DNA of 64,000 nucleotides, taken from positions 1,987,362 through 2,051,361 of the forward strand of contig CP075364.1 of assembly GCA_019454105.1 (NCBI GenBank), written 5' to 3'. The position numbers and the translations under genes are program-made. Positions 1 to 64,000 of the stretch are shown here, in pieces. The notes below the pieces were generated by a model that searched no databases, was not told where the DNA came from, and was given only the letters and a program-made list of their open reading frames with translations. This stretch comes from Fimbriimonadaceae bacterium (lineage in GTDB: Bacteria; Armatimonadota; Fimbriimonadia; Fimbriimonadales; Fimbriimonadaceae). Position 1 is the stretch's first letter; every line of letters begins with the position of its first letter.

Positions 1-49
1 GCTGCCTGAGGTCGATTGGGACCTCGTGAACTGGATCGTCACTCCCTAA
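1..49 (+). CDS. 3' end of a secreted-protein gene (shared C-terminal domain)
   Basis: Only the last 15 codons and the TAA stop (47-49) are in the window. The encoded tail, LPEVDWDLVNWIVTP, is almost identical to the end of the 442-residue protein at 3550-4878 (LPEVDWDLVNWIVNP), and the DNA is nearly identical too. This is therefore the end of a paralogue or gene duplicate carrying the same C-terminal domain. The rest of the protein lies upstream and cannot be judged. Confidence 0.8.
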   Translation, partial: LPEVDWDLVNWIVTP

Positions 50-70
50 CGGGCCACTTGCCCCCTGACC

Positions 71-101
71 GGCGCGGAAGGAGCTCGGCTCCTTCCGCGC
101 C
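71..101 (+). terminator. Strong hairpin after the partial gene
   Basis: A perfect 14-bp GC-rich stem (71-84 pairs with 88-101) closes a 3-nt loop 22 nt after the stop codon. It is followed by ACTTCTC rather than a clean T-run, so it may be a terminator or an mRNA 3'-end stabiliser. Confidence 0.6.
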
Positions 102-212
102 ACTTCTCTATGAGCCAATAGTCCTATTGGCGAACAAATCGGCGCCTTGGCGCCTTCTGACGCAAACTAAGAGGGCAGGCTTTGCCATAGGCACCTGTCT
201 TGGAGTATCTCG

Positions 213-3200
213 ATGATGAGTCTTGTGAGAAATCTTCCCCGCCATTTAGCGTTGCTCGCGGCTGCTTCGTGGTTCGGCTTGGCACACGCCGAGGCCGAAC
301 CGCCGCACGTCTCCCTTTCCGTCAAGTTCGAGCTTCGGCCCGATCGCGACTCTTGGGACGTCGCCAGCCAGATCGCCCAGGGCCTTGGACGAGTCACCCG
401 GTCCAATTCGGGAGGCTACGTCATCCTTCTGAACGATCGGGTCGGCCTCAAGCAGGCCGTCGAGGCGGTTCGTGGACGCAAGAGCGTCCAGAAGGCCGAA
501 CCCGTCGAGCCGGTCTTCCCGACCCAGTTCATGACGATCCGGTCTGTCTCAAAGCTGAAGGCGCTGGTCGCGCGGTGGGAGAGTTCCTACAACGAGTACT
601 TGGCGTTCCATGAAAAGGAGGACAAGGACAAGTCGGGCGCTGGCGAATCGATCGACGAGATCCCCGGATTGGACGCCATGGGCGGATACCTGCAATGGCT
701 CCAGTACCGGGCTTACCCGAACGACACGGTCGACCTGAGCGGCTCGGAGCAACTCCGGCAGTTCCGAATGACTCAAATGGGGCAGGTTCCGGCAAACTCC
801 GCCCTGTGGGAGTTCATGGGCCCGACGAACTTGAACATCCCTTATCGGACTTACTACGGTCTGCGACCGATCAACGGCCGCGTGTCGGCCCTCGCCTACC
901 ATCCGACGCAAGCCGGAACCTATTATAAGGGTAGCGACGGCGGTGTCTGGAAGACGACCGACAGCGGGGTGAATTGGACTCCTCTGACCGACAATTGGCC
1001 CTCGCTCGAGGTCAGTTCGCTCGCGATCGATCCCGTCGATCCCAACATCGTTTACGCCGGGACCGGCGACCACCACTATTCCAGCTTTGGCGGGTTCGGC
1101 ATCATGAAGTCGACCGACGGGGGTCAGACCTGGAGCCAGAAAGGTCTTGGCGTGATCGGCAACGCCGCCGTCAGCGCCATCCGGGTCCTGCCCGAAGACC
1201 CCAACATCGTCTTCGCGACTTCCGGCAACGGGGGTGGCAACCCAGGCAAGATCCTCCGGTCCACCGACCGGGGCGAGACATGGAGCCAAGCCGTCGCCGT
1301 GACGACGAACTACTGCGGCCTCAGCATCGGTGCGAACTCGGGCAGCGGGAGGATCATTTGGGCGATCGGCTCTGGAACTCCGATGAGGATCTTCAAATCG
1401 ACCGACAACGGGGCCAACTGGACGGCCGTCACGGCGCCGACCACAGGCAACAACGGTACGGTGGGGATCGCTGCCTCAAAGATCAACCCGAACGTAGCCT
1501 ATGTCCTAGCAGGAGGCTCCCAGAAGATCTACAAGACCACTGACGGCGGCAACACCTGGACCGATACGACCGGCAACTTCCCAGGAGGCACCAACTGGAG
1601 CCAAGCCTGGTACGACTATTACATCGAAACAGGCGTGACCGGATCGCAGGACATCGTGGTCGTCGGGCTCATCGACGTCTGCGTCTCGATCAACGGCGGA
1701 TCCACGTGGCGCAACGCGGGAGGCGACAATTGGACGGCGACCTATAGCGGCACCGCCATCGTCCACAACGACCAACACGGGGTGGCCGTCAACCCGAACA
1801 ACCTGAGCGAGTTCCTGATCGGGTGCGACGGAGGCGTCTATCGTGGCCTCTATAACTCTTCGACCGACCGAATGAACTGGACGATCCTGAACAGGAACCT
1901 CGGGGTCACCCAGTTCTACACGATCTCCACGCACCCGACCAATAAAGACTACGCGATGGGCGGCACCCAGGACAATGCGACCCCGCACAGCTTTGCCGAC
2001 CTGCTGAACTGGGGCAACCCGGGGGCTGGCGACGGGGCAGGCTGCGTGATCAGTCAGCACAATCCTGCGATCCAGTACGACAGTTACCAGGGGCAGAACA
2101 TCCGTCGGACGAACAACTCCTACGGCTCGAGCTTCAGCATCACGCCGAGTTGGTCGGGGCACAGCGTTCCCTTCATCGGCAAGCTTTGGCAAGATCCGAA
2201 CAACTCGGCCTTCATCTATGCCAACACCAACTATCTCAATAGGTACAACGCATCGTCGAGCCAATGGACTTTGAGAGTCGGGAACATCGTCATGGGATCG
2301 ACCGTCTCCGCGGTCGCTCCAGCTCCCGGAGACAGCAACACGATCTATGCGGGCACCAGCGACGGCCGTGTTTGGCTCAGCACCGACTTTGGCGCGAACT
2401 TCGTCCGAATCGACCGCCAGGGCCAGGCCAATGGGCTACCGAACCGGGCCATGTCCGACATATCCGTCAACCCGTTTAACAAGCGGGACGTGGTCGTCGT
2501 GCTTTCGGGCAGTGGAACGCCTCGGGCGTACCGGACTCTCGACGCCTTTGCGGCTGCGCCGGTATGGACTAGCGTCACCGGTTCGGGCTCGTCCGCTCTC
2601 CCGAACATCTCCATGAACGCCATCGCCCGGGATCTGGCAGACCCGCTCAACACTTGGTACGTCGGCACAGACGGAGGGGTTTGGAAGACGACGAACGCAG
2701 GTGCAAGTTGGATCGACATCACCCAGCCACTCGGAATGCCGAACATTCCGGTGAACGGTTTGGAAGTCCGGCCCGGTACCGGATATCTGACGGCCGCCAC
2801 GTGGGGCCGGGGGATGTGGCGTCTTCGCCTTGCCGGAGCCGCCACGACCTCGGTTCCGAGCCTGTTCCGAGTCGTCTATGGGCGTACGGACACGGGCAAC
2901 GCCGCCAGTCTGAGCGCGATCGACGGCAACGTCTTGAGGATCTGCCGGTTCCTGGTTCCCAACCAGCAGGTCGCTCCGGTGACGGTTGAGGTCGAGAGCA
3001 CGACCCCAGTCACCGATCCGGCTTCGGTCGCGTTCCAGACTGTCGCAAGAGCCACCAGCGCGGGCAACTTCACAGAAACCCTCGACCTCTTCGATTGGCA
3101 GGCCAACCAGTTCGTGGACCCTGCCAACTCGTCGCTCGACACGACATTCAGGCTCGCCGAGGCCAAGAGTTCCGTGAACGCTTCGAGGTTCATTGGGGCT

Positions 3201-3308
3201 GGCGGCGCCTTGAAGGCCCGGTACCAAGTTCGCGCCAATGGCCCGACGGCGGTGCCGAGTTGGTGCATCGAGCACGATCGGGCAAGCTGGCTCGTGACCC
3301 GACAATAG
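213..3308 (+). CDS. Secreted Asp-box (BNR/sortilin-like) beta-propeller protein with shared C-terminal domain
   Basis: A 1031-residue protein with a signal peptide (hydrophobic stretch about 11-24, cleavage near AHA-EAE). Residues 30-100 form a small alpha/beta-looking N-domain. From about 240 to 870 there are at least eight Asp-box motifs of the S/T-x-D/N-x-G-x-T/x-W type (SDGGVWKTTDSGVNW, STDGGQTW, STDRGETW, STDNGANW, TTDGGNTW), as in sortilin/VPS10 and sialidase-like propellers. The last 150 residues match the C-terminal domain of the next gene (SVxFxxxxR, GxFxxxLxxF/WxW, GxLxAR, W near the end). No sialidase catalytic set is evident, so an enzymatic role is not claimed; binding or a surface role is likely. 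ATG follows TGGAG; the alternative ATG is the next codon. Confidence 0.9.
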   Translation: MMSLVRNLPRHLALLAAASWFGLAHAEAEPPHVSLSVKFELRPDRDSWDVASQIAQGLGRVTRSNSGGYVILLNDRVGLKQAVEAVRGRKSVQKAEPVEPVFPTQFMTIRSVSKLKALVARWESSYNEYLAFHEKEDKDKSGAGESIDEIPGLDAMGGYLQWLQYRAYPNDTVDLSGSEQLRQFRMTQMGQVPANSALWEFMGPTNLNIPYRTYYGLRPINGRVSALAYHPTQAGTYYKGSDGGVWKTTDSGVNWTPLTDNWPSLEVSSLAIDPVDPNIVYAGTGDHHYSSFGGFGIMKSTDGGQTWSQKGLGVIGNAAVSAIRVLPEDPNIVFATSGNGGGNPGKILRSTDRGETWSQAVAVTTNYCGLSIGANSGSGRIIWAIGSGTPMRIFKSTDNGANWTAVTAPTTGNNGTVGIAASKINPNVAYVLAGGSQKIYKTTDGGNTWTDTTGNFPGGTNWSQAWYDYYIETGVTGSQDIVVVGLIDVCVSINGGSTWRNAGGDNWTATYSGTAIVHNDQHGVAVNPNNLSEFLIGCDGGVYRGLYNSSTDRMNWTILNRNLGVTQFYTISTHPTNKDYAMGGTQDNATPHSFADLLNWGNPGAGDGAGCVISQHNPAIQYDSYQGQNIRRTNNSYGSSFSITPSWSGHSVPFIGKLWQDPNNSAFIYANTNYLNRYNASSSQWTLRVGNIVMGSTVSAVAPAPGDSNTIYAGTSDGRVWLSTDFGANFVRIDRQGQANGLPNRAMSDISVNPFNKRDVVVVLSGSGTPRAYRTLDAFAAAPVWTSVTGSGSSALPNISMNAIARDLADPLNTWYVGTDGGVWKTTNAGASWIDITQPLGMPNIPVNGLEVRPGTGYLTAATWGRGMWRLRLAGAATTSVPSLFRVVYGRTDTGNAASLSAIDGNVLRICRFLVPNQQVAPVTVEVESTTPVTDPASVAFQTVARATSAGNFTETLDLFDWQANQFVDPANSSLDTTFRLAEAKSSVNASRFIGAGGALKARYQVRANGPTAVPSWCIEHDRASWLVTRQ

Positions 3309-3324
3309 GCTGGCGACCGCCAAA

Positions 3325-3395
3325 CTTGGCCCCGCGTTATGACGGGGCCAAGTCTCCTGCCAACGCCCCCAGTCCACCGACTGGGGGTGCTTTTT
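3325..3395 (+). terminator. Tandem hairpins ending in a T-run
   Basis: A perfect 10-bp stem (3325-3334 with 3343-3352) is followed by a second stem (3366-3373 with 3380-3387, six-nt loop) and TTTTT at 3391-3395. This is a standard rho-independent terminator for the Asp-box gene, with an extra hairpin before it. Confidence 0.85.
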
Positions 3396-3441
3396 GTCAA
3401 ATTTCTAGCAATTTTGACGGGCCTTTCATCGAACAAACTGT

Positions 3442-3470
3442 TTGCCCGTGTGGTGTTTGTGGTGTATCTT
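3442..3470 (+). promoter_or_regulatory. Candidate sigma-70-type promoter for the 3550 gene
   Basis: TTGCCC (3442-3447) and TATCTT (3465-3470) are separated by 17 nt, about 80 nt before the ATG at 3550 and just after the preceding terminator. The match is moderate, and it is supported mainly by position. Confidence 0.35.
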
Positions 3471-3549
3471 ATCGGGTGAGAATACGAATTCTCTACCTGC
3501 CTGACCCCCCGATGAAGGGAAGTCATGCTCTCGATGTGGAGACGACACC

Positions 3550-4878
3550 ATGAAAAGCATCCGATTCTTCAGTCTTTGTGCGGCGGCCCTTGGCTTCAGC
3601 GCCGCACACGCCCAGACCATTGATGGCCAGCGCGACGCCGGCTATACCGACGTCGCCGTTCAGAACACGGAGACCGGCTTCGGCGACAGCAACCTTGGCC
3701 TCATCGACAAGGCCAACGGCTCCGAGCTTGACCGCTTCAGCTACGTCCGCACCGCTACCGACCTTTACATCTTTATCGGTGGCAACCTGGAGAACGGCCC
3801 CAGCGTTTATCAGAAGGTCGCGATCTTCTTTGATTCGATTCCTGGCGGATACAATCGTCTGCCGCAAGACCTTCCGGACATCGACTTCAACCGCCTCATT
3901 CGAATGGGCGACGACGGCTCGGGCAACGGCCTGACCTTCGACGCCGGGTTCGAAGCCGACCACTACATTGGCTTCGTCAACGGCGGCGATCCAGTCGGCG
4001 TGTTCGTGAACTACGCCCAGATCGAGACGATCGGCAATGGCGGTGTCGCTTACTACATGGGATCGACCTTCCCGGGAAGCAACGGATTCCTTGACGGGGG
4101 AAACAATCCCTTTGGGGTCGCGGGCACGATCGACAACAGCAACACGGCTGGTGTTCCCGGCGGGTTCGGCTCGGACCCGGGCAACGGCGCGACCGTCACT
4201 ACTGGCATCGAGATCAGGATCCCGCTGGGCCAACTTGGTAGCCCTACAGGCCCGATCAAGATCTGTGCCTTTGTCCACAGCGACGGCCTTGACTTCCTGA
4301 GCAACCAGGTACTCAAGGGCATCGGCGGGGGCGACAACCTCGCTGACCCCCGGTTTGTCAACTTCTCCAGCATCTCGGGCGATCAGTACGTCGTCATCCC
4401 GCCGCCCGCAGCCCCTGAGACCATCGCTCCCGACGCTCTGACGCTTCAGCGCGGCCAGATCATCTCGGGCACGATCGCCGACCTGGCGACCGACAACAAC
4501 GTCGCCCTCCGCCTGAAGAAGTTCTTCGTGGCGAACCCGGTCGAGCCGTTCGTCTGGGGCACGCTCCAGGGCACGACCTCGATCCTGACCCCGAGCAGCG
4601 TGACCTTCCGGGTCAAGAGCCGCATGGTCACCGGCGGCCAGTTCCGCCAGGAGCTCGAGCAGTGGAACTGGAACACCAGCTCCTACGAGAACCTGCTGAA
4701 CACCAACCCGTTCAACACGGTCTACGGCACCCGCGAGTCCGTCGCGAGCCCGGCGACCGGCAAGGTCAACGGCAGCGGCCGCTTGCAGGCCCGGATCCGC
4801 ACGTTCCCGAACGGCATCTCGGCCAACCCGCTTCCTGAGGTCGATTGGGACCTCGTGAACTGGATCGTCAACCCGTAA
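3550..4878 (+). CDS. Secreted protein with shared C-terminal domain
   Basis: A 442-residue protein with a clear signal peptide (MKSIRFFSLCAAALGFSAAHA, cleaved before QTID). Residues 23-285 form an unrecognised domain, rich in Gly/Asn/Asp, that looks like a beta-rich surface or matrix domain. Residues 287-442 are the same C-terminal domain as in the preceding 1031-residue protein and in the truncated gene at the window start: DNNVALRLKKFFVANP, then SSVTFRVKSR, GGQFRQELEQWNW, GRLQARIR and a closing DLVNWIV. It stands as its own transcription unit between terminators. The function is unknown. GTGGAG lies about 10 nt before the ATG. Confidence 0.88.
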   Translation: MKSIRFFSLCAAALGFSAAHAQTIDGQRDAGYTDVAVQNTETGFGDSNLGLIDKANGSELDRFSYVRTATDLYIFIGGNLENGPSVYQKVAIFFDSIPGGYNRLPQDLPDIDFNRLIRMGDDGSGNGLTFDAGFEADHYIGFVNGGDPVGVFVNYAQIETIGNGGVAYYMGSTFPGSNGFLDGGNNPFGVAGTIDNSNTAGVPGGFGSDPGNGATVTTGIEIRIPLGQLGSPTGPIKICAFVHSDGLDFLSNQVLKGIGGGDNLADPRFVNFSSISGDQYVVIPPPAAPETIAPDALTLQRGQIISGTIADLATDNNVALRLKKFFVANPVEPFVWGTLQGTTSILTPSSVTFRVKSRMVTGGQFRQELEQWNWNTSSYENLLNTNPFNTVYGTRESVASPATGKVNGSGRLQARIRTFPNGISANPLPEVDWDLVNWIVNP

Positions 4879-4892
4879 GGGCTTGACTCCCG

Positions 4893-4928
4893 CCCCCTCC
4901 CCTGCTCATGGGGAGGGGGTTTTCTTTT
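4893..4928 (+). terminator. Rho-independent terminator of the G/C-palindrome type
   Basis: A perfect 10-bp C-run/G-run stem (4893-4902 with 4910-4919) with a seven-nt loop is followed by TTTTCTTTT. The palindrome resembles the repeat at 25797-25822, so it may be a copy of a dispersed element that serves as a terminator here. Confidence 0.85.
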
Positions 4929-4998
4929 GGCCCTTCCCCCTTCATCAATGCTGACTTCCTGACCTCGTCCACGGGGATGGGGCGCGGGCTGGCTAAGC

Positions 4999-5027
4999 GG
5001 CCCAGTGGGGAGTCCCCTCACTGGGCC
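4999..5027. repeat. Inverted repeat upstream of sufB
   Basis: A 9-bp arm GGCCCAGTG (4999-5007) pairs with CACTGGGCC (5019-5027). An inner GGGG/CCCC pairing is also possible. It lies 67 nt before the sufB start. There is no T-run, so an mRNA leader structure or protein site is as likely as a terminator. Confidence 0.5.
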
Positions 5028-5093
5028 TTCAGATCTGTGAATCAGGAATTATCAGTCAAGATCTAACGTAGACGCCGATAGGCAAAGGTCAAA

Positions 5094-6677
5094 ATGAGTT
5101 CCGCGAAAATCGACCTCGAAACCCCTCAGACTGACGACGAGCTGCTCGAGCATTACGCAGACCGCGATTACCAGTGGGGGTTCGTCAGCGACGTCGAAGC
5201 GGAGACTCTCCCTCCAGGGCTCACGGAGGACACCGTCCGGTTTATTAGTGCCAAGAAGAATGAGCCTAACTGGATGATCGAATGGCGGCTCAAGGCCTTC
5301 CGCCACCTCCAAACTTTGCCTTACCCGAAGTGGCCCAACGTCGACTATCCCCAGCCCGACCTGCAGGCGATCAGCTACTACTCCGCGCCCAAGAAGCGGC
5401 CCGTCCTCAATTCGATCGATGAGGCGGACCCGGAACTAGTCCGAACTTTCGAGAAGCTTGGGATTCCGCTCCGCGAGCAAGAGATCCTGCTGAACGTCAA
5501 GGGCGCGGCCGAAGCCCATGCCGCCGGAACGCCACCCCTGAACCCCTCCTCATCATCGGGGCAAGGCTCTGCAGACGAGGAGGCGGCTCCCGCTCGGGGC
5601 GGGGTGGCGATCGATGCCGTGTTCGACTCGGTCAGCGTCGTCACCACCTTTAAGGAGGAACTCCGCAAGGCGGGGGTCATCTTTTGTTCGATCAGCGAGG
5701 CCATCCAGGAGCACCCTGACCTCATTCGCGAGTACCTCGGCTCCGTCGTCCCCTATAGCGACAACTACTACGCCACGCTCAACAGCGCAGTCTTCAGCGA
5801 CGGGAGCTTCGTCTACGTCCCCAAGGGCGTGCGCTGCCCCATGGAACTCAGCACCTATTTCCGGATCAACGCCGAGAACACCGGTCAGTTCGAGCGCACC
5901 CTCATCATCGCCGAGGAAGGGGCGTATGTGAGCTACCTGGAGGGCTGCACCGCGCCGAAGCGCGACGAGAACCAGCTCCACGCCGCCGTCGTCGAGCTCG
6001 TCGCTATGGCTGACGCCACCATCAAGTACAGCACCGTCCAGAACTGGTACCCAGGCGACAAAGACGGCAAGGGCGGAATCTACAACTTCGTGACCAAGCG
6101 AGGGATCTGCCGCGGCGACCGCGCCAAGATCACCTGGACCCAGGTCGAGACGGGCTCCGCCATCACCTGGAAGTATCCCAGCGTCATCCTCAAGGGAGAC
6201 GATAGCGTCGGCGAGTTCTACAGCGTCGCCCTCACGGCCCGCAAGCAGCAGGCCGACACCGGCACGAAGATGGTGCACATCGGCAAGCGCACCCGCTCGA
6301 CCATCGTCAGCAAGGGCATCAGCGCCGGCAACGGCCAGAACACCTACCGGGGCCTCGTCAAGATCAACGCAGGCGCCGACGGGGCCCGCAACTACAGCGT
6401 CTGCGACTCCATGCTCATGGGCGACCGGTGCGGCGCCCACACCTTCCCTTACATCGAGGTCAAGAACAACACCGCCAAGATGGAGCATGAGGCGACGACC
6501 TCGAAGATCGGCGAAGACCAACTCTTCTACCTCGCCCAGCGCGGGATCAACGAAGAGGACGCGGTGAACATGATCGTCTCAGGCTTCTGCAAGGACGTCT
6601 TCAGGGAACTCCCGATGGAGTTCGCCGTCGAAGCCCAGAAGCTCCTGGCGGTCAGCCTCGAGCACTCAGTCGGATAG
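5094..6677 (+). CDS. sufB: Fe-S cluster assembly scaffold SufB
   Basis: A 527-residue SufB, the scaffold subunit of the cytosolic SufBC2D complex on which Fe-S clusters are built. The C-terminal half is very typical: [65 protein letters not shown] and an end at SLEHSVG, so the conserved Cys and His sites are kept. The protein is about 45-50 residues longer than usual. Most of the excess is a low-complexity Ala/Pro/Ser/Gly insert at about 136-170 (DNA 5499-5603), where other SufBs run straight into the DAVFDSVSV segment. No sufC, sufD or sufS is adjacent. AAAGG precedes the ATG. Confidence 0.96.
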
Positions 6678-6791
6678 GTTCGGAGGGCGGCGGTTCATGG
6701 CGGGACACCAGAGCGGAAAAGCCTTTCTTCGCTTACGGATTCTGCTCTTTGACTCGTGCGAGCTTAGCAGTCAAGCCAGCTTCAGCAACCC

Positions 6792-7592
6792 CTACGTCCT
6801 TTCCTCTAGGGCATCGAGTGGAACGAACCACCGACCGTTTCTGACGCAATTTACGTAGCTGGATTGCCACCAATTGGAGCCGGTCTTAAAAGCGTAGGAG
6901 CCCAGAGGGACGATGGTTCGGCGATCTGAACGGACAAATGAGATCGTGCCTAGGACGTCATTCTTTGCGACCGTAAGGTCTTGAGCCTGACACCAGGCTT
7001 CAACGTCGACAAGGATGAGGCCAGATGGGGCCCTGCGACAGGGCAGTCGCTTTCCACGGACAGTCAGTGACTCCTCTGAACCAAGCTTGCTCCCTTCGAT
7101 GCGGGCGACGCCCCAGCGTACGATTCCTTCAATGGCTTCGAGTTCTTCCTCGGGGGCATCAGGAGCCCCCTTGGGCAGATTCCACTTCACATGGATTTCG
7201 CTTCGTCCGAACATGCACCCGGCGACGCTGACCCGACCACCACGCACAACACCAAGTTCGCCCATGGGAAACCCAGACCATGTCGTGAGCTTCTCTGTCA
7301 GCGAGTCCCTTGCACCCATGGTCGCTAAACGGAAATTGAGCTCGCGGTCAGGATCGTCGTCCAATGCGATCCCAAACCTAATAGTGAGACGAGCGTCGTC
7401 TGTGACTCGACGGTAGTTGAGGTCAACACCGTGACGAGTCGTTCTGGAAATCTCTTCAAGCCCGTTGATGCGTCCGGACTTTGGCTCAAGGAAAGTGGCA
7501 ATCAACGAGTAGTCTTCAGTCGGTTTGACGTTGCCTCGGGCCGATGTGACGACGAAAGCAACGCACGCAACGATTACGTTTTGTTTGATCAT
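6792..7592 (-). CDS. Secreted protein of unknown function
   Basis: A 266-residue protein with a probable signal peptide (MIKQNVIVACVAFVVTSARG). I recognise no family. The sequence is mostly beta-like with scattered Cys residues. Its ATG overlaps the stop of the upstream gene (ATGA, 7589-7592), so the two are translationally coupled and probably work together. GC content and codon use look lower than in sufB and deoB on either side. Confidence 0.72.
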   Translation of the reverse strand: MIKQNVIVACVAFVVTSARGNVKPTEDYSLIATFLEPKSGRINGLEEISRTTRHGVDLNYRRVTDDARLTIRFGIALDDDPDRELNFRLATMGARDSLTEKLTTWSGFPMGELGVVRGGRVSVAGCMFGRSEIHVKWNLPKGAPDAPEEELEAIEGIVRWGVARIEGSKLGSEESLTVRGKRLPCRRAPSGLILVDVEAWCQAQDLTVAKNDVLGTISFVRSDRRTIVPLGSYAFKTGSNWWQSSYVNCVRNGRWFVPLDALEERT

Positions 7593-8761
7593 TGAAGTTC
7601 TCCAAAGCCGAACAGCCAGACGGTGTGCCCGACCGGCCCAGCGGTTGCCGGTGGGAAGAAACCTGCCACCAAGCCGTAGTACCAGCTAAACACTTGGTTT
7701 TGCCAATAAGATGTGTTGGGCCACGACCACACCGGTTGCTTCCAAATGCTCGAGTCGTAGTGATGCCATGGCGCAGCACAGGCATCGAATATGCTTCCCG
7801 CATAAGAAGCTGTGCGGTGAAAACTCCAAACTCTCTGGGAATAGTTCCACGGCACGGAAGGGTCACTACCGATCGGACAAAGGAGGTTCGTCCAGATACC
7901 AATTGGGTGAGGATTTGGAGTTAGAGAGTAGGCAGTGTGTGTGAACAGAGACATATAAATGCCTATCGAAGCGCAGGCGATCTGAAGGTAACAGGCCATA
8001 TCAGAACAATCGCCGACGACAGCCTGGAAGAGCTTATTGGTACTCCACGTGGAAAGCGAAAAGGCCGCGGGCTGTCCACCTGTGGGACCCTTGAAGTATT
8101 CAGGGGGAAGGCCACCATTGTACGTCGCGTACCCCGAATAGAAGAGACCTTTCGTGATGTACTCGCGACAGGCGGGCGAACCTGTTCGGCCAGTCGCCCA
8201 CAAACATGCGTCCTCTAACACATCAGTCCAAACTGGAATTTGGTTGCCGTAGCCAGTCCCTCGCGGAGTCGAGTCCGTCAAGTAGATCCTCGTCCCCAGA
8301 TCGCCGCCTAGTCCTGTATGGATGGAACTGCACTGGAACGGCAATGAGAGATTGCCAAGAGTGACGAAGTTAGGCAATCCCACGAGGTCGAACTCGACCG
8401 TCGCCGACCCGCCGGGCGTGAAGTGCAGTTGAAACGTCGCTGGAGAAGCCGCGACTGGAAGGGCACCGCTCGCAGAGGCGTACGAACCAGGCCCGATGTC
8501 GAGCGTAGCGTCGTGCTCGTGCGGCCCAGGATACGAAAGCGTCATTTTGACCCGCTTTGGAGCCAACGTCCTGAGCCAAGCGACGGCTGGGGCTCCTCCC
8601 TCGACTGAGAGTTCGGCCGGGGGATATTGCCCCGGGTAAATCGCAGCGCTCGTCAGGGGCTCGCTCTGGAGGTAGTCCACCAGGTGGAGGCTGTAAGGCG
8701 GAACGGCGCTCCACGCAAGAGGGCTTAGAGCCAGGAGCCCGTGCGCGAGCAATTTTCTCAT
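7589..8761 (-). CDS. Secreted transglutaminase-like protein
   Basis: I place the start at the ATG at 8761, which has GGAG six nt upstream and begins a signal peptide (MRKLLAHGLLALSPLAWS). A longer frame back to 8872 lacks this support. The protein is about 390 residues. Near the middle, GDCSDMACYLQIACASIGI looks like the Cys helix of the transglutaminase/papain-like fold, and FHRTASYAGSIFDAC further on supplies a His and an Asp in suitable places. This fold call rests on motif shape only. It is coupled by a 4-nt overlap to the unknown secreted protein downstream, with no neighbour that suggests a substrate. Confidence 0.75.
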   Translation of the reverse strand: MRKLLAHGLLALSPLAWSAVPPYSLHLVDYLQSEPLTSAAIYPGQYPPAELSVEGGAPAVAWLRTLAPKRVKMTLSYPGPHEHDATLDIGPGSYASASGALPVAASPATFQLHFTPGGSATVEFDLVGLPNFVTLGNLSLPFQCSSIHTGLGGDLGTRIYLTDSTPRGTGYGNQIPVWTDVLEDACLWATGRTGSPACREYITKGLFYSGYATYNGGLPPEYFKGPTGGQPAAFSLSTWSTNKLFQAVVGDCSDMACYLQIACASIGIYMSLFTHTAYSLTPNPHPIGIWTNLLCPIGSDPSVPWNYSQRVWSFHRTASYAGSIFDACAAPWHHYDSSIWKQPVWSWPNTSYWQNQVFSWYYGLVAGFFPPATAGPVGHTVWLFGFGELQ

Positions 8762-8889
8762 GTCTCCAGAGTACAGCAAAAACCTCAGAGGGCCAAGGGA
8801 TAAAAAAGTAGCTAGTAGTTTTGCTGATGAGTCTTCTTTTGTGGGAGAAGAATTGTGGCATGCGCGAGACAACCCGCGAGTTCTCCCGG

Positions 8890-9972
8890 TCAGAGGCCCA
8901 GGTGGGCGGAGACCAAGGCACCGACAGTCGCGAGGCTGTCGTGGTCACCGGGAGCGAGGGTTCCGCCCAGCACGGCCAGGGGAACGTACTCCCGACTATG
9001 GTCGGTGCTGGCGTCGGTGGGGTCGTTGCCATGGTCGGCAGTGAGGATCAGCAAGTCTTCGGGCTCGAGACTCCCGAGGAAACCAGTCAACCACTGGTCG
9101 AAGCGCTCGAGGCACTGGGCGAAGCCGACCGGGTCGTTGCGATGGCCGTAGAGCATGTCGAAGTCCTCGAAGTTGGCGAAGACGAACCGCGCCCCGCTCG
9201 CCATCGCCTCCACCATCATCGCCTCGTGCTCGGGGTTGCTCTGGGTGCGGCGCACAGGCCGGAACCCGCGGCCGTCGAACAGTTCCGGCACCACCCCGAC
9301 CCCGAAGACGTCCCCGATCTCGTCGACCAGGTTGGGCGGAGGCGGCACCGGGAAGTCCTTGCGCCGCTCAGTGCGACGGTAGGCCCCAGGAGACCCCACG
9401 AACGGGCGGGCGATCACCCGCTGGACGTCGTCCGGGGCCACGCACAGCCGCCGCGCCACCCGGCACCACTCGTAGAGCCGCTCTACGGGGACGACCTCCT
9501 CATGGGCCGCGATCTGGAACACGCTGTCGGCACTGGTGTAGACGATGGGGAACCCGGTCTCTTGGTGGAGCGGGCCCAGCTCGGCGATGATCTCGGTGCC
9601 GCTCGCGGGGCGGTTGCCGAGGGTCTGGGTACCAGTCTCCCGCTCAAAAGCTCGGATCAAAGGGATCGGGAAGCCGTTCGGGTAAGTCGGGAACGGCCTG
9701 TCGAGCACGATCCCCATCATCTCCCAGTGCCCGGTGACCGAGTCTTTGCCGCAACTCAATGGGCGGAGCCGACCGTAGCGCGCCCCAGGAGACTCGCCGA
9801 TCCCACACGCGGCCAGAAAGCCGACCCGGGCCAACGTCGGAGCCTGAAACCCGCCGACCGCCTCCCAGACGTTCTTGACGGTCGCGACCTCGGGGCCGTC
9901 GCCATAGTCGGCTGCGTCGGGGGCCGCCCCCGCCCCGCAACCATCCAGGACGATGACGATGGCGCGCTTCAA
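8890..9972 (-). CDS. deoB: Phosphopentomutase
   Basis: A 360-residue DeoB of the alkaline-phosphatase/iPGM metalloenzyme superfamily. It interconverts ribose-1-phosphate or deoxyribose-1-phosphate with the 5-phosphates in nucleoside salvage. Metal-binding motifs are visible: DGCGAG near the N-terminus, CGKDSVTGHWE with the phospho-acceptor Thr, and TADHGNDPT plus DHSREYVPL near the C-terminus. The start is TTG at 9972, sharing TTGA with the stop of the upstream DUF4434 gene, so it is the last gene of the DUF4127-ruvA-ruvB-DUF4434-deoB operon. Confidence 0.95.
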   Translation of the reverse strand: MKRAIVIVLDGCGAGAAPDAADYGDGPEVATVKNVWEAVGGFQAPTLARVGFLAACGIGESPGARYGRLRPLSCGKDSVTGHWEMMGIVLDRPFPTYPNGFPIPLIRAFERETGTQTLGNRPASGTEIIAELGPLHQETGFPIVYTSADSVFQIAAHEEVVPVERLYEWCRVARRLCVAPDDVQRVIARPFVGSPGAYRRTERRKDFPVPPPPNLVDEIGDVFGVGVVPELFDGRGFRPVRRTQSNPEHEAMMVEAMASGARFVFANFEDFDMLYGHRNDPVGFAQCLERFDQWLTGFLGSLEPEDLLILTADHGNDPTDASTDHSREYVPLAVLGGTLAPGDHDSLATVGALVSAHLGL

Positions 9973-10865
9973 AGGCCCAGCTCCTCGGAATATCGCCGGA
10001 AGAGGTTGTGGGCGGAGGGATAGCAGCTGTGCGGCGACATGAAGTGGGCGAACTCGAAGGTCACGATTTTCTCGGCCACCTTCGAGGCCTCCTCCATCTT
10101 GAGCCGCAGGTAACGCCAGTCAGCGGGCGGGAACTTGATCGGCATGTCGCGGTCGAAGCTCTCGACGTTGGCCCAGAGCTTGAGCCCGTGCCTCTCGGCG
10201 ATCTCCCGCATCCCGACGTGGAACTCGGGGAGGTCGCGGTAGTGGATCTGCCCGTCCTGGAAGGCGCAGACGTCCACCGCGCCCGCCGCTTCTTCAAAAA
10301 TGCGGTGCCAGTGCTCGAAGGTCTCTTCCAGAGTGAAGGCGGACGACCCCGTGAACTGCTTCGGGCCCATCGGGAACGGCGAGACGAGCACGGGGCGATC
10401 CAGGGCCTGCCGGCAATGCCCGCCGATCTCGCGGAAAAGCCGGGCGATGTGATGGGTGTGGCTCCCGGTCTCGTGGCAGAGGTACCACCCCCGAAATGCC
10501 GGTGACGCCCCATACCGCTCTGCGACCTCGTCGATGAACGGCTTGTTCAGCTCGACCTCGCGCCACCAACTGTCGCGCATCCAATGGACTCCGCTGTCGA
10601 AGGTGCCCCACCAGAGACCGAGCCCGAACTCTTCGGCGAGATCCAAGAACAGGCGGCCGAGATCGTCCCGCACCGGCAAGAGCCCAGGCACCGATCGGGC
10701 TGGGAACACACATTTGTCCTGGTAGCCGCTCCGGATCAGCACCACCGTGTCGATGCCGATCCTTTGGTACAAGGCGAACTCCCGCCGCCACTCTTCCGGG
10801 CCCCAGTTCTGGCTGGGGATGTCGTGGGTGATCTCGTCGAGAAACGTGCCGGTGATGGGGAGCAC
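9969..10865 (-). CDS. DUF4434 family TIM-barrel-like protein
   Basis: A 298-residue protein beginning with ITGTFLDEITHDIPSQNW, the signature of DUF4434 proteins, which resemble glycoside-hydrolase TIM barrels. Acidic and aromatic motifs (GWYLCHETGSHTHH, WANVESFDRD, EFAHFMSPHS) are compatible with a sugar-active site, but the substrate is unknown. There is no signal peptide, so it is cytosolic. GTG start at 10865, six nt after the ruvB stop, with GAGG just upstream. Its stop overlaps the deoB start. Confidence 0.85.
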   Translation of the reverse strand: MLPITGTFLDEITHDIPSQNWGPEEWRREFALYQRIGIDTVVLIRSGYQDKCVFPARSVPGLLPVRDDLGRLFLDLAEEFGLGLWWGTFDSGVHWMRDSWWREVELNKPFIDEVAERYGASPAFRGWYLCHETGSHTHHIARLFREIGGHCRQALDRPVLVSPFPMGPKQFTGSSAFTLEETFEHWHRIFEEAAGAVDVCAFQDGQIHYRDLPEFHVGMREIAERHGLKLWANVESFDRDMPIKFPPADWRYLRLKMEEASKVAEKIVTFEFAHFMSPHSCYPSAHNLFRRYSEELGL

Positions 10866-10871
10866 GGAGCC

Positions 10872-11894
10872 TCAGCCGAAAAGATTCGGGGCGGTCGGGG
10901 GCGGAGCCAGGCCGAGGTGCGTGTAAGCCAGAGCAGTGGCGCACCGCCCACGCGGTGTCCGCTGGATGAAGCCTTGCTGGAGGAGGAACGGCTCCACGAC
11001 GTCCTCGATCGTGCCCGCGTCCTCGCCGGTGCTGGCGGCCAGCGTGTCGAGCCCGACTGGACCGCCCTGGTACTTTTCGATCATCGTGGAGAGCATCAGA
11101 CGGTCGAGCCGGTCAAGCCCGCTCGCGTCCACCTCCAGAGCGTCCAAAGCCCGCCGGGAGGAGCCGAGATCGATGGTGTCGTGGCCGTCCACCTGGGCGA
11201 AATCGCGAACGCGCCGGAGCAGGCGGTTGGCGATGCGCGGAGTGCCTCGCGAGCGCTTGGCGACCTCGCTCGCCGCTTCGGGCCGAATGCCGAACCCAAG
11301 GATCCGGCAGGACCGCTGGACGATCTCAAGCAGGTCTTCAGAACGGTAGAAGGGGAAGTTCAACACGATGCCAAAGCGGTCCCGCAACGGCCCGGTGAGC
11401 AGGCCCTGGCGGGTCGTGGCTCCGATGACGGTGAAGGGCGGCACATCAAGCCGGATCGAGCGCGCGGCGGGGCCCTTGCCGATCATGATGTCCACCTTGC
11501 GGTCTTCCATGGCAGGGTAAAGGATCTCTTCGACCGTGCGCGGGAGCCGGTGGATCTCGTCGACAAAGAGCACCGAACCTGGCTCCAGGTTAGTGAGGAT
11601 GCCGACCAGGTCCCCGGGACGCTCGATCGCGGGGCCGCTCGTGACGTGAATCGTCGCCTCCAGTTCGTTCGCGACGATGTGGGCGAGCGTGGTCTTGCCG
11701 AGCCCGGGCGGGCCGTAGAGCAATAGGTGGTCCAGCGGCTCGCCCCGTTGCAGGGCGGCCTTCACGAAAACGGAGAGGTTGGCCTTGATCGCCTCTTGGC
11801 CGATGAACTCGGCGAGGCGGCGCGGGCGGAGGGAAAGCTCAGGGGCGTAGTCCTCGGGGAGGGCTTGGGGCTGGAGGGCGTCGGGGCGGGTCAC
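10872..11894 (-). CDS. ruvB: Holliday junction branch migration helicase RuvB
   Basis: A 340-residue AAA+ motor that, with RuvA, drives Holliday junction branch migration. It has Walker A GPPGLGKT (about 60-67), Walker B VDEIHRL, sensor [18 protein letters not shown] and the C-terminal winged-helix with [10 protein letters not shown]. The start is GTG at 11894 in a GTGA overlap with the ruvA stop. Length is normal for the family. Confidence 0.98.
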
Positions 11895-12466
11895 CGGGCA
11901 AGCCTCCTGAGAGAAGCCTTGATCTGGGCCTCGAGGTCGTCGGCCTCTGTGCGGGCTTCCGTCGCGACCGTTTCAGCCTCGCTTCGGCGATAGCCAAGGG
12001 ACAGGAGGGCTTCGACCAAATCGTCTGCCTTTGGCCGGGCCACGGCGACAGCTGCCTTCGCCTCGGGTTCGAAGATCTTGTCCTTGAGTTCGACAATGAT
12101 GCGCTCGGCCAGTCTCGGGCCGACTCCGGGGGCTTTCGACAGGGCGTGCGCGTCCTGTGTCGCGACAGCGTGGGTGAACCCGTCATCGCCCAGTGCGCTG
12201 AGCACAGCCAAGCTGGTCTTGGGCCCGCACCCCTTCACCTCTCGCAGGAGATCGAAGACTTGGCGCTGGCGCCGGTCGGAGAACCCGTAGAGGAACGTTC
12301 CGTCCTCACGCGTGATCTGGCGGACATAGAGGTCGGTGCGCGTCCCGACCGGCAAGCCGAAGAGGAGGATTTCCGGAACCGACACTTCGTAGCCGACACC
12401 GCCGCAGTCCACCACGACCCCGACTCCCGAGTTCTCGATCACCTCACCTCGGAGACGGGCGATCAT
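11891..12466 (-). CDS. ruvA: Holliday junction branch migration complex subunit RuvA
   Basis: About 191 residues starting MIARLRGEV, the classic RuvA N-terminus. An OB-fold domain is followed by HhH motifs ([19 protein letters not shown] and [19 protein letters not shown]) and a C-terminal UBA-like domain that binds RuvB. The ATG at 12466 overlaps the DUF4127 stop (ATGA). A longer frame to 12586 is not supported by homology. ruvC is not in the window. Confidence 0.97.
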
Positions 12467-14136
12467 CGGCTGGGATCTCCGGGCGGGGACAGGGGAAGGA
12501 TCGGCACGCCATCCAAAGGATCGATGTCGCCTACGGGCTTGACCTCGATTTTGAAGTTGAGCCGGACTTCGTAGGCACGCGGCCACGGCAGCCCGATGTC
12601 CACGCCTTTGAGCCCCGTCACTTCAAACTGCGTTTGGCCCGCGAAGAACCGGGTACCGAGGATCTGCTCGCGGAAGCGGTCTTGGAGCCGCTCTCCGAGG
12701 GACTGCTTCACTTCGTCGTTCACTTTGTCCAGCTGAGGCCCGTAAGTTTCCTCCCGGCTGGCTCCTGGCATCGAGTCGATCATCGCATAGGCTTTAGGCC
12801 GGACGTACTTGTGGTACTCAAAATCGTTCACCAAACGGTGGAGGATGAAGGCGCGCAGGGCGACCTCGCGTTGAACCGGGTCGACTCCTATTCGGCGGGC
12901 GAGGAGGTAGACGTTGGCGGCGGGAATCGTCGTCCCCATGGTGTTGCCCGCGGTGTTCCAACCGGCGTAGGCCAGGACGCGGGTCGAGCGCCCGCTGTCA
13001 AGGAGCGCGTCATAGAGCCGGAGGTCTCCTGTGCCCGTCTTGCCCAAATTGATGTCGGCGACGGCGACGGGCATCCCTTGGTCGACTTCGCTCTTGAGCG
13101 AGCCAAGAAAGGCGTCCAAAGCGAACCCGCGCGGGTCCGGAGTGTTCACATAGAGCGAGTAGTCGAAGCTCTCGCCAGGGTTCGCGATCGTCCCTAGGCT
13201 GCCAAAGATCTGGTCTTTGAGGCTGCGGTCTACTGTCTTAGCCTCGTAGGCGGCGACTTTGTTCCTCCCTTCCTCATCGGCGAAGACGATCCGCACTCGA
13301 GGCCGCCAACTCGCCGCCTCGGCCAACGCTCGGCTTAACAAGACGTTGGGGATCTGGTCGATGCCCTCGGCAAAGAACGCTCTTTCACCCAGGCTGAGCG
13401 ACTCGGCCAGTTGCTGTAGGTTGGCCGTCTCTGGGACGTGGGGGCCGGTGACTTGGGCGTCGTCTTGACCGAGCATCGTGTGCTGGAACACGCCGTCATA
13501 AGTCATCCGAAGGAGCGTCCGCTGGATCTCGTGGTTCCGAGATCGGATCGCGTCGTACTTCTCGATCTCTCCGGCTGGGATTTGGGCTCGAAGGCTTCTC
13601 AGCTTTCTGAGCGACTCGGGATCCTGTTGGATCCGGTATCGCTGGCGCAAGGCCGCGAACTGTCCCAGCTGCTGCCTCCATCCTGCCGTCGCCTTGGTCG
13701 CCGTCGGGGCTAGTCGCATCACCGCCGAAAACGTGTAAACCTTTGTGTCTGGATACTTGGCCCGCACTTCAGCGAAGGCTTTGAGCCTTTTGAGAGCCAG
13801 GTTCTGGCTGGACCGGTCGACCCTCGAGGCGATCAAGCCCCCATACGCCAACATGTCCGCGCTCACGATCGCAGCCTCATAAGAACCCAGCCGAGGGCTC
13901 AGCCAGTCGATAATCGCTTCAGGTCGGCCAGGCTGGGTGAACCGGCCAAGGAGATCCGGCGGAGGAGTCTCGACCGTGATTCCGGCCATGGCCCCGATCA
14001 TTTGGGCAAACTGCATGGACGCTGGCCGGTCGTCAATGGGGACGAGAAGGATCCGCCGAGGAATCCTCTCCGGGCCGGCGAAACCTGTCGAAGCCAGAGC
14101 CAAGACTATCACGGCAGCGAGCAAGCTTCGACGCAT
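12463..14136 (-). CDS. DUF4127 family secreted protein
   Basis: About 557 residues with a signal peptide (MRRSLLAAVIVLALASTGFAG). The mature N-terminus, RILLVPIDDRPASMQF, and later blocks (SADMLAYGGLIASR, GWNTAGNTMGT) are typical of DUF4127, a family of unknown function seen in Firmicutes and Armatimonadota. Its first position in an operon with ruvAB may be only transcriptional convenience. The start is uncertain: a GTG at 14145 would add three residues, and neither start has a clear Shine-Dalgarno site. Confidence 0.88.
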   Translation of the reverse strand: MRRSLLAAVIVLALASTGFAGPERIPRRILLVPIDDRPASMQFAQMIGAMAGITVETPPPDLLGRFTQPGRPEAIIDWLSPRLGSYEAAIVSADMLAYGGLIASRVDRSSQNLALKRLKAFAEVRAKYPDTKVYTFSAVMRLAPTATKATAGWRQQLGQFAALRQRYRIQQDPESLRKLRSLRAQIPAGEIEKYDAIRSRNHEIQRTLLRMTYDGVFQHTMLGQDDAQVTGPHVPETANLQQLAESLSLGERAFFAEGIDQIPNVLLSRALAEAASWRPRVRIVFADEEGRNKVAAYEAKTVDRSLKDQIFGSLGTIANPGESFDYSLYVNTPDPRGFALDAFLGSLKSEVDQGMPVAVADINLGKTGTGDLRLYDALLDSGRSTRVLAYAGWNTAGNTMGTTIPAANVYLLARRIGVDPVQREVALRAFILHRLVNDFEYHKYVRPKAYAMIDSMPGASREETYGPQLDKVNDEVKQSLGERLQDRFREQILGTRFFAGQTQFEVTGLKGVDIGLPWPRAYEVRLNFKIEVKPVGDIDPLDGVPILPLSPPGDPSR

Positions 14137-14288
14137 CAAGAGCACTAGAATACAAGACGGACGACACCTGGCAACTGGGTCAGGTCGATTTCGACGCGGT
14201 CGGCTTCGGTATTTTCACTGGTTATCAGCAAAGAAATTTGCATCAAAACCCGGGAATAGGTATCTTGACCGCCTAGAGGATCCCACCA

Positions 14289-15491
14289 GTGTCGACATTC
14301 CGATTTCAGCTTGCCATCTTGACTGTGGCCGTGGTTCTTGGCACGGCGCACGCCGAAGGCGACCATTGGCGGATCAAGGTCAGTGTCCCGGATTCAGCGA
14401 CCTTAAACCGGTTGCTGGAATCAGGCGCCAATGTCCTGGACTGTTGCCCCCACCTCGGGCATACGCACGTGGCCACCACAAAACCCGATGCCGCCCTTCT
14501 CCAGTTGCGAGGATTCCAGATCGAGTTTGTGAACGAGATGCCGGATCCGGCCAACTGGGGCCGCTTTTATGAGCACGTCCCGGCCGACTATCGCGACACG
14601 TACTTCAACGCCGACCAGATCCTTGCCCACTTTGAAGGTCTCCGGGCGCAATACCCGACCTTCGTGACTCGGTCTCAGATTGGGACCTCCATCAACAGCG
14701 AGCCGATCTGGGTCTACCGCGTCGGCCGCCCCCTGAAGATCGGAGGCACCCCCGAGAACGCCTTCATTATTATCGGACTGACGCACGCCCGGGAATGGGT
14801 CAGCGGAAGCGTGGTCATGCACGTCGCGACCAAGGCCGCCCAAAACTTGTCCACGCCTCAGGCCGTGCCGTTCATGACCAATCAGACCCTTTACGTTGTG
14901 CCAATCCTCAACCCGGACGGCTACCGGTTCACATGGACTAACAACCGCTACTGGCGGAAGAACCGGCGGAACAACGGCGGCGGGAACTTCGGGGTCGACT
15001 TGAACCGCAATTACGCTAAGGGTTGGGGCGGCGGAGGCAGTAGCGGGAGCCCAGGTTCCGAGACCTACCGGGGCACGGCGCCCTTCAGCGAGCCCGAGAC
15101 CGCAGGCCTCCGCGACTTCACACTCTCGTTGCCAAGGGTCGGGGCCGTGGTGGACTTTCACAACTACTCACAAAAGATCCTGTGGCCTTGGAGCTACACG
15201 ACCGCGGCCCCGCCCCATCGCCAAATGCTGAGCGACACGGCGGCCTTGATCGAGGCGCAAATGGACGGGTTTGGGGCCAACTACGACCACGGACAAGGAA
15301 GCATCGCCCTCTATATCGCCGGCGGCACGTCGAAGGACTGGTTTTATGACGTCAAGGGGTCGAGATCCTATACGATCGAACTCCGTGACACCGGTGCGTT
15401 TGGGTTCGAGCTACCGCCAAGCCAGATCAGGCCGACTCAAGACGAAGCCTGGGCCGGAGTCGTCGAGATGCTGAAGATCATGGGGCCGTGA
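14289..15491 (+). CDS. Secreted M14-family zinc carboxypeptidase
   Basis: A 400-residue metallocarboxypeptidase with a signal peptide (FQLAILTVAVVLGTAHA), a propeptide-like region to about 100, and the catalytic domain after that. Zinc ligands are H166 and E169 in THARE, and H291 in DFHNYSQ. The substrate-binding NPDGY and DLNRNY motifs are present, and the general base is E364 in ELRDTG. It should trim C-terminal residues from extracellular peptides. Start GTG with AGAGGA eight nt upstream. It converges with the glycosyltransferase gene, overlapping its 3' end by 14 nt. Confidence 0.95.
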   Translation: MSTFRFQLAILTVAVVLGTAHAEGDHWRIKVSVPDSATLNRLLESGANVLDCCPHLGHTHVATTKPDAALLQLRGFQIEFVNEMPDPANWGRFYEHVPADYRDTYFNADQILAHFEGLRAQYPTFVTRSQIGTSINSEPIWVYRVGRPLKIGGTPENAFIIIGLTHAREWVSGSVVMHVATKAAQNLSTPQAVPFMTNQTLYVVPILNPDGYRFTWTNNRYWRKNRRNNGGGNFGVDLNRNYAKGWGGGGSSGSPGSETYRGTAPFSEPETAGLRDFTLSLPRVGAVVDFHNYSQKILWPWSYTTAAPPHRQMLSDTAALIEAQMDGFGANYDHGQGSIALYIAGGTSKDWFYDVKGSRSYTIELRDTGAFGFELPPSQIRPTQDEAWAGVVEMLKIMGP

Positions 15492-16674
15492 GGCCTTCCC
15501 GCCGGTCGAACCTGCTGATAACAGTGCGGTAAACGTGGAGGGTCCGCAGGGCCATTCTCTGGTCTGAGAACTCGTCAGCGGCTCGAATCCGCCCTGCGTC
15601 GCTCATTTGGCGCGCCAAGCCCGGGTCGCCAAGGATCTGCGACGTGGCATCGGCGAGGGCGATCGGGTCGCCGGGGTTGACCAACAGCCCCGTTTCCTCC
15701 GTGATCACGTCGGGTATTCCGCCGACGCGAGTGGCGACGACCGGGAGACCGGCCGCCATCGCCTCGACCAGGGCGATCCCCATCGCCTCCCGCAGCGTCG
15801 GGAAAACGAACACGTCGAGGGCGGGCAAGACGTCCACGACGTCGCGTCGGTATCCGGTGAAGAGCACATGGTCTTGAGTCCCCAGCGACCGGGCCATGGA
15901 CATCAAGTCGTCGCGCAAGTCCCCGTCGCCCACCACGACACACTTAACACCGGGCCAGTCGTCGATCAGTCGACGATGGGCCGCCAGCAAATGGTCGATC
16001 CCTTTGAGCGCGGTCAGCCGGGCGACGCATCCCACCACTCTTGCATCGGGCGGCAGCCCGAGCCGCTCCCGGGCTTCCTTCTTTCCAAGACTCGAGCCCG
16101 CAAGCTTCAGACCGTTCGGAACGATCGAGATCTTTGCTTCGTGGACGCCTTGCGCGACCAAGTGCCTTTGGACCGGAGCTGAGACTGCGATCAGATGGTG
16201 ACAGGCGACGAAAGAAAGCTTGCCGCTCATGCCGTGGACGGTGGCGATTCCGGGCACACGCGCGAGGCGCGCCGCCAGGGCCCCATTGACGGCCGAGGTC
16301 GAAAGATGGGCGTGGAGCACGTCGCACCTCTCCCTTCGAAGCCAACGGGCCAACCGAATGACGGCCACCGGATCGATCTTCGTACGGACGCGGAGCTCCC
16401 GAGTCGGATAGCCTAATTGGCGCGTGTGGGCGGCCAGCCCCCGCCCTTGAAACCCGACAAACCGAACTTCGTGGCCCCGTCGCCGAAGCTCCTCCGAGAG
16501 GGTGAGCATGCTCGAAACCGCCCCGTATGTCGCCGAGCGGGCCGAGCAGACCTGGACGATCCTCAGGCCTCGGTCGCCCGAGACCGGCTCTTGTTCCAGA
16601 GCTTCCAAAAGAGCACGGGGGTCGTAGTGTCGCCCCTGACGTTGACCCTCCGCCACCGAGTCCGGTCGGTCCAT
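15478..16674 (-). CDS. GT4-family glycosyltransferase
   Basis: A GT-B fold retaining glycosyltransferase. Typical landmarks are YGAVSSMLTLSEELRRRGHEV, the central GCVARLTALKGIDHLL, and the C-terminal donor-site segment FPTLREAMGIALVEAMAAGLPVV split around the EAMG..E motif. It probably transfers a sugar in polysaccharide or glycan synthesis, coupled to the upstream deacetylase. The start is unclear. The ATG given here overlaps the deacetylase gene by 112 nt, a GTG at 16656 is possible, and homology begins at LRIVQVCSAR. There the only start-like codon is CTG (16566-16564), sharing CTGA with the deacetylase stop. Confidence 0.88.
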   Translation of the reverse strand: MDRPDSVAEGQRQGRHYDPRALLEALEQEPVSGDRGLRIVQVCSARSATYGAVSSMLTLSEELRRRGHEVRFVGFQGRGLAAHTRQLGYPTRELRVRTKIDPVAVIRLARWLRRERCDVLHAHLSTSAVNGALAARLARVPGIATVHGMSGKLSFVACHHLIAVSAPVQRHLVAQGVHEAKISIVPNGLKLAGSSLGKKEARERLGLPPDARVVGCVARLTALKGIDHLLAAHRRLIDDWPGVKCVVVGDGDLRDDLMSMARSLGTQDHVLFTGYRRDVVDVLPALDVFVFPTLREAMGIALVEAMAAGLPVVATRVGGIPDVITEETGLLVNPGDPIALADATSQILGDPGLARQMSDAGRIRAADEFSDQRMALRTLHVYRTVISRFDRREGLTAP

Positions 16675-17315
16675 CGATCGTTCCAGCCTTTTTCTGTCCC
16701 GCAGGCCACTGAATAGCCGACCTCGGCGACAAGCCCCCGTACCTTCGAGTCGTGGGCACCGTAAGGATAGCAGAACGATGCCGGAGGGTTCCCAAGAAGG
16801 TGGGCCAAGGCCCGTCGCGAGTCCTCGAGCTCCCTTCGGGCTTCTTCCTCGGAAACCTCTGTCAGCCGGGCGTGCGAGACCGTGTGAGACCCGATCTCAT
16901 GGCCCCTTGCAACCAAGGCCAAGATCTCTTCCTGCGTCAAGAGCGGCTCGCGAACGTCGCCCTGGCCCATGTCCCATTCATTGACCCCGCCGACCTGCCC
17001 CGTCACCACAAACACAGTCCCGACCATTCCCGATGACTCCAGGATCCGGGCCGCTGCCAAAAAGTTGCCGTACCCGTCATCGAACGTGAAGACCACTCGC
17101 TTCCCGGGCTTGTCGATCTCTTGGAACGCTCGGATCAGTGTCGTCGATTCGAATCCGAGCCGTCCCATGACCTTCACGTGATTTTCGAACCGCTTGGGGG
17201 CCACGTAATGCATCGGCACCGTCGTCCCGGGCGGCCGACAGGCGATCCGGTGGTACATCAGCACAGGGACTCGTTCGCTCACAGGTAGGGACCGTCTGCT
17301 CGTGAACCTGATCAT
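16563..17315 (-). CDS. Polysaccharide deacetylase (NodB/CE4 family)
   Basis: A 250-residue CE4 metal-dependent deacetylase. NodB motif 1 is TFDDGY (D79, D80), motif 2 is GSHTVSH (H144, H148), and motif 3 is FCYPYG (181-186). The N-terminal VPVLMYHRIA strand is typical. No signal peptide is evident, so it may act on cytoplasmic lipid-linked sugars or be anchored otherwise. It is followed directly by the GT4 gene, suggesting a shared glycan pathway. It is divergent from the CBM9-like gene with only 22 nt between starts. Confidence 0.93.
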   Translation of the reverse strand: MIRFTSRRSLPVSERVPVLMYHRIACRPPGTTVPMHYVAPKRFENHVKVMGRLGFESTTLIRAFQEIDKPGKRVVFTFDDGYGNFLAAARILESSGMVGTVFVVTGQVGGVNEWDMGQGDVREPLLTQEEILALVARGHEIGSHTVSHARLTEVSEEEARRELEDSRRALAHLLGNPPASFCYPYGAHDSKVRGLVAEVGYSVACGTEKGWNDRWTDRTRWRRVNVRGDTTTPVLFWKLWNKSRSRATEA

Positions 17316-17337
17316 ACCGGGCAGGTAGATTGGCGCT

Positions 17338-18315
17338 GTGCTCGTTCCAGACCATCCGAGAGGCTATGTCTGCGTCCGCCGTCGCCACCCCCTCGTCCTG
17401 GACGGCACACTCCAGAGCGACGCCTGGCGTGACGCCCCTTGGTCGCTCGACTTTGTTGACATTCTTGGAGAGAGAGGACGAAGGCCCTGGCTGAGAACCA
17501 GGTTCAAAATGCTGTGGGACGACGCCTACCTCTACATTGGAGCCGAACTTGAAGAGCCCCATCTTTGGGCCACTCTCACGGAGCACGACTCGGTCATCTT
17601 CCAAGACAACGACTTTGAGGTTTTCCTTGACCCCGACGGCGACAACCACAACTACTTCGAGTACGAAATCAATGCGCTCGGCACCGACTGGGACTTGCGC
17701 CTCGTGAAGCCGTACCGGGACGGTGGCCCGGCCCTCAACTCTTGGGAGATCCCAGGACTGAGGAAGGCTGTTCACTTGGCGGGCACGCTCAACGACCCCT
17801 CGGACGTAGACCGGGGGTGGAGCCTGGAACTGGCCATACCCTGGTCGGCCCTGGTCGAACACGCGGGGACAGTCTGCCCACCCAAGACCGGCGACCAATG
17901 GCGCATCAATTACTCGCGGGTGCAGTGGGACCTCAGGATCGTGGAGGGCGCGTATGGCAAGGTGCCGGACGCCCCGGAGCACAATTGGGTCTGGTCGCCG
18001 CAGGGTGCGGTCGACATGCACCGGCCCGAACTCTGGGGCTATGTCCAGTTTGAAGAGTCTCTCGTGCCGTTCCGGCCCGACCCCGACTGGGCCACCAAGT
18101 GCCGGCTCATGGACGTCTATTGGTCGCAAAAGGAGTACAAAACGGCACATGGCGAGTACGCCACCGACATCCACCAGCTTTCCGAGGCACCAGAAGGCGT
18201 GCTCCTGCTAGGGAGCCGCCAGGACTTCACTGCGATGGCCGAAGGCGCCTTTGATTGGTGGGAGATTGGGTCAGACTCTCGGCTCACCCGGACTGAGGGG
18301 CCAGACGCTTCTTGA
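17338..18315 (+). CDS. CBM9-like carbohydrate-binding protein
   Basis: A 325-residue protein of the carbohydrate-binding family 9-like group. After a short lead, LDGTLQSDAW, then LWDDAYLYIGAELEEPHLWA, FQDNDFEVFLDPDGDNHNYFEYEINA, here cited in pieces, form the usual jelly-roll pattern. No signal peptide is visible from the GTG start at 17338, which is odd for this family. The start has almost no room upstream because the divergent deacetylase begins 22 nt away. It overlaps the esterase gene by 32 nt at its 3' end. Confidence 0.82.
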   Translation: MLVPDHPRGYVCVRRRHPLVLDGTLQSDAWRDAPWSLDFVDILGERGRRPWLRTRFKMLWDDAYLYIGAELEEPHLWATLTEHDSVIFQDNDFEVFLDPDGDNHNYFEYEINALGTDWDLRLVKPYRDGGPALNSWEIPGLRKAVHLAGTLNDPSDVDRGWSLELAIPWSALVEHAGTVCPPKTGDQWRINYSRVQWDLRIVEGAYGKVPDAPEHNWVWSPQGAVDMHRPELWGYVQFEESLVPFRPDPDWATKCRLMDVYWSQKEYKTAHGEYATDIHQLSEAPEGVLLLGSRQDFTAMAEGAFDWWEIGSDSRLTRTEGPDAS

Positions 18316-19105
18316 GAAACTTGACTCCAGACTCCATGGCTTGGGGAACTCCGGGCTTCGTCATATCGACCGCGTGCCCCATTCCTTCGACAATGACCGT
18401 CTCAGATTCGACGCCAGCCTCTTTGAGGGCCTCCCGAAGTCGCTCGGCCTGCTTGACGGGCACCAGTTTGTCTTCCGACCCATGAATCGTGAATACCGGC
18501 GAGCTCTCTTTTCCAACATACGACAACGGCGAGAACTTTCGAACCTCTTCGCCCGCATCGGCGTACTTCTTGCCGATGACCGCGAACGCCACTTGGTCCG
18601 CGATCTGGGGATCGAAGTCTTGCGACAGGTCGGTCGGACCAAAAATATTGAAGACGGCTTGCACTCGGGAGCTTGTGCCAGCGGCTGGAGCGTCCGTGAA
18701 CCCGAGCAGGAGGGCTAAGTGACCTCCAGCCGAGCCGCCTGCGGCACCAATCCTGTCAGGATCGACCGCGAACTCGGCCGCATTGGCCCTAAAAAACCGG
18801 ACAGCAGCCTGGACGTCCTCAAGCATCGCGGGCCAGCGATGTTTGGGCGCCAGTCGGTAGCTCACGGTGGCGGCGGCCATGCCCTCTTTGGCAATCGCTT
18901 GGCAAAGAGCGTCCATGTCTTGCCGCTTGCCGGACATCCATGCTCCGCCGTGGATGACGACGACCAGCCCCGAGGGGCCGTCGTCAGTCTTGACGGGGCG
19001 ATAGAAGTCGAACTTGAGTTGCTCGCCTGCGGCCTCACGGTAGACGATGTCCTTGTCGACGTCGGGCCGAGCGACGAGCGCGCACCAGAGAGCGATCGAG
19101 AGCAT
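18284..19105 (-). CDS. Alpha/beta-hydrolase esterase (hormone-sensitive-lipase-like)
   Basis: A 273-residue hydrolase with a short hydrophobic N-terminus that may be a signal peptide. Oxyanion motif HGGAW (52-56), nucleophile Ser125 in GGSAGG, acid in GSEDKLVPV and His in GMGHAVD complete the triad. It probably cleaves an ester such as an acetyl group on a sugar or a small substrate. It converges with the CBM9-like gene. Confidence 0.9.
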   Translation of the reverse strand: MLSIALWCALVARPDVDKDIVYREAAGEQLKFDFYRPVKTDDGPSGLVVVIHGGAWMSGKRQDMDALCQAIAKEGMAAATVSYRLAPKHRWPAMLEDVQAAVRFFRANAAEFAVDPDRIGAAGGSAGGHLALLLGFTDAPAAGTSSRVQAVFNIFGPTDLSQDFDPQIADQVAFAVIGKKYADAGEEVRKFSPLSYVGKESSPVFTIHGSEDKLVPVKQAERLREALKEAGVESETVIVEGMGHAVDMTKPGVPQAMESGVKFLKKRLAPQSG

Positions 19106-19164
19106 TCTGGGATTGTGGATTCAAGCCGTCAGTTGGCCATGGGCCGCCGATAGGAGGAACCAGC

Positions 19165-20388
19165 GTGATCTCACCGACCACACGAGACCGGATCCAGTCG
19201 CTTGACTTCTTGCGGGGGATCGCCGTGCTCGGGATCCTTTGGGCGAACATTGTCTTTTTCGCCTCGCCAATGATCGCCTCGACCCTCAGCGGGAGGTCGG
19301 AAGGGGCCGTCCACTGGGGCGAGTGGGGAGCGGCCCTTCACGCCACGCTCGTGACCGGCAAGTTCCGGGCCATGCTCGCGATCCTCTTTGGGGTGGGCCT
19401 CTGGCTCCAATTCGTCAAGCGCCGCTCCTCCGGCTCTGCGTGGCCGTCGTCGTATCTTTGGCGCGTCTTCTGGCTTGGAGTCATCGGCGTCTGTCACATG
19501 ATGTTCCTGTGGCTGGGCGACGTCTTGACAGCCTATGCGGCCACGGCTCTCGTGGCGGTCTTGTTCGTCAAGCTGAGCGACCGGGTCCTGCTCTGGACCG
19601 CGGCCGGACTCCTCGCGCTGAACCTACTCTTAGCCATTCTCCTCGTCGCTTTTAGTTTCTTCCCCACGAGTTCGATGGATGGGGGAGCCCTCTTCAGACT
19701 GATAGAGTCTGTCCCGTCGGCAGCCGAGACCGCCATCTTCCGTTCTGGGACTTGGTTCGACCAACTCGCGCTCAGAGCAATGCTGGTCCCGCTCTTCGCT
19801 GGATCCGCCTTGTTCCTCCCGCTCAATCTGCTCCATCTCTTCTTGATCGGCATCGTACTGGCCCGAAGCGGAGTGCTGGCCCGTCCGAGCGCGTCACCCA
19901 AGGTGCGCGACCTGTGCCTCAAGCTTGGATTTGGGATCGGACTGCCCCTGAACGCCCTCCCATTTCTCAATCCTGTCCTGGGGACGACGGCCTCGTACGC
20001 CATGGTGAACGAACTCGGGGCCAACACGTTCTTGGCCCTGGGATACCTCATGCTTGGAGCCGTGGCTGTGGAGAAAGGGGCCGTCTCTTGGCTGGTCGCC
20101 CTCTTCCGACCCGTGGGCCAATTCGCCTTGACCTCCTATCTGCTTCAGTCGGCCCTGGCGTCGATCGCTTGCTACTCCTGGGGGCTCCGGCTTTATGGTC
20201 AGCTTCAAGGCTGGTGGCTTGCCGGTCTAGTCCTCGCCGTCTGGTCGGTCGTGATCGCCTTCGCTCACCTATGGGCCCAGTTCGCTACGATCGGCCCCGT
20301 CGAGTGGGTTTGGAGGAGCCTGAGCGAGGGTCGGCGCTTGCCCCTACGGCGGTTCAAATCTCAGTCTGAGGCCGTCGCCGCAGCTTGA
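19165..20388 (+). CDS. DUF418-family multi-pass membrane protein
   Basis: A 407-residue membrane protein with about ten hydrophobic helices. It begins RIQSLDFLRGIAVLGILWANI, split here at the family motif LDFLRGIA, and carries the DUF418 C-terminal domain (GQFALTSYLLQS). The family resembles acyltransferase-3 membrane proteins, and its activity is not established. Start GTG with an excellent TAGGAGGAA six nt upstream. Its 3' end overlaps hspR by 35 nt on the opposite strand. Confidence 0.9.
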   Translation: MISPTTRDRIQSLDFLRGIAVLGILWANIVFFASPMIASTLSGRSEGAVHWGEWGAALHATLVTGKFRAMLAILFGVGLWLQFVKRRSSGSAWPSSYLWRVFWLGVIGVCHMMFLWLGDVLTAYAATALVAVLFVKLSDRVLLWTAAGLLALNLLLAILLVAFSFFPTSSMDGGALFRLIESVPSAAETAIFRSGTWFDQLALRAMLVPLFAGSALFLPLNLLHLFLIGIVLARSGVLARPSASPKVRDLCLKLGFGIGLPLNALPFLNPVLGTTASYAMVNELGANTFLALGYLMLGAVAVEKGAVSWLVALFRPVGQFALTSYLLQSALASIACYSWGLRLYGQLQGWWLAGLVLAVWSVVIAFAHLWAQFATIGPVEWVWRSLSEGRRLPLRRFKSQSEAVAAA

Positions 20389-20758
20389 TGGCCGGCAACA
20401 ACGGCTCATCCCGCCTGACAGGAGCGTTGCTGTTCGCCATCAGGTTCTGCATTCGCCTCTCCACGTCCGCTTGGTACTCCAGGAGCTGGGACTCCATGTC
20501 GATCCGCACCTCCTCCATCTCGTCCAGCAACTTGAGGATGATCTCGACCCCGGCCAGGTTGACACCGAGGTGCTGGGTCAACCGCTGGATCCGCCTCACC
20601 CTCTGGATGTCCTCGTCGCTATAAAGACGGTTCTTGGTGCCGACCCGGGCTGGGACGACCAGCCCGAGTCGCTCATATTGGCGGAGGGTTTGGGGATGGA
20701 CGCCACAAAGTTCTGCGGCGACCCCGATCATGTAGACAGGTTGGTTGGTCGCTCTCAT
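20354..20758 (-). CDS. hspR: HspR-like MerR-family heat-shock repressor
   Basis: A 134-residue MerR-fold regulator: helix-turn-helix with wing in [21 protein letters not shown] (in pieces), followed by [21 protein letters not shown] and a leucine-rich dimerisation helix. It lies in an operon behind dnaJ (ATGA overlap, 20755-20758), as in actinobacterial dnaK operons. The operon carries a perfect HAIR operator upstream (21723-21743). Together these make HspR a confident call. It should repress the operon until heat or misfolded protein relieves it. Confidence 0.92.
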
Positions 20759-21702
20759 GAGGTCTTCATCGTCTCCGCCAACTTTTCGAGCAGTCTCTTC
20801 TGTTCATCCGTCAGATTCTTGGGCACCGCCAATTTGATCTTCGCGAGCAGGTCGCCGCGGCCCCCTCCCAGCTTCGATATTCCTTGTCCTTGGAGCCTGA
20901 AGGTCTGTCCTGGCTGGGTGCCGGCCGGGATCAGGATCTTGCCCGCCGAGCGAGGAGTCGGAACCCTGACTTCGCCGCCCAAGGCGGCCAAGGGGAAGGG
21001 GACCTCCACGTCCACCTCGGTGTCCTCACCCCTTCTTCGGAACTGGGGGTCGGGCAAGGTCCGCACGGACACATAGAGGTCGCCGGCCCGATTGTTCGAA
21101 CCGCGCGAGCCGCCCCCGGGCACTCTCAGCTTCTTTCCGTCTTGGAACCCGGCGGGAATCTTGACGGTGACGTTCCTCGGGGTGACTACCGTGCCACGGC
21201 CATGGCAAGCCGGGCAAGTTCCCCGGGCCGCTTGCCCGGTCAGTCGAACGTAACCCGCGCCGCCGCAAGTCGGACAGGCGTCCTCCGTCTGATAACTCAG
21301 CTTCCTCTCGGACCCTTGGTCGATCTCCTTGAGGCTCAAATCGATCGTCCTTTCCACGTCTTGGGGCTCGACCGCCGTGGGCCTAAAGACCTCGCCGCCA
21401 AAGCCGAAGAAGTTGCCGAAGAGGCCCCCGAGATCGATGTCCACTCCTTGGCCAAAATCGGCGCCACCGCCTTCGGACGCCCGCTCCCACATTGCGCCAT
21501 AGCGGTCGTAGGCTTTTCTCTTTTCCGGATCCGAGATCACGTCATAGGCCTCCGTCGCCTCTTTGAACTTGGACTCGGCCTCAGGATTGTTCGGATTCAC
21601 GTCTGGGTGGTACTTCCTCGCCAGCCGCCGATAAGCCGACCGAACCGCCTTTTCGTCGGCGTCCCGAGGCACCCCCAGAACTTCGTAATAGTCTCTTGGC
21701 AT
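20755..21702 (-). CDS. DnaJ-like co-chaperone with half-size zinc finger
   Basis: A 315-residue Hsp40. The J domain (1-70) has HPD at 32-34, followed by a G/F linker. The zinc region has only two CxxC pairs (C143/C146 and C163/C166) instead of the four CxxCxGxG repeats of a standard DnaJ. The substrate-binding beta domains follow, with [14 protein letters not shown] and the CTDII end. It stimulates a DnaK partner, which is not in this window. It is the first gene of the dnaJ-hspR operon. Confidence 0.94.
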
Positions 21703-21722
21703 GCTTCTCAGGCACTCATCCT

Positions 21723-21743
21723 CTTGAGTCTATAATACTCAAG
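21723..21743. promoter_or_regulatory. HAIR operator (HspR binding site)
   Basis: CTTGAGT (21723-21729), seven nt, then ACTCAAG (21737-21743): a perfect match to the HAIR consensus CTTGAGT-N7-ACTCAAG. It ends 21 nt upstream of the dnaJ start, exactly where an autoregulated dnaJ-hspR operon needs it. Confidence 0.93.
21731..21736 (+). promoter_or_regulatory. TATAAT -10 box inside the HAIR spacer, facing the HDOD gene
   Basis: The seven-nt HAIR spacer contains a perfect TATAAT on the plus strand, 40 nt before the HDOD start at 21776. The opposite strand reads TATTAT for dnaJ. No good -35 is seen for either direction. If used, HspR would block both promoters. Confidence 0.45.
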
Positions 21744-21775
21744 CGAGTCCAAGGAGGATTCGGTTCCCTCACCCA

Positions 21776-22684
21776 ATGTTCACTTTTGTAGACTATTGGG
21801 CGAGTCAGAGCCTCCAATACTTTGTACCAGTGGATCTCGAGAGCCTAGAAATCAGGATGTCCCGCAGCGAGAACCTTCCGCCGCTGCCGCAGGTCGCCAG
21901 CCAAATCCTCAAGCTGGCCGACGATCCGGACGTGGGGGCCAAGGACATTGAAAGGGTCATCGAGAAGGATCCGGCCGTCACCGCCAAAATTTTGAAGGTC
22001 GCTAACTCTCCTTACTATGGGGGGGCGCAAATCGGCACGATCGGAAGGGCGATCGGGTTCCTGGGCATGAACCAGATCCGCTCCATCGTCGTGGGGCTCG
22101 CCATCCAGCAGATGATGAACGCCAAAACCTCGGCACAAACGTTTTCCAGGCTCGATTTTTGGCGCCACTCGCTCACGGTGGCAACAGCGGGCCGGATCGT
22201 CGGCAAGCTGCGCCTCGCGAGCAAGGCCGACGAGATCTATTGCGCGGGCATCATGCACGACATCGGCCTGATCGCCCTCGAAAGGTTTCTTCCGACCCAA
22301 CTCGCGATCATCCTTCAACAGACCAAGTCCTCGGGCTTGTCGCTGGAGACCGTGGAGTTGGAGGTCCTTGGATACACCCACCGCGACGTGGGCCGCGTCC
22401 TGGCCGAAAAGTGGCAGCTAGGCCCCGTGATCACGAACGCGATCCGGTACCTCCATGATCCGGACGAGGACGAGTTCTGTTACGAGACGACATGCATCGT
22501 CGCCGCTGCCGAAGTGCTTGCCAACAACTTGGGCAGCACCCTGTGCGGTACGCCCGAAGACTCGGCAATGAGCCAAGACCTGATTGACGCGGTTGGACTG
22601 CCCGAAAAGCAGTACAGCATCGTCATTCAGGTCTTGGAGCAGGAAGTCACCAGGACGGCCGACTCTCTTCAGCTGGCGGCCTAG
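21776..22684 (+). CDS. HDOD domain protein
   Basis: A 302-residue protein. After a poorly conserved lead, residues from about 30 form an HDOD domain: LPPLPQVASQILKLADDP, KDPAVTAKILKVANSPYY and GIMHDIGLIALE. HDOD proteins resemble HD phosphohydrolases but usually act as signalling scaffolds linked to c-di-GMP, chemotaxis or competence. The true start may be the GTG at about 21830 or the ATG at 21857 (MSRSENLPPLPQ). A strong AAGGAGGA at 21751-21758 is too far from any start codon. Its TAG stop shares CTAG with the stop of the convergent EF-G gene. Confidence 0.9.
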   Translation: MFTFVDYWASQSLQYFVPVDLESLEIRMSRSENLPPLPQVASQILKLADDPDVGAKDIERVIEKDPAVTAKILKVANSPYYGGAQIGTIGRAIGFLGMNQIRSIVVGLAIQQMMNAKTSAQTFSRLDFWRHSLTVATAGRIVGKLRLASKADEIYCAGIMHDIGLIALERFLPTQLAIILQQTKSSGLSLETVELEVLGYTHRDVGRVLAEKWQLGPVITNAIRYLHDPDEDEFCYETTCIVAAAEVLANNLGSTLCGTPEDSAMSQDLIDAVGLPEKQYSIVIQVLEQEVTRTADSLQLAA

Positions 22685-24750
22685 TCTTCCTCTTCCTTGC
22701 GGTGCTTCTCGTACTCCTTGATCAAGGACTGTTGCTCGTTGTGCGGCAGTTCGTCGTAGTGCGAGAGAGTGCTGCGGAAATGGCCGCGCCCCTTCGTGAT
22801 CGAGCGGAGATCGAGAGCGTAGCGCATCATCGTCGCCATCGGCACCGTCGCCCGCACCCGGGTCTTGCCGGGTGAGGCTGGCTCCATGCCCTGAAGCTGG
22901 CCCCGCCGAGTGTTGAGGTCGCCGACCACGTCGCCGACCGCCTCATCCGGCACGTCTACTTCGAGCTTCATCATCGGCTCCAGGATGGTGGGCTGGGCCT
23001 TCTCGGCCGCTGCCTTGAACCCGATCCGCGCCGCCGTCTTGAAGGCCATCTCGCTGGAGTCGACATCGTGGTACGAGCCGTCGTAGACCACGACTTTCAC
23101 GTCCACGACCGGGTAGCCCGCCAAGAAGCCAGAGGTCATTGTCTCTTTGACCCCCTTCTCGATCGCAGGGATGAAGTTCTTCGGGATCGATCCGCCCACG
23201 ACCTGGTTTCCGAACTCAAATCCGGTGCCTCGCTCCAAGGGCTCGATCCTGAGCCAGCAGTCCCCGTATTGTCCCTTTCCGCCCGTCTGGCGCTTGAAAC
23301 GCCCTTGGGCCTGGGCGGTCGACTTGACCGTCTCTTGGTAGGGCACCTTGGCCTCTTCGATCGTGACGCTGACTCCGAACCGGGTCTTGAGCTTCTCGAT
23401 CGCGGTGTCGATGTGGATGTCGCCCATCCCTTCGAGCAACTCCTGGTGCATCACCGTGTCGCGCACATATCGCAAGGTCGGGTCTTCTTCAAGAAGGCGC
23501 GTAAGGGCCCCGCCCAGCTTGTCTTCGTCGGCCTTGGAGACGGGCTTGATCGCCACCCGATAGATCGGGTCGGGGAACTTGATCGGCGGCAGGCTGATCT
23601 TGTCCTTGGCCGTGCTCAGCGTGTCGCTCGTGTGGGTGTCCTGAAGCTTGGCGATCGCGCAAAAGTCGCCAGCTCCGACCACGGTCGCGTTCTCCTGGTT
23701 CTTCCCGTGCGGATAAAAGAGGTTGTGGACGCGCTCGTCCTTTTCGTGGGCCACGTTCCACACGTGGTCGTCCGCCTTGAGAGTGCCGCTGAAGACCCTG
23801 ACATAGTTGATCTTCCCGACATAGGGGTCGGCAGTGGTCTTGAAAACGAACCCGATGAGCGGACCGTTCGGGTCCTCTTGATAGAGCTTGCCGTCGGAAC
23901 CGGTCACGGGGTGATAGAGCGGCGAGGGAAGCTCCCCGACGATGCGGTCAAGCAGCGTTGCCAGGCCGATCCCGCTCGCTGCGGAACCGATGAGCACCGG
24001 CACCACGCGACCCTCTTTCACGCCGATCATGAGCCCGTGCTCCACCTCTTCTTCGGTCAGCTTCTCGCCCTCGAGGTACTTCGCCATCAGGTCGTCGTCG
24101 CCTTCGGCGGCGGCGTCCATCATCTTGTCGTGGAGCCGTTCCGCCTCTTCGGCATATCCGGCTGGAATCTCCTCGATCTCCTCGCCCCGGTCTTTGCCCT
24201 TGTAAACCTTCATGTTCAGCAGGTCGAGCACACCGGAGAAGGCTGCCTGGTGGCCGATCGGGATCTGGCAGTCCACGACGCGGTTGCCGTATCGCGCGTG
24301 CAGGGTCTCCATCAGTCCCGGAAAGTCGGCGTTGTCGCGCTCGAGCTTGTTCACGAAAATGCACCGGGCCAAGCCGTGCTCTTCCGCCACTTCCCAAGCC
24401 AAATCGAACCCGACGTCCAGGTCGCGCTTGGCCTCGCAGACGATGATGAAGGCGTCCACGACCCGGGCGGCAGCATGGAGGTCGCCGATGAAGTCGGGGA
24501 ACCCGGGGACGTCGATCAGATTGATCTTATGGTCGTGCCACTCCATCGACAGCACAGCGGCGCTGACACTGATCTTGCGGCGGATCTCGAGCGGGTCGAA
24601 GTCGCTTTGGGTGTTGCCGGCCTCGACGGTCCCGACACGGTCGGCGACGCCGGCCGTGTAGAGCATGTGCTCTACAAGCATAGTCTTGCCGGAACCGCCG
24701 TGGCCGACAATGGCGACGTTGCGGATCTTGTCTGGTGAGTACTGTTTCAA
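22681..24750 (-). CDS. EF-G-like GTPase (EF-G2 type paralogue)
   Basis: A 689-residue protein with the full EF-G domain order (G, II, III, IV with GGKGQYGDCW, V). It is not the main EF-G. The P-loop is GHGGSGKT (16-23) rather than AHIDAGKT, G3 reads DVPGFPDF with Phe84 where the catalytic His normally stands, and G4 is NKLE (133-136). These are features of EF-G2-type paralogues, whose role is uncertain (ribosome-linked, possibly stress or recycling). No rpsL/rpsG/tuf context is present. TTG start with GGGAGG nine nt upstream. Confidence 0.92.
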   Translation of the reverse strand: MKQYSPDKIRNVAIVGHGGSGKTMLVEHMLYTAGVADRVGTVEAGNTQSDFDPLEIRRKISVSAAVLSMEWHDHKINLIDVPGFPDFIGDLHAAARVVDAFIIVCEAKRDLDVGFDLAWEVAEEHGLARCIFVNKLERDNADFPGLMETLHARYGNRVVDCQIPIGHQAAFSGVLDLLNMKVYKGKDRGEEIEEIPAGYAEEAERLHDKMMDAAAEGDDDLMAKYLEGEKLTEEEVEHGLMIGVKEGRVVPVLIGSAASGIGLATLLDRIVGELPSPLYHPVTGSDGKLYQEDPNGPLIGFVFKTTADPYVGKINYVRVFSGTLKADDHVWNVAHEKDERVHNLFYPHGKNQENATVVGAGDFCAIAKLQDTHTSDTLSTAKDKISLPPIKFPDPIYRVAIKPVSKADEDKLGGALTRLLEEDPTLRYVRDTVMHQELLEGMGDIHIDTAIEKLKTRFGVSVTIEEAKVPYQETVKSTAQAQGRFKRQTGGKGQYGDCWLRIEPLERGTGFEFGNQVVGGSIPKNFIPAIEKGVKETMTSGFLAGYPVVDVKVVVYDGSYHDVDSSEMAFKTAARIGFKAAAEKAQPTILEPMMKLEVDVPDEAVGDVVGDLNTRRGQLQGMEPASPGKTRVRATVPMATMMRYALDLRSITKGRGHFRSTLSHYDELPHNEQQSLIKEYEKHRKEEED

Positions 24751-24837
24751 CTGCGGATGCCTCCCGACGCTGGGTGCGCACGGCGCGGCTCGGTCAGCTT
24801 CGACCGAGTCCTTCAGCTTAGCACGTCAGAGGAGGGT

Positions 24838-25647
24838 TCAGCCGTGGGGTTCGATCCGCCCGTCTTCGCGACCGATCCAGAGCGCGCCGTTTGCGAGAAG
24901 CACCATCGATTTCACGTCGCGGCGGCTCACTTCGTCAGGCATGGAGACCACTCGTTTGAGCTTCCCTTCTTCGTTGTAGAAAGCCACGAGGACAGAACCG
25001 TCGGCGTCCTCGAACGCCACCGGGGCAAGGTCCGACCAGCCTTCGACGATCCCAATGGGGCGTACCGCTCCCTTTGGCAGTTCGCTCGGCTCGACCATCC
25101 AGGCTCGCACCGGGCGCATGGAGTAAAGCACCCCTGCGACGCCGTCCCGTGCCTGCACCGTGATCGAGAGTCCGTTCTTCTTCCAGTCCTCGTCGGGCAT
25201 CAGGTTCATCAGGTTCTGGCCGACCGTCACGCCGGTCACTGGGATCCGGTTGCTCCGCTCTTCGGTCCACGTCTCGCCATCGGTCGACTGGGCCTGCCCG
25301 GTCCGTGAGTCCTGAAGCAAGAGCTGACCGTTCGTCAGCCCCAGCAAGGAGTCGGGGCGGAAGCCCGGCGGGAGCTTGAGGGCTTCAGGAGACTTCTGTC
25401 CCGCCGACATCCGGACAACATGGAGGGCGCCCTCCTGCTCGAACAGGGCGAAGAAATGGCCTGGCCGGCCCGGGGCCGCGTCGAGGATCTTGATGGACCG
25501 GTCTTTCTGGATCAGGCCGGTCAAGGATTCGCCCTTGGCGAACATGTGATAACCGTCGGGCCAGACCGCCAGCACCGCATCACCGGACACGGAGAGTTTC
25601 GGAGCCGTCACCATGAGAGCCAAGGCGAGCCAAACCGCCGTCATCAC
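24838..25647 (-). CDS. Secreted protein of unknown function
   Basis: A 269-residue protein with a signal peptide (MMTAVWLALALMVTA). Repeating strand-rich segments such as GRPGHFFALFEQEG, TGQAQSTDGETWTE and GALWIGREDGRIE suggest a small beta-propeller with one Asp-box-like motif, but I cannot name a family. It lies alone downstream of a repeat-rich gap. The start could be the GTG at 25647 or the adjacent ATG at 25644. Confidence 0.68.
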   Translation of the reverse strand: MMTAVWLALALMVTAPKLSVSGDAVLAVWPDGYHMFAKGESLTGLIQKDRSIKILDAAPGRPGHFFALFEQEGALHVVRMSAGQKSPEALKLPPGFRPDSLLGLTNGQLLLQDSRTGQAQSTDGETWTEERSNRIPVTGVTVGQNLMNLMPDEDWKKNGLSITVQARDGVAGVLYSMRPVRAWMVEPSELPKGAVRPIGIVEGWSDLAPVAFEDADGSVLVAFYNEEGKLKRVVSMPDEVSRRDVKSMVLLANGALWIGREDGRIEPHG

Positions 25648-25707
25648 TCAGTTTGACGTCTTACCAGGCCGCAGGTGCTGCATCACCGAATTCGACCCCC
25701 AACTGGA

Positions 25708-25837
25708 AGCCCCTTCCCGTTGACGGATGGGGGGGCAAGCGGCGGGAGATTGAAGTCCCCTCCCCCCGTTCATAGGGCGGAGGTGGGGCCTGAGATCCCC
25801 TCCCCCGTTCACGGGGGAGGGGGCAGGGGGTGGGGGC
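25708..25837. repeat. Three decaying copies of a C-run/G-run palindrome
   Basis: Three tandem units of the form AG(A/T)-CCCCTCCCCC-GTTCAC-GGGGGAGGGG occur at about 25708-25738, 25757-25788 and 25797-25822. The last is a perfect 10-bp stem with a six-nt loop, and the first two are worn. Similar palindromes occur as the terminator at 4893-4919 and, degraded, inside sufB (about 5536-5560). The gap 25648-25916 holds nothing else I recognise. Confidence 0.75.
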
Positions 25838-25916
25838 CGGATCGGCTCAGGCCTTAAATTCGCGCCCCATCCACCAAGAGCAACCTCTCGCGCCTGGCAA
25901 CCGTCAATCGTCAATA

Positions 25917-26222
25917 ATGAACTCAGGAATGCCGTTCGACGTCGAAGGTGTCATTGCCCTCTCCATCGGTTTCGGCCTTTGCGTTGTGGTGCCGATCGTC
26001 GCCATGCTCCTGGCCCACCAGCGCAAGATGGCGGAAGTGGTGCGAAAGCAACAGGCCGACCCCGTGCTGATCCAGCACATCCAGCACCTTCAGAACCAGA
26101 TCGACCAACTCCGCGACCGGCTCAACGAACGCATCCTCGCCCAGGACTCCGCACGGGCCGTGCCGCCCTCCTTTCCCGAAGGGCAGCCTCGGACACCCGC
26201 GCAAGAAGCGGAACCGAACTAG
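25917..26222 (+). CDS. Small membrane protein with coiled coil
   Basis: About 101 residues starting at the ATG at 25917 (MNSGMPFDVEG); the upstream extension to 25830 runs into the repeat. One transmembrane helix (VIALSIGFGLCVVVPIVAML) is followed by a charged amphipathic helix with heptad spacing and a Pro-rich tail. The layout recalls PspB-type inner-membrane proteins, but similarity is not strong enough for a name. It is convergent with the DUF1854 gene, overlapping by 4 nt. Confidence 0.7.
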   Translation: MNSGMPFDVEGVIALSIGFGLCVVVPIVAMLLAHQRKMAEVVRKQQADPVLIQHIQHLQNQIDQLRDRLNERILAQDSARAVPPSFPEGQPRTPAQEAEPN

Positions 26223-26704
26223 ACGGTTCGTTCCAAGATCGCGCGGCTCTCGGGGTCGAGCCGGTCGACGGGAACGTCGTAACGGTTGCCGTCCACGTCA
26301 GTGAGCAGCAGCCTTTCTGGCGCAAGCCAGTTCGCGTTCTCCTGGAGGCTCTGAGTGACGAAGTCGCGCGGGCCCCGGTCCGTCTCGACGCTCCAGTAGC
26401 CAGTGCCGAACTCGCTCCGTACACTCAGGATACGCGTCACAGTCGAGGTCAGGTACCGGCGGTGCAGCTCCTCTTCGAGCATCTGCCGCTGGTCGGGACT
26501 GAGCGTCGCCGGGTCGTCGATCATCAAGATCTCCTTCCCTTTACCGTCCAATAGTGACAGGAACCGCCCTGGATGCGACAAGGGCGCTGCCCAGGCGGGG
26601 ACGACTTGTGTGTACGATCGTTCCTCCAGCGTCAACCGGAGCCGACCTACGGGGGCGTAAAAGAGTCTCAATCTTTCCCCATTATGTCCTTCCATCGCAC
26701 TCAT
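26219..26704 (-). CDS. DUF1854 family protein
   Basis: A 161-residue protein recognisable as DUF1854 from its C-terminal block: NWLAPERLLLTDVDGNRYD and DRLDPESRAILE. DUF1854 proteins are usually encoded beside a fused ABC exporter, often near cyanophycin genes. That exporter is present here at 28597-30768, but about 1.9 kb away. The ATG shares ATGA with the stop of the lipoprotein gene upstream. The function is unknown. Confidence 0.85.
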   Translation of the reverse strand: MSAMEGHNGERLRLFYAPVGRLRLTLEERSYTQVVPAWAAPLSHPGRFLSLLDGKGKEILMIDDPATLSPDQRQMLEEELHRRYLTSTVTRILSVRSEFGTGYWSVETDRGPRDFVTQSLQENANWLAPERLLLTDVDGNRYDVPVDRLDPESRAILERTV

Positions 26705-27351
26705 TCGTCATCTTTAGGCCAAATACCTCGGGATTGGTCTCGTAACTGTTCCAGTGTGAAGTCAGTGCCACCCTCGAACATCATCTTGTCCAGTCCCGCA
26801 TTCTCGAGGGCATGCACCCACTTCTTTCCACGTTCCTTCGGGTCGGGTTCGATCTGGCGAACTAAGTTGATAAGAAAGTGGAGAAGATCAGTTGTCCAGC
26901 CGTGCTTATCGAGCCGAAATGTCTGGTCGATTGCGAAGGGAATACCATTTTGAAATCTACCAGACACTCGGACGAGTCTGGACGTCGCTTTCGTCAGGTC
27001 GATTGGCTCCCTCCGGACTTGTCGCTGCCCTTGTGACTGCGTATAGATGATCTTCTCCTTGTCTTCGTTAGGAGAAGAAACTGCCCTCAGGGACCAAGGT
27101 TCGACCCCTCCGACAACGTCCCTGTAGAGGTCGATTAGGACTCGGCCACTCGTCGTTAATCGGGATCGTTGGGCCCGAAACGACTGAACCGTGGAATCGT
27201 CCTCCGACTCGAATGCCTGAGTCAATCGCACGGCTGCATTCTCGGCCGTCTCTCGCGAAGGTCGACAGCCTACGACACCGAGTACTCCCGGAAGAGAACA
27301 GACCCCAGCCACGACAAGGAATAGGCTTCTAAGCCGGAATGTTTGGGTCAC
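26701..27351 (-). CDS. Predicted lipoprotein of unknown function
   Basis: I place the start at GTG 27351, giving about 216 residues that begin with a basic/hydrophobic lead and lipobox GVVGC. A longer frame to 27519 would bury this signal. The mature part is helical and charged, with no family I recognise. It is translationally coupled to DUF1854 (ATGA overlap). GC content is lower than in the flanking genes, suggesting later arrival. Confidence 0.65.
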   Translation of the reverse strand: MTQTFRLRSLFLVVAGVCSLPGVLGVVGCRPSRETAENAAVRLTQAFESEDDSTVQSFRAQRSRLTTSGRVLIDLYRDVVGGVEPWSLRAVSSPNEDKEKIIYTQSQGQRQVRREPIDLTKATSRLVRVSGRFQNGIPFAIDQTFRLDKHGWTTDLLHFLINLVRQIEPDPKERGKKWVHALENAGLDKMMFEGGTDFTLEQLRDQSRGIWPKDDE

Positions 27352-27559
27352 GTTTCCCGTTGGGCCTGCATCTGCCCCTTTCGTATCGAGTTCCTGATGT
27401 GTAACCGCTGAACTGATTTGGCTCAGCGCATGACGATGGACCGACGCACCTTTGCTTGAAGCATAGGCGTTCACAGCAGTCTCCGTTGTACGTGTTGCAG
27501 CAATCCCAGATGTTGTCATACACGGAACTGCAAGGATACGCGCAGTTCAGGCTCAGCAT
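27329..27559 (-). CDS. Cysteine-rich small protein (may be the mature part of a frameshifted secreted protein)
   Basis: From the ATG at 27559 it encodes about 76 residues with ten Cys, eight within the first 40 (NCAYPC, WDCCNTYNGDCCERLC, QRC, SSC), as in disulfide-stabilised secreted peptides. It has no signal peptide of its own. The upstream ORF (27553-27702) ends in another frame with a perfect signal/TM segment, and its stop overlaps this start (ATGCTGA). Either the two are coupled separate genes or a -1 shift joins signal and Cys-rich domain. The family is unknown. Confidence 0.5.
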   Translation of the reverse strand: MLSLNCAYPCSSVYDNIWDCCNTYNGDCCERLCFKQRCVGPSSCAEPNQFSGYTSGTRYERGRCRPNGKRDPNIPA

Positions 27560-27702
27560 TGCCGGCAAGGTTGCGACTCAGGAGCGGACGCCGGGGCAAC
27601 CGCACTGATGGCGACCACGATCACCGTCAGCAAAACCAGGAGAACGTCAAGGTTCCAACTGCTTCTAGGTCGTTGGGTTGTTGGTAGCTCTATGTTGTTC
27701 AT
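27553..27702 (-). CDS. Short ORF with signal/TM segment preceding the Cys-rich ORF
   Basis: A 49-residue ORF from the ATG at 27702. It has a polar lead (MNNIELPTTQRPRSSWN), a hydrophobic helix (LDVLLVLLTVIVVAISAVA) and a cleavage-like ASA-PES, and ends PCRQC. It reads like a signal peptide without its protein, and the Cys-rich ORF lies next in the -1 frame. A longer frame to 27762 is possible but unsupported. Confidence 0.45.
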   Translation of the reverse strand: MNNIELPTTQRPRSSWNLDVLLVLLTVIVVAISAVAPASAPESQPCRQC

Positions 27703-27767
27703 GATCTTTTCTGCGGATTGGAATGCTTGTACGTCAAGTTGAAGATCAAGCAAGCGCCTCACGAGTC

Positions 27768-28364
27768 TTAGAGCCCTTTAGAGAACAGGAAGTGCCTGTA
27801 GTCATGGGGATCTCTACCCTTGAACACCGATCCGTCGGAGCGTAGGTGGATTCTGAAAGGTGTTGCAAGCTTGGGATCGATATCGCTCTCACTAGCAGCG
27901 TAAACTAACTCGTCGTGGATCGTGCACGTCGCAAGCGCTTGTTGAGGACCTAAAATCTCCTCCATCGTACGCTCGTCGGCTGGCGGCTCAAAAGTCCTAG
28001 GTAGTGGAGACGATAAGGAAGCAGGGCAGGAATTAAACTTAAGCACATAAGTGGAGAAGAAGCGGGCTTTGATTGCTGGGGGTGCGGTCGGACAGTGCAG
28101 ACAGGCACGGTTATTCAGGTAAGGGAGAATGCTGCCGCCGCAGGTGAAGCAGACCGCTCCAGCCGCAAGGGCTCCGCTCGGACTGCCCGCGTCGGCACAG
28201 TACAGGGCGAGAGCAGCATAGATCTGCTTTAGGTTCTGCATGCAGTTCGCCTGGCGGGCTGACTCTCGCGGCCCAGGAGTCAACGCGAAAATCAGTCCTG
28301 CCACCACAAGCAAGATCGAGACGGCGACCAGTAATTCGGTCAAGGTCACTCCACGGCGCGGCAC
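27768..28364 (-). CDS. Pseudopilin-like protein with type IV prepilin leader
   Basis: About 198 residues from the GTG at 28364, which is seven nt after AGAGAGG. The N-terminus PRRGVTLTELLVAVSILLVV is a class III prepilin signal, cut after Gly with Glu at +5. It is followed by the CMQNLKQIYAALALY segment common in G/H-type pseudopilins of this kind of bacterium. Two CxxC pairs (CFTC, CLHC) may bind metal or form disulfides. It would be handled by a prepilin peptidase and a type II/IV machine; two GspF-type genes occur at 56-58.6 kb. Confidence 0.75.
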   Translation of the reverse strand: MPRRGVTLTELLVAVSILLVVAGLIFALTPGPRESARQANCMQNLKQIYAALALYCADAGSPSGALAAGAVCFTCGGSILPYLNNRACLHCPTAPPAIKARFFSTYVLKFNSCPASLSSPLPRTFEPPADERTMEEILGPQQALATCTIHDELVYAASESDIDPKLATPFRIHLRSDGSVFKGRDPHDYRHFLFSKGL

Positions 28365-28537
28365 TGCGACACCTCTCTCTCCACAAGACGACCACCCATG
28401 AAGACAAGTCCCCGGACGCCGCCTGGCTCGCGGCTCAGCGCGAACGTCCAAACAAGCATAGCGGCACAGAGGGCGACGACCACTACGTTTGGAGCCATGT
28501 GGCGAAACCGGATCTGCCTATGATATTCACCCCTCAT
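28346..28537 (-). CDS. Possible small membrane protein
   Basis: A 63-residue ORF with one hydrophobic segment (PNVVVVALCAAMLVWTFAL) ending 19 nt inside the pseudopilin gene. It could be a real first gene of the pseudopilin unit or chance. GAGGGG lies just downstream of the first ATG, so an internal start is not ruled out. Confidence 0.35.
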   Translation of the reverse strand: MRGEYHRQIRFRHMAPNVVVVALCAAMLVWTFALSREPGGVRGLVFMGGRLVEREVSQCRAVE

Positions 28538-28558
28538 GACCCGTAGTGTACGTCAACT

Positions 28559-28569
28559 CCCCCCCCCCC
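28559..28569. repeat. Run of eleven C
   Basis: A homopolymer of 11 C (11 G on the minus strand), 22 nt upstream of the small membrane ORF and next to a TTGACG sequence on that strand. Such runs are prone to slippage and to assembly error. Confidence 0.9.
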
Positions 28570-28596
28570 GGACAGAGCCAGTAACAATATTTGTTA

Positions 28597-30768
28597 TTAT
28601 CCGCCCACCTCCACCGCCGCGTTGACCTGCGACTGGGTCTCGACCAGCTTCTTAAAAGTCCCGTTATTAGCCATGAGTTCGTCGTGCGTGCCCATCTCGC
28701 TGATCTCTCCCCTCTCCAGAACGATGAGCCGGTCGGCGTTGCGCAGGGTCGAGAGGCGGTGGGCGATGGCGAAGGTCGTCCGCCCGCTCACGAGCCGCCC
28801 GATCGCCTCCTGGATCTCCTTCTCTGTCTCGACGTCCACACTCGAGGTCGCCTCGTCAAGGATGAGGATCCGCGGGTCGTGGAGGATGGCCCGGGCGATG
28901 CTGACGCGCTGACGCTCGCCGCCGCTCAGCCTGCCGCCCCGCTCGCCCACGATAGTGTCGTAGCCATCTGGCTTGGCAAGGATGAAGTCGTGGGCGTTGG
29001 CCGCCTTGGCCGCAACCATGATCTCGTCGAACGTCGCGCCAGGCTTGCCGTAGGCGATGTTCTCCGAGATCGTGCCGTTGAAGAGGAACGGCTCTTGGAG
29101 CACGATGCCGATCTGCTGGCGGAAGTCGGCAAGATCGAGCTCGCGATAATCGCGGCCGTCGATCCGGATCGTGCCTTGGTCAGGCTCGTAGAACCTCGCG
29201 ATCAGGTTGATGGTCGTCGACTTGCCAGCACCCGAGTGACCGACGAGCCCGATCATCTCGCCCGGAGCGACCGTGAACGAGACGCCCTTGAGCACTGGGT
29301 TTGACTTGTCGTAGCCGAAGCGAACACCGTCGAAAGCGACCTCGCCGACGACCTCAGCCTTGGCACCCTCAGTGCGGCTTTCGGGGGCCATGTCGAGCAC
29401 CTCGAAGACACGCTCAGCCCCCGCCATCGCCCGGCTGAACCAGTTGTTGACCTGGGCGAACCACTGGAGCGGCCCATAGACGAGCCCGAGGAAGCTGTTC
29501 ACCATGATGAACTGACCCAGGGTGAGTTGCTTGTCGAGCACGAGCCAGCCGCCAAACGTCCAGTGGATGAGCGTCCCGCAGAGCACGAAGAAGGTCATCA
29601 TGCCGAACTGGGTGTTCCACGTCTGCTCGGCCCGCATCGCCGCGTCGCGCCACTCGTGGTTGCGCTTGAGGAACCGGGCGTACTCGTGGTCCTCCTTGAC
29701 AAACGCCTTGACCACCCGGATGCCGCTGAGCGACTCGTTAAGGTGCATGTGCACACGGGCCATCTTCTGGCTCACGCGGTGGAACATGTTGCTGAGAGGC
29801 TTCCAAACCTGCACGTTCAGCGCGGCCACGACCGGAATCGGGGCCAGGATCGCGAGGGCCAGCAGCCAATTGGTCCAGAACAGGAAGCCCATCACCCCGA
29901 AGAGCATGAGGGCGTTGATGAAGAAGAACGGCAGGCCGTCGACCAGGAAGAACCAAAGCCGCTCGGTATCGTTGGTCACGCGGCTGGCGATGGCACCGAC
30001 CGGTCGCTTGTCGAAATAGCGCATGCCGAGGAACTCGACCGCGCGGTAGACCTTGCTCCGAAGATCGGCGCTGATGCTGGCGGCGAGGAAGGCGTTCGTC
30101 CGGCCGATAACGATCTGTAGCCCGGCGCTGCAGAACGCGACCGCCAACCACAGCCCGCACCACCCGAAGAGGGCCGAGGCGGCGAAGTTGTTGATCGTGA
30201 TGCCATCGATGAGCTGCTTTTGGATGAGCGGCGGGACAAGGTTGAGGCCGGTGCTGGCGACCGAGGCGGCCACCAGCAAGTAGGCCCGGCCCCGGTAAGG
30301 CCCGAGATAGGCGGCGATCCGCAAGAGGGTTCGGCCCCGGTGGATGCAGCTTGGGCAGACACCGTCCTTCTCGGGCAGGAGCCTGCCGCACTTGGCGCAC
30401 CGGGTCTTCTCCGGAAAGAGGTTGATCTCAAGGGGCTTGCCCTCGGCGAGCTGCTCGATACCCCGGGCCGCCTCGCTGAATTGGTGGGCGCTGCTGAGGG
30501 AGTAGGTGACGGCCGGGATCTCCTCGCCCTTCTTGGTGCGCAGGAGCAGCCTGCCGCCGCTCACGAGGGGCTCGTGGCGGGCGGTGGCGAGCTCGGCGAT
30601 GGGGACGCGCAGGAGCGGTGCCCCTCCAGGGCCGAGCACGAGCACCTCGGTCGGGGTCACGATGAGCTTGCGAGCCCCGAAACGGGCGTCTTCGGTCAGG
30701 TCGGCGTCCAGCTCGATGAGCTCGGCCGGGGATATCAAGGGGTCTTGCGTCTCTTCTTGGGTCAGCAT
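28597..30768 (-). CDS. Fused ABC exporter with N-terminal PH-like domain and zinc ribbon
   Basis: About 723 residues from the ATG at 30768. Residues 20-110 form a beta-rich domain resembling the DUF1854-partner transporters. C124, C127, C138 and C141 form a CxxC/CxxC zinc ribbon. Then comes a six-helix exporter domain (about 160-450) and an NBD with GHSGAGKST, LSGGERQR and ILILDEATS. This architecture matches the ABC transporter normally encoded next to DUF1854. The substrate is unknown; cyanophycin-linked context in other bacteria is established, but no cyanophycin gene is seen here. Confidence 0.93.
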   Translation of the reverse strand: MLTQEETQDPLISPAELIELDADLTEDARFGARKLIVTPTEVLVLGPGGAPLLRVPIAELATARHEPLVSGGRLLLRTKKGEEIPAVTYSLSSAHQFSEAARGIEQLAEGKPLEINLFPEKTRCAKCGRLLPEKDGVCPSCIHRGRTLLRIAAYLGPYRGRAYLLVAASVASTGLNLVPPLIQKQLIDGITINNFAASALFGWCGLWLAVAFCSAGLQIVIGRTNAFLAASISADLRSKVYRAVEFLGMRYFDKRPVGAIASRVTNDTERLWFFLVDGLPFFFINALMLFGVMGFLFWTNWLLALAILAPIPVVAALNVQVWKPLSNMFHRVSQKMARVHMHLNESLSGIRVVKAFVKEDHEYARFLKRNHEWRDAAMRAEQTWNTQFGMMTFFVLCGTLIHWTFGGWLVLDKQLTLGQFIMVNSFLGLVYGPLQWFAQVNNWFSRAMAGAERVFEVLDMAPESRTEGAKAEVVGEVAFDGVRFGYDKSNPVLKGVSFTVAPGEMIGLVGHSGAGKSTTINLIARFYEPDQGTIRIDGRDYRELDLADFRQQIGIVLQEPFLFNGTISENIAYGKPGATFDEIMVAAKAANAHDFILAKPDGYDTIVGERGGRLSGGERQRVSIARAILHDPRILILDEATSSVDVETEKEIQEAIGRLVSGRTTFAIAHRLSTLRNADRLIVLERGEISEMGTHDELMANNGTFKKLVETQSQVNAAVEVGG

Positions 30769-30862
30769 GAAGCACAACGGGCACAATGGGGCCCTGTCAG
30801 GTCGGTCGCGATGAAGGAGACAGCTGCGGTGCTGTCAGGGAGAGCCAGGGCGGCGGCTCAAG

Positions 30863-31155
30863 TCAAAGGCGGATCAGGGGGAGGAGCTTCATATTGGGGG
30901 GTGACCTCCGAAGAATGAAGGATACCCGCCCCGGAGCCCCCTCCGGGACCGGGCCTCCGGAGCAAGCCGAGAAGCCGGCCTTGCCCTCCCCGTCGGAGTA
31001 CCCCCCCTCCGTCCAGCGGTATGAACTCCCATTCGAACGATTCGGCCTCGAAAGGTCTGAAGCATGCGGCGAAGAGCTGGGTCGACACGCGCCGCCGTCC
31101 ATCCAGCGACGACCAGCGACGCGAGCGCGAGCACTCTCCTCTGAATTGAGTTCAC
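30863..31155 (-). pseudogene. Possible frameshifted small secreted-protein gene
   Basis: The gap 30787-31261 has no intact recognisable gene. A GTG at 31155 with AGGAG five nt upstream begins a good signal peptide (NSIQRRVLALASLVVAGWTAA). Coding-like sequence then continues in a second frame (FRPFEAESFEWEFIPLDGG). After a C7/G7 run at 31001-31007 it passes to a third frame (GYSDGEGKAGFSACSGG) that ends at 30863. This fits one gene broken by two shifts, or sequencing errors in homopolymers. It is weakly supported. Confidence 0.3.
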
Positions 31156-31261
31156 CTTCTCTCCTGGATAAGGGGCTTCCCTGGAAAATGACGCCCCTGG
31201 GCCAGCTCCATTCGCGCATTGGCAGCCAAAGCTCTTCAGCTCGACGGCGTCCAGACAGGCA

Positions 31262-32740
31262 TCAGGCCAGTCCGTCCCGAACCAGCCGCTCTTCGACGAG
31301 CTCGGACGAAATGAGGACCATCGGCAGGCCGTTGCCGGGCTGGGTGCTGGCCCCGACATAGTAGAGGCCGGGGGCGGCGTCTCGGTTCGAGGGACGGAAG
31401 AAGGCGGACTGCCAGAAGTCGTGGCTGAGCCCGAAAGCGGCCCCCCGGCTGAGGTTGAGGTCGGCGGCCCATTCGCGGGGGCCGTAGGTGCGGAGGGCGA
31501 GGACCCGGTCAGGGTCGAACCCGCCCGCGTCGCACAGGCGGCCTTGGACGTAGCCCAGCATTTTCTGCTCGTCCGCTAGGGTCAATGGGGCATCAAGGTT
31601 CGGGCACGGCACAAGGATATAGAGGTTGCTCCGGCCCGCCGGGGCGAGGTTGGGCTCGGTCTTGGAGCTCACGCAGGCATAGAAGGCGGGGGCATCGGGC
31701 ACGCTGAGCGGCTCATGGAAGATCGCATCGAGGTTGCCTTTGAATTCGGGGCCGAAGAAGACGTTGTGGTGCCGCAGCCCAGGAAGCTCCCCGTCATAGT
31801 CCATATAGGCCATGAAAGCAGAGCAGGAATGTCGCAAGTCGGGGGCTGGCTTGGCGAGGGGCAGTCGTCGGGGCCCCCGGCTTTGGCCCTCTAGGAGTCG
31901 GTCGACAGCATAGGGCAGGTCGGCGTTAAGGACGACGGCGTCGGCCCGCAGTGTCTCGCCGGTCTCAAGTGTGACGGTTGTCCCGTCCACCGCCCTGACC
32001 GGAGTGTTCAACCGGATGGTGGCCCCACGGCCCTCTGCGAGGCGCGCGACGGCGCGGGGGACCTCCGCCATCCCGCCCATCGGATACCAGATCCCCTCGC
32101 CGTATTCCATGTAGGTGAGCACGGCATAGACCCATGGGGCGTCGAACGGGCTCAGCCCTAAGTACATGGTCTGGAAGGTGAAGAGCATCCGGAGCCGCTC
32201 GTCCTGAACATAGCGGGCAGCGCGGCGGGCGAGGTTCTCCACCATATGGTGGCGAGCGACGAGAGCAAGGCTTTTGGGAGAAGCGAAGTCGCCCAATCCG
32301 TCAAAGTTCTTGCGCACGAAGTTGGGGACGGCGTCGCGGTAGAGGGCTTCAAGGTCAATGAGGAGCCGGCGGTAGCCGGCCTCGTCCCCAGTCCCGGCGA
32401 GGGCGCGCACCCTGGCCGCCATCTCGTCGCGCCGGACGGTTCCCTCGATCTGCGAGCCGTCGGCGAAGAAGACCCGGTAGAGCGGGTCGCAAAGCCGGAC
32501 GTCCAGGTGGTCCTCCATCCGTTCGCCCACGTCAGCAAAGAGCTTGCGGAACGGGTCGAGCATCATCATGAGCGTGGGCCCGGCGTCGAACTGGCACCCG
32601 CCGACCTGCACGCTCTTGGCGCGGCCGCCGACCTCGCAAGTCTTCTCAAGCACCGTGACCTCGTGTCCGCGGTGCGCCAGCCGTAGGGCAGTCGCCAAAC
32701 CACCCAGTCCCGCGCCGACCACGATGAAGCGCTTCGCCAT
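31262..32740 (-). CDS. crtI: Phytoene desaturase (CrtI family)
   Basis: A 492-residue FAD-dependent carotene desaturase/isomerase that introduces double bonds into phytoene. The dinucleotide-binding start is VVGAGLGGLATALRLAHRGHE (in parts), followed by EKTCEVGGRA. The FAD C-terminal signature is LYYVGASTQPGNGLPMVL. It lies 43 nt downstream of a carotenoid biosynthesis membrane protein. No phytoene synthase gene is in the window. Confidence 0.94.
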   Translation of the reverse strand: MAKRFIVVGAGLGGLATALRLAHRGHEVTVLEKTCEVGGRAKSVQVGGCQFDAGPTLMMMLDPFRKLFADVGERMEDHLDVRLCDPLYRVFFADGSQIEGTVRRDEMAARVRALAGTGDEAGYRRLLIDLEALYRDAVPNFVRKNFDGLGDFASPKSLALVARHHMVENLARRAARYVQDERLRMLFTFQTMYLGLSPFDAPWVYAVLTYMEYGEGIWYPMGGMAEVPRAVARLAEGRGATIRLNTPVRAVDGTTVTLETGETLRADAVVLNADLPYAVDRLLEGQSRGPRRLPLAKPAPDLRHSCSAFMAYMDYDGELPGLRHHNVFFGPEFKGNLDAIFHEPLSVPDAPAFYACVSSKTEPNLAPAGRSNLYILVPCPNLDAPLTLADEQKMLGYVQGRLCDAGGFDPDRVLALRTYGPREWAADLNLSRGAAFGLSHDFWQSAFFRPSNRDAAPGLYYVGASTQPGNGLPMVLISSELVEERLVRDGLA

Positions 32741-32783
32741 CCTGCCGGTGTCTACCTCCGGCTGAGCCGGGTCGTCTCGCCGG

Positions 32784-33473
32784 TCACCCTCTCACCAGGC
32801 CGAGCAGCACCATGAAGACGGTGTGGCCGACAAGGACTATGACGGGCTCGGGTCGGGCCTCGGGGTCGGGTCGGGCCCAGAGGAGCAGGGCCCCGGCGAG
32901 TCCAGCCACGAACCACCAACCGAAGAAATTGGCAAGCGGAACACCCCCCGGGAGCGGGCCCCCGTCGAGCCATCGCCAATAGCCGAGGGAGTGGACGGTG
33001 GTCGGCTCCATGGCCAGGTCGGCGAGGGCGGCGAGCAGCCCGCCCAACGCTACTGCGGCCCACCCCATGACCCAGCGACGGGCGACCAGTACGGCGGCCC
33101 AGCTGAGCATGAGCCAAGCAAACGGGAGTTGCAACGGGAACGGCCGACCTCCTGCGACCATCCCGACTGGCCACCACGCGTCGGTGTACTCATAGCGGCC
33201 AAAGGGGAACCCGGTGAGGAGTCCGACGACCTCGCTGCCCGAGCCGACCGCAAGCGAGACGGCCCCTGCCGCAAGCACCGGGCCATTGGGCCGGAGCGAG
33301 GCGATCACGGCCCAAGCTCCGAAGACGGTGACGCCGAGCCCGCAAAGCCTCGCCACCCAGACCGGCTCCTCAAACCCGGCCCGGACGAGTGCGCTCCCGA
33401 CCAGCGAGAACACGACGAGCGCGAGATAGGCCCGGCAGGGCCAGACAAGACCAGGCCGTAGGCCCGAGACCAT
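32784..33473 (-). CDS. Carotenoid biosynthesis membrane protein (CruF-like, PF04240)
   Basis: About 229 residues from the ATG at 33473, all hydrophobic helices. Conserved polar blocks are GSGSEVVGLLTGFPFGRYEYT (cited in two parts: GSGSEVVGLLTG and FGRYEY), LADLAMEP and VPLANFFGWW. The family includes gamma-carotene 1'-hydroxylase/hydratase enzymes (CruF), which fits the neighbouring crtI. A longer frame into the divergent dehydrogenase gene is not credible; GTG codons at 33479, 33506 and 33515 are possible starts. Confidence 0.86.
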   Translation of the reverse strand: MVSGLRPGLVWPCRAYLALVVFSLVGSALVRAGFEEPVWVARLCGLGVTVFGAWAVIASLRPNGPVLAAGAVSLAVGSGSEVVGLLTGFPFGRYEYTDAWWPVGMVAGGRPFPLQLPFAWLMLSWAAVLVARRWVMGWAAVALGGLLAALADLAMEPTTVHSLGYWRWLDGGPLPGGVPLANFFGWWFVAGLAGALLLWARPDPEARPEPVIVLVGHTVFMVLLGLVRG

Positions 33474-33521
33474 GCCCACAAAGCGGAAGTATGCCCGACC
33501 AGGTACCCTCTTCACGCGCCT

Positions 33522-34838
33522 ATGGCTCAACCCCAGGTTCTCGGGCCCTCCCTCCGCGACAAGATCAAGAACCGTACCGCGCTCGTCGGCGTCGTCGGGC
33601 TCGGCTATGTCGGCCTGCCGTTCGCGGTCGAAAAGGCGAAGGTCGGTTTCCGCGTGGTCGGAATCGAGCAGAACCCAGAGAGGGCGGCCAAAGTCAACCG
33701 GGGCCAAAACTATATCGGCGACGTGAAGGACGAAGAGCTGACCGAGGCGGTCTCTTCCGGGCTGATCGTGGCGGAGACCGGATTCGACCGCGTGCCGGAG
33801 TTGGACGTGATCGTGGTGTGCGTCCCGACCCCGCTTAACGAAAACCTCGCGCCGGACCTCCAGTATGTCGAGGGGGTCACCCGCGAGATCGCAGCCCGGC
33901 TACGGCCCGGGCAGCTGGTGTCGTTGGAATCGACAACCTACCCTGGCACCTGCGAGGAAGTGATGTTGCCGATCCTCGAATCGAGCGGACTCAAGGTGGA
34001 GGAGGACTTTTTCCTCGCCCATTCGCCAGAGCGGGTCGACCCCGGCAACCGTCGCTACACGACCAAGAACACCCACAAGGTCGTTGGCGGGGTAGGGCCG
34101 AAATCCCTGGAGGCGGCGGTCGCCTTCTATGACGAGACAATCCTCAACGTCGTGCCCGTGAGCAGCGCGAAGGCGGCCGAGTTGACCAAGGTCTTTGAGA
34201 ACACGTTCCGCGCGGTGAACATCGCGCTGGTCAACGAACTGACCCTGCTTTGTGACCGCATGGGGCTGAACGTTTGGGAGGTGCTTGAGGCGGCTTACAC
34301 CAAGCCGTTCGGAATCATGCCGTTCTATCCGGGTCCGGGGGTGGGCGGCCACTGCATCCCCCTCGATCCGCACTACTTGGAATGGAAGGCGCGGGAGTTG
34401 AACTTCACCACGCGGTTCATCGGGCTGGCCGGGGAGATCAACCGGCGGATGCCCGAGTTCGTGGTCGAAAAGGCGGCCCGTTGCCTCAACGGGGCGGGGC
34501 TCGCCCTGTCCCGCTCGCGGATCTTCGCCTTGGGGGCGGCTTACAAGCGGGACATCGACGATTGGCGGGAGTCGCCTGCGGTCGCGGTCATGCGGCTGCT
34601 GGTTGAACAAGGGGCGAAAGTGTCGTACCACGACCCGCACGTGCCGTCGTTCTCGGAGCACGGCTTGTCGTTGACGTCTTCGTCCTTGACGCCCGAAGCG
34701 CTGGAGGCGGCCGACCTGGTCGTTGTACTCACGGACCACACCGCGGTGGACTATGGGCTTGTGGCCGGCACCGCCCGACTGGCGCTCGACACGCGCAACG
34801 CGCTGAAGGGCCTCGGCGGCAACGTCGTGGCCTTGTGA
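33522..34838 (+). CDS. wbpA: Nucleotide-sugar 6-dehydrogenase (WbpA-like)
   Basis: A 438-residue NAD-dependent UDP-sugar dehydrogenase that oxidises a sugar C6 to the uronate. Rossmann motif VGLGYVGLP, VPTPLNE, ESTTYPGTCEEV, AHSPERVDPG and catalytic Cys278 in PGVGGHCIPLDP are present. The PERVDPGN form and the following wbpB- and wbpD-like genes point to UDP-GlcNAc (WbpA type) rather than UDP-glucose as substrate. This is a first step to a di-N-acetylated uronic acid for surface glycans. Confidence 0.93.
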   Translation: MAQPQVLGPSLRDKIKNRTALVGVVGLGYVGLPFAVEKAKVGFRVVGIEQNPERAAKVNRGQNYIGDVKDEELTEAVSSGLIVAETGFDRVPELDVIVVCVPTPLNENLAPDLQYVEGVTREIAARLRPGQLVSLESTTYPGTCEEVMLPILESSGLKVEEDFFLAHSPERVDPGNRRYTTKNTHKVVGGVGPKSLEAAVAFYDETILNVVPVSSAKAAELTKVFENTFRAVNIALVNELTLLCDRMGLNVWEVLEAAYTKPFGIMPFYPGPGVGGHCIPLDPHYLEWKARELNFTTRFIGLAGEINRRMPEFVVEKAARCLNGAGLALSRSRIFALGAAYKRDIDDWRESPAVAVMRLLVEQGAKVSYHDPHVPSFSEHGLSLTSSSLTPEALEAADLVVVLTDHTAVDYGLVAGTARLALDTRNALKGLGGNVVAL

Positions 34839-34959
34839 TCCGAATTCGGCCGCTGGGCGGACTTGCCAGACCGCGGGACGCGCGTCCGGTGACGCAGTGT
34901 CTCCATGAGGTGCCTCCAGCGGCCCGGCTGACCCCGAGCGGCTCGGGGATACTCCCGGC

Positions 34960-35892
34960 GTGCAGATCGGCGTCGTCGGGGCAGGGGCCTGGGGCAAGAA
35001 CATCGTCAACACGCTGGCCGAGCTCGGCCACCTCGCCGGGGTCGCCGAGCTCTCACCGGACCTCCGCGCCAAGACCGCCGAGGCGCACCCCGAGACTCCG
35101 GTCGTCGAGACGTTCGACCAATTGGCCAGCCTCGGCCTTGAGGCGGTCTGCATCGCGGCCCCGGCCGAGCACCACGCCCCCCTAGCCCGACAGGCGCTGG
35201 CCGCCGGGCTGCACGTCTTCGTCGAAAAGCCGATGACCCTGAGCGTGGCCGACGCCGAAGACCTCGTCGCGCGGGCTGACCAGGCCGACCGGCGCCTGAT
35301 GGTCGGCCACCTGCTCCTCTACCAGCCCGCCGTCCAGTTCATCAAGCGTGAGATCGAGGCGGGCCGAGTCGGGATCCTTTACTCCCTCAACCACGAGCGG
35401 CTGAACCTGGGCCGGGCGCGCAAGGTCGAGAACGTTCTCTGGAGCCTTGGGGTGCACGACGTCGCCGTTTGCCTCTACCTTGCCGGGTGTGGTGCCTACG
35501 AGGTCTCTATCTTCGGGCAAGACGTTCTCCAACCCGGCATCGATGACGACACGCGGCTGACAGTACAGTTAGCAAGCGGTGCCGTGGGCCACGTCCACAA
35601 CTCCTGGCTTTGGCCCGAACTGCGGCGCCGTCTGACCGTCATCGGCTCGAACGGGATGCTGGTCTACGACGAGGTGGCCCAAACGGTGACTTGGCACGAC
35701 AAAGGGATCAACCCCGACCTTACGAGCCGGGACGCCGGATCCGAAGTCGTATATGAAGGCGTGGGTAAGCCCCTTGCCCTTGAGATGGAGCACTTCATCG
35801 AGTGCTGCCAGACTGGCCGGACTCCGATCTCGGACGGGCGAAGCGGTCTGGAGGTCGTCCGGGTACTGGAGAGGGCTCGGCCGGTCAGGTAG
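34960..35892 (+). CDS. Gfo/Idh/MocA oxidoreductase (WbpB-like)
   Basis: A 310-residue oxidoreductase with N-terminal NAD site [11 protein letters not shown] and the [15 protein letters not shown] block of the family. It is placed between wbpA- and wbpD-like genes, so it probably oxidises C3 of the UDP-uronate, as WbpB does. GTG start at 34960. About 120 nt with no feature separate it from the dehydrogenase gene. Confidence 0.88.
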
Positions 35893-35912
35893 AACGCGAA
35901 GTCCCGGTTCCC

Positions 35913-36515
35913 ATGTCCGCATACTTCGCCCACGAGTCCGCCTACATCGACGAGGGAGCCCAGATCGGTGAGGGCACCAAGGTCTGGCACTTCAGCCATG
36001 TCCTGCCCAAGGCCATCATCGGCAAGAACTGCGTGATCGGCCAGAACTGCGTCGTCATGAACAACGTCCTGGTCGGCGACTTCTGCAAGATCCAGAACAA
36101 CGTCAGCCTCTATGAAGGCGTCGTCCTTGAGGACTACGTCTTCTGCGGGCCGAGCATGGTCTTCACGAACGTCCTGATCCCCCGGTGCGAGTTCCCCAGG
36201 GCGACCAGCGAGCACTACCTACCGACTTTGGTCAAGCGCGGCGCGAGCATCGGCGCGAACGCGACCATCGTCTGTGGCGTCACCCTCGGCGAAAGGTGTC
36301 TGATCGGGGCGGGAGCGGTGGTGACCAAGGACGTCCCCCCCAACGCGCTCATGGTCGGGGTTCCGGCCAAGCAGATCGGATGGGCCTGCCGGGACGGGCA
36401 GCCCGTGTTCTTTCACGAACTCGATACGCCCGAGAAAGTAGCGGCTATGTTGGAGCGCACCGGCGACTTGGGCCGCGAGCTGCTCGACTGGATTGAAGGC
36501 CAGCGGCGGGCTTAG
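35913..36515 (+). CDS. wbpD: Hexapeptide-repeat N-acetyltransferase (WbpD-like)
   Basis: About 200 residues from the ATG at 35913. Left-handed beta-helix hexapeptide repeats are evident ([48 protein letters not shown]). The [11 protein letters not shown] and [21 protein letters not shown] region is typical of WbpD, which acetylates the 3-amino group of the UDP-sugar uronate. The aminotransferase (wbpE) and epimerase (wbpI) of the pathway are not adjacent. It overlaps the convergent AAA gene by 4 nt. Confidence 0.9.
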
Positions 36516-38008
36516 TCGCGTTTGGCGCTCGGGCGAGCCCGGAGCCGGGCCCATTCGCGAAGGGCGGCGATGTCTTCCGCCATCATCCGGCTCAGCGGGA
36601 CCTGGGCTTGGCACTCTTCGCTGAGGTCGCTGAAGCTCAGTTCTCGTCCCTCGTCAAAGGCCTTGTTGAGGGCCCCGACCACGACCTGCTCGATCTCGGC
36701 CCCGCTGAAACCGTCTGTCAACTTAGCAAGCTCGGGGACCTTGAACTTCCTCGGGTCGCGTTTCCGCTTGGTCAAGTGGATCCGGAAGATCTCTTTGCGC
36801 TCGTCCAGGTCGGGGAGGTCGATGAAGAAGATCTCGTCGAACCGCCCCTTGCGCAGTAGCTCCGGAGGAAGAGCGGACACGTCGTTGGCGGTCGCGACCA
36901 GGAAGACGGGCTTCGTCTTCTCCTGCATCCATGTGAGGAACGTCGCGAAGACCCGGGCAGTCGTACCGCTGTCGCTCACACCGCTCGACCCCATTCCCGC
37001 GAATCCCTTTTCCAGTTCGTCGATCCAAAGGATGCACGGAGCGAGGCTCTCCGCGATCCGGATCGCGCGGCGCATGTTGTCCTCGCTCTGGCCGACCAGA
37101 CTGCCGAAGACCCGACCCACGTCCATCTTGAGCATGGGCAGGCTGTAGGCGGCCGAAACCGCCTTGGCGACCAGGGATTTGCCGCACCCTTGGACGCCAA
37201 GGAGCAAGACTCCTTTGGGATATGGGATGCCGAACTCGCGGGCCGCGTCCGTGAAGCTCTTCGACCGCCGCTTGAGCCATTCCTTCAGCAGGTCGTGGCC
37301 ACCAATGTCGTCCAGGTTGTTGTCGGCGGGATAGAACTGGAGCATCCCGCTCTTGCGGACGATCTGCTTCTTCTCCTCAATGATCTGCTCGACGTTCAGC
37401 GACTTGGTCTCGACCAAGCTCCGAGCCAGGGCGCTCTCGATTTCGTCCGCGGTCAGCCCCTGGGCCGAGCGGACGATCAGCTCCTTCTCGTCGTGTGAAA
37501 GGTCAACGTTGACGCCCGGCCGCCCCTTGACGCTAGCGATGACGCCCTCCACCTGCCCGAGGATTTCCTTCTCTTCGGGCAACGGGTACTCGACCACGGT
37601 CACGTCCTTCTCAAGCTCGACCGGAAGGTTCAGGGTCGGAGCGGATAGAAAGAGGGTCTGATCGCGGCCACGGAGCCGAGAGCTGAGGTCGCGGAGCAAC
37701 CTCACGACGCGCGAGTCCTTGAGATAAGGATGGAAGTCCTTGAGGAGAAATGCCGTGCTCTCAGTGGCTTCATGAACCAGCGCCAGGGCTTCCAATTCTC
37801 CGGGCAGGGTCGTCGGCTTGACCGGGCCCGACGCCCGAACGACGGCAGGCTTCATGCCCTGGGTCACGCTCCAGGTGTGAAGCTGGCGCCCCAGCTTCTT
37901 GGCTACTTCCTGAAGGGCCGATTCGACCCGGGCCTCTTCCCACGAAACGACATAAACGATGGGATATTTGGCTCGGATCAGAACCTCGAACTCTCGCAGG
38001 GCGTCCAT
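36512..38008 (-). CDS. Ycf46-like AAA ATPase
   Basis: A 498-residue protein. A divergent N-terminal half (starting with [14 protein letters not shown]) precedes an AAA module with Walker A GVQGCGKS, Walker [13 protein letters not shown] and a sensor/arginine finger region [16 protein letters not shown]. This is the architecture of cyanobacterial/chloroplast Ycf46, whose reported roles concern CO2 use and carbon metabolism; its role here is unknown. It stands alone, 37 nt downstream of cheX and on the same strand. Confidence 0.88.
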
Positions 38009-38045
38009 GGACCGGCCCTATGATAGCTGGAGGCAATACCTTCCG

Positions 38046-38525
38046 CTACGCTGCCCGGGCCCTTCGCTCTTGAAGGCTCACGTTGATCTCCAACGAACCT
38101 AAGTCCGCGACGGCCATGGGAATGACCAGGGCTGGGATGTCAAGAGTGGAGATCTTCACGTTCGTACCCTTGACGATGGTCGGAGGGGTGATGTCACAGG
38201 TGAACCCCTTGCCAGCCATCAAGGTCATCGAGTTCCCACTGACCATGTTGCCGAGTTCGGCGATCGCCGAAGCGGCTAGCTGGTCAAAGGTCGTGACTGC
38301 CGTCCCCAGCATTTTCGACGCGATCTTTTCAGCCGTCTGAATCGACATGCCATAGATCACCTGGCCCTCGATCTGGCCCGTGATGCCGCAAACAATGTTG
38401 AGTTGTTGCGAGGTGAACATTTGGGGCCGTGCGCTCAGCTGTCCCCGTTCGGGCGTGAGGCCCGCCATCGTCTGGATCACGGTGACGCAAGCTTCGACAA
38501 ACGGGAGCACGTAGTCGACTTTCAT
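38046..38525 (-). CDS. cheX: CheX-type CheY-P phosphatase
   Basis: A 159-residue single-domain CheC/CheX/FliY-family phosphatase. The catalytic helix carries the E-x2-N signature in AIAELGNMVSGNS. It dephosphorylates CheY-P and so ends the signal. Last gene of the cheC-cheD-HDOD-cheB-cheR-cheY-cheX run, 18 nt after cheY. Confidence 0.92.
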   Translation of the reverse strand: MKVDYVLPFVEACVTVIQTMAGLTPERGQLSARPQMFTSQQLNIVCGITGQIEGQVIYGMSIQTAEKIASKMLGTAVTTFDQLAASAIAELGNMVSGNSMTLMAGKGFTCDITPPTIVKGTNVKISTLDIPALVIPMAVADLGSLEINVSLQERRARAA

Positions 38526-38543
38526 GGACGTAAGCCCCCGGCC

Positions 38544-38909
38544 CTAGGCGGCGAGAAGTTTGTTGACGGCCTCCAAGACCCTGTCTGGTTGGAACGGCTT
38601 GACAATGAAGTCCTTGGCCCCGCTCTGGATGGCTTCGACCACCATGTTCTTTTGACCCATCGCTGTGCACATGACGATGACCGCGTTCGGGTCGCTTGAA
38701 CGGATCTGCTTAAGAGCCTCAAGACCGTCCATTTCGGGCATCGTAATGTCCATGGTCACGAGATCTGGCTTGAGCTCAGAGTACAGCTTGACGGCTTCGA
38801 CCCCGTTGCTGGCCTCTCCGCAAACCTCGAACCCGTTCTGCGTCAAGATGTTCTTGAGTGTCACCCTCATGAAGAGAGCGTCGTCGGTGATTAAGATGCG
38901 TTTCGCCAT
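38544..38909 (-). CDS. cheY: CheY-like response regulator
   Basis: A 121-residue receiver domain from the ATG at 38909 (MAKRILITDDALFMR). It has acidic pocket D9/D10, phospho-acceptor Asp54 (VTMDITMPEMDG), Thr in CTAMGQK and Lys in FIVKPF. Its start lies 19 nt inside the cheR 3' end. An upstream extension to 39098 is a shadow of cheR. Confidence 0.95.
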   Translation of the reverse strand: MAKRILITDDALFMRVTLKNILTQNGFEVCGEASNGVEAVKLYSELKPDLVTMDITMPEMDGLEALKQIRSSDPNAVIVMCTAMGQKNMVVEAIQSGAKDFIVKPFQPDRVLEAVNKLLAA

Positions 38910-39703
38910 GTGTCGTTTCCTATCATTGGTTTTCGGTAGAAAAACGGAATAATGGACTCGTAACCCGTTTCTTGGGCTTTGCCCAGCCTCTCGGTACTGC
39001 CCACAAAGAGCACTCCACCAGGCTTCAGAGCCTGGAAGAAACGTCGATAGAGCAAGTCCTTTGCCTCGTCCGTGAAGTAGATGACCACGTTCCGGCAAAG
39101 GATCAAGTCAAATCCGCTGTCAAACCTGTCGCCCAAAAGGTTCTGAGTCTTGAACTCCAGCATCGCGGCAAGCTTTCGGTTCGCACGCCATTCGCCGTCC
39201 AATTTGGTCAGATACTGGCTTCGATACTCATTCGGGACGCCCTTGACGTCCGAGTCGTTGAATCTGCCTTCCTTCGCCTGGGCCAAAGCGGCCTGATCGA
39301 TGTCCGTCCCCACGATTCTGTGCGCTCCGGGGAAGTTTCGGTCCAAAATCATGGCTAAGGTGTAGGCTTCAGCACCATAGCTGCAGCCCGCGCTCCAGCA
39401 CTTAAGTCTCGGGCTCGTCTTGACGAGTTGGGGCAGCACTTTGAGCCTGAGTTCTTCCCACTTTTCAGGGTTCCGAAACAACTCGCTCACGTTGATGGCG
39501 AGTCGGTCCAAGAACCACGCCGTGTTCTCAGAAGAACTCAGCGCCCAGCTGCTGAATTCGGAGAGCGACTTGTGCTGCTTGGACTCGGCCATGCTGACGA
39601 TTCGCCTCTGAAGCTGATTGGGCTTGTACTGGTTGAGGTCAAGACCCGTCTTTTGCTTCACGGCCGCATAGTGCGCTGCCCAGTCCGATTCGCTAACTTG
39701 CAC
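38891..39703 (-). CDS. cheR: Chemotaxis receptor methyltransferase CheR
   Basis: About 270 residues from the GTG at 39703, just inside the cheB 3' end. The N-terminal helical domain is followed by the SAM domain with WSAGCSYGAEAYTLAM, GTDIDQAALAQA, LILCRNVVIYF and FVGSTERL. It adds methyl groups to glutamates of chemoreceptors. No receptor gene is in the window. Confidence 0.95.
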   Translation of the reverse strand: MQVSESDWAAHYAAVKQKTGLDLNQYKPNQLQRRIVSMAESKQHKSLSEFSSWALSSSENTAWFLDRLAINVSELFRNPEKWEELRLKVLPQLVKTSPRLKCWSAGCSYGAEAYTLAMILDRNFPGAHRIVGTDIDQAALAQAKEGRFNDSDVKGVPNEYRSQYLTKLDGEWRANRKLAAMLEFKTQNLLGDRFDSGFDLILCRNVVIYFTDEAKDLLYRRFFQALKPGGVLFVGSTERLGKAQETGYESIIPFFYRKPMIGNDTWRNAS

Positions 39704-40724
39704 GGGCAGCCCTCCTGGCCAAGTGGGCGCAGATGGCCGCAGCCATCTCTTCCACGGGGTATTCAGCGTCCACAGCACCAGCGTCCTTGGCCGACTTCGG
39801 CATGCCATAGATCGCGCAACTGGACTCCGATTCGCCAAAGACGGTGCATCCTGCCGCTTTAAGTGCCAAGGCCCCCTCGCGCCCGTCATGCCCCATCCCG
39901 GTGAGGATGACCCCCATGCAGTTCGAGCCATAGACCTTCACAGCCGATTCGAACAACTCGTCAGCCGCTGGCCGGCAACCGTTCCTTGTGGGCCCGTCGT
40001 GGAGCGCGATCGTCCCGCCGCGTTCGACCACCATGTGGTGGCCACCAGGAGCGAGGAGGGCCTCGCCGGGCCCGACCTTGTCCGACTGCCCTGCTTCGCG
40101 GACCCTCACTGGACCAACGGAGTCCAGACGCTTTGCCAAGCTCGCAGTGAAGCCGACGGGCATGTGCTGGACGATCAAGATCCGGGCATCAAACCCGACC
40201 GGAAAGGCAGAAAAGAGCGAGACCAAGGCGCGGGGGCCGCCGGTCGAACTCGCGACGAGGACGACCCGGTTGGAGGCGGCCGGCGCCGCGACGGCCGCGA
40301 CCGGTGACCGAGTTGACCCACCGAGCTTGGCAAACCGTGCGGACTTGAGCTTCTCCAAGAGCTCGTCCTTTTTCTCGGTGATTCGAAGACTGTTGGAGCC
40401 TCCAGGCTTGGTGACAAAGTCGAAGGCTCCCGCCTCGAGCGCGCGGATCGTCGTGTCGGCCCCTTCTGTGGTCACCGAACTGACCATGATGACGTGGCAA
40501 GGCGCCTTGGCCATGATCTGCTTCAAGGCCGCGAGTCCGTCCATCTTGGGCATCTCGACGTCGAGCGTGATCAAGTCGGGCTTCAGGTTGACCGCCATAT
40601 CGAGACCTTCTTCGCCGTTCGTGGCCTGGCCCACCAACTCGTAGGCCGGATCCGCGGAGACCCAGTCTGAGATCATCCGCCTCGCGAAGCTCGAATCGTC
40701 GACTACCAGAACTTTCTTTTTCAT
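39693..40724 (-). CDS. cheB: Chemotaxis methylesterase/response regulator CheB
   Basis: A 343-residue protein. A receiver domain (D9/D10, phospho-Asp55, K106) is followed by a methylesterase domain with Ser160 in ASSTGGP, His187 in VQHMP and Asp280 in GMGHDG. It removes methyl groups or deamidates receptor glutamines. The ATG shares ATGA with the HDOD gene stop. Confidence 0.96.
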   Translation of the reverse strand: MKKKVLVVDDSSFARRMISDWVSADPAYELVGQATNGEEGLDMAVNLKPDLITLDVEMPKMDGLAALKQIMAKAPCHVIMVSSVTTEGADTTIRALEAGAFDFVTKPGGSNSLRITEKKDELLEKLKSARFAKLGGSTRSPVAAVAAPAASNRVVLVASSTGGPRALVSLFSAFPVGFDARILIVQHMPVGFTASLAKRLDSVGPVRVREAGQSDKVGPGEALLAPGGHHMVVERGGTIALHDGPTRNGCRPAADELFESAVKVYGSNCMGVILTGMGHDGREGALALKAAGCTVFGESESSCAIYGMPKSAKDAGAVDAEYPVEEMAAAICAHLARRAARAS

Positions 40725-41587
40725 GCTGCGCTGAGATCCTCAAAGAGTTTTTCGTACTCCTCGTAGCCCGTGACGAACTGATCCGTGATCTGATCCAGAG
40801 CGTCCGGTTGGAGGCCAAGTCGAACGAAGGAGTTCTCACAGACCGAATAATGCAGTCCGTCTCCTCCCAGGCCAAACCCCATCGCCATCGTCAGGAAGTT
40901 GCCCAAATGGACACAGTCGACGATGTTCGAAGACGGCTGGCACTGATCCGGATCGTGGTGCCATCGGACCGCGGCCACGATCTCGTCCGGCAAGTTCCAT
41001 TGTCGGCCCAGGTGCTCTCCAACTTCACAATGGTCGTAACCCAGGATTCTTCTTTCGGCGACGTCGAACGAGACCTGGGCCAGCTCGGCATATTGAACGA
41101 TCGCGCTGGTCTTGTTCTCGAGCCAGACGCTGAGGGCGACCTTTCCAATGTCGTGCAGCAATCCGGCCGTGAAGACGACGTCCTCGCTCGCCTTCTTGCT
41201 CATCCTGGCGATCAACTGACCCGCGAGGGCCGTCCCGAACGAATGGCTCCACATCGCTTTGGGGCCTAGGCAGTAGCCGTCCAGCTTCCGTGACATCCAC
41301 GGATAGGTCGCCGCGACCATGCATAGATTACGGACACATCTCATTCCAAGAATCACGACAGATTCTTGAAGGTTGGTGACCCGCTTGGACAAGCCGTAAT
41401 AGGCGCTGTTGGCGAGTCTGAGAACGCGGGCGCTGAGGGCCTGGTCTTGCGAAAGCGTTTTCGCGATGCTGGCCGCGTTGCTCGTGCTCTCGTCCGTCTC
41501 GCGCATCACCTTAAGGGCTGCCGCCGGGATCGAAGGCAGATCCGGAGTCCGCTTGACGACGTCTTCTAATGTGATCGTCTGGCCCAT
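40721..41587 (-). CDS. HDOD domain protein in the chemotaxis operon
   Basis: A 288-residue HDOD protein. It has DLPSIPAAALKVMRETDE, QDQALSARVLRLANSAYYG, GLLHDIGKVALSVWLE and a WHHDPDQ block, so several HD-type His/Asp residues remain. Inserted between cheD and cheB and coupled to cheB by a 4-nt overlap, it probably works in the same signalling circuit. It is a paralogue of the HDOD protein at 21776-22684. Confidence 0.92.
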   Translation of the reverse strand: MGQTITLEDVVKRTPDLPSIPAAALKVMRETDESTSNAASIAKTLSQDQALSARVLRLANSAYYGLSKRVTNLQESVVILGMRCVRNLCMVAATYPWMSRKLDGYCLGPKAMWSHSFGTALAGQLIARMSKKASEDVVFTAGLLHDIGKVALSVWLENKTSAIVQYAELAQVSFDVAERRILGYDHCEVGEHLGRQWNLPDEIVAAVRWHHDPDQCQPSSNIVDCVHLGNFLTMAMGFGLGGDGLHYSVCENSFVRLGLQPDALDQITDQFVTGYEEYEKLFEDLSAA

Positions 41588-41592
41588 CTCTT

Positions 41593-42102
41593 TTATCCTC
41601 GGAGAACGCAGAGGACTTTCTCCCCCTCATTGATCGAACGCACCTTTACGGTGAGGCTCGCGATGTCCACCGTGACCGTCCTCCCGTTCGATCCGCCAAC
41701 CTCGTGCGCGATCGTCCGGATCCGGAGCTTCTCAAGCAGATCCTTGACGGCCTCGGCGTTCCGTTTGCCGATGTCGAGCCGGGAAGAGACGTCGGCTCCG
41801 ATCTTGAAGACTTGAGCTCCTCCCGCGTAAGCGGCGACCAAACGGTTGGTGTTCGCGCCTTTCGCCGCCATCATCTTCACCAATTCTGGCAAGCCGACAT
41901 CGACGAACTTCCCCGGTTTATCGATTGGCTTGTCCTTGAAGGCCTCCGGCAGCATCACATGGATCATCCCCGACACTCCGGAAGCCGGACAGTGGGCGAC
42001 GAGACCGATGCAACTTCCGAGACCGATGCAGCTATAAAGGGCTGGGCCTTGGTGGACATGGATCTCGGCCATGCCGACCAAAGTCGGAGTGGCGACGGCC
42101 AC
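41593..42102 (-). CDS. cheD: Chemoreceptor glutamine deamidase CheD
   Basis: A 169-residue protein with the CheD core: Cys31 in GLGSCIGL and His48 in GMIHVMLP, followed by AAYAGGAQVFK and the GRTVTVDIASLTV end. The third catalytic position, Thr in well-studied CheD, appears to be Cys25 or Ser24. The GTG start directly abuts the cheC stop, and CheC-CheD complexes are known from Bacillus and Thermotoga. Confidence 0.94.
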   Translation of the reverse strand: MAVATPTLVGMAEIHVHQGPALYSCIGLGSCIGLVAHCPASGVSGMIHVMLPEAFKDKPIDKPGKFVDVGLPELVKMMAAKGANTNRLVAAYAGGAQVFKIGADVSSRLDIGKRNAEAVKDLLEKLRIRTIAHEVGGSNGRTVTVDIASLTVKVRSINEGEKVLCVLRG

Positions 42103-42732
42103 CTAGGCTGCCTCCGCAACGCCTAATCTTTCGAACACAGTTTGGAGCCCGCCAGAAGCGGGCATACAGAGGAACCGGCCGTCCAGGGTCTCCGAAGACT
42201 CCTCGAAGATTCTCGTTTCAAGGGTCAAGATCTGCGTATCCTGGAAGCAGGCCTCGACGATCAGGGTCGAAACGATGCTTTGAGCCCCATCGATCGATAC
42301 GGCCGGAGGTGTCGCTTCCATCCGCAAGCCAGTCATGTCGGAGATCGCGTTCAAGAAGCTCGAGCACAAGATGTTCCCGACCTCAAGGATCGTGGAACCG
42401 AAAAGCTCGTCGATGGAGTCCAGGTCGGCCGGCGCCAAGCCTGTCAGGAGCCGAGAAAGCCGTTGAGCGCTCGCCCAAGGGAAGAAGAAGGCCGTTTGGC
42501 CTTGGACGTCACCAGTGAACGGCATTGATACCGCCACGGTCAGTTCTTCAGGATTAGTGAAGACGCACGTCAGATCCGGCGCAGCGGTCACAGACATCGA
42601 AGGGACGTCCATATTGAAGTTCTGGCCGGTCAGACTCGCCAAAGCCATCGTGGCATGGCCCAGTCCGATGTTCGTCAGCTCGCGCAAGCACGAGTCTTGA
42701 AGCTGTTCGATGGAAGATTCGTTCGAGCCCAT
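42103..42732 (-). CDS. cheC: CheY-P phosphatase CheC
   Basis: A 209-residue protein with two pseudo-symmetric active-site helices: RELTNIGLGHATMALASLTG near the N-terminus and STILEVGNILCSSFLNAI in the second half. It dephosphorylates CheY-P and binds CheD. It is the first gene of the chemotaxis block. The 190-nt divergent gap to the carrier-protein gene must hold both promoters, but I see no convincing -35/-10 pair. Confidence 0.94.
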   Translation of the reverse strand: MGSNESSIEQLQDSCLRELTNIGLGHATMALASLTGQNFNMDVPSMSVTAAPDLTCVFTNPEELTVAVSMPFTGDVQGQTAFFFPWASAQRLSRLLTGLAPADLDSIDELFGSTILEVGNILCSSFLNAISDMTGLRMEATPPAVSIDGAQSIVSTLIVEACFQDTQILTLETRIFEESSETLDGRFLCMPASGGLQTVFERLGVAEAA

Positions 42733-42922
42733 ATCCGCCCTGCCAGTCGATGCAGACCGATCGGCACCCTCTCGTGGGTCGCACGAGAACGAGCAGCCTC
42801 CAGTCTCACAGAGCTACTTTCCGCACCAGGGCGCTCTTCAGCCTGGCAAGAAGGCCAGGATGTGAGTACAGCTGTTCCGGTCATCGCAAGGCGACTTTGA
42901 GCGGGTCCGGTAGAATCGGCAA

Positions 42923-43336
42923 GTGGCTGACCTTGAAATGCAGGACGTCAAGGCTGCGCTTGACGCGGCTGTGCGGAACGGCTACAAGTACGTCAAGCTG
43001 AAGAGCGGAAGCGAGGAGTTCGTCGCCGAAGTCCGTGCAAGCTCACGCAAGCAGACGGTACCCAAGGCCGCTGCCGCTCCCGCTCTTGACCAGGTTCTAT
43101 CCGAGCCGACCCTTGCTGAGGTCAAATCACCGGTGGTCGGGTACTTCCGCGAGCGGTCTCATCCCTTGGAGCCAGGCCTCGAAGTGGAAGCTGGGCAAGT
43201 CATCGCCGAAGTCGTCGCGGTCGGCTTGTCGAACGACGTTGTCTGCCCGATCCAGGGCGTGGTCGATTCGGTGGCCGTCCGTCCCGGGGATCCCCTCGAA
43301 TATGGCCAGGTGATCGCCCTTGTGAGGCCCTCATGA
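42923..43336 (+). CDS. Biotin-carrier-like (AccB/BCCP) protein lacking the biotin lysine
   Basis: A 137-residue protein. The N-terminal helix-strand (residues 1-45) and linker lead to a biotinyl/lipoyl beta-hammerhead domain (65-137): SPVVGYF, GLEVEAGQVIAEV, then AVGLSND and CPIQGVV. Aligned without gaps to E. coli BCCP (EAMKMMN), the modified Lys is Gly101 (codon 43223-43225, GGC) and the preceding Met is Val100. It therefore cannot be biotinylated at the normal place. It is encoded upstream of accC, with one small gene between them. GTG start at 42923. Confidence 0.85.
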   Translation: MADLEMQDVKAALDAAVRNGYKYVKLKSGSEEFVAEVRASSRKQTVPKAAAAPALDQVLSEPTLAEVKSPVVGYFRERSHPLEPGLEVEAGQVIAEVVAVGLSNDVVCPIQGVVDSVAVRPGDPLEYGQVIALVRPS

Positions 43337-43707
43337 CACGGGGCGAGTCCCTTGTCGGCGTTCTCGTCGCAGTCGCCATCGTGATCTTGCTCGCGGTGGC
43401 TTTCTCTGTTGGGAGCGGAGTCTTTGGCGGCCAAGGCGGGGCGACAAGGGCTGACGGCAAGGGGGAAACCATCATCGGTCGGTCGAAGTTTGCGGCCAAG
43501 GACGTCGAGTGCCGGAACAACCTCTCTCAGCTCCGGACAGCCATCCAGATCGCCACGGACCCGGTCGACGGCACAAAGCCCTCGACCCTTCAAGAGACCC
43601 GACTGGGACGCGACTTCTATCGGTGCCCGGTCGGGGAAGAGGACTATGACTACGACCCGGAATCGGGAACGGTGAGATGTCCGCACAAAGGGCACGAGAA
43701 ATACTAA
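43333..43707 (+). CDS. Pseudopilin-like small protein
   Basis: A 124-residue protein whose N-terminus, MTRGESLVGVLVAVAIVILL, resembles a prepilin leader (short basic lead, Gly, then a hydrophobic helix). It is followed by ECRNNLSQLRTAIQIA, a motif of G/H-type pseudopilins. The tail has CPVG and CPHKGH, possibly a Cys pair. It overlaps the carrier gene (ATGA) and the accC start (TAATG), an unexpected position between two carboxylase-type genes. Confidence 0.75.
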   Translation: MTRGESLVGVLVAVAIVILLAVAFSVGSGVFGGQGGATRADGKGETIIGRSKFAAKDVECRNNLSQLRTAIQIATDPVDGTKPSTLQETRLGRDFYRCPVGEEDYDYDPESGTVRCPHKGHEKY

Positions 43708-45068
43708 TGTTCGAGAAGGTACTGATCGCCAACCGGGGCGAAATCGCTTGTCGGGTCATCCGGGCTTGTCACGTACTCGGGCTCCAGACTGTGGCCGTCT
43801 ATTCCAAAGCCGACCGGGAGAGCCGCCACGTTTCTATGGCGGACGAGGCGATCTGCATCGGGGAAGGGCCCAACATGGACAGTTATCTCAACCTTCCCAA
43901 CGTTCTCATGGCCATCGAGATCTCTGGGGCGCAAGCCGTCCACCCAGGATTTGGCTACTTTAGCGAGAACGCCCGTTTCGCCGAAGAAGTCGCCCTGATG
44001 GGCGTGAAGTTCATTGGCCCGCCAGTGGGCGCCATTCGGGGCATGGGCGACAAAGACAAAGCCAAGCGGTCGGCGATCGAGGCCGGGTGCCCAGTCGTAC
44101 CAGGTTCCGAAGGGGCCGTCTCGGGCGAGGCCGAGGCGGCCAAGGTCGCTAGCGAGATCGGATACCCTGTTTTGCTCAAGGCAGTGGCCGGTGGGGGGGG
44201 GCGCGGAATCCGGCGCGTGAACAGCGAAGCCGAAATAGCCCAGGTCTTCAAGACCGCGCAACAAGAGGCTGCCGCCAGCTTCGGAAACGACGACATGCTC
44301 GTCGAGAAGTTCGTCATCGAGCCTCGACACGTCGAAATGCAGCTCTTGGGCGATGAACACGGCACCATGCTCTACCTCGGAGAGCGGGAGTGCAGCGTTC
44401 AAAACTTGCGGCACCAAAAGATCGTCGAAGAGGCTCCGTGCGCGAGCTTGACCCCAGAAGCGCGAAAGGACATGGGCGAGGCGGCCGTGCGGGTGGCCCG
44501 GTCAGTCGGGTACACGAACGCTGGGACCGTCGAGTTCTTGCTGGACCGAGACGGAAAGTTCTACTTCCTCGAGATGAACACGAGGATCCAGGTGGAGCAT
44601 CCCGTCACCGAGCTGGTCACAGGGCTGGACATAGTGGCCTGGCAGATCAGGATCGCCGCGGGAGAGCGGCTCCCGATTGGACAAGAGGAGATCGCTTGCC
44701 GCGGGCACGCGATCGAGGCCAGGATCACCGCCCAAGACCCGGATCGCGACTTCGCCCCTTCAGCGGGGAAGGTCACGGTCTGGAACCCGCCTGGGTTTGC
44801 CAACGTCCGGCTCGACACCCACGTGACAACCGGGTTCACGGTCGCACCCTTCTATGACCCGATGATCGCCAAGCTCATCGTTTGGGGGGAGAACCGCGAG
44901 GCTGCGGTCAGGCTCCTCCAAGTCGCCCTGCGCGAGTTCGAGGTGGAAGGCATTCAGACCAATATTCCGTTCCTCATCAGGTTGACGGCCCATCCAGACT
45001 ACGTTCGAGGCGACGTCAGCACCGCCTTCGTCCCCAACTTCCTCAGCGAGTCGCCAGTTGTTGCCTGA
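43707..45068 (+). CDS. accC: Biotin carboxylase subunit AccC
   Basis: A 453-residue ATP-grasp enzyme that carboxylates biotin on its carrier protein for acetyl-CoA (or propionyl-CoA) carboxylase. Starts FEKVLIANRGEIACRVIRA (ATG at 43707). GGGGRGIRRVNSE is the Gly-rich ATP loop, and FLEMNTRIQVEHPVTE carries the catalytic and Mg ligands. Normal length. The true carrier protein may be encoded elsewhere, since the linked one lacks the lysine. Confidence 0.97.
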   Translation: MFEKVLIANRGEIACRVIRACHVLGLQTVAVYSKADRESRHVSMADEAICIGEGPNMDSYLNLPNVLMAIEISGAQAVHPGFGYFSENARFAEEVALMGVKFIGPPVGAIRGMGDKDKAKRSAIEAGCPVVPGSEGAVSGEAEAAKVASEIGYPVLLKAVAGGGGRGIRRVNSEAEIAQVFKTAQQEAAASFGNDDMLVEKFVIEPRHVEMQLLGDEHGTMLYLGERECSVQNLRHQKIVEEAPCASLTPEARKDMGEAAVRVARSVGYTNAGTVEFLLDRDGKFYFLEMNTRIQVEHPVTELVTGLDIVAWQIRIAAGERLPIGQEEIACRGHAIEARITAQDPDRDFAPSAGKVTVWNPPGFANVRLDTHVTTGFTVAPFYDPMIAKLIVWGENREAAVRLLQVALREFEVEGIQTNIPFLIRLTAHPDYVRGDVSTAFVPNFLSESPVVA

Positions 45069-45588
45069 GTCCCCTACCGGCCGCCGTGCCGCCCGTCTCG
45101 CCGCCTTTCAGGCGGCCTACGCTATGGCGGTGGGTGGACTGTCCGCAAGAGAGGCCCTGGACGCTGTCCACGAAGCCGGTGGCGAGCCAGGGCCTTTCAC
45201 CGACCGGATTTTGGCCCTCTTGCAAGGGCGAGAGGAGGGTTGGGACTCCTGCTTCGAGCCATGCTTGGCCGATGGTTGGCCGCTCGCGAGGCTGAGCTGG
45301 ACGGACCGCGTCATCTTGCGGCTGGCCTGCTGCGAGCTTTGGGGACTGCCTGACGTGCCTCCCCGCGTCACGATCGCCGAATATGTGGGGATTTCCAAGA
45401 AGTTCGGATCGCCCGAGAGCAGCAAGTTTGTCAACGGCGTCCTCGCCTGCGCGCTCGCTCGGTCGCCGAAGGCCGACTGGTCGCCGACCGACGCGCCAGA
45501 GCCAGATCCGACCGAGGAGAAGGAACCCGAGGGCGCGCGGATTGTCGAAGAGGAGTCCAGCCCCTGGGTGATCCGTACGGAGGCATGA
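45058..45588 (+). CDS. nusB: Transcription antitermination protein NusB
   Basis: A 176-residue NusB: GRRAARLAAFQAAYAM at the N-terminus, LSWTDRVILRLACCELWG and TIAEYVGISKKFGSPESSKFVNGVL at the conserved C-terminal helices. It binds boxA RNA with NusE in rRNA antitermination. The C-terminal 40 residues are an acidic extension beyond the usual fold. The start is TTG at 45058 or 45061, inside the accC 3' end. Confidence 0.93.
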   Translation: MLPESPTGRRAARLAAFQAAYAMAVGGLSAREALDAVHEAGGEPGPFTDRILALLQGREEGWDSCFEPCLADGWPLARLSWTDRVILRLACCELWGLPDVPPRVTIAEYVGISKKFGSPESSKFVNGVLACALARSPKADWSPTDAPEPDPTEEKEPEGARIVEEESSPWVIRTEA

Positions 45589-45589
45589 G

Positions 45590-46015
45590 ATGAGTTCTAT
45601 CGGATTGAACCAATGGATCGCGCAGATCAAAAGACGCCTCTTTGACGACTTGGCCCAGGGCCGGAACCCGAGCGAAGGCGACTTCGACCAAGTGGCGCTC
45701 AAAGAGGCCCGAGCCAAGGGCTCGCCACAGCTCGGCGCGACCGTACTCGCCCCTGACCGGATCGAGGTCCAGTTCGTCTTCCCCGACCCGACATCGGCAG
45801 CGTCGGTCGTCTCGGTCTCTTTAATGCCGCCAGAAAGGATTGTCTTCCTTCCCGTGCCGCCCTGGGTCGTCGAGAACATATGGCAAGGGAGCGTCGACGG
45901 GTCGGCGGTCTTCGAGTCAGAGGCGCGGGACCTGATCGAAGCCTTCTTACGAGAGGTCGAGCCAGAGAGCAATCTCAAGCACTTCGGGCTCAAACAGGCC
46001 TCCCGACGGGAGTAG
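45590..46015 (+). CDS. Conserved-looking protein of unknown function
   Basis: A 141-residue soluble protein starting one nt after the nusB stop. It has a helical N-terminus (GLNQWIAQIKRRLFDDLAQG), a strand-rich middle (LAPDRIEVQFVFPDP) and a helical C-terminus. No family is recognised. Position suggests co-transcription with nusB. Confidence 0.7.
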   Translation: MSSIGLNQWIAQIKRRLFDDLAQGRNPSEGDFDQVALKEARAKGSPQLGATVLAPDRIEVQFVFPDPTSAASVVSVSLMPPERIVFLPVPPWVVENIWQGSVDGSAVFESEARDLIEAFLREVEPESNLKHFGLKQASRRE

Positions 46016-46046
46016 GCCCGGCCGCACCAGGCTGTATTCTCGCGCG

Positions 46047-46919
46047 ATGCCTTTGGTCCTCGCCACTTGGGACAAGCCAGGTGAGGTTGCGGTCGCGGCG
46101 GCGGCTAAGAAGGTCATGTCCGGCGGCAGCGTGCTTGACGCGCTCGAGTCGGGTCTGACCGCGGCGGAAGACGACCCAGATCTGGTAGCCATCGGTCGAG
46201 GTTCTCACCCGAACTCGGACGGCGAGTTGGAGTTAGACGCGAGCGTGATGGTGGGATCCGATTTGCGGGCTGGCGCCGTCTGCGCCCTGAGAGGAATCCT
46301 CCCCGCGATTCGGGTCGCGCGTTGGGTCATGGAGCGGACCCCGCACGTGATGCTTGCCGGAGACCAAGCCCGCCGGTTCGCGATAGAACAAGGGCTCCGA
46401 CCCCAGAACCTCATGACTCCGACCGCGATCAAGGCTTACGAGAGGTGGCTGACGGAGCCGGATCGAGTCGAGGACTATGTTCATAGTGTCCATGACACGG
46501 TCACGATGCTTGGACGCGAGGATGACGGACGACTCTTCGCCGCCAGTTCGACAAGCGGCTGGTCGTTCAAGAAGCCGGGCCGCGTGGGCGACTCGCCGAT
46601 CGTCGGGGCCGGTATCTATGCCGACGACGAGACCGGGGCGGCCGGAGCCACGGGTTGGGGCGAAGAGCTTTGGAAGGCATGTGCGAGCTATCGGGCGACG
46701 AATCTCATTTCCCAGGGACTTGCGCCGCAGGAGGCTTGCCAGGCGGTAATTGACCATATGGTCAGGCGACAGCCTGCTTCGACAGCAAGACAGTGCGTCG
46801 TGCTCGCCCTCGGCAAGGACGGCCGATTTGGGGCGGCCGTGAACAAAGGTGTTTTCCATCTTTGGGTTTGGAACGGTGTGACGACCGAGCGGATCGAAGT
46901 CGTCCCGAAGACAGGGTAG
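46047..46919 (+). CDS. Aspartylglucosaminidase/isoaspartyl peptidase (Ntn hydrolase)
   Basis: A 290-residue Ntn hydrolase that self-cleaves before the catalytic Thr in HDTVTMLG (family motif HDTIGM). GRVGDSPIVGAGIYADDETGA and GATGWGEE complete the glycosylasparaginase signature. It cleaves GlcNAc-Asn or isoaspartyl bonds. No signal peptide, so it is cytosolic. It starts 31 nt after the preceding gene and ends 4 nt before selB. Confidence 0.93.
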   Translation: MPLVLATWDKPGEVAVAAAAKKVMSGGSVLDALESGLTAAEDDPDLVAIGRGSHPNSDGELELDASVMVGSDLRAGAVCALRGILPAIRVARWVMERTPHVMLAGDQARRFAIEQGLRPQNLMTPTAIKAYERWLTEPDRVEDYVHSVHDTVTMLGREDDGRLFAASSTSGWSFKKPGRVGDSPIVGAGIYADDETGAAGATGWGEELWKACASYRATNLISQGLAPQEACQAVIDHMVRRQPASTARQCVVLALGKDGRFGAAVNKGVFHLWVWNGVTTERIEVVPKTG

Positions 46920-46923
46920 GCCT

Positions 46924-48774
46924 ATGGCCAAACTCATCGGGACGGCGGGTCATGTTGACCACGGCAAAACGAGCCTGATCGAGGCCTTGACAGGCATCAA
47001 CGCCGACCGGCTTCCCGAAGAGAGGATCCGAGGCCTGACCATTGATGTGGGCTTCGCCCACATCGACTTTCCAGGGATCGGTCGCGTTTCGATAGTCGAT
47101 GTTCCTGGCCATGAACGCTTCGTCACGAACATGTTGGTCGGCGCCCTGGGTGTCGATGTGGGGTTGCTCTGCGTCGCGGCCGACGAATCAGTCATGCCCC
47201 AGACGATGGAGCACCTTCAGATCCTGGAACTGCTTCCGGTCGCATCTCTTGTCGTCGCGATGACCCGGGCCGATCTTGCCGATCCTGACCGACGGGACGT
47301 CACGAGATCGGAGATCCGCGAATCCTTGGAAGCGACGCGTTTTTCGGACGCTCCGATCATCCCGGTCTCGGTCGTGACCGGCGAGGGGCTGGACTCCTTG
47401 CGGGACACATTGAGCGAGAAACTGGGGCAAGAGGGACCGGGCTCGCCAGGGCCTTGGTATCTGCCGATCGACCGGGTCTTCACCGTCAAGGGGCACGGGA
47501 CGGTCGTGACAGGCACCCTGATGTCCGGGAGGGTCGAAGAGGGAACGAGCGCGGTGGTCCAACCTCTTGGTTTGCCCGCTCGGATCCGGCAGATTCAGCG
47601 ACACGACGAGCCCGCCTTGTGGAGCGAGAAGGGCCATCGAACGGCTCTTAATCTTGGCGGAGTGCGGCACGACGAACTTCGCCGGGGCATGGTGATCGGC
47701 TCACAAGGGCTCGTCCATGCGACGTCCGTCTTAGACGCTCGCGCCCGCTTCGTCATCGAGCCGAAACACGGGGCGAGGATCCGGCTCTCTCTTGGGTCCG
47801 ACGAAGTCATCGGCAAGGTTTTCTTGAATGATGACGATCCTACGCTCGTCCAGCTGAGACTCGAAAGGCCTTGCGCGGCGGTCGCCGGGCAACCCCTGAT
47901 CGTCCGCCGGTACAGTCCTCCAGAGGTCATGGCAGGGGGACGGGTCGTCGTGCCAGTCGCAGAACCTCGCCGAAAGAACCAGCGGGCCGTCACGACGCAA
48001 GCGGCCGGACTGACTGACCAACTGGTTGACTTGGTCGGGAGGGCCCCTGAAGGGCTCTTGACCGCCCAGGCGGCGAGAGCGGCAGGTCGGACTGGACCCG
48101 AACTGGCCACGGCTTTCGAGCGCCTGAAAGCTGACGGAAGGCTCCTTAGCTTTGCCGGCCTCTGGTTCACTCCTGAGACTTTCGAGAGAGCGTCGCAAGT
48201 GTTTGAGGCCGCGCTAGGAGAACTTCATCAGGCGAATCGGGGCCGCCCGCTGCTTCCCCGGGAAGCTGTTGTCAAGAAGGCGGGCCTCACCTGGGCTGGC
48301 AAGCCCCTCGACCGCATCCTGGCCCACCTTGTCTCTTTGGGCCACCTCCGCGCTGATGGCTCTACGGTGGCATTATCGAGTCACCGGGTAACCCTTGAGC
48401 CAAAGCAACGCGCCTTCTTGGAGCGGATCAAGTCCGCCCTCGACGCAGGAGGGACGAATCCGCCGTCTGCAAAGACCATCGCGACGGACCTCAACGTGCC
48501 TGTCCAAGCAGTGGAGGGGATTATCAAGCTTGGGCTCGACGCCGGTGAGATCGTGCGGCTCGACGAACAAGTCTTTTTCACTCCTGGCCAAGTGGAGAGG
48601 TCGATTCAAGCTGCGAAAAGCGCGTTCGGGGCCTCACCTTTCACTGCGGCCGAATTCAAGCAAGCGATTGGCACTTCTCGAAAGTTCGCCATCCCTCTGC
48701 TGGAACATTCAGACTCAAAAGGGTGGACAGTCCGGAGGGGAGATCAAAGAATCTTCACCGACCAGCCAAGCTGA
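46924..48774 (+). CDS. selB: Selenocysteine-specific elongation factor SelB
   Basis: A 616-residue translational GTPase that delivers Sec-tRNA to UGA codons. It has G1 GHVDHGKT (9-16), RGLTIDVGF with the SelB-type switch, DVPGHERFV, then beta-barrels and C-terminal winged-helix repeats that bind the SECIS RNA (EPKQRAFLERIKSAL, FTAAEFKQAIGTSRKFAIPLLEHSD in parts). selA, selD and tRNA-Sec are not in the window. It overlaps the convergent ABC-like gene by 20 nt. Confidence 0.95.
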   Translation: MAKLIGTAGHVDHGKTSLIEALTGINADRLPEERIRGLTIDVGFAHIDFPGIGRVSIVDVPGHERFVTNMLVGALGVDVGLLCVAADESVMPQTMEHLQILELLPVASLVVAMTRADLADPDRRDVTRSEIRESLEATRFSDAPIIPVSVVTGEGLDSLRDTLSEKLGQEGPGSPGPWYLPIDRVFTVKGHGTVVTGTLMSGRVEEGTSAVVQPLGLPARIRQIQRHDEPALWSEKGHRTALNLGGVRHDELRRGMVIGSQGLVHATSVLDARARFVIEPKHGARIRLSLGSDEVIGKVFLNDDDPTLVQLRLERPCAAVAGQPLIVRRYSPPEVMAGGRVVVPVAEPRRKNQRAVTTQAAGLTDQLVDLVGRAPEGLLTAQAARAAGRTGPELATAFERLKADGRLLSFAGLWFTPETFERASQVFEAALGELHQANRGRPLLPREAVVKKAGLTWAGKPLDRILAHLVSLGHLRADGSTVALSSHRVTLEPKQRAFLERIKSALDAGGTNPPSAKTIATDLNVPVQAVEGIIKLGLDAGEIVRLDEQVFFTPGQVERSIQAAKSAFGASPFTAAEFKQAIGTSRKFAIPLLEHSDSKGWTVRRGDQRIFTDQPS

Positions 48775-49591
48775 GAACGGCCTCTTCCAATGTCGGCTCC
48801 CTCAATACGACCGACCGGACAGACCCGTAGCCTTCTGTCAAGAGTTTGGCCACTGTCTCTTGACCTTTGGCCGTGCTGACGATCATTCCTCCACGGACGA
48901 CCTTGACAGAGACCGTCAACGGCTCAATCATCGACCTAATGGTGGAACTGTCCTTGGTCTCCACGAGGAGCTCGCTTGGCCCATGAAGCTCTCGGGCTTC
49001 GTCGCAGGTTCCTGCGAATACTGGGCTCAAGTTGGACATCACAACGATACGCCCCAGCGCGTTGGCTATATCCAACCGATTGGTCAGAACGATCAACCCC
49101 AGCCCTCCCGTCAACCGCCTTGAGCACAGCTCAAGAGTCGAGTCGAGCGCCCAAGGATCCAGGGAGTCCAGTGTTCGGTCAATGGCCGCCCACTCGCAAA
49201 GGGGAATCAGGACAGGAAGCAGGGCGCAAGCCACCTGGCTCTCCGGTGTCAGCTGTGACCAAGGAGTCTTCCGTGCGTCCCAAAGATGAAGGGCGCTGAG
49301 GGCTTCAGCGACGCGCGAACCGTCCACATTGACGGCATGCGACTTGGCTAGGCTCAATGGCGTCGATCGCCGGGTCGTCCGCAAATCCCCGCATCGCACA
49401 CCGCGTCCGTTTGTCTGAACCCTGCCCGTCGCGGGACGGGCCATGCCGGTCAGGACTTCGAACATTTGGCTCGCTCCCCCGTCCGCCGGACCGACGACGG
49501 CATATGCCTCCCCAGCCCTCAAGGACAGGCTCAAGGATCTGCCTTCCGGCTTCAAGCGGAGGTCTTCGGCGACGATCAGCGGTTGGCTCAC
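48755..49591 (-). CDS. Degenerate ABC ATPase-like protein
   Basis: A 278-residue protein that follows the ABC nucleotide-binding domain from end to end but lacks its chemistry. The Walker A position reads GPADGGASQ (34-42) with Ala40 for the Lys. The signature region is WSQLTPESQVACALL instead of LSGGQ. Walker B is CEWAAIDRTLDSLDP without the catalytic Glu in place, and the switch His is replaced by Asn (LTNRLDIA). A C-terminal LEEAVLSLAGR matches ABC-2-type ATPases. It is probably a non-hydrolysing partner or relic. GTG start, GTGA overlap with the peptidase. Confidence 0.78.
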   Translation of the reverse strand: MSQPLIVAEDLRLKPEGRSLSLSLRAGEAYAVVGPADGGASQMFEVLTGMARPATGRVQTNGRGVRCGDLRTTRRSTPLSLAKSHAVNVDGSRVAEALSALHLWDARKTPWSQLTPESQVACALLPVLIPLCEWAAIDRTLDSLDPWALDSTLELCSRRLTGGLGLIVLTNRLDIANALGRIVVMSNLSPVFAGTCDEARELHGPSELLVETKDSSTIRSMIEPLTVSVKVVRGGMIVSTAKGQETVAKLLTEGYGSVRSVVLREPTLEEAVLSLAGR

Positions 49592-50655
49592 TGGATCTCT
49601 GTCAGTTCTTTGCTCGTCGAATTGAGGATTTCGGGGCCGTTCGGCGTCACATGCACGTCGTCCTCGATGCGGACTCCGCCAAAGTCTTCGATATACACCC
49701 CTGGCTCAACAGTCCAGACTTGGCCGGCCTCGATCGTGTCGGTCGAGCGTGTGCTGAGGCTTCCCAGGTCGTGCACGGCCCGACCCAGTCCGTGGCCGAG
49801 GCCATGGCCGAAGTACTGTGCCAGCCCCTTTTCATCGAGCACTTCCCTCGCCCGGGCGTCGACCGCCACGCCGCTCGTTCCTGGCACGAGGGCCCGGGTC
49901 GACTCGATCAGGGCCTTGAGCACTTGGCCGTAGACTTCTCGTTGTCGGTCGTCCGCTTTGCCGACCACATAAGTCCGCGTGATATCGCTGCAGTACCCAT
50001 CGAGCTTGGCCCCGAGATCGATCGTCACGAAGTCGCCCCTTTGGAGAGTCCGCTCGCTGGGTGTGGCATGGGGACGGGCGCTGTTCGGACCGCTAGCGAC
50101 GATCGGCGAGAACCCGACTTCGGCACTGTTGCGACGGAAGAAGAACTCGATGTCGAGCCCGATGTCGTACTCCGTGACCCCTGGCTGCAACATCCGCTCG
50201 ACATGCTTCAGGCAGGCGTCGGCCAGTTCGCAAGCCGACCGGATCTTGGCGACTTCTTCAGGGGACTTGACCATTCGAAGGGGCTTGACGATCTCCGGGC
50301 TCGGGACGAGATCCACGCCGGAGAAGGCTTCCCTCCAATCCTCCCAAGTGGCAAAGGTGACCGATCTCTCGAACGCGACTGTCCCGACCTCCAAGGCTTT
50401 GAACGACTCGATCAAAGCATCGGACTGCTTCTTCGGGCTTCCAAAGGTGCGGACGGGCAAGTCCTTGACCTGCTCGTGAGCCTGAATCGTGTAGCGGCTG
50501 TCGGTGACGAACTCGCCTCCTTCCTTCGTCAGCACGACCGCAGCCGACGACCCTGTGAACCCCGTCAGCCACTGCACAGTCGTGATGTCGGTCAAAAGGA
50601 GGGCGGGCACGCCATGGGCAGCCATTTGGTGCCGGACTCGTTCGATCGTTTTCAT
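49588..50655 (-). CDS. M24-family Xaa-Pro aminopeptidase
   Basis: A 355-residue creatinase-fold metallopeptidase that removes N-terminal residues before proline. The metal ligands are visible: TIDLGAKLDGYCSDITRT (two Asp), FGHGLGHGLG (His), VEPGVYIE (Glu) and GGVRIEDDV (Glu). The N-terminal domain starts VPALLLTDITTVQWLTGF. It shares 4-nt overlaps with aroQ upstream and the ABC-like gene downstream. Confidence 0.94.
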   Translation of the reverse strand: MKTIERVRHQMAAHGVPALLLTDITTVQWLTGFTGSSAAVVLTKEGGEFVTDSRYTIQAHEQVKDLPVRTFGSPKKQSDALIESFKALEVGTVAFERSVTFATWEDWREAFSGVDLVPSPEIVKPLRMVKSPEEVAKIRSACELADACLKHVERMLQPGVTEYDIGLDIEFFFRRNSAEVGFSPIVASGPNSARPHATPSERTLQRGDFVTIDLGAKLDGYCSDITRTYVVGKADDRQREVYGQVLKALIESTRALVPGTSGVAVDARAREVLDEKGLAQYFGHGLGHGLGRAVHDLGSLSTRSTDTIEAGQVWTVEPGVYIEDFGGVRIEDDVHVTPNGPEILNSTSKELTEIQ

Positions 50656-51107
50656 AGAGCACCGACCTCGGTGTCTTTCAAAGCGTGCAAGGCCAACAGG
50701 TAGCTTCGGCTTCCAAACCCAGCGATGGTGCCGACACAGATTGGAGCGATGACCGAAAGGTGGCGGAACTCCTCCCGGGCGCTCACGTTGCTCAAATGCA
50801 CTTCAATGATGGGCAAGCGGACACTGACCAGCGCGTCGCGCAAGGCGAACGAGTAGTGAGTCAAGGCTCCGGGATTGATGATGATCGCCTCGGCCCACTT
50901 GCGGTGCTCTTGGATCGTGTCGATGAGCACGCCCTCGTGGTTCGACTGCAGGATTCGAACTTCGTACCCAAGTTCGCCCGCGGTCTGCTCGATATCGGCG
51001 TCGATCTCGGAAAGCGGCTTCTTGCCGTACAGTTCGGGTTCTCGAAATCCGGTGAGGTTGAGGTTCGGCCCGTGAAGCACGAGCACCTTTCTTCCTTGTC
51101 CGCTCAT
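50652..51107 (-). CDS. aroQ: Type II 3-dehydroquinate dehydratase
   Basis: A 151-residue AroQ of the shikimate pathway. GPNLNLTGFREPELYG contains the conserved N-terminal Asn/Arg/Tyr loop, QSNHEGVLIDTIQEH and INPGALTHYSFALRDAL hold the catalytic His region, and EVHLSNVSAREEFRH completes the substrate site. Overlaps its neighbours by ATGA on both sides. Confidence 0.97.
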   Translation of the reverse strand: MSGQGRKVLVLHGPNLNLTGFREPELYGKKPLSEIDADIEQTAGELGYEVRILQSNHEGVLIDTIQEHRKWAEAIIINPGALTHYSFALRDALVSVRLPIIEVHLSNVSAREEFRHLSVIAPICVGTIAGFGSRSYLLALHALKDTEVGAL

Positions 51108-51274
51108 GCCTCCTCCGGAGGTTCGGCCTCATTGGACAGCAAGACGGGGACTCCGTCTTCGACACGATAGCTCCATCGACACACTGTGCAGACAAGCCGA
51201 CCTGCCGCCTCGGCGAGCGGAGGGCGCTCTTCACACCGGGGACACGCCAAGACGGCCAACAAGGCCTGGTTCAA
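51104..51274 (-). CDS. Trm112/YcaR-like zinc-ribbon protein (TTG start)
   Basis: A 56-residue ORF missed by ATG-only searches. From TTG at 51274 it reads LNQALLAVLACPRCEERPP, then RLVCTVCRWSYRVEDGVPVLL and an acidic tail. CPRC and CTVC form the zinc site, and YxVxDGxPVLL is the Trm112-family signature. TTGA overlaps the glycosyltransferase stop, and its own stop overlaps the aroQ start (ATGA). In other bacteria such proteins activate methyltransferases or sit near envelope genes; the partner here is unknown. Confidence 0.85.
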   Translation of the reverse strand: MNQALLAVLACPRCEERPPLAEAAGRLVCTVCRWSYRVEDGVPVLLSNEAEPPEEA

Positions 51275-52329
51275 GACTGAGCCACCTCTCGATAGGCGTC
51301 AAATGTCAGCCGAGCTGTTTTGGCCCAATCGAATGACCCCAGCCTCTCCAGTCCGAGCCGTCGCATCGAGTCCAATTTACTCGAATCGGCCAGGAGAGCG
51401 CGGATACGGTCGGCCCAATCTGCCGGCTCGAAGCTCGGAACGATCTCGGCCGCTTCTCCGGCGGTCTCGGGCAACGCCCCTCCGCAGGACGCCAACACCG
51501 GACACTGGCAAGCAAAGGCTTCCAGGAGAGGTATCCCAAACCCTTCGTGCCACGCTGGGGCCAAATAGAGCGACGCCCGCTGATATAGGGCTGTCAGCTC
51601 GGCGTCCCCTACATAACCGGTCGCCGTCAAGGCGCCGTCTTCCTCACCCCAGCCCGACTTGCCTGTGACCACCAGCCTCTTGTCGGCCATTCTCGCGGCT
51701 TTGACCGCCAAGGCCATGTTCTTTCTCGGCCACCGGGTGCCCACCGTCAGCAGGTACGGCTCCTCGACGCCCATCCCCGCGACTGTCGCCCTGGCCAGAT
51801 CGGGCGGCATGGGGCGGATACCGTCGCCAAGGGCGAGGGGGGTCACGATCGTCTTTCCTTTCGCCTCGGGCACAAAACGCTCGATCTCCCTACGGCTCGT
51901 CTCGGACACGGTGACGACCTTGGCCGCCCGGCGACAGGAGGAAGGCACGGAAAGCCGAAGGAGCCACCGGTCCTTGGGCCGGAACCACTGGGGGCCGATG
52001 AAGAACGAAACGTCATGGACCGTGCTCACCCCCCGGTCGCCGACGAGAGGAGACAGAGTGTATTGCGTGTGGACGACACTGGCACGGGAGCGGCGAGCAG
52101 CGAGCGGGAACCAGGCTAGGCTCCAGAAGCGGCCACTCCCAGGAACCCGGACCCATCGGACTTTGGCCGATTCGGGAATCGAAGCCGCTGGCTGATCGTT
52201 AGTGAATAGTAAGAGCTCGGCTTCAGGCTGGGTTTGAGCCAGCGCCTTGACAAGGCCCCGCCAATAAGTGCTGTCGCCGGTCATGGGCCGGTCGATCAGC
52301 CTTGCGTCGATGGCGATCTTGATCGGCAT
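51271..52329 (-). CDS. GT4-family glycosyltransferase
   Basis: A 352-residue GT-B glycosyltransferase. IAIDARLIDRPMTGDSTYWRGL at the start, VVHTQYTLSPLV, TVGTRWPRKNMAL at the domain link and AWHEGFGIPLLEAFACQCPVL as the donor-site E-x7-E block are seen (each cited in part). It probably builds a surface glycan. First gene of the five-gene overlapping operon. Confidence 0.92.
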   Translation of the reverse strand: MPIKIAIDARLIDRPMTGDSTYWRGLVKALAQTQPEAELLLFTNDQPAASIPESAKVRWVRVPGSGRFWSLAWFPLAARRSRASVVHTQYTLSPLVGDRGVSTVHDVSFFIGPQWFRPKDRWLLRLSVPSSCRRAAKVVTVSETSRREIERFVPEAKGKTIVTPLALGDGIRPMPPDLARATVAGMGVEEPYLLTVGTRWPRKNMALAVKAARMADKRLVVTGKSGWGEEDGALTATGYVGDAELTALYQRASLYLAPAWHEGFGIPLLEAFACQCPVLASCGGALPETAGEAAEIVPSFEPADWADRIRALLADSSKLDSMRRLGLERLGSFDWAKTARLTFDAYREVAQS

Positions 52330-52375
52330 GGCTCACGGCTCTTTCGGCCGCCAAGTCACAATACCTAGCACAACC

Positions 52376-52786
52376 ATGGTCAAGCAGTCGAACCCGATGA
52401 TCCTCGCCACCCCCCTGATCCTGGTGGTCGCAGGGCTTGTCGTCTGGAACGCCTACCAAGGGCTCTCTTCCGGAGTCGACGAGCACGGCCATCGACACGA
52501 CGAGCACAAAAAAGAAGAACAGGTGGTGGGGCGGAAACTCACACCCGCCCAAAGGCAGCAAGCCATGAGCGAACTCTCGGGCGTCTTTGAGGACAAGGAG
52601 AGGGGGCCCAACATCGCGACCCTGGATCAAGACGCGAGCGGCAACCCGACCCAACCGACGATCCTGTTGCCGTCGATGAAAGGCTACAAGCCAACGCCCA
52701 ACGACGCGTCGACCGCGACCCATTGGTACCGCGAATCCTCTCGTTCGGCCAGGATCGCCGAAGAGAACAAGCGGGCGTCCCGCTAA
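52376..52786 (+). CDS. Small membrane protein with His-rich segment
   Basis: About 136 residues from the ATG at 52376. One N-terminal TM helix (MILATPLILVVAGLVVWNAY) is followed by a His/Asp/Glu-rich stretch (DEHGHRHDEHKKEE) that could bind metal, then a polar tail. No family is recognised. It is divergent from the glycosyltransferase and convergent with the next gene, with a 4-nt overlap. Confidence 0.68.
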   Translation: MVKQSNPMILATPLILVVAGLVVWNAYQGLSSGVDEHGHRHDEHKKEEQVVGRKLTPAQRQQAMSELSGVFEDKERGPNIATLDQDASGNPTQPTILLPSMKGYKPTPNDASTATHWYRESSRSARIAEENKRASR

Positions 52787-53691
52787 GACGGGTTTGATTC
52801 AGCCCAAGCGACCAAGCATTCGGTGGTCGTCGTTCGGCCATCAGGGATGAGTTCAAAGACCGGGATCCCTTCCCATCGGCTTCGATCGAGACCGCCGGTC
52901 GCGACCCTGAAGGGGGATTTCGGCGAGCCGAGCAATCCCCCAAGTTCGAGAAGACGGCCACGGAGAATCGATTGGGACACTCCCAGAAGAAAACGCTCGG
53001 CCAGGTGGGCCCCTCGAGAATCGAGACCCCCGATCTCGACTTCGGGAAGCGCGAACTTGATCAAACCCCTGGTGTTGGCGCGCGCCCCGTCCGAGTCCGC
53101 GGCCCGTTCGATCGAGACAAAGTCCTGAACCGCCAGCGGCGCACCATCAGGTTTGGGACTCACCAGCTCTTCTGGGAGCTTGTACACCTGCGAGATCGGA
53201 TCGGCGACGATCCCGTTCGTCCTGACGGCCAACGCCTGGACCACCGCGAGGAAGAAGTCGAGAGCCGGGTACACGGCCGGATCGTGCGACTCGAAAGTGA
53301 GTTGGAGGATCGTCCAGGTCGCGGCGATCCGACGTTTGCGTTCGTCGTCCAGAACCGTGCCGAGCCGAGTGGCGAGCATTGCTTGAGGGTCGAACCCCGC
53401 TTCCTCCTTCGAGACGACCCTGAGCTTCAACACCGTCTTCTGATCAGGGCTCGCCACCGCATAGACACCCCGCTCAAGGGGCTTGGTGAGATCGTCCTTG
53501 GTCGATCCGGCCGCCAAGGGCACGGGCAGTCCATCGACATCGGACGCGGCGCCCTTGGGCGCTACGACGCTCAAGAGAGGCGGCAATGGAGCGGTCCCAG
53601 CAAGCACCGAAAGGAAGTAGTCGCCGCTGATCCCGAAGCCTGGGGTCTTGGGCTTACCGAAGGGTAGAACGTCCCTGAGTCGATATCTCAC
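52783..53691 (-). CDS. Protein of unknown function in the HTTM operon
   Basis: A 302-residue soluble-looking protein without signal peptide. It has regular alternation of strands and helices (LSVLAGTAPLPPLLSVVAP, TKPLERGVYAVASPDQKTVL in parts), but I recognise no family. Its start lies 38 nt inside the HTTM gene 3' end, so it is likely co-transcribed with it. Confidence 0.75.
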   Translation of the reverse strand: MRYRLRDVLPFGKPKTPGFGISGDYFLSVLAGTAPLPPLLSVVAPKGAASDVDGLPVPLAAGSTKDDLTKPLERGVYAVASPDQKTVLKLRVVSKEEAGFDPQAMLATRLGTVLDDERKRRIAATWTILQLTFESHDPAVYPALDFFLAVVQALAVRTNGIVADPISQVYKLPEELVSPKPDGAPLAVQDFVSIERAADSDGARANTRGLIKFALPEVEIGGLDSRGAHLAERFLLGVSQSILRGRLLELGGLLGSPKSPFRVATGGLDRSRWEGIPVFELIPDGRTTTTECLVAWAESNPS

Positions 53692-54892
53692 CCGTCATGT
53701 CCTCCTCGGCCCCACGGCCATCGCCCTCTCCCCGACCTTGGACGCGAGCGACTTTGTCCAAGAGTGAACTCCAGACAGGATACACGGGCCAGAGCCACCA
53801 AAATCCCACACAGCGCGAAAGGAGCCTTGGTTTCACCGCTCCCTCTTCGGGCCCGGTCGGGCCAGCCACGGACCAGGCCCGGACGTTGCCAGGCGTGAAC
53901 GTCACCAGTCCAAAGGCGTCGGCGGCCTGGACGGCCCGCAACTTGGCTGGATCAGCCCCAGGCGAGTCGGGGTAGACCGCTTCGAGTCGCCATCGCCTCC
54001 ACTTGGCCCCAAGGGTCTTGGCCCATGCAGTCACCTCCTCGCCTGAGAAGAACGCCGAATATGTCGAAACCATGACCCAACCGAAGAGCGGGATGTTGAA
54101 CCGGTATTCGATCGAGGCATGAAGAAGAACCCCGCCGATCAGCACCCACTTGCGGGCTGGTTGATAGAACACAAGGGTTCCGAGAGCGACTTCAACGGCT
54201 AGCGTGCCATAGGTGGTCAAAGCGACGAAAGGCTGATGATCGATGAAAGCCGGTACAGGGAAACGTTCGAACTCGCGTAGATGGGCCGGGTACCAGGTCG
54301 CGGTCCCATCGCGCCAAGTCGTGCCGACCATCTTGTGCCAGACGGTTGTGAGATAGACCACGGCAACTTGGAACTGCATCAGGCGCTGCGGCCATACCGA
54401 GACCGGCTTCGGCACAGACGGGGCCGTTCCTCTCCAGAGACCGATAAGCCGGTCGAGCGAACATGCGGCACCGCTAGGAGCCAGCATGACGAGGAACGCC
54501 ATCTGCCGAAGGAGGGTGTCTCCGCTGTGGAGGATGTCCGGCGTCCGATGGTGGAGCGTCACGAGCAAGACGAAGAGCGCGATCGAGGAGACTCGCGTCG
54601 CCAGCCCGACCATCGTGAGGACGCTCGCGACCAGGGCCAAGCCGAACACGAGGGCTGTGACCCGATCGTCCGTCACCCCGGCCAGAAGGTTCAGCCTTGC
54701 CGCGCCGCCCGCCCACCTTTCGGCGAACCAAGCGGGTGTAAAGCCCTGCTCCGTGAACCAAGCTTCGAAGTCTGGAAGCAACAAGAGGAGGTTCACGAAC
54801 GCCAAGAATCCCGTGGACATGCGCACCACTCCCATCGTTACTGGCGAGCCATAACCGAACCACCAGGCGTTGATCCGGCCTAGGTTCTTCAT
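53654..54892 (-). CDS. HTTM-domain membrane protein
   Basis: A 412-residue multi-pass protein of the HTTM family (horizontally transferred transmembrane domain), related to vitamin-K-dependent gamma-carboxylase. Typical features are GVVRMSTGFLAFVNLLLLLPD, a central HHRTPDILHSGDTLLR and QVAVVYLTTVWHKMVGTTW, each cited in part. Whether it carboxylates anything is unknown. ATGA overlap with the gene upstream, which is a common HTTM partner type. Confidence 0.88.
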   Translation of the reverse strand: MKNLGRINAWWFGYGSPVTMGVVRMSTGFLAFVNLLLLLPDFEAWFTEQGFTPAWFAERWAGGAARLNLLAGVTDDRVTALVFGLALVASVLTMVGLATRVSSIALFVLLVTLHHRTPDILHSGDTLLRQMAFLVMLAPSGAACSLDRLIGLWRGTAPSVPKPVSVWPQRLMQFQVAVVYLTTVWHKMVGTTWRDGTATWYPAHLREFERFPVPAFIDHQPFVALTTYGTLAVEVALGTLVFYQPARKWVLIGGVLLHASIEYRFNIPLFGWVMVSTYSAFFSGEEVTAWAKTLGAKWRRWRLEAVYPDSPGADPAKLRAVQAADAFGLVTFTPGNVRAWSVAGPTGPEEGAVKPRLLSRCVGFWWLWPVYPVWSSLLDKVARVQGRGEGDGRGAEEDMTGEISTQGRSTLR

Positions 54893-55536
54893 AAACCCTT
54901 GTCCTTAGCGAGCTTGGCCTGGTCCACGATCTGAGCGTGAAATGTGTACGTCTGATATCCTGCTGGCAAGGGCTTTTCCGGGCCCGCCAACCTTCGGAAA
55001 TGCCTCCTTAGTTCGACCTTGACGGGCGGGTCGTTCGGATCGGTGAAACCGATGAGGGCCATGCGCTGGGCGAAGGTCGGACGCTTCCAGACGTCCTTGA
55101 CGTCGTCGTTGATCCTCTCGATGAACTTGCGATACCGCTCTTTGAAGTATCGCTCTTGCACAGGGTAAGAGTACATGCGAGGATAGGGGACGACCCGCTT
55201 TGCCCCGCTCCGATAGGTCACGACCGAGTCGTACCAGTAGTCCATGTTCGTTGGGTTCGGGGCGAACATGTCCCAGTACTGCCAAAGCCCTGAGTAAAGG
55301 AGGTAGTGCTTGAGCGGCGTCCCGTACCGGAAGTCGCTGTTAGCCTTCAACAGGAAGTCGCCCGGGTGGCTCAGAACGTTGCCGACGGTTGCCGGCACGC
55401 TCCCACTCGCAATGGCCGGGGCCGCGCTGGGAAGCGTCCACACCACCACCATGAAAACGTGGAACCCCACGAAGAGCTTCACCAATGGGTGGACGCGGCC
55501 CAATGGCCTGTCTGGAGCCTCGGTCAACGACGACAC
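54889..55536 (-). CDS. HTTM-partner membrane-anchored protein
   Basis: About 215 residues from the GTG at 55536 (GGAGG just upstream); a longer frame reaches 55575. One N-terminal TM helix (VKLFVGFHVFMVVVWTLPSA) is followed by an extracytoplasmic domain with YSGLWQYWDMFAPNPTNMDYW. The block resembling WxMFAP is often seen in proteins encoded beside HTTM genes. Function unknown. Coupled to the HTTM gene by ATGA. Confidence 0.82.
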   Translation of the reverse strand: MSSLTEAPDRPLGRVHPLVKLFVGFHVFMVVVWTLPSAAPAIASGSVPATVGNVLSHPGDFLLKANSDFRYGTPLKHYLLYSGLWQYWDMFAPNPTNMDYWYDSVVTYRSGAKRVVPYPRMYSYPVQERYFKERYRKFIERINDDVKDVWKRPTFAQRMALIGFTDPNDPPVKVELRRHFRRLAGPEKPLPAGYQTYTFHAQIVDQAKLAKDKGL

Positions 55537-55577
55537 CGCCCTCCAGTTTATCCCGCTAGCCGTGTACCATCGCACCC

Positions 55578-56078
55578 ATGGGGGCGCGAGTGGCCATCGG
55601 TTTGAGCAGCAACCTCGGCGACAAGCTGCTGTTCCTTCGCCGGGCTTGCGTCTCGCTCAGCGGTTCGATGAAGGTGACGGCGGTCAGTTCGGTCTATGAG
55701 ACTGGACCGATGTACCTGACCGACCAACCCGACTTCATCAACGCGGTTCTGATCGGCACCACCGAACTCGGACCGCTCGCGCTCCTGGCCCGGCTCAAGG
55801 AGACAGAAAGAGGACTTGGCCGCCAAGACCGGGGACGCAATGGCCCCCGAGAAATTGACCTGGATATCGTGGCTTACGGCTCTCTGGCCCTCAGATCGCA
55901 GGCCGTCACCGTCCCCCACCCTCGAGCCTTTGAGCGTCGGTTCGTCCTCCAACCGCTGGTCGAGGTCGACCCCAGCTTCAGGTTGCCAGGATTCGGTTTG
56001 GCGCAGGACCTTCTCTCCCGACCGGACGTCATGAAACAACAGGTCAAAAGGATTTCGGATGCCCACCTTCTCCTATGA
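55578..56078 (+). CDS. folK: Hydroxymethyldihydropterin pyrophosphokinase
   Basis: A 166-residue HPPK that transfers pyrophosphate from ATP to 6-hydroxymethyl-dihydropterin in folate synthesis. GLSSNLGDK at the start, SSVYETGPMYLTDQPDFINAV (in part), and the ATP/Mg loop RNGPREIDLDIVAYG with VPHPRAFERRFVLQPL are diagnostic. It overlaps the next gene by 20 nt. folP/folB are not nearby. Confidence 0.96.
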   Translation: MGARVAIGLSSNLGDKLLFLRRACVSLSGSMKVTAVSSVYETGPMYLTDQPDFINAVLIGTTELGPLALLARLKETERGLGRQDRGRNGPREIDLDIVAYGSLALRSQAVTVPHPRAFERRFVLQPLVEVDPSFRLPGFGLAQDLLSRPDVMKQQVKRISDAHLLL

Positions 56079-57354
56079 GGCTGTCGACACGCAAGGGCGG
56101 CCCACGCAGGGCCTGCTCGACGCATCGACTGAGAACGAGGCCGTGACGCGGCTCTCTGGCCAAGGGCTCCGAGTCACCCGGCTTGTCGCTGGGAGCGCCC
56201 CCGTCCCTCGCCAACCTCTACCCGCCCAGACCGCGCCTGTGGCCATCGCTCGGCCGTCGGCTCGGGCACAGCCTCCTTCTTCGGTCGTCAGAACCCCTCG
56301 CGCCAGTTATCGGGACCGCAGCTTCTTCTTTAGCCAACTCGCGCTGCTGTGGCGAAGCGGCGTCCCCCTGGCCACGGCCCTTGGCCAACTCGCTTCAGCC
56401 GAAGGAGTCAAGCCCCACATACGCGAGGCGGCTGCCAACCTGGCGAGGACAGTGAGCGAAGGCGGCACCCTCGGACGCGAAATGACCCGGTACCCCGACA
56501 TCTTTCCTGAGGGCGTCGCCGGAGCTGTTGCGGCCGGGGAGGCAGGAGGTTATGTCCCAGAGGCCTGCAAGCTCGTGGCCGACCAACAAATGGCGTCGCA
56601 CAAAGCGGCCTGGGGGGCGCGGATCCTCCGATGGATCTGCCTTCTCGCGGCGATCTCCGTGCCCTGGGGAGTGGCGATGACCGTCATGATGCGAAGGTTC
56701 GTCGATACGATCCTCAACGATCTCGATGCGCCAACGAATCTTCCGGCCCGTCTGTCGTTCATGGGCCAGGAATTCTGGAAGGCCATGTTCGGTCTCCCTG
56801 GTCTCGCCTTGGGGCTTTTCATCGTCGCGTACGTCATCCTCGCTCTGTGGCTCAAATCGACCGGACAAAGGCGACTCCGCCACTCTCTGGGCCTGCTGGT
56901 CCCGGTCTATTCGCGCTTCGCCAAGGGCGAGAACCTCGCCCATTTCACTTGGCACCTTGGGATGCTGTCTCGGGCAGGCCTGGCCCCGCAACAGGCGTGG
57001 CGGATCGCGGCCCAAGCCGTTCCCAACCAAGCCTTCTCCGCAAGACTTGCTGAAGCGTCCGCCAGGGCTCGGGAGAACACACCTTATGGTGAGCTTTTGG
57101 CCCATGGGGACCTGATGCCGCCCGAGTACGCCGACTTGGTGCGGACGGGAGAGTACTCTGGAGCCGTGACGGACGCCTTCGACCAAACCTCGCGACTCGC
57201 CCAGGCTGACATGGAGCACTGGGCCAAGTTTCGTGGCTGGCTCTTGCGCATCGTCGCCGCCGTGGTCCTGGGGACTACGACCCTTGTCGTTGTCTCGACC
57301 TTCTTTGCGGGAACCTATTCAGGCATGATCGAGGGGGCCCTCCGGGAGGACTAA
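56059..57354 (+). CDS. Type II secretion/type IV pilus inner-membrane protein (GspF/PilC family), divergent copy
   Basis: A 431-residue protein. The N-terminal FSYEAVDTQGRPTQGLLDA is the usual GspF lead. Two T2SSF domains follow (FFFSQLALLWRSGVPLATAL and the later FTWHLGMLSRAGLAPQQAW), with TM helices around 195, 255 and 405. The first domain is more divergent than in the next gene, and the linker (50-85) is long and Pro/Ala-rich. It forms the polytopic platform for pseudopilus assembly. Confidence 0.9.
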   Translation: MPTFSYEAVDTQGRPTQGLLDASTENEAVTRLSGQGLRVTRLVAGSAPVPRQPLPAQTAPVAIARPSARAQPPSSVVRTPRASYRDRSFFFSQLALLWRSGVPLATALGQLASAEGVKPHIREAAANLARTVSEGGTLGREMTRYPDIFPEGVAGAVAAGEAGGYVPEACKLVADQQMASHKAAWGARILRWICLLAAISVPWGVAMTVMMRRFVDTILNDLDAPTNLPARLSFMGQEFWKAMFGLPGLALGLFIVAYVILALWLKSTGQRRLRHSLGLLVPVYSRFAKGENLAHFTWHLGMLSRAGLAPQQAWRIAAQAVPNQAFSARLAEASARARENTPYGELLAHGDLMPPEYADLVRTGEYSGAVTDAFDQTSRLAQADMEHWAKFRGWLLRIVAAVVLGTTTLVVVSTFFAGTYSGMIEGALRED

Positions 57355-57359
57355 AAGGG

Positions 57360-58571
57360 GTGCCGATCTTCCAGTTCGAGGCAGTCGATGGAAGCGGACA
57401 GGTCGTCCGTGGCACTGAGATCGGCCCGAGCTTGGACACGGCGATCGCTCAGCTCCACTCTCGAGGGCTCGAAGTCCGACAAATCGGGGTCGCTTCCGCC
57501 CCGGGCGACCCCGTTTCGTCCGCTCCGCCTCCCCCTCAGACCGCCCCCCGGTCCGTTCTCCAGTCGCATGTCGTGGGCCGCGCCGTTGGCACGGTGCCGC
57601 TCCACTCGCTCCATTTCTTCTTCCGTCAATTCGGGACGATGCTCAAAGCCGGTATCAACCCGGCCGACGCCCTGGACACCCTCAGCAAGCAGTCCTCCAG
57701 CAAGCTTTCGGCCGTCCTGCGCGAGACGCGCGACCATGTGATCGCAGGCAGGCCGGCGAGCGTCGGGTTTCAAAGATATCCCGAGATCTTCACGCCGCTC
57801 ATGATGAGCATGGTCCGGGTCGGCGAGGAGACGGGGACGCTCGACGAGCAATGCCGCCAACTCTCAGAGTACATCCAGCGCGACATTGAACTCCGCAACA
57901 TGATCAAACGAGAGACGGCCATGCCCAAGATCACCGTCGCCGCTTCTATTTTCATCATCCTGGGGGCCAACACCGTCATCGCGATGATGGCCCCGGGAGG
58001 GCAGGGTATCGCCGCTCCCATTTCGATCTGGGTCGGGGCGGCGGTCTTCGGCTTTGCCGTGTTCTTGTTCGTGCGGTTCGTCCTTCCGATCCCCCATATC
58101 CGCCGTGGGTTCGACAGCTTGACCCTGGCCCTGCCTTGGTTCGGGAAGATGATCCTGGGGTTCTCGATGGCGAAGTTCGGGCGGGCGTTCGGCGCCCTTT
58201 ATCGGAGTGGCGTGTCCCTACCCCGGGCGATCGAGCTGGCAGCGGACTCCTGCGGCAACGAGGCCGTCCGGGCCCGTGTTTATCCGGCCGCAAGAGACCT
58301 CGAGTCGGGCCGGGGGATCACAGAGACCTTCGCCGCCACCCAGGCGTTCAGCCCCATTGTCCTTGACATGACCCGGACAGGAGAGACGACCGGCAACATG
58401 GAGGAGATGCTCACCAAGGTCGCCGAATATTACGAGGACGAGGGCCAAGTCCAGGCCCAGCTTGCGGCCAAGATCTTCGGCGTCCTCGTCCTGTTGCTTG
58501 TCGCCGCCTATGTCCTGTACATCGTTGTCGGCTTCTACGTCGGCTACTTCGCCAGCCGGTTCTCAGGCTGA
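57360..58571 (+). CDS. Type II secretion/type IV pilus inner-membrane protein (GspF/PilC family)
   Basis: A 403-residue paralogue of the preceding gene, starting with GTG five nt after its stop. It has FQFEAVDGSGQVVRG, then FFFRQFGTMLKAGINPADAL and the second domain GKMILGFSMAKFGRAFGALYRSGV (in part), ending in a TM helix. Two adjacent F proteins without an ATPase (GspE/PilB) or secretin gene nearby suggests the rest of the machine lies elsewhere. Confidence 0.93.
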   Translation: MPIFQFEAVDGSGQVVRGTEIGPSLDTAIAQLHSRGLEVRQIGVASAPGDPVSSAPPPPQTAPRSVLQSHVVGRAVGTVPLHSLHFFFRQFGTMLKAGINPADALDTLSKQSSSKLSAVLRETRDHVIAGRPASVGFQRYPEIFTPLMMSMVRVGEETGTLDEQCRQLSEYIQRDIELRNMIKRETAMPKITVAASIFIILGANTVIAMMAPGGQGIAAPISIWVGAAVFGFAVFLFVRFVLPIPHIRRGFDSLTLALPWFGKMILGFSMAKFGRAFGALYRSGVSLPRAIELAADSCGNEAVRARVYPAARDLESGRGITETFAATQAFSPIVLDMTRTGETTGNMEEMLTKVAEYYEDEGQVQAQLAAKIFGVLVLLLVAAYVLYIVVGFYVGYFASRFSG

Positions 58572-58577
58572 TCCCGC

Positions 58578-59480
58578 TTATTGGCCCTGCTTCATGAGGG
58601 AAGAGAGATCGACGATGAACTGGCCGCCGCTTCCTCCGGCGCTGACGCTTGGCAACTTGCCGTCCCACTTCTCGATCCATTCTCGGGCGATGACCAGTCC
58701 GCCGCCCATCTCCTTGAGGGACTGAGCCGTGAGCTTGTTGGCCTGGGCTTTACCTTCGGCGCGAGCGACTTCTGTCTGCTTTTCGAGCTCGGCCCTTTGA
58801 AGCAGGTACTTTTGCTTCTCGGTTTCTTGTTGCGCCACCTGCTTGGCCTCGATCGCCTTGTTGAACTCCGGCGAGAAGTCAAAGTTCGTGATGCTGAGGC
58901 CGCCAGGCTCCACTTTGATGAAGTAAATGGAAAGCCTGCGGCCGATCTCGGCCTCGACTTCCGACTTCACTTGCGCGCGGTTCCGGATCAGGTCTTCGGC
59001 CGTATAGCGGGCAGTGACGACCTTGACCGACTCTTGCAAAGTCGGGGCGATGATGCGGGTACGGTACTCGGCACCGACTTGTTGGTACAGCTTGCCGACG
59101 CTCTCCGTCTCGAGCCGATAGTTCAGAGCCAAGTTTGTTGTGACGACCTGAAGGTCACGGGACGCTGCCGTGGCTGTGGCCTCGTCCTTCTGCGTCCGGA
59201 CCTCGATGGGAATGACGGTGTTGACGCCCGGCATCACGAAGTTGATGCCTTCGGCCAACTGGCCCTGGAGGGCGCCGAAGCGTAACAAGACCCCCGCATA
59301 CCCGGTTGGAATAATGACCACGCTCGCCATCAAGATCCCTCCAACCATCATGAGGACGCCGACGATCCTTGAAGTCCAAGCCGCCGGACGCAGATTGACC
59401 GAATCTTTTGTCTGCCCGTCGAGTCCCTTCAGGAGAAACGACACGATGAAGGCGATCAAGCCCAGAACGAAGAGACCCAT
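58578..59480 (-). CDS. SPFH/prohibitin-like membrane protein
   Basis: A 300-residue protein with two N-terminal TM segments (FVLGLIAFIVSFLL and VGVLMMVGGILMASVVIIP). The Band-7 core follows: GYAGVLLRFGALQGQLAEGINFVMP, cited in part, and LQVVTTNLALNYRL. A long coiled coil (EAKQVAQQETEKQKYLLQRA) comes last. It resembles prohibitins, which form membrane rings that hold or regulate proteases. It stands alone, convergent with the GspF pair. Confidence 0.93.
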   Translation of the reverse strand: MGLFVLGLIAFIVSFLLKGLDGQTKDSVNLRPAAWTSRIVGVLMMVGGILMASVVIIPTGYAGVLLRFGALQGQLAEGINFVMPGVNTVIPIEVRTQKDEATATAASRDLQVVTTNLALNYRLETESVGKLYQQVGAEYRTRIIAPTLQESVKVVTARYTAEDLIRNRAQVKSEVEAEIGRRLSIYFIKVEPGGLSITNFDFSPEFNKAIEAKQVAQQETEKQKYLLQRAELEKQTEVARAEGKAQANKLTAQSLKEMGGGLVIAREWIEKWDGKLPSVSAGGSGGQFIVDLSSLMKQGQ

Positions 59481-59549
59481 CTTTGCTTTCCTGTCAACCC
59501 TCTTGACGGGGTTGCCTAAGCCAGAGATGCAACAGGTAGGCCAGTTAGT

Positions 59550-59882
59550 CTAGCCTGGGGGCCATGTGAGCGTGCGACCTCCCAGAAGGTGAGCGTGCAG
59601 ATGATCTACCGATTGGCCCGCGTCCGGCCCTTGATTGATCACGAGCCGGTATCCGCCCGAGAGCCCTTCTTGCTCCGCGATCGTCTTGGCCGCGTTCAGA
59701 ATCCTTGTATGGTCGCCCAGTTCGGGGAGTGCGGCGAGACCCGAGACCTCTTGCCTCGGGACGATCAGGATGTGGACAGGCGCTTTCGGGTCGATGTCTC
59801 TGAACGCGACCACGTGCTCGTCTTCATAGACGATCTCGGCCGGGATCTCACGGTTAATGATCTTGGTGAACAGGGTCGCCAT
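59550..59882 (-). CDS. HIT-family (HinT-like) hydrolase
   Basis: A 110-residue histidine-triad protein: TLFTKIINREIPAEIVYEDE, FRDIDPKAPVHILIVPR and the triad HLHAHLLGGR with H-x-H-x-H. Hydrolyses AMP-lysine or other nucleoside phosphoramidates. Its start overlaps the upstream PrcB-like gene by 29 nt. Confidence 0.96.
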   Translation of the reverse strand: MATLFTKIINREIPAEIVYEDEHVVAFRDIDPKAPVHILIVPRQEVSGLAALPELGDHTRILNAAKTIAEQEGLSGGYRLVINQGPDAGQSVDHLHAHLLGGRTLTWPPG

Positions 59883-60411
59883 CGCTCGGCTCCTTCGACA
59901 TCCGGGATTCTTCTTCCAGGCTCACGGCGACGTCTTTTACGGTACGCGGAGTCCGGACGATCACCCAAGGCGTCGTGACCGCCATTGTGACCATGTCGTC
60001 CGGCCCCGGAGGCAGGAGCTTGAGCCTTAAGACAGGAGTGACCGGGTCTTTCTCGAATCCGGCCAGTTCAAACTTGAACCCGCCGGAAGGCTTGTTCTCG
60101 GACCGGACGAACACGAGTTGACTCCCGGCCCAATCCGTCTCCATTGTCTTGGCGTCCTTGGTCTCTCGGTCAGCGACCGCGCTGGCGTCAAGTCCAAGGG
60201 ACTTGAGCAGGTCTGCGAGTTGGGCCGCGCCCCGAACATGGACGACTTTGGCCTCGGGAACTTGGCCGAGGTCTCCCGTCAGAACGATCTGGGCCGATGG
60301 CTCGGACGGCCTTTGCCCGTTCTGGGCGGCAGCTTCTTGGGGTGCTGGCACCCCGTCCATGCAGGCTAAGGTGGCCCAAGCCGCCACCAAGAGGCACACC
60401 AACCGGATCAA
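59854..60411 (-). CDS. Lipoprotein with PrcB-C-like domain
   Basis: About 185 residues. I favour the TTG start at 60411 (GGGAGG upstream, TTGA overlap with the preceding stop) because it directly begins the lipoprotein signal IRLVCLLVAAWATLAC. The region SQLVFVRSENKPSGGFKFEL, then VTPVLRLKLLPPGPDD and VTTPWVIVRTPRT, has the order of the PrcB C-terminal domain (PF14343). It is a secreted-protease-associated domain whose role is unclear. A longer ATG frame to 60456 exists. Confidence 0.78.
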   Translation of the reverse strand: MIRLVCLLVAAWATLACMDGVPAPQEAAAQNGQRPSEPSAQIVLTGDLGQVPEAKVVHVRGAAQLADLLKSLGLDASAVADRETKDAKTMETDWAGSQLVFVRSENKPSGGFKFELAGFEKDPVTPVLRLKLLPPGPDDMVTMAVTTPWVIVRTPRTVKDVAVSLEEESRMSKEPSDGDPVHQDH

Positions 60412-60986
60412 CGGTCCTCCCGGCCCGGTTTGCCACAAGGAGGAGGTGTGCGCCACCAGTTCGCGGGGACGACATAGAACCGCGGAGCCGATCGAAGCTC
60501 AAGTATCTCGACTCCCTCGGGACTCTCGAACACGAATCGGAAGTTGTCCGGCCCTCGGGGGGTGACGACTGCTAGATAGGGGCTAAAAATGGACGGCACA
60601 GAGGAGTCGATACCTTCGTACCCATGGATCCGCACGGTGACCTCCCATGTCCATTCGTCCACCGACCGGATCCGCGTGACCTTCGGACGTCGGAACGCCG
60701 TGTTCTCGCGGCCAAGGTTCACGGCGATGACTTGTTCCCGGCAGAAATCGACGCTCCGCCATGGTTGCACTTGAGCGGGCAGGCCAAGTTGGGTGCCAAA
60801 GTACAGCTCCCAGTCCGACTTGGTCCGAATGATGTCGATTCGGGGCTCGACGATACGGCCGTCAAAGGCGTTCATCGCCTCGAAATACGGGATTCGCCCG
60901 CCGCCGACGAACGACAGGCTCTGGGCCAACGACAAGATGGGCGCGAAAAAGGCCGCCCCAAACAAAAGGAGCCTCATGATCTCCAT
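60408..60986 (-). CDS. Secreted PrcB-like protein
   Basis: A 192-residue protein with a signal peptide (MRLLLFGAAFFAPILSLAQ) and AAAGGAG-type ribosome site before the ATG at 60986. The segment VDFCREQVIAVNLGRENTAFR, cited in part, and the later WEVTVRIHGYEG followed by SPYLAVVTPRGPD resemble the downstream PrcB-like protein, suggesting tandem related domains. Function unknown. Confidence 0.75.
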   Translation of the reverse strand: MEIMRLLLFGAAFFAPILSLAQSLSFVGGGRIPYFEAMNAFDGRIVEPRIDIIRTKSDWELYFGTQLGLPAQVQPWRSVDFCREQVIAVNLGRENTAFRRPKVTRIRSVDEWTWEVTVRIHGYEGIDSSVPSIFSPYLAVVTPRGPDNFRFVFESPEGVEILELRSAPRFYVVPANWWRTPPPCGKPGREDR

Positions 60987-61015
60987 GACGCTCCTTTTGC
61001 TTCAAGGTTTCTTGA

Positions 61016-61675
61016 TCAGCCGCCGAATCCGCCGCGTTGACCCTGGTTCGGGTCGGCTTTGAACTCGGCTCCTCCCATCTTCTTCAGGGCTTCCTTGTTG
61101 GCGTCAGTCAGGACGCCTTCAAGCTTCTTGTTCGTCGTTTGGCGCATCTCCCTTCGCTTCTCCATCATCTCTTCTCGAGAGAGGGACTGGTTGCGCATGA
61201 GCTCCATCATCTCCTGATTGGCCGCCTGCTCTTCATCACGGATCGCATTGATCTTGCCGATCTGGTCAGTCGTTAGGCCCAGGCCTTTCTGGACTTCAGG
61301 CTGGAATACGGCCTGCAAACCGGCGAGTTGGATCCCGATCTCTTTGAGCCGCTGCTCCTGGGCGTCGTCCAGGATTTCCTTGATCTTGGTCTCGACCTGC
61401 TGGGCCGCGTCGCGCATTGCCATCATCATCGACTCACGGTCCTCGCCGCTGTCGCGCATCGACTCCATGCGAGCGCGCATGTCGTCCATGGCGGCCTGCA
61501 CCGCTTGGACTTGTTTTTCCGACATTTTGAGGTCACGCTGGACGTCTGGCCGCATGACCAAGCCCATCGTGCCGCCGCCGCGCATGCCCATCATTCCGCC
61601 GCCTCGACCCTGGGCCAGGGCCATGCCCACAGCCGCCATGAGGGCGACGATCAACGTCATTCGAAGTGTCTTCAT
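61016..61675 (-). CDS. Spy/CpxP-like (LTxxQ) periplasmic protein
   Basis: About 219 residues from the ATG at 61675. Signal peptide (MKTLRMTLIVALMAAVGMALA), then a Gly/Met-rich stretch (GRGGGMMGMRGGG), then long helices with LKMSEKQVQAVQ and LGLTTDQIGKINAIRDEEQ, the LTxxQ-type repeats of Spy/CpxP. The Met- and charge-rich helices and Gly-rich ends fit an envelope chaperone or metal-stress sensor. It ends in GQRGGFGG. Confidence 0.8.
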   Translation of the reverse strand: MKTLRMTLIVALMAAVGMALAQGRGGGMMGMRGGGTMGLVMRPDVQRDLKMSEKQVQAVQAAMDDMRARMESMRDSGEDRESMMMAMRDAAQQVETKIKEILDDAQEQRLKEIGIQLAGLQAVFQPEVQKGLGLTTDQIGKINAIRDEEQAANQEMMELMRNQSLSREEMMEKRREMRQTTNKKLEGVLTDANKEALKKMGGAEFKADPNQGQRGGFGG

Positions 61676-61758
61676 ATTTTCCGCCTTGCACCGATCGGAC
61701 GTATCATCCAATCGACAGTTCAGACTGTATACCTAGGGAATATCTCCGATCGTTCCTT

Positions 61759-62520
61759 CTAGGCCACGAGCTCTCCGCGATTTTGGAGGAACTGCTCGAC
61801 CACCCCGGCGAGTTTCATCACGTCTTGAGAGGCATCTGAGCTGGGAGACGACTGAAGGAACAAGGTCCGTTTGCGAGCGTTCTTCGGCACGGTCGGATCT
61901 CTTCGGACGCAGCCTGCGTAGGAGACTTCCTTTTTAAGGAAGTCCTTGGCGATCTGCCGGAGCACCCCGAAGACAGCCTCGCCCTCGGACTCGTTCGCCG
62001 CCATGTTCACGACTACCCGAACCGAGGCGTCCTTCTTATAGCGGAAAAGGGTCTTGAGAGTGGCATAGGCATCGGTGACGCTGGCCGGTTCAGGAGTCGT
62101 GACGAGCAAGATTTCATCGGCTCTTCGAAGAAAGGCCAGGTTGCGTGTATCGAGCCCGGCCCCCGTGTCGAACAACAAGAGGTCGGTCGTCTCGGCCAGT
62201 TCGTCGAGCTGGTCGAAGATGAGACTGAGCTTCTTGGGCCCGGCCCTCATGAGCATCGGCACGCCAGAGCCTCCGGCGATCAACCTGAGCCCACCGGGGC
62301 CCTCGGTGACCGCTTCGGCCAGGCTCTTCTCTTCCACGACCACGTGTTGGAGTGTGGCTTCGGGGCGGACTCCCATGGCGACTTCAAGATTGGCCAGGGC
62401 CAAATCGGCGTCGAAGACCATGGGCCGAATGCCCAGTTTCTTGAGACCCAGACCAAGGTTCGCAGTCAGGCACGTCTTGCCGACCCCGCCTTTGCCCGAA
62501 GTCACGGCGATCGTCTTCAC
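61759..62520 (-). CDS. FlhG/MinD-like ATPase
   Basis: A 253-residue deviant-Walker-A ATPase (SGKGGVGKT, 8-16; VFDADLALANLEVAMG; LLLFDTGAGLDTRNLAF). The DADLALANL and TGAGL forms match FlhG/FleN more than cell-division MinD. It is coupled by 4 nt to a gene for a lone MshEN domain, so it probably positions or regulates a pilus or secretion machine rather than a flagellum (no flagellar genes here). Confidence 0.9.
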   Translation of the reverse strand: MKTIAVTSGKGGVGKTCLTANLGLGLKKLGIRPMVFDADLALANLEVAMGVRPEATLQHVVVEEKSLAEAVTEGPGGLRLIAGGSGVPMLMRAGPKKLSLIFDQLDELAETTDLLLFDTGAGLDTRNLAFLRRADEILLVTTPEPASVTDAYATLKTLFRYKKDASVRVVVNMAANESEGEAVFGVLRQIAKDFLKKEVSYAGCVRRDPTVPKNARKRTLFLQSSPSSDASQDVMKLAGVVEQFLQNRGELVA

Positions 62521-63140
62521 GCGGGCACCTCGGCACTCAGGGCGGCCAGAAGAACGAATTTGTCCTCTTGGAGATCGACCTTCGGCGATCTGCGTGCCCT
62601 GCCCGGTTTTGCGGCGACTGGTTGGACGGCGGCCGACGGCGGTGGAGGAGCGAACGAGTTGGACTTGGTCTTCTGCTCGACGAACGGCAACGAGCGCTTT
62701 CCGATCGGACTGATCCCGTAGGCCCTGGTCACGGCGTCGAACAAGGCGCTCGGAGCGGCCAGGAGCAACTCGACCGGCCTTTGGACAAGCAAGGTAAGAG
62801 AGTCTGTCATGGGAATGTCGAGCGGATCGGCGATGGCGCAGGTGAGGCGGTGCTTGGTGACAGCGAGAGGCAGGACCAGATTGCTCACGGCGGTCGAGGA
62901 TGGGACCAGCTTCAAGGCTTCGGGGTCGGGAGTCACCGTGCTGAGGTCGACGGTCTCATATCCGTATTGGTCGGCGAGGGCTTCGGTCACCTGTTCCTCG
63001 GTCGCATAACCAAGTTCGGTGATGATCTCTCCGAAGCGCAGGGTCGTCCCGAGCTTCGTCTTGATCACGTGGTCGAGTTGTTGCTGGGTGAGGACACCTC
63101 GCTCCATCAGAAGCTCGCCAATGCGCTTGTACTGGATCAT
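62517..63140 (-). CDS. Stand-alone MshEN (GspE N-terminal) domain protein
   Basis: A 207-residue protein. RIGELLMERGVLTQQQLDHVI followed by RFGEIITELGYATEEQVTEAL (each cited in part) is the paired repeat of the MshEN domain, which can bind c-di-GMP in secretion/pilus ATPases. The ATPase part of GspE/PilB is missing: after residue 150 there is only a Pro/Ala linker and a short conserved tail. Probably a regulatory adaptor acting with the coupled FlhG-like protein. Confidence 0.88.
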   Translation of the reverse strand: MIQYKRIGELLMERGVLTQQQLDHVIKTKLGTTLRFGEIITELGYATEEQVTEALADQYGYETVDLSTVTPDPEALKLVPSSTAVSNLVLPLAVTKHRLTCAIADPLDIPMTDSLTLLVQRPVELLLAAPSALFDAVTRAYGISPIGKRSLPFVEQKTKSNSFAPPPPSAAVQPVAAKPGRARRSPKVDLQEDKFVLLAALSAEVPA

Positions 63141-63216
63141 CCCGGGTTACCCCTGCTTGAAATGTCGGCATGACCGGTCAAGATTCTTAGGCCCTGGCCG
63201 CGGTAGTCTCGAGCCC

Positions 63217-64000
63217 ATGCCCAACCCTGAGCCCGTACTCGGACAGTTCATTGGTGGCGAGTTCAGAGATTCATCGGTCGATGGGAGGCTCGCTTCCTGG
63301 AATCCGTCCAGGCCCGAGGAAGTGGTCGCCCGGGCCCCGATCGGGAGCGGCGAGGACGTCGATCTTGCGGTCGGCGCCGCTTCGGCCGCTGTTTCCGGGT
63401 GGAGCGGCGAGACTGGGGCGGCACGGGCGGAAGCCCTGGCCCGCTGGGCCGAGCGGATCGAGGCCCGCGCCGAGGAAGCGGCCCTCCTCATGGCTCGGGA
63501 GGTCGGAAAGCCGCTCGCCGAGGCCAAGGGCGAGGCGGCGCGGTGCGCCGCCATCCTGCGCTACTTCGCCGGCGAGGCGGTGCGCGGCAACGGACAGGTC
63601 ATTCCAGCCCAGATTCCGTCGACTCTCCAGTTCACTTGGCGCAAACCCTTGGGCGTGGTCGGTTTGGTGACGCCCTGGAACTTCCCGATGGCCATCCCGC
63701 TATGGAAGGCGGCCCCTGCCCTCGCCTTTGGCAACACGGTCGTGCTCAAGCCCAGTGAGTTGTCCTCCGCATGCGCCCAGTTCTTGGCCGAGACTTCGGC
63801 CGGGCTGCCGTCCGGCGTGTTCAACGTGGTGCACGGCCAAGGCGACACGAGCGGCCAAGCTTTGGTGGGGCACGAAGGCGTTCGGGGGATCAGTTTCACG
63901 GGCTCTGTGCCGGTCGGCACGCTGGTCTCCCATAGCTGCACGGCCCGAGGAGCCCGGTGCCAAGCCGAGATGGGAGGGAAGAACGCGGCAGTGGTCTTGG
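63217..64000 (+). CDS. Aldehyde dehydrogenase (5' part)
   Basis: The first 261 codons of an NAD(P)-dependent aldehyde dehydrogenase that runs off the window. PIGSGEDVDLAVGAA, TPWNFPMAIPLWKAAPALAFGNT (in part), VLKPSE, FTGSVPVG and EMGGKNA, with the general-base Glu, are present. The catalytic Cys would lie beyond 64000. It resembles succinate-semialdehyde/dioxovalerate-type enzymes, but substrate cannot be fixed from this half. Confidence 0.95.
   Translation, partial: MPNPEPVLGQFIGGEFRDSSVDGRLASWNPSRPEEVVARAPIGSGEDVDLAVGAASAAVSGWSGETGAARAEALARWAERIEARAEEAALLMAREVGKPLAEAKGEAARCAAILRYFAGEAVRGNGQVIPAQIPSTLQFTWRKPLGVVGLVTPWNFPMAIPLWKAAPALAFGNTVVLKPSELSSACAQFLAETSAGLPSGVFNVVHGQGDTSGQALVGHEGVRGISFTGSVPVGTLVSHSCTARGARCQAEMGGKNAAVVL

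Follow-up and report, generated by a model that had tools for sequence, protein, structure and literature searches.

Carrier subunits of acetyl-CoA carboxylase, the enzyme that opens fatty-acid synthesis, have so far been described in a non-biotinylated form only from plants, and opinions differ on whether this form is a glue or a brake. The plant BADC proteins (BADC1-3 in Arabidopsis) were first described as inhibitors and later as the glue of the BC-BCCP unit (PMC11926652); they have also been presented as competitors of BCCP for BC (PMC7712654) and have been called unique to the plant enzyme (PMC11926652). On the bacterial side, the actinobacterial acyl-CoA carboxylases possess AccE, a non-catalytic subunit that is said to hold the enzyme together (cited in PMC11926652); accE is also named in PMC3199775, with only a helix mentioned. 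By description, AccE resembles the protein presented here, in its proposed role, as an extra non-catalytic carboxylase subunit in bacteria. To our knowledge, AccE is not a carrier-domain protein. We found no report of a bacterial non-biotinylated AccB paralogue in the open literature that we searched.

We describe here an accB-like gene from a 64,000-nucleotide stretch of a Fimbriimonadaceae genome, phylum Armatimonadota, referred to below as the window (Table 1). Judged from its sequence, the gene encodes a full-length AccB paralogue without the acceptor lysine; it lies in one run with accC, and the genome has a separate, lysine-bearing AccB besides. As in E. coli AccB, its product comprises an N-terminal domain (here a helix-hairpin), a linker and a biotinyl-type hammerhead domain, and the gene lies in a run with accC, as in the accBC operon; unlike in the E. 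coli operon, the biotin-carrying AccB is encoded elsewhere. An earlier note on this DNA had delimited the feature as 43160-43336, a range that is in frame and covers only the C-terminal part of the gene.

Table 1. Features of the accB-like locus, in coordinates of the window
Feature	Position	Strand	Details
accB-like gene, AccB paralogue without biotinyl lysine	42923..43336	+	137 aa, GTG start
N-terminal helix and hairpin, residues 6-36, expected AccC-docking part	42938..43030	+	AlphaFold2 secondary structure; docking predicted from E. coli AccB models (PMC10863985)
Biotinyl-type hammerhead domain, residues 65-137; shortened thumb loop, residues 74-84	43115..43333	+	Pfam, AlphaFold2, Foldseek
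Codon GGC, Gly101, position of the biotinylated lysine	43223..43225	+	Alignment with E. coli AccB
Prepilin-like ORF, between accB-like gene and accC, overlapping both by a few bases	43333..43707	+	124 aa; relatives in 90 genomes
accC, biotin carboxylase	43707..45068	+	TIGR00514, 633 bits (cut-off 626.5)
nusB, next in the conserved run	45058..45588	+	TIGR01951, over cut-off; order kept in relatives

Val100 (GTC) and Gly101 (GGC) stand where AccB has Met-Lys, and V-A-V-G is found instead of the E-x-M-K motif of functional AccB/BCCP. These residues and the reading frame are as the earlier note had given them, N104 is indeed kept, and the acceptor lysine is absent, in agreement with its statement that biotin cannot be attached at this position. 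The alignment with E. coli BCCP, which it had described as ungapped, is so from about G85 on; upstream of this point the thumb loop has 11 residues versus 16 in canonical AccB. The accB-like proteins differ from E. coli AccB in the missing lysine, in the replacement of the preceding Met by Val or Leu, and in the shorter thumb, an element that, according to an E. coli model in the literature, touches biotin ligase (PMC10863985). With 34.8 bits, the protein passes the cut-off of the Pfam Biotin_lipoyl family (22.1) and, with 34.8 bits again, falls far under that of the NCBIfam BCCP equivalog TIGR00531 (115.2).

The fold itself is intact, as had been proposed. The AlphaFold2 model, built on an alignment of the family (A1), shows a helix at residues 6-18 followed by a hairpin at residues 23-36. 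The linker is predicted poorly and the hammerhead domain well, with block-mean pLDDT values of 89-97 over residues 61-137; G101 lies in the turn that joins strand 93-99 to strand 102-107. The top Foldseek match is the biotinyl domain of E. coli (1bdo), and the E. coli BCCP-BC complex (4hr7) is also among the best. The sequence profile of the family aligns over residues 20-175 of E. coli AccB, N-terminal part included, so that model, Foldseek and profile all point to a hammerhead biotinyl fold joined to an AccB-type N-terminal part. Taken alone, the N-terminal part shows a weak likeness to the N-termini of stand-alone AccB proteins (18 of 71 at E<1, versus 1 of 213 shuffles). Phmmer matches to designed armadillo proteins were discarded, as they are due to the low-complexity linker.

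The gene had been noted to precede accC in a run of overlapping genes. The run holds, with the difference that the prepilin-like ORF intervenes: the stop of the accB-like gene overlaps the ATG of this ORF, the stop of the latter overlaps the accC start, and accC overlaps nusB. The same order of four genes recurs across the phylum, also outside the class of the window. The prepilin-like protein has a hydrophobic N-terminus and a C-terminal CPVG...YxYDP.TG.V.CPH.GHE.Y pattern, and a prepilin N-terminal domain was recognised in one of its relatives. We may hypothesize that the accB-like and prepilin-like proteins together position the carboxylase at the membrane, since the ORF accompanies the accB-like gene in most genomes read and since another membrane protein docks the carboxylase in plants (PMC7712654). 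However, gene order is the sole link between the two proteins, and at three loci (L049, L052 and L063) accC is present while no prepilin-like match is found, which makes such a membrane-linked scaffold improbable.

That the accB-like gene comes first in its run and has a strongly conserved N-terminal part, with A16 and A35 invariant in 40 family copies, is also what would be expected of an N-terminal regulator of the E. coli kind whose carrier domain is a leftover. Yet such a regulator would not need a carrier domain, and G73, G85, G101 and G112 in this domain are conserved as strongly as the N-terminus. Also against it, nine Gly-bearing copies, all of family f2 in the window's order (L029, L079, L081, L196-L199, L201 and L203), were not found adjoining accC. 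We consider this explanation unlikely. No prepilin-like ORF was found beside these nine either; the one at L196 sits upstream of a cinA-type gene.

The genome, a single contig of 2.74 Mb that is 99% complete, encodes the other carrier whose existence the earlier note had required: a canonical AccB of 150 aa with the motif EAMKV at G000:C1:790050-790265 (minus strand). The lysine-less copy need not, therefore, leave AccC without a carrier. A short carrier with VVEAMKM is encoded at C1:1827061. The accC of the window is the only match in the genome over the TIGR00514 cut-off, and we observed one AccA over cut-off and one biotin-ligase-type domain.

Within the class of the window, the position of residue 101 was read in 58 accB-like copies: it is occupied by Gly in 57 and by Thr in one, so that Gly101 is conserved in relatives. 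G101 is also one of five invariant columns in alignment A1. A profile made from 27 copies matches 110 of the 113 genomes of the class, where a match may also be a canonical AccB. Between closely related accB-like copies, the dN/dS ratio comes to about 0.09 for one pair and, depending on the method, to 0.13-0.30 for a second; these values indicate that the gene is under purifying selection. A decaying duplicate, a recent mutation or a sequencing error might be suspected from the loss of the acceptor lysine and from a residue that differs between classes; the open frame, the near-constant Gly, the low dN/dS and the conserved gene order led us to reject this explanation, to which we attach almost no credence. 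The case that the earlier note had named as refuting its reading, a recent mutation or an error, is thereby excluded.

In most of the main family, the turn motif now reads A-L-G-[LI]-A-N-[DE]. A new conserved motif at the turn is unlike random decay and could be taken to mean that the carrier domain binds or carries a ligand other than biotin at this site. But the acceptor has not been replaced by a conserved Lys, Cys or Ser, a tight turn accounts for the motif, and the position is taken by Arg, His, Thr or Lys in other classes. A non-biotin ligand is, in our opinion, very unlikely.

Across Armatimonadota, the copies that we read comprise 109 of the accC-linked type, drawn from 45 families, and 71 that stand alone, drawn from 42. 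The stand-alone AccB proteins are uniform, with Lys and a 16-residue thumb loop in 71 of 71, and in a tree computed without the motif columns they all fall into a single group (local support 96%). In the linked type, the acceptor position holds Gly (66 copies), Lys (23), Arg (11), Thr (3), His (3), Asp (1), Asn (1) or Ser (1), and 91 of the 109 copies have a thumb loop of fewer than 16 residues. An initial expectation that Gly would be found throughout the phylum thus proved wrong, since Lys, Arg, Thr, His, Asp, Asn or Ser occurs in classes other than that of the window. Within the stretch read, accC and/or the prepilin-like ORF lies downstream of 98 of the 109 linked copies; the other 11 were assigned to the linked type by residue or motif, so that this label is partly circular, and the tree groups them with the linked copies. 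Most genomes of the phylum give at least two profile matches, a count that by itself cannot tell AccB copies from other carriers.

The presence of Lys-bearing copies within the linked type points to a loss of the lysine inside the phylum, and seven different replacement residues suggest several loss events. When Lys and non-Lys are mapped on a quick tree built from the linked copies, at least nine changes are needed, of which only two are forced by well-supported branches, leaving the number of losses uncertain. We conclude that the lysine of the linked type was probably lost several times. The 23 Lys-keeping linked copies, all from other classes, may be ordinary carriers; in one such lineage the motif reads ESMKLMNDV. 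In four of the linked copies with Lys (L089 in G115, L087 in G177, L122 in G246 and L130 in G248), the residue before Lys is Leu, not Met. A separate observation concerns two genomes of one family (G028 and G093; 1.5 Mb, 97% complete), in which the AccB profile gives no match for either copy; they may have lost the AccB-dependent fatty-acid route.

Loss of the lysine and of the complete thumb, with the predicted docking part and the domain fold retained, is consistent with a subunit that sits uncharged on AccC. We hence propose, with a probability of about 0.6, that the accB-like gene encodes a non-biotinylated pseudo-carrier subunit that docks on AccC and has a structural or regulatory role, as the earlier note had envisaged among other possibilities. 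The N-terminal helix-hairpin would dock on AccC, and the protein would occupy carrier positions in a subcomplex of the AccB4:AccC2 type without being charged with biotin. It may then either aid AccC-AccB assembly or lower activity by competition, while the true AccB, encoded elsewhere, would carry the biotin.

This pseudo-carrier shares with plant BADC the property of being a BCCP homologue without a biotinylation motif beside a true BCCP. Unlike BADC, the accB-like gene is bacterial and encoded with accC, the lysine is kept in some lineages, and binding to AccC is a prediction from gene order and a conserved N-terminal part. In its presumed working, the accB-like protein of Armatimonadota would be a bacterial counterpart of BADC, probably of independent origin; we do not claim that it belongs to the BADC family. 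Extended to the phylum, our proposal is that the acetyl-CoA carboxylase of Armatimonadota has a dedicated pseudo-carrier encoded with accC, which lost its lysine several times and kept the fold and the predicted docking part, as a separately evolved counterpart of BADC; we regard this wider statement as evenly poised between true and false. If true, it would mean that a carrier can lose its catalytic role and still persist as a scaffold or brake. The probable repeated loss of the lysine, together with the lineages that keep it, would provide natural replicates that separate the scaffold role from the carrier role. On a practical note, lysine-less accB-like genes may be mistaken for functional BCCP in genome-based models of fatty-acid synthesis.

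Every AccB read in 13 genomes of other phyla has Lys, these genomes having been reached via AccB matches and hence forming no fair survey. The second AccB of a planctomycete (L290), considered as a candidate motif-less copy, reads ETMK and is a Lys copy. In the window itself, the surroundings of the run include chemotaxis-type genes on the minus strand at 39693-42732 (CheB-like and HDOD-like ORFs, recognised by eye, with CheD and CheC) and, at 46924-48774 on the plus strand, an ORF of 616 aa that by eye resembles SelB, the selenocysteine-specific elongation factor.
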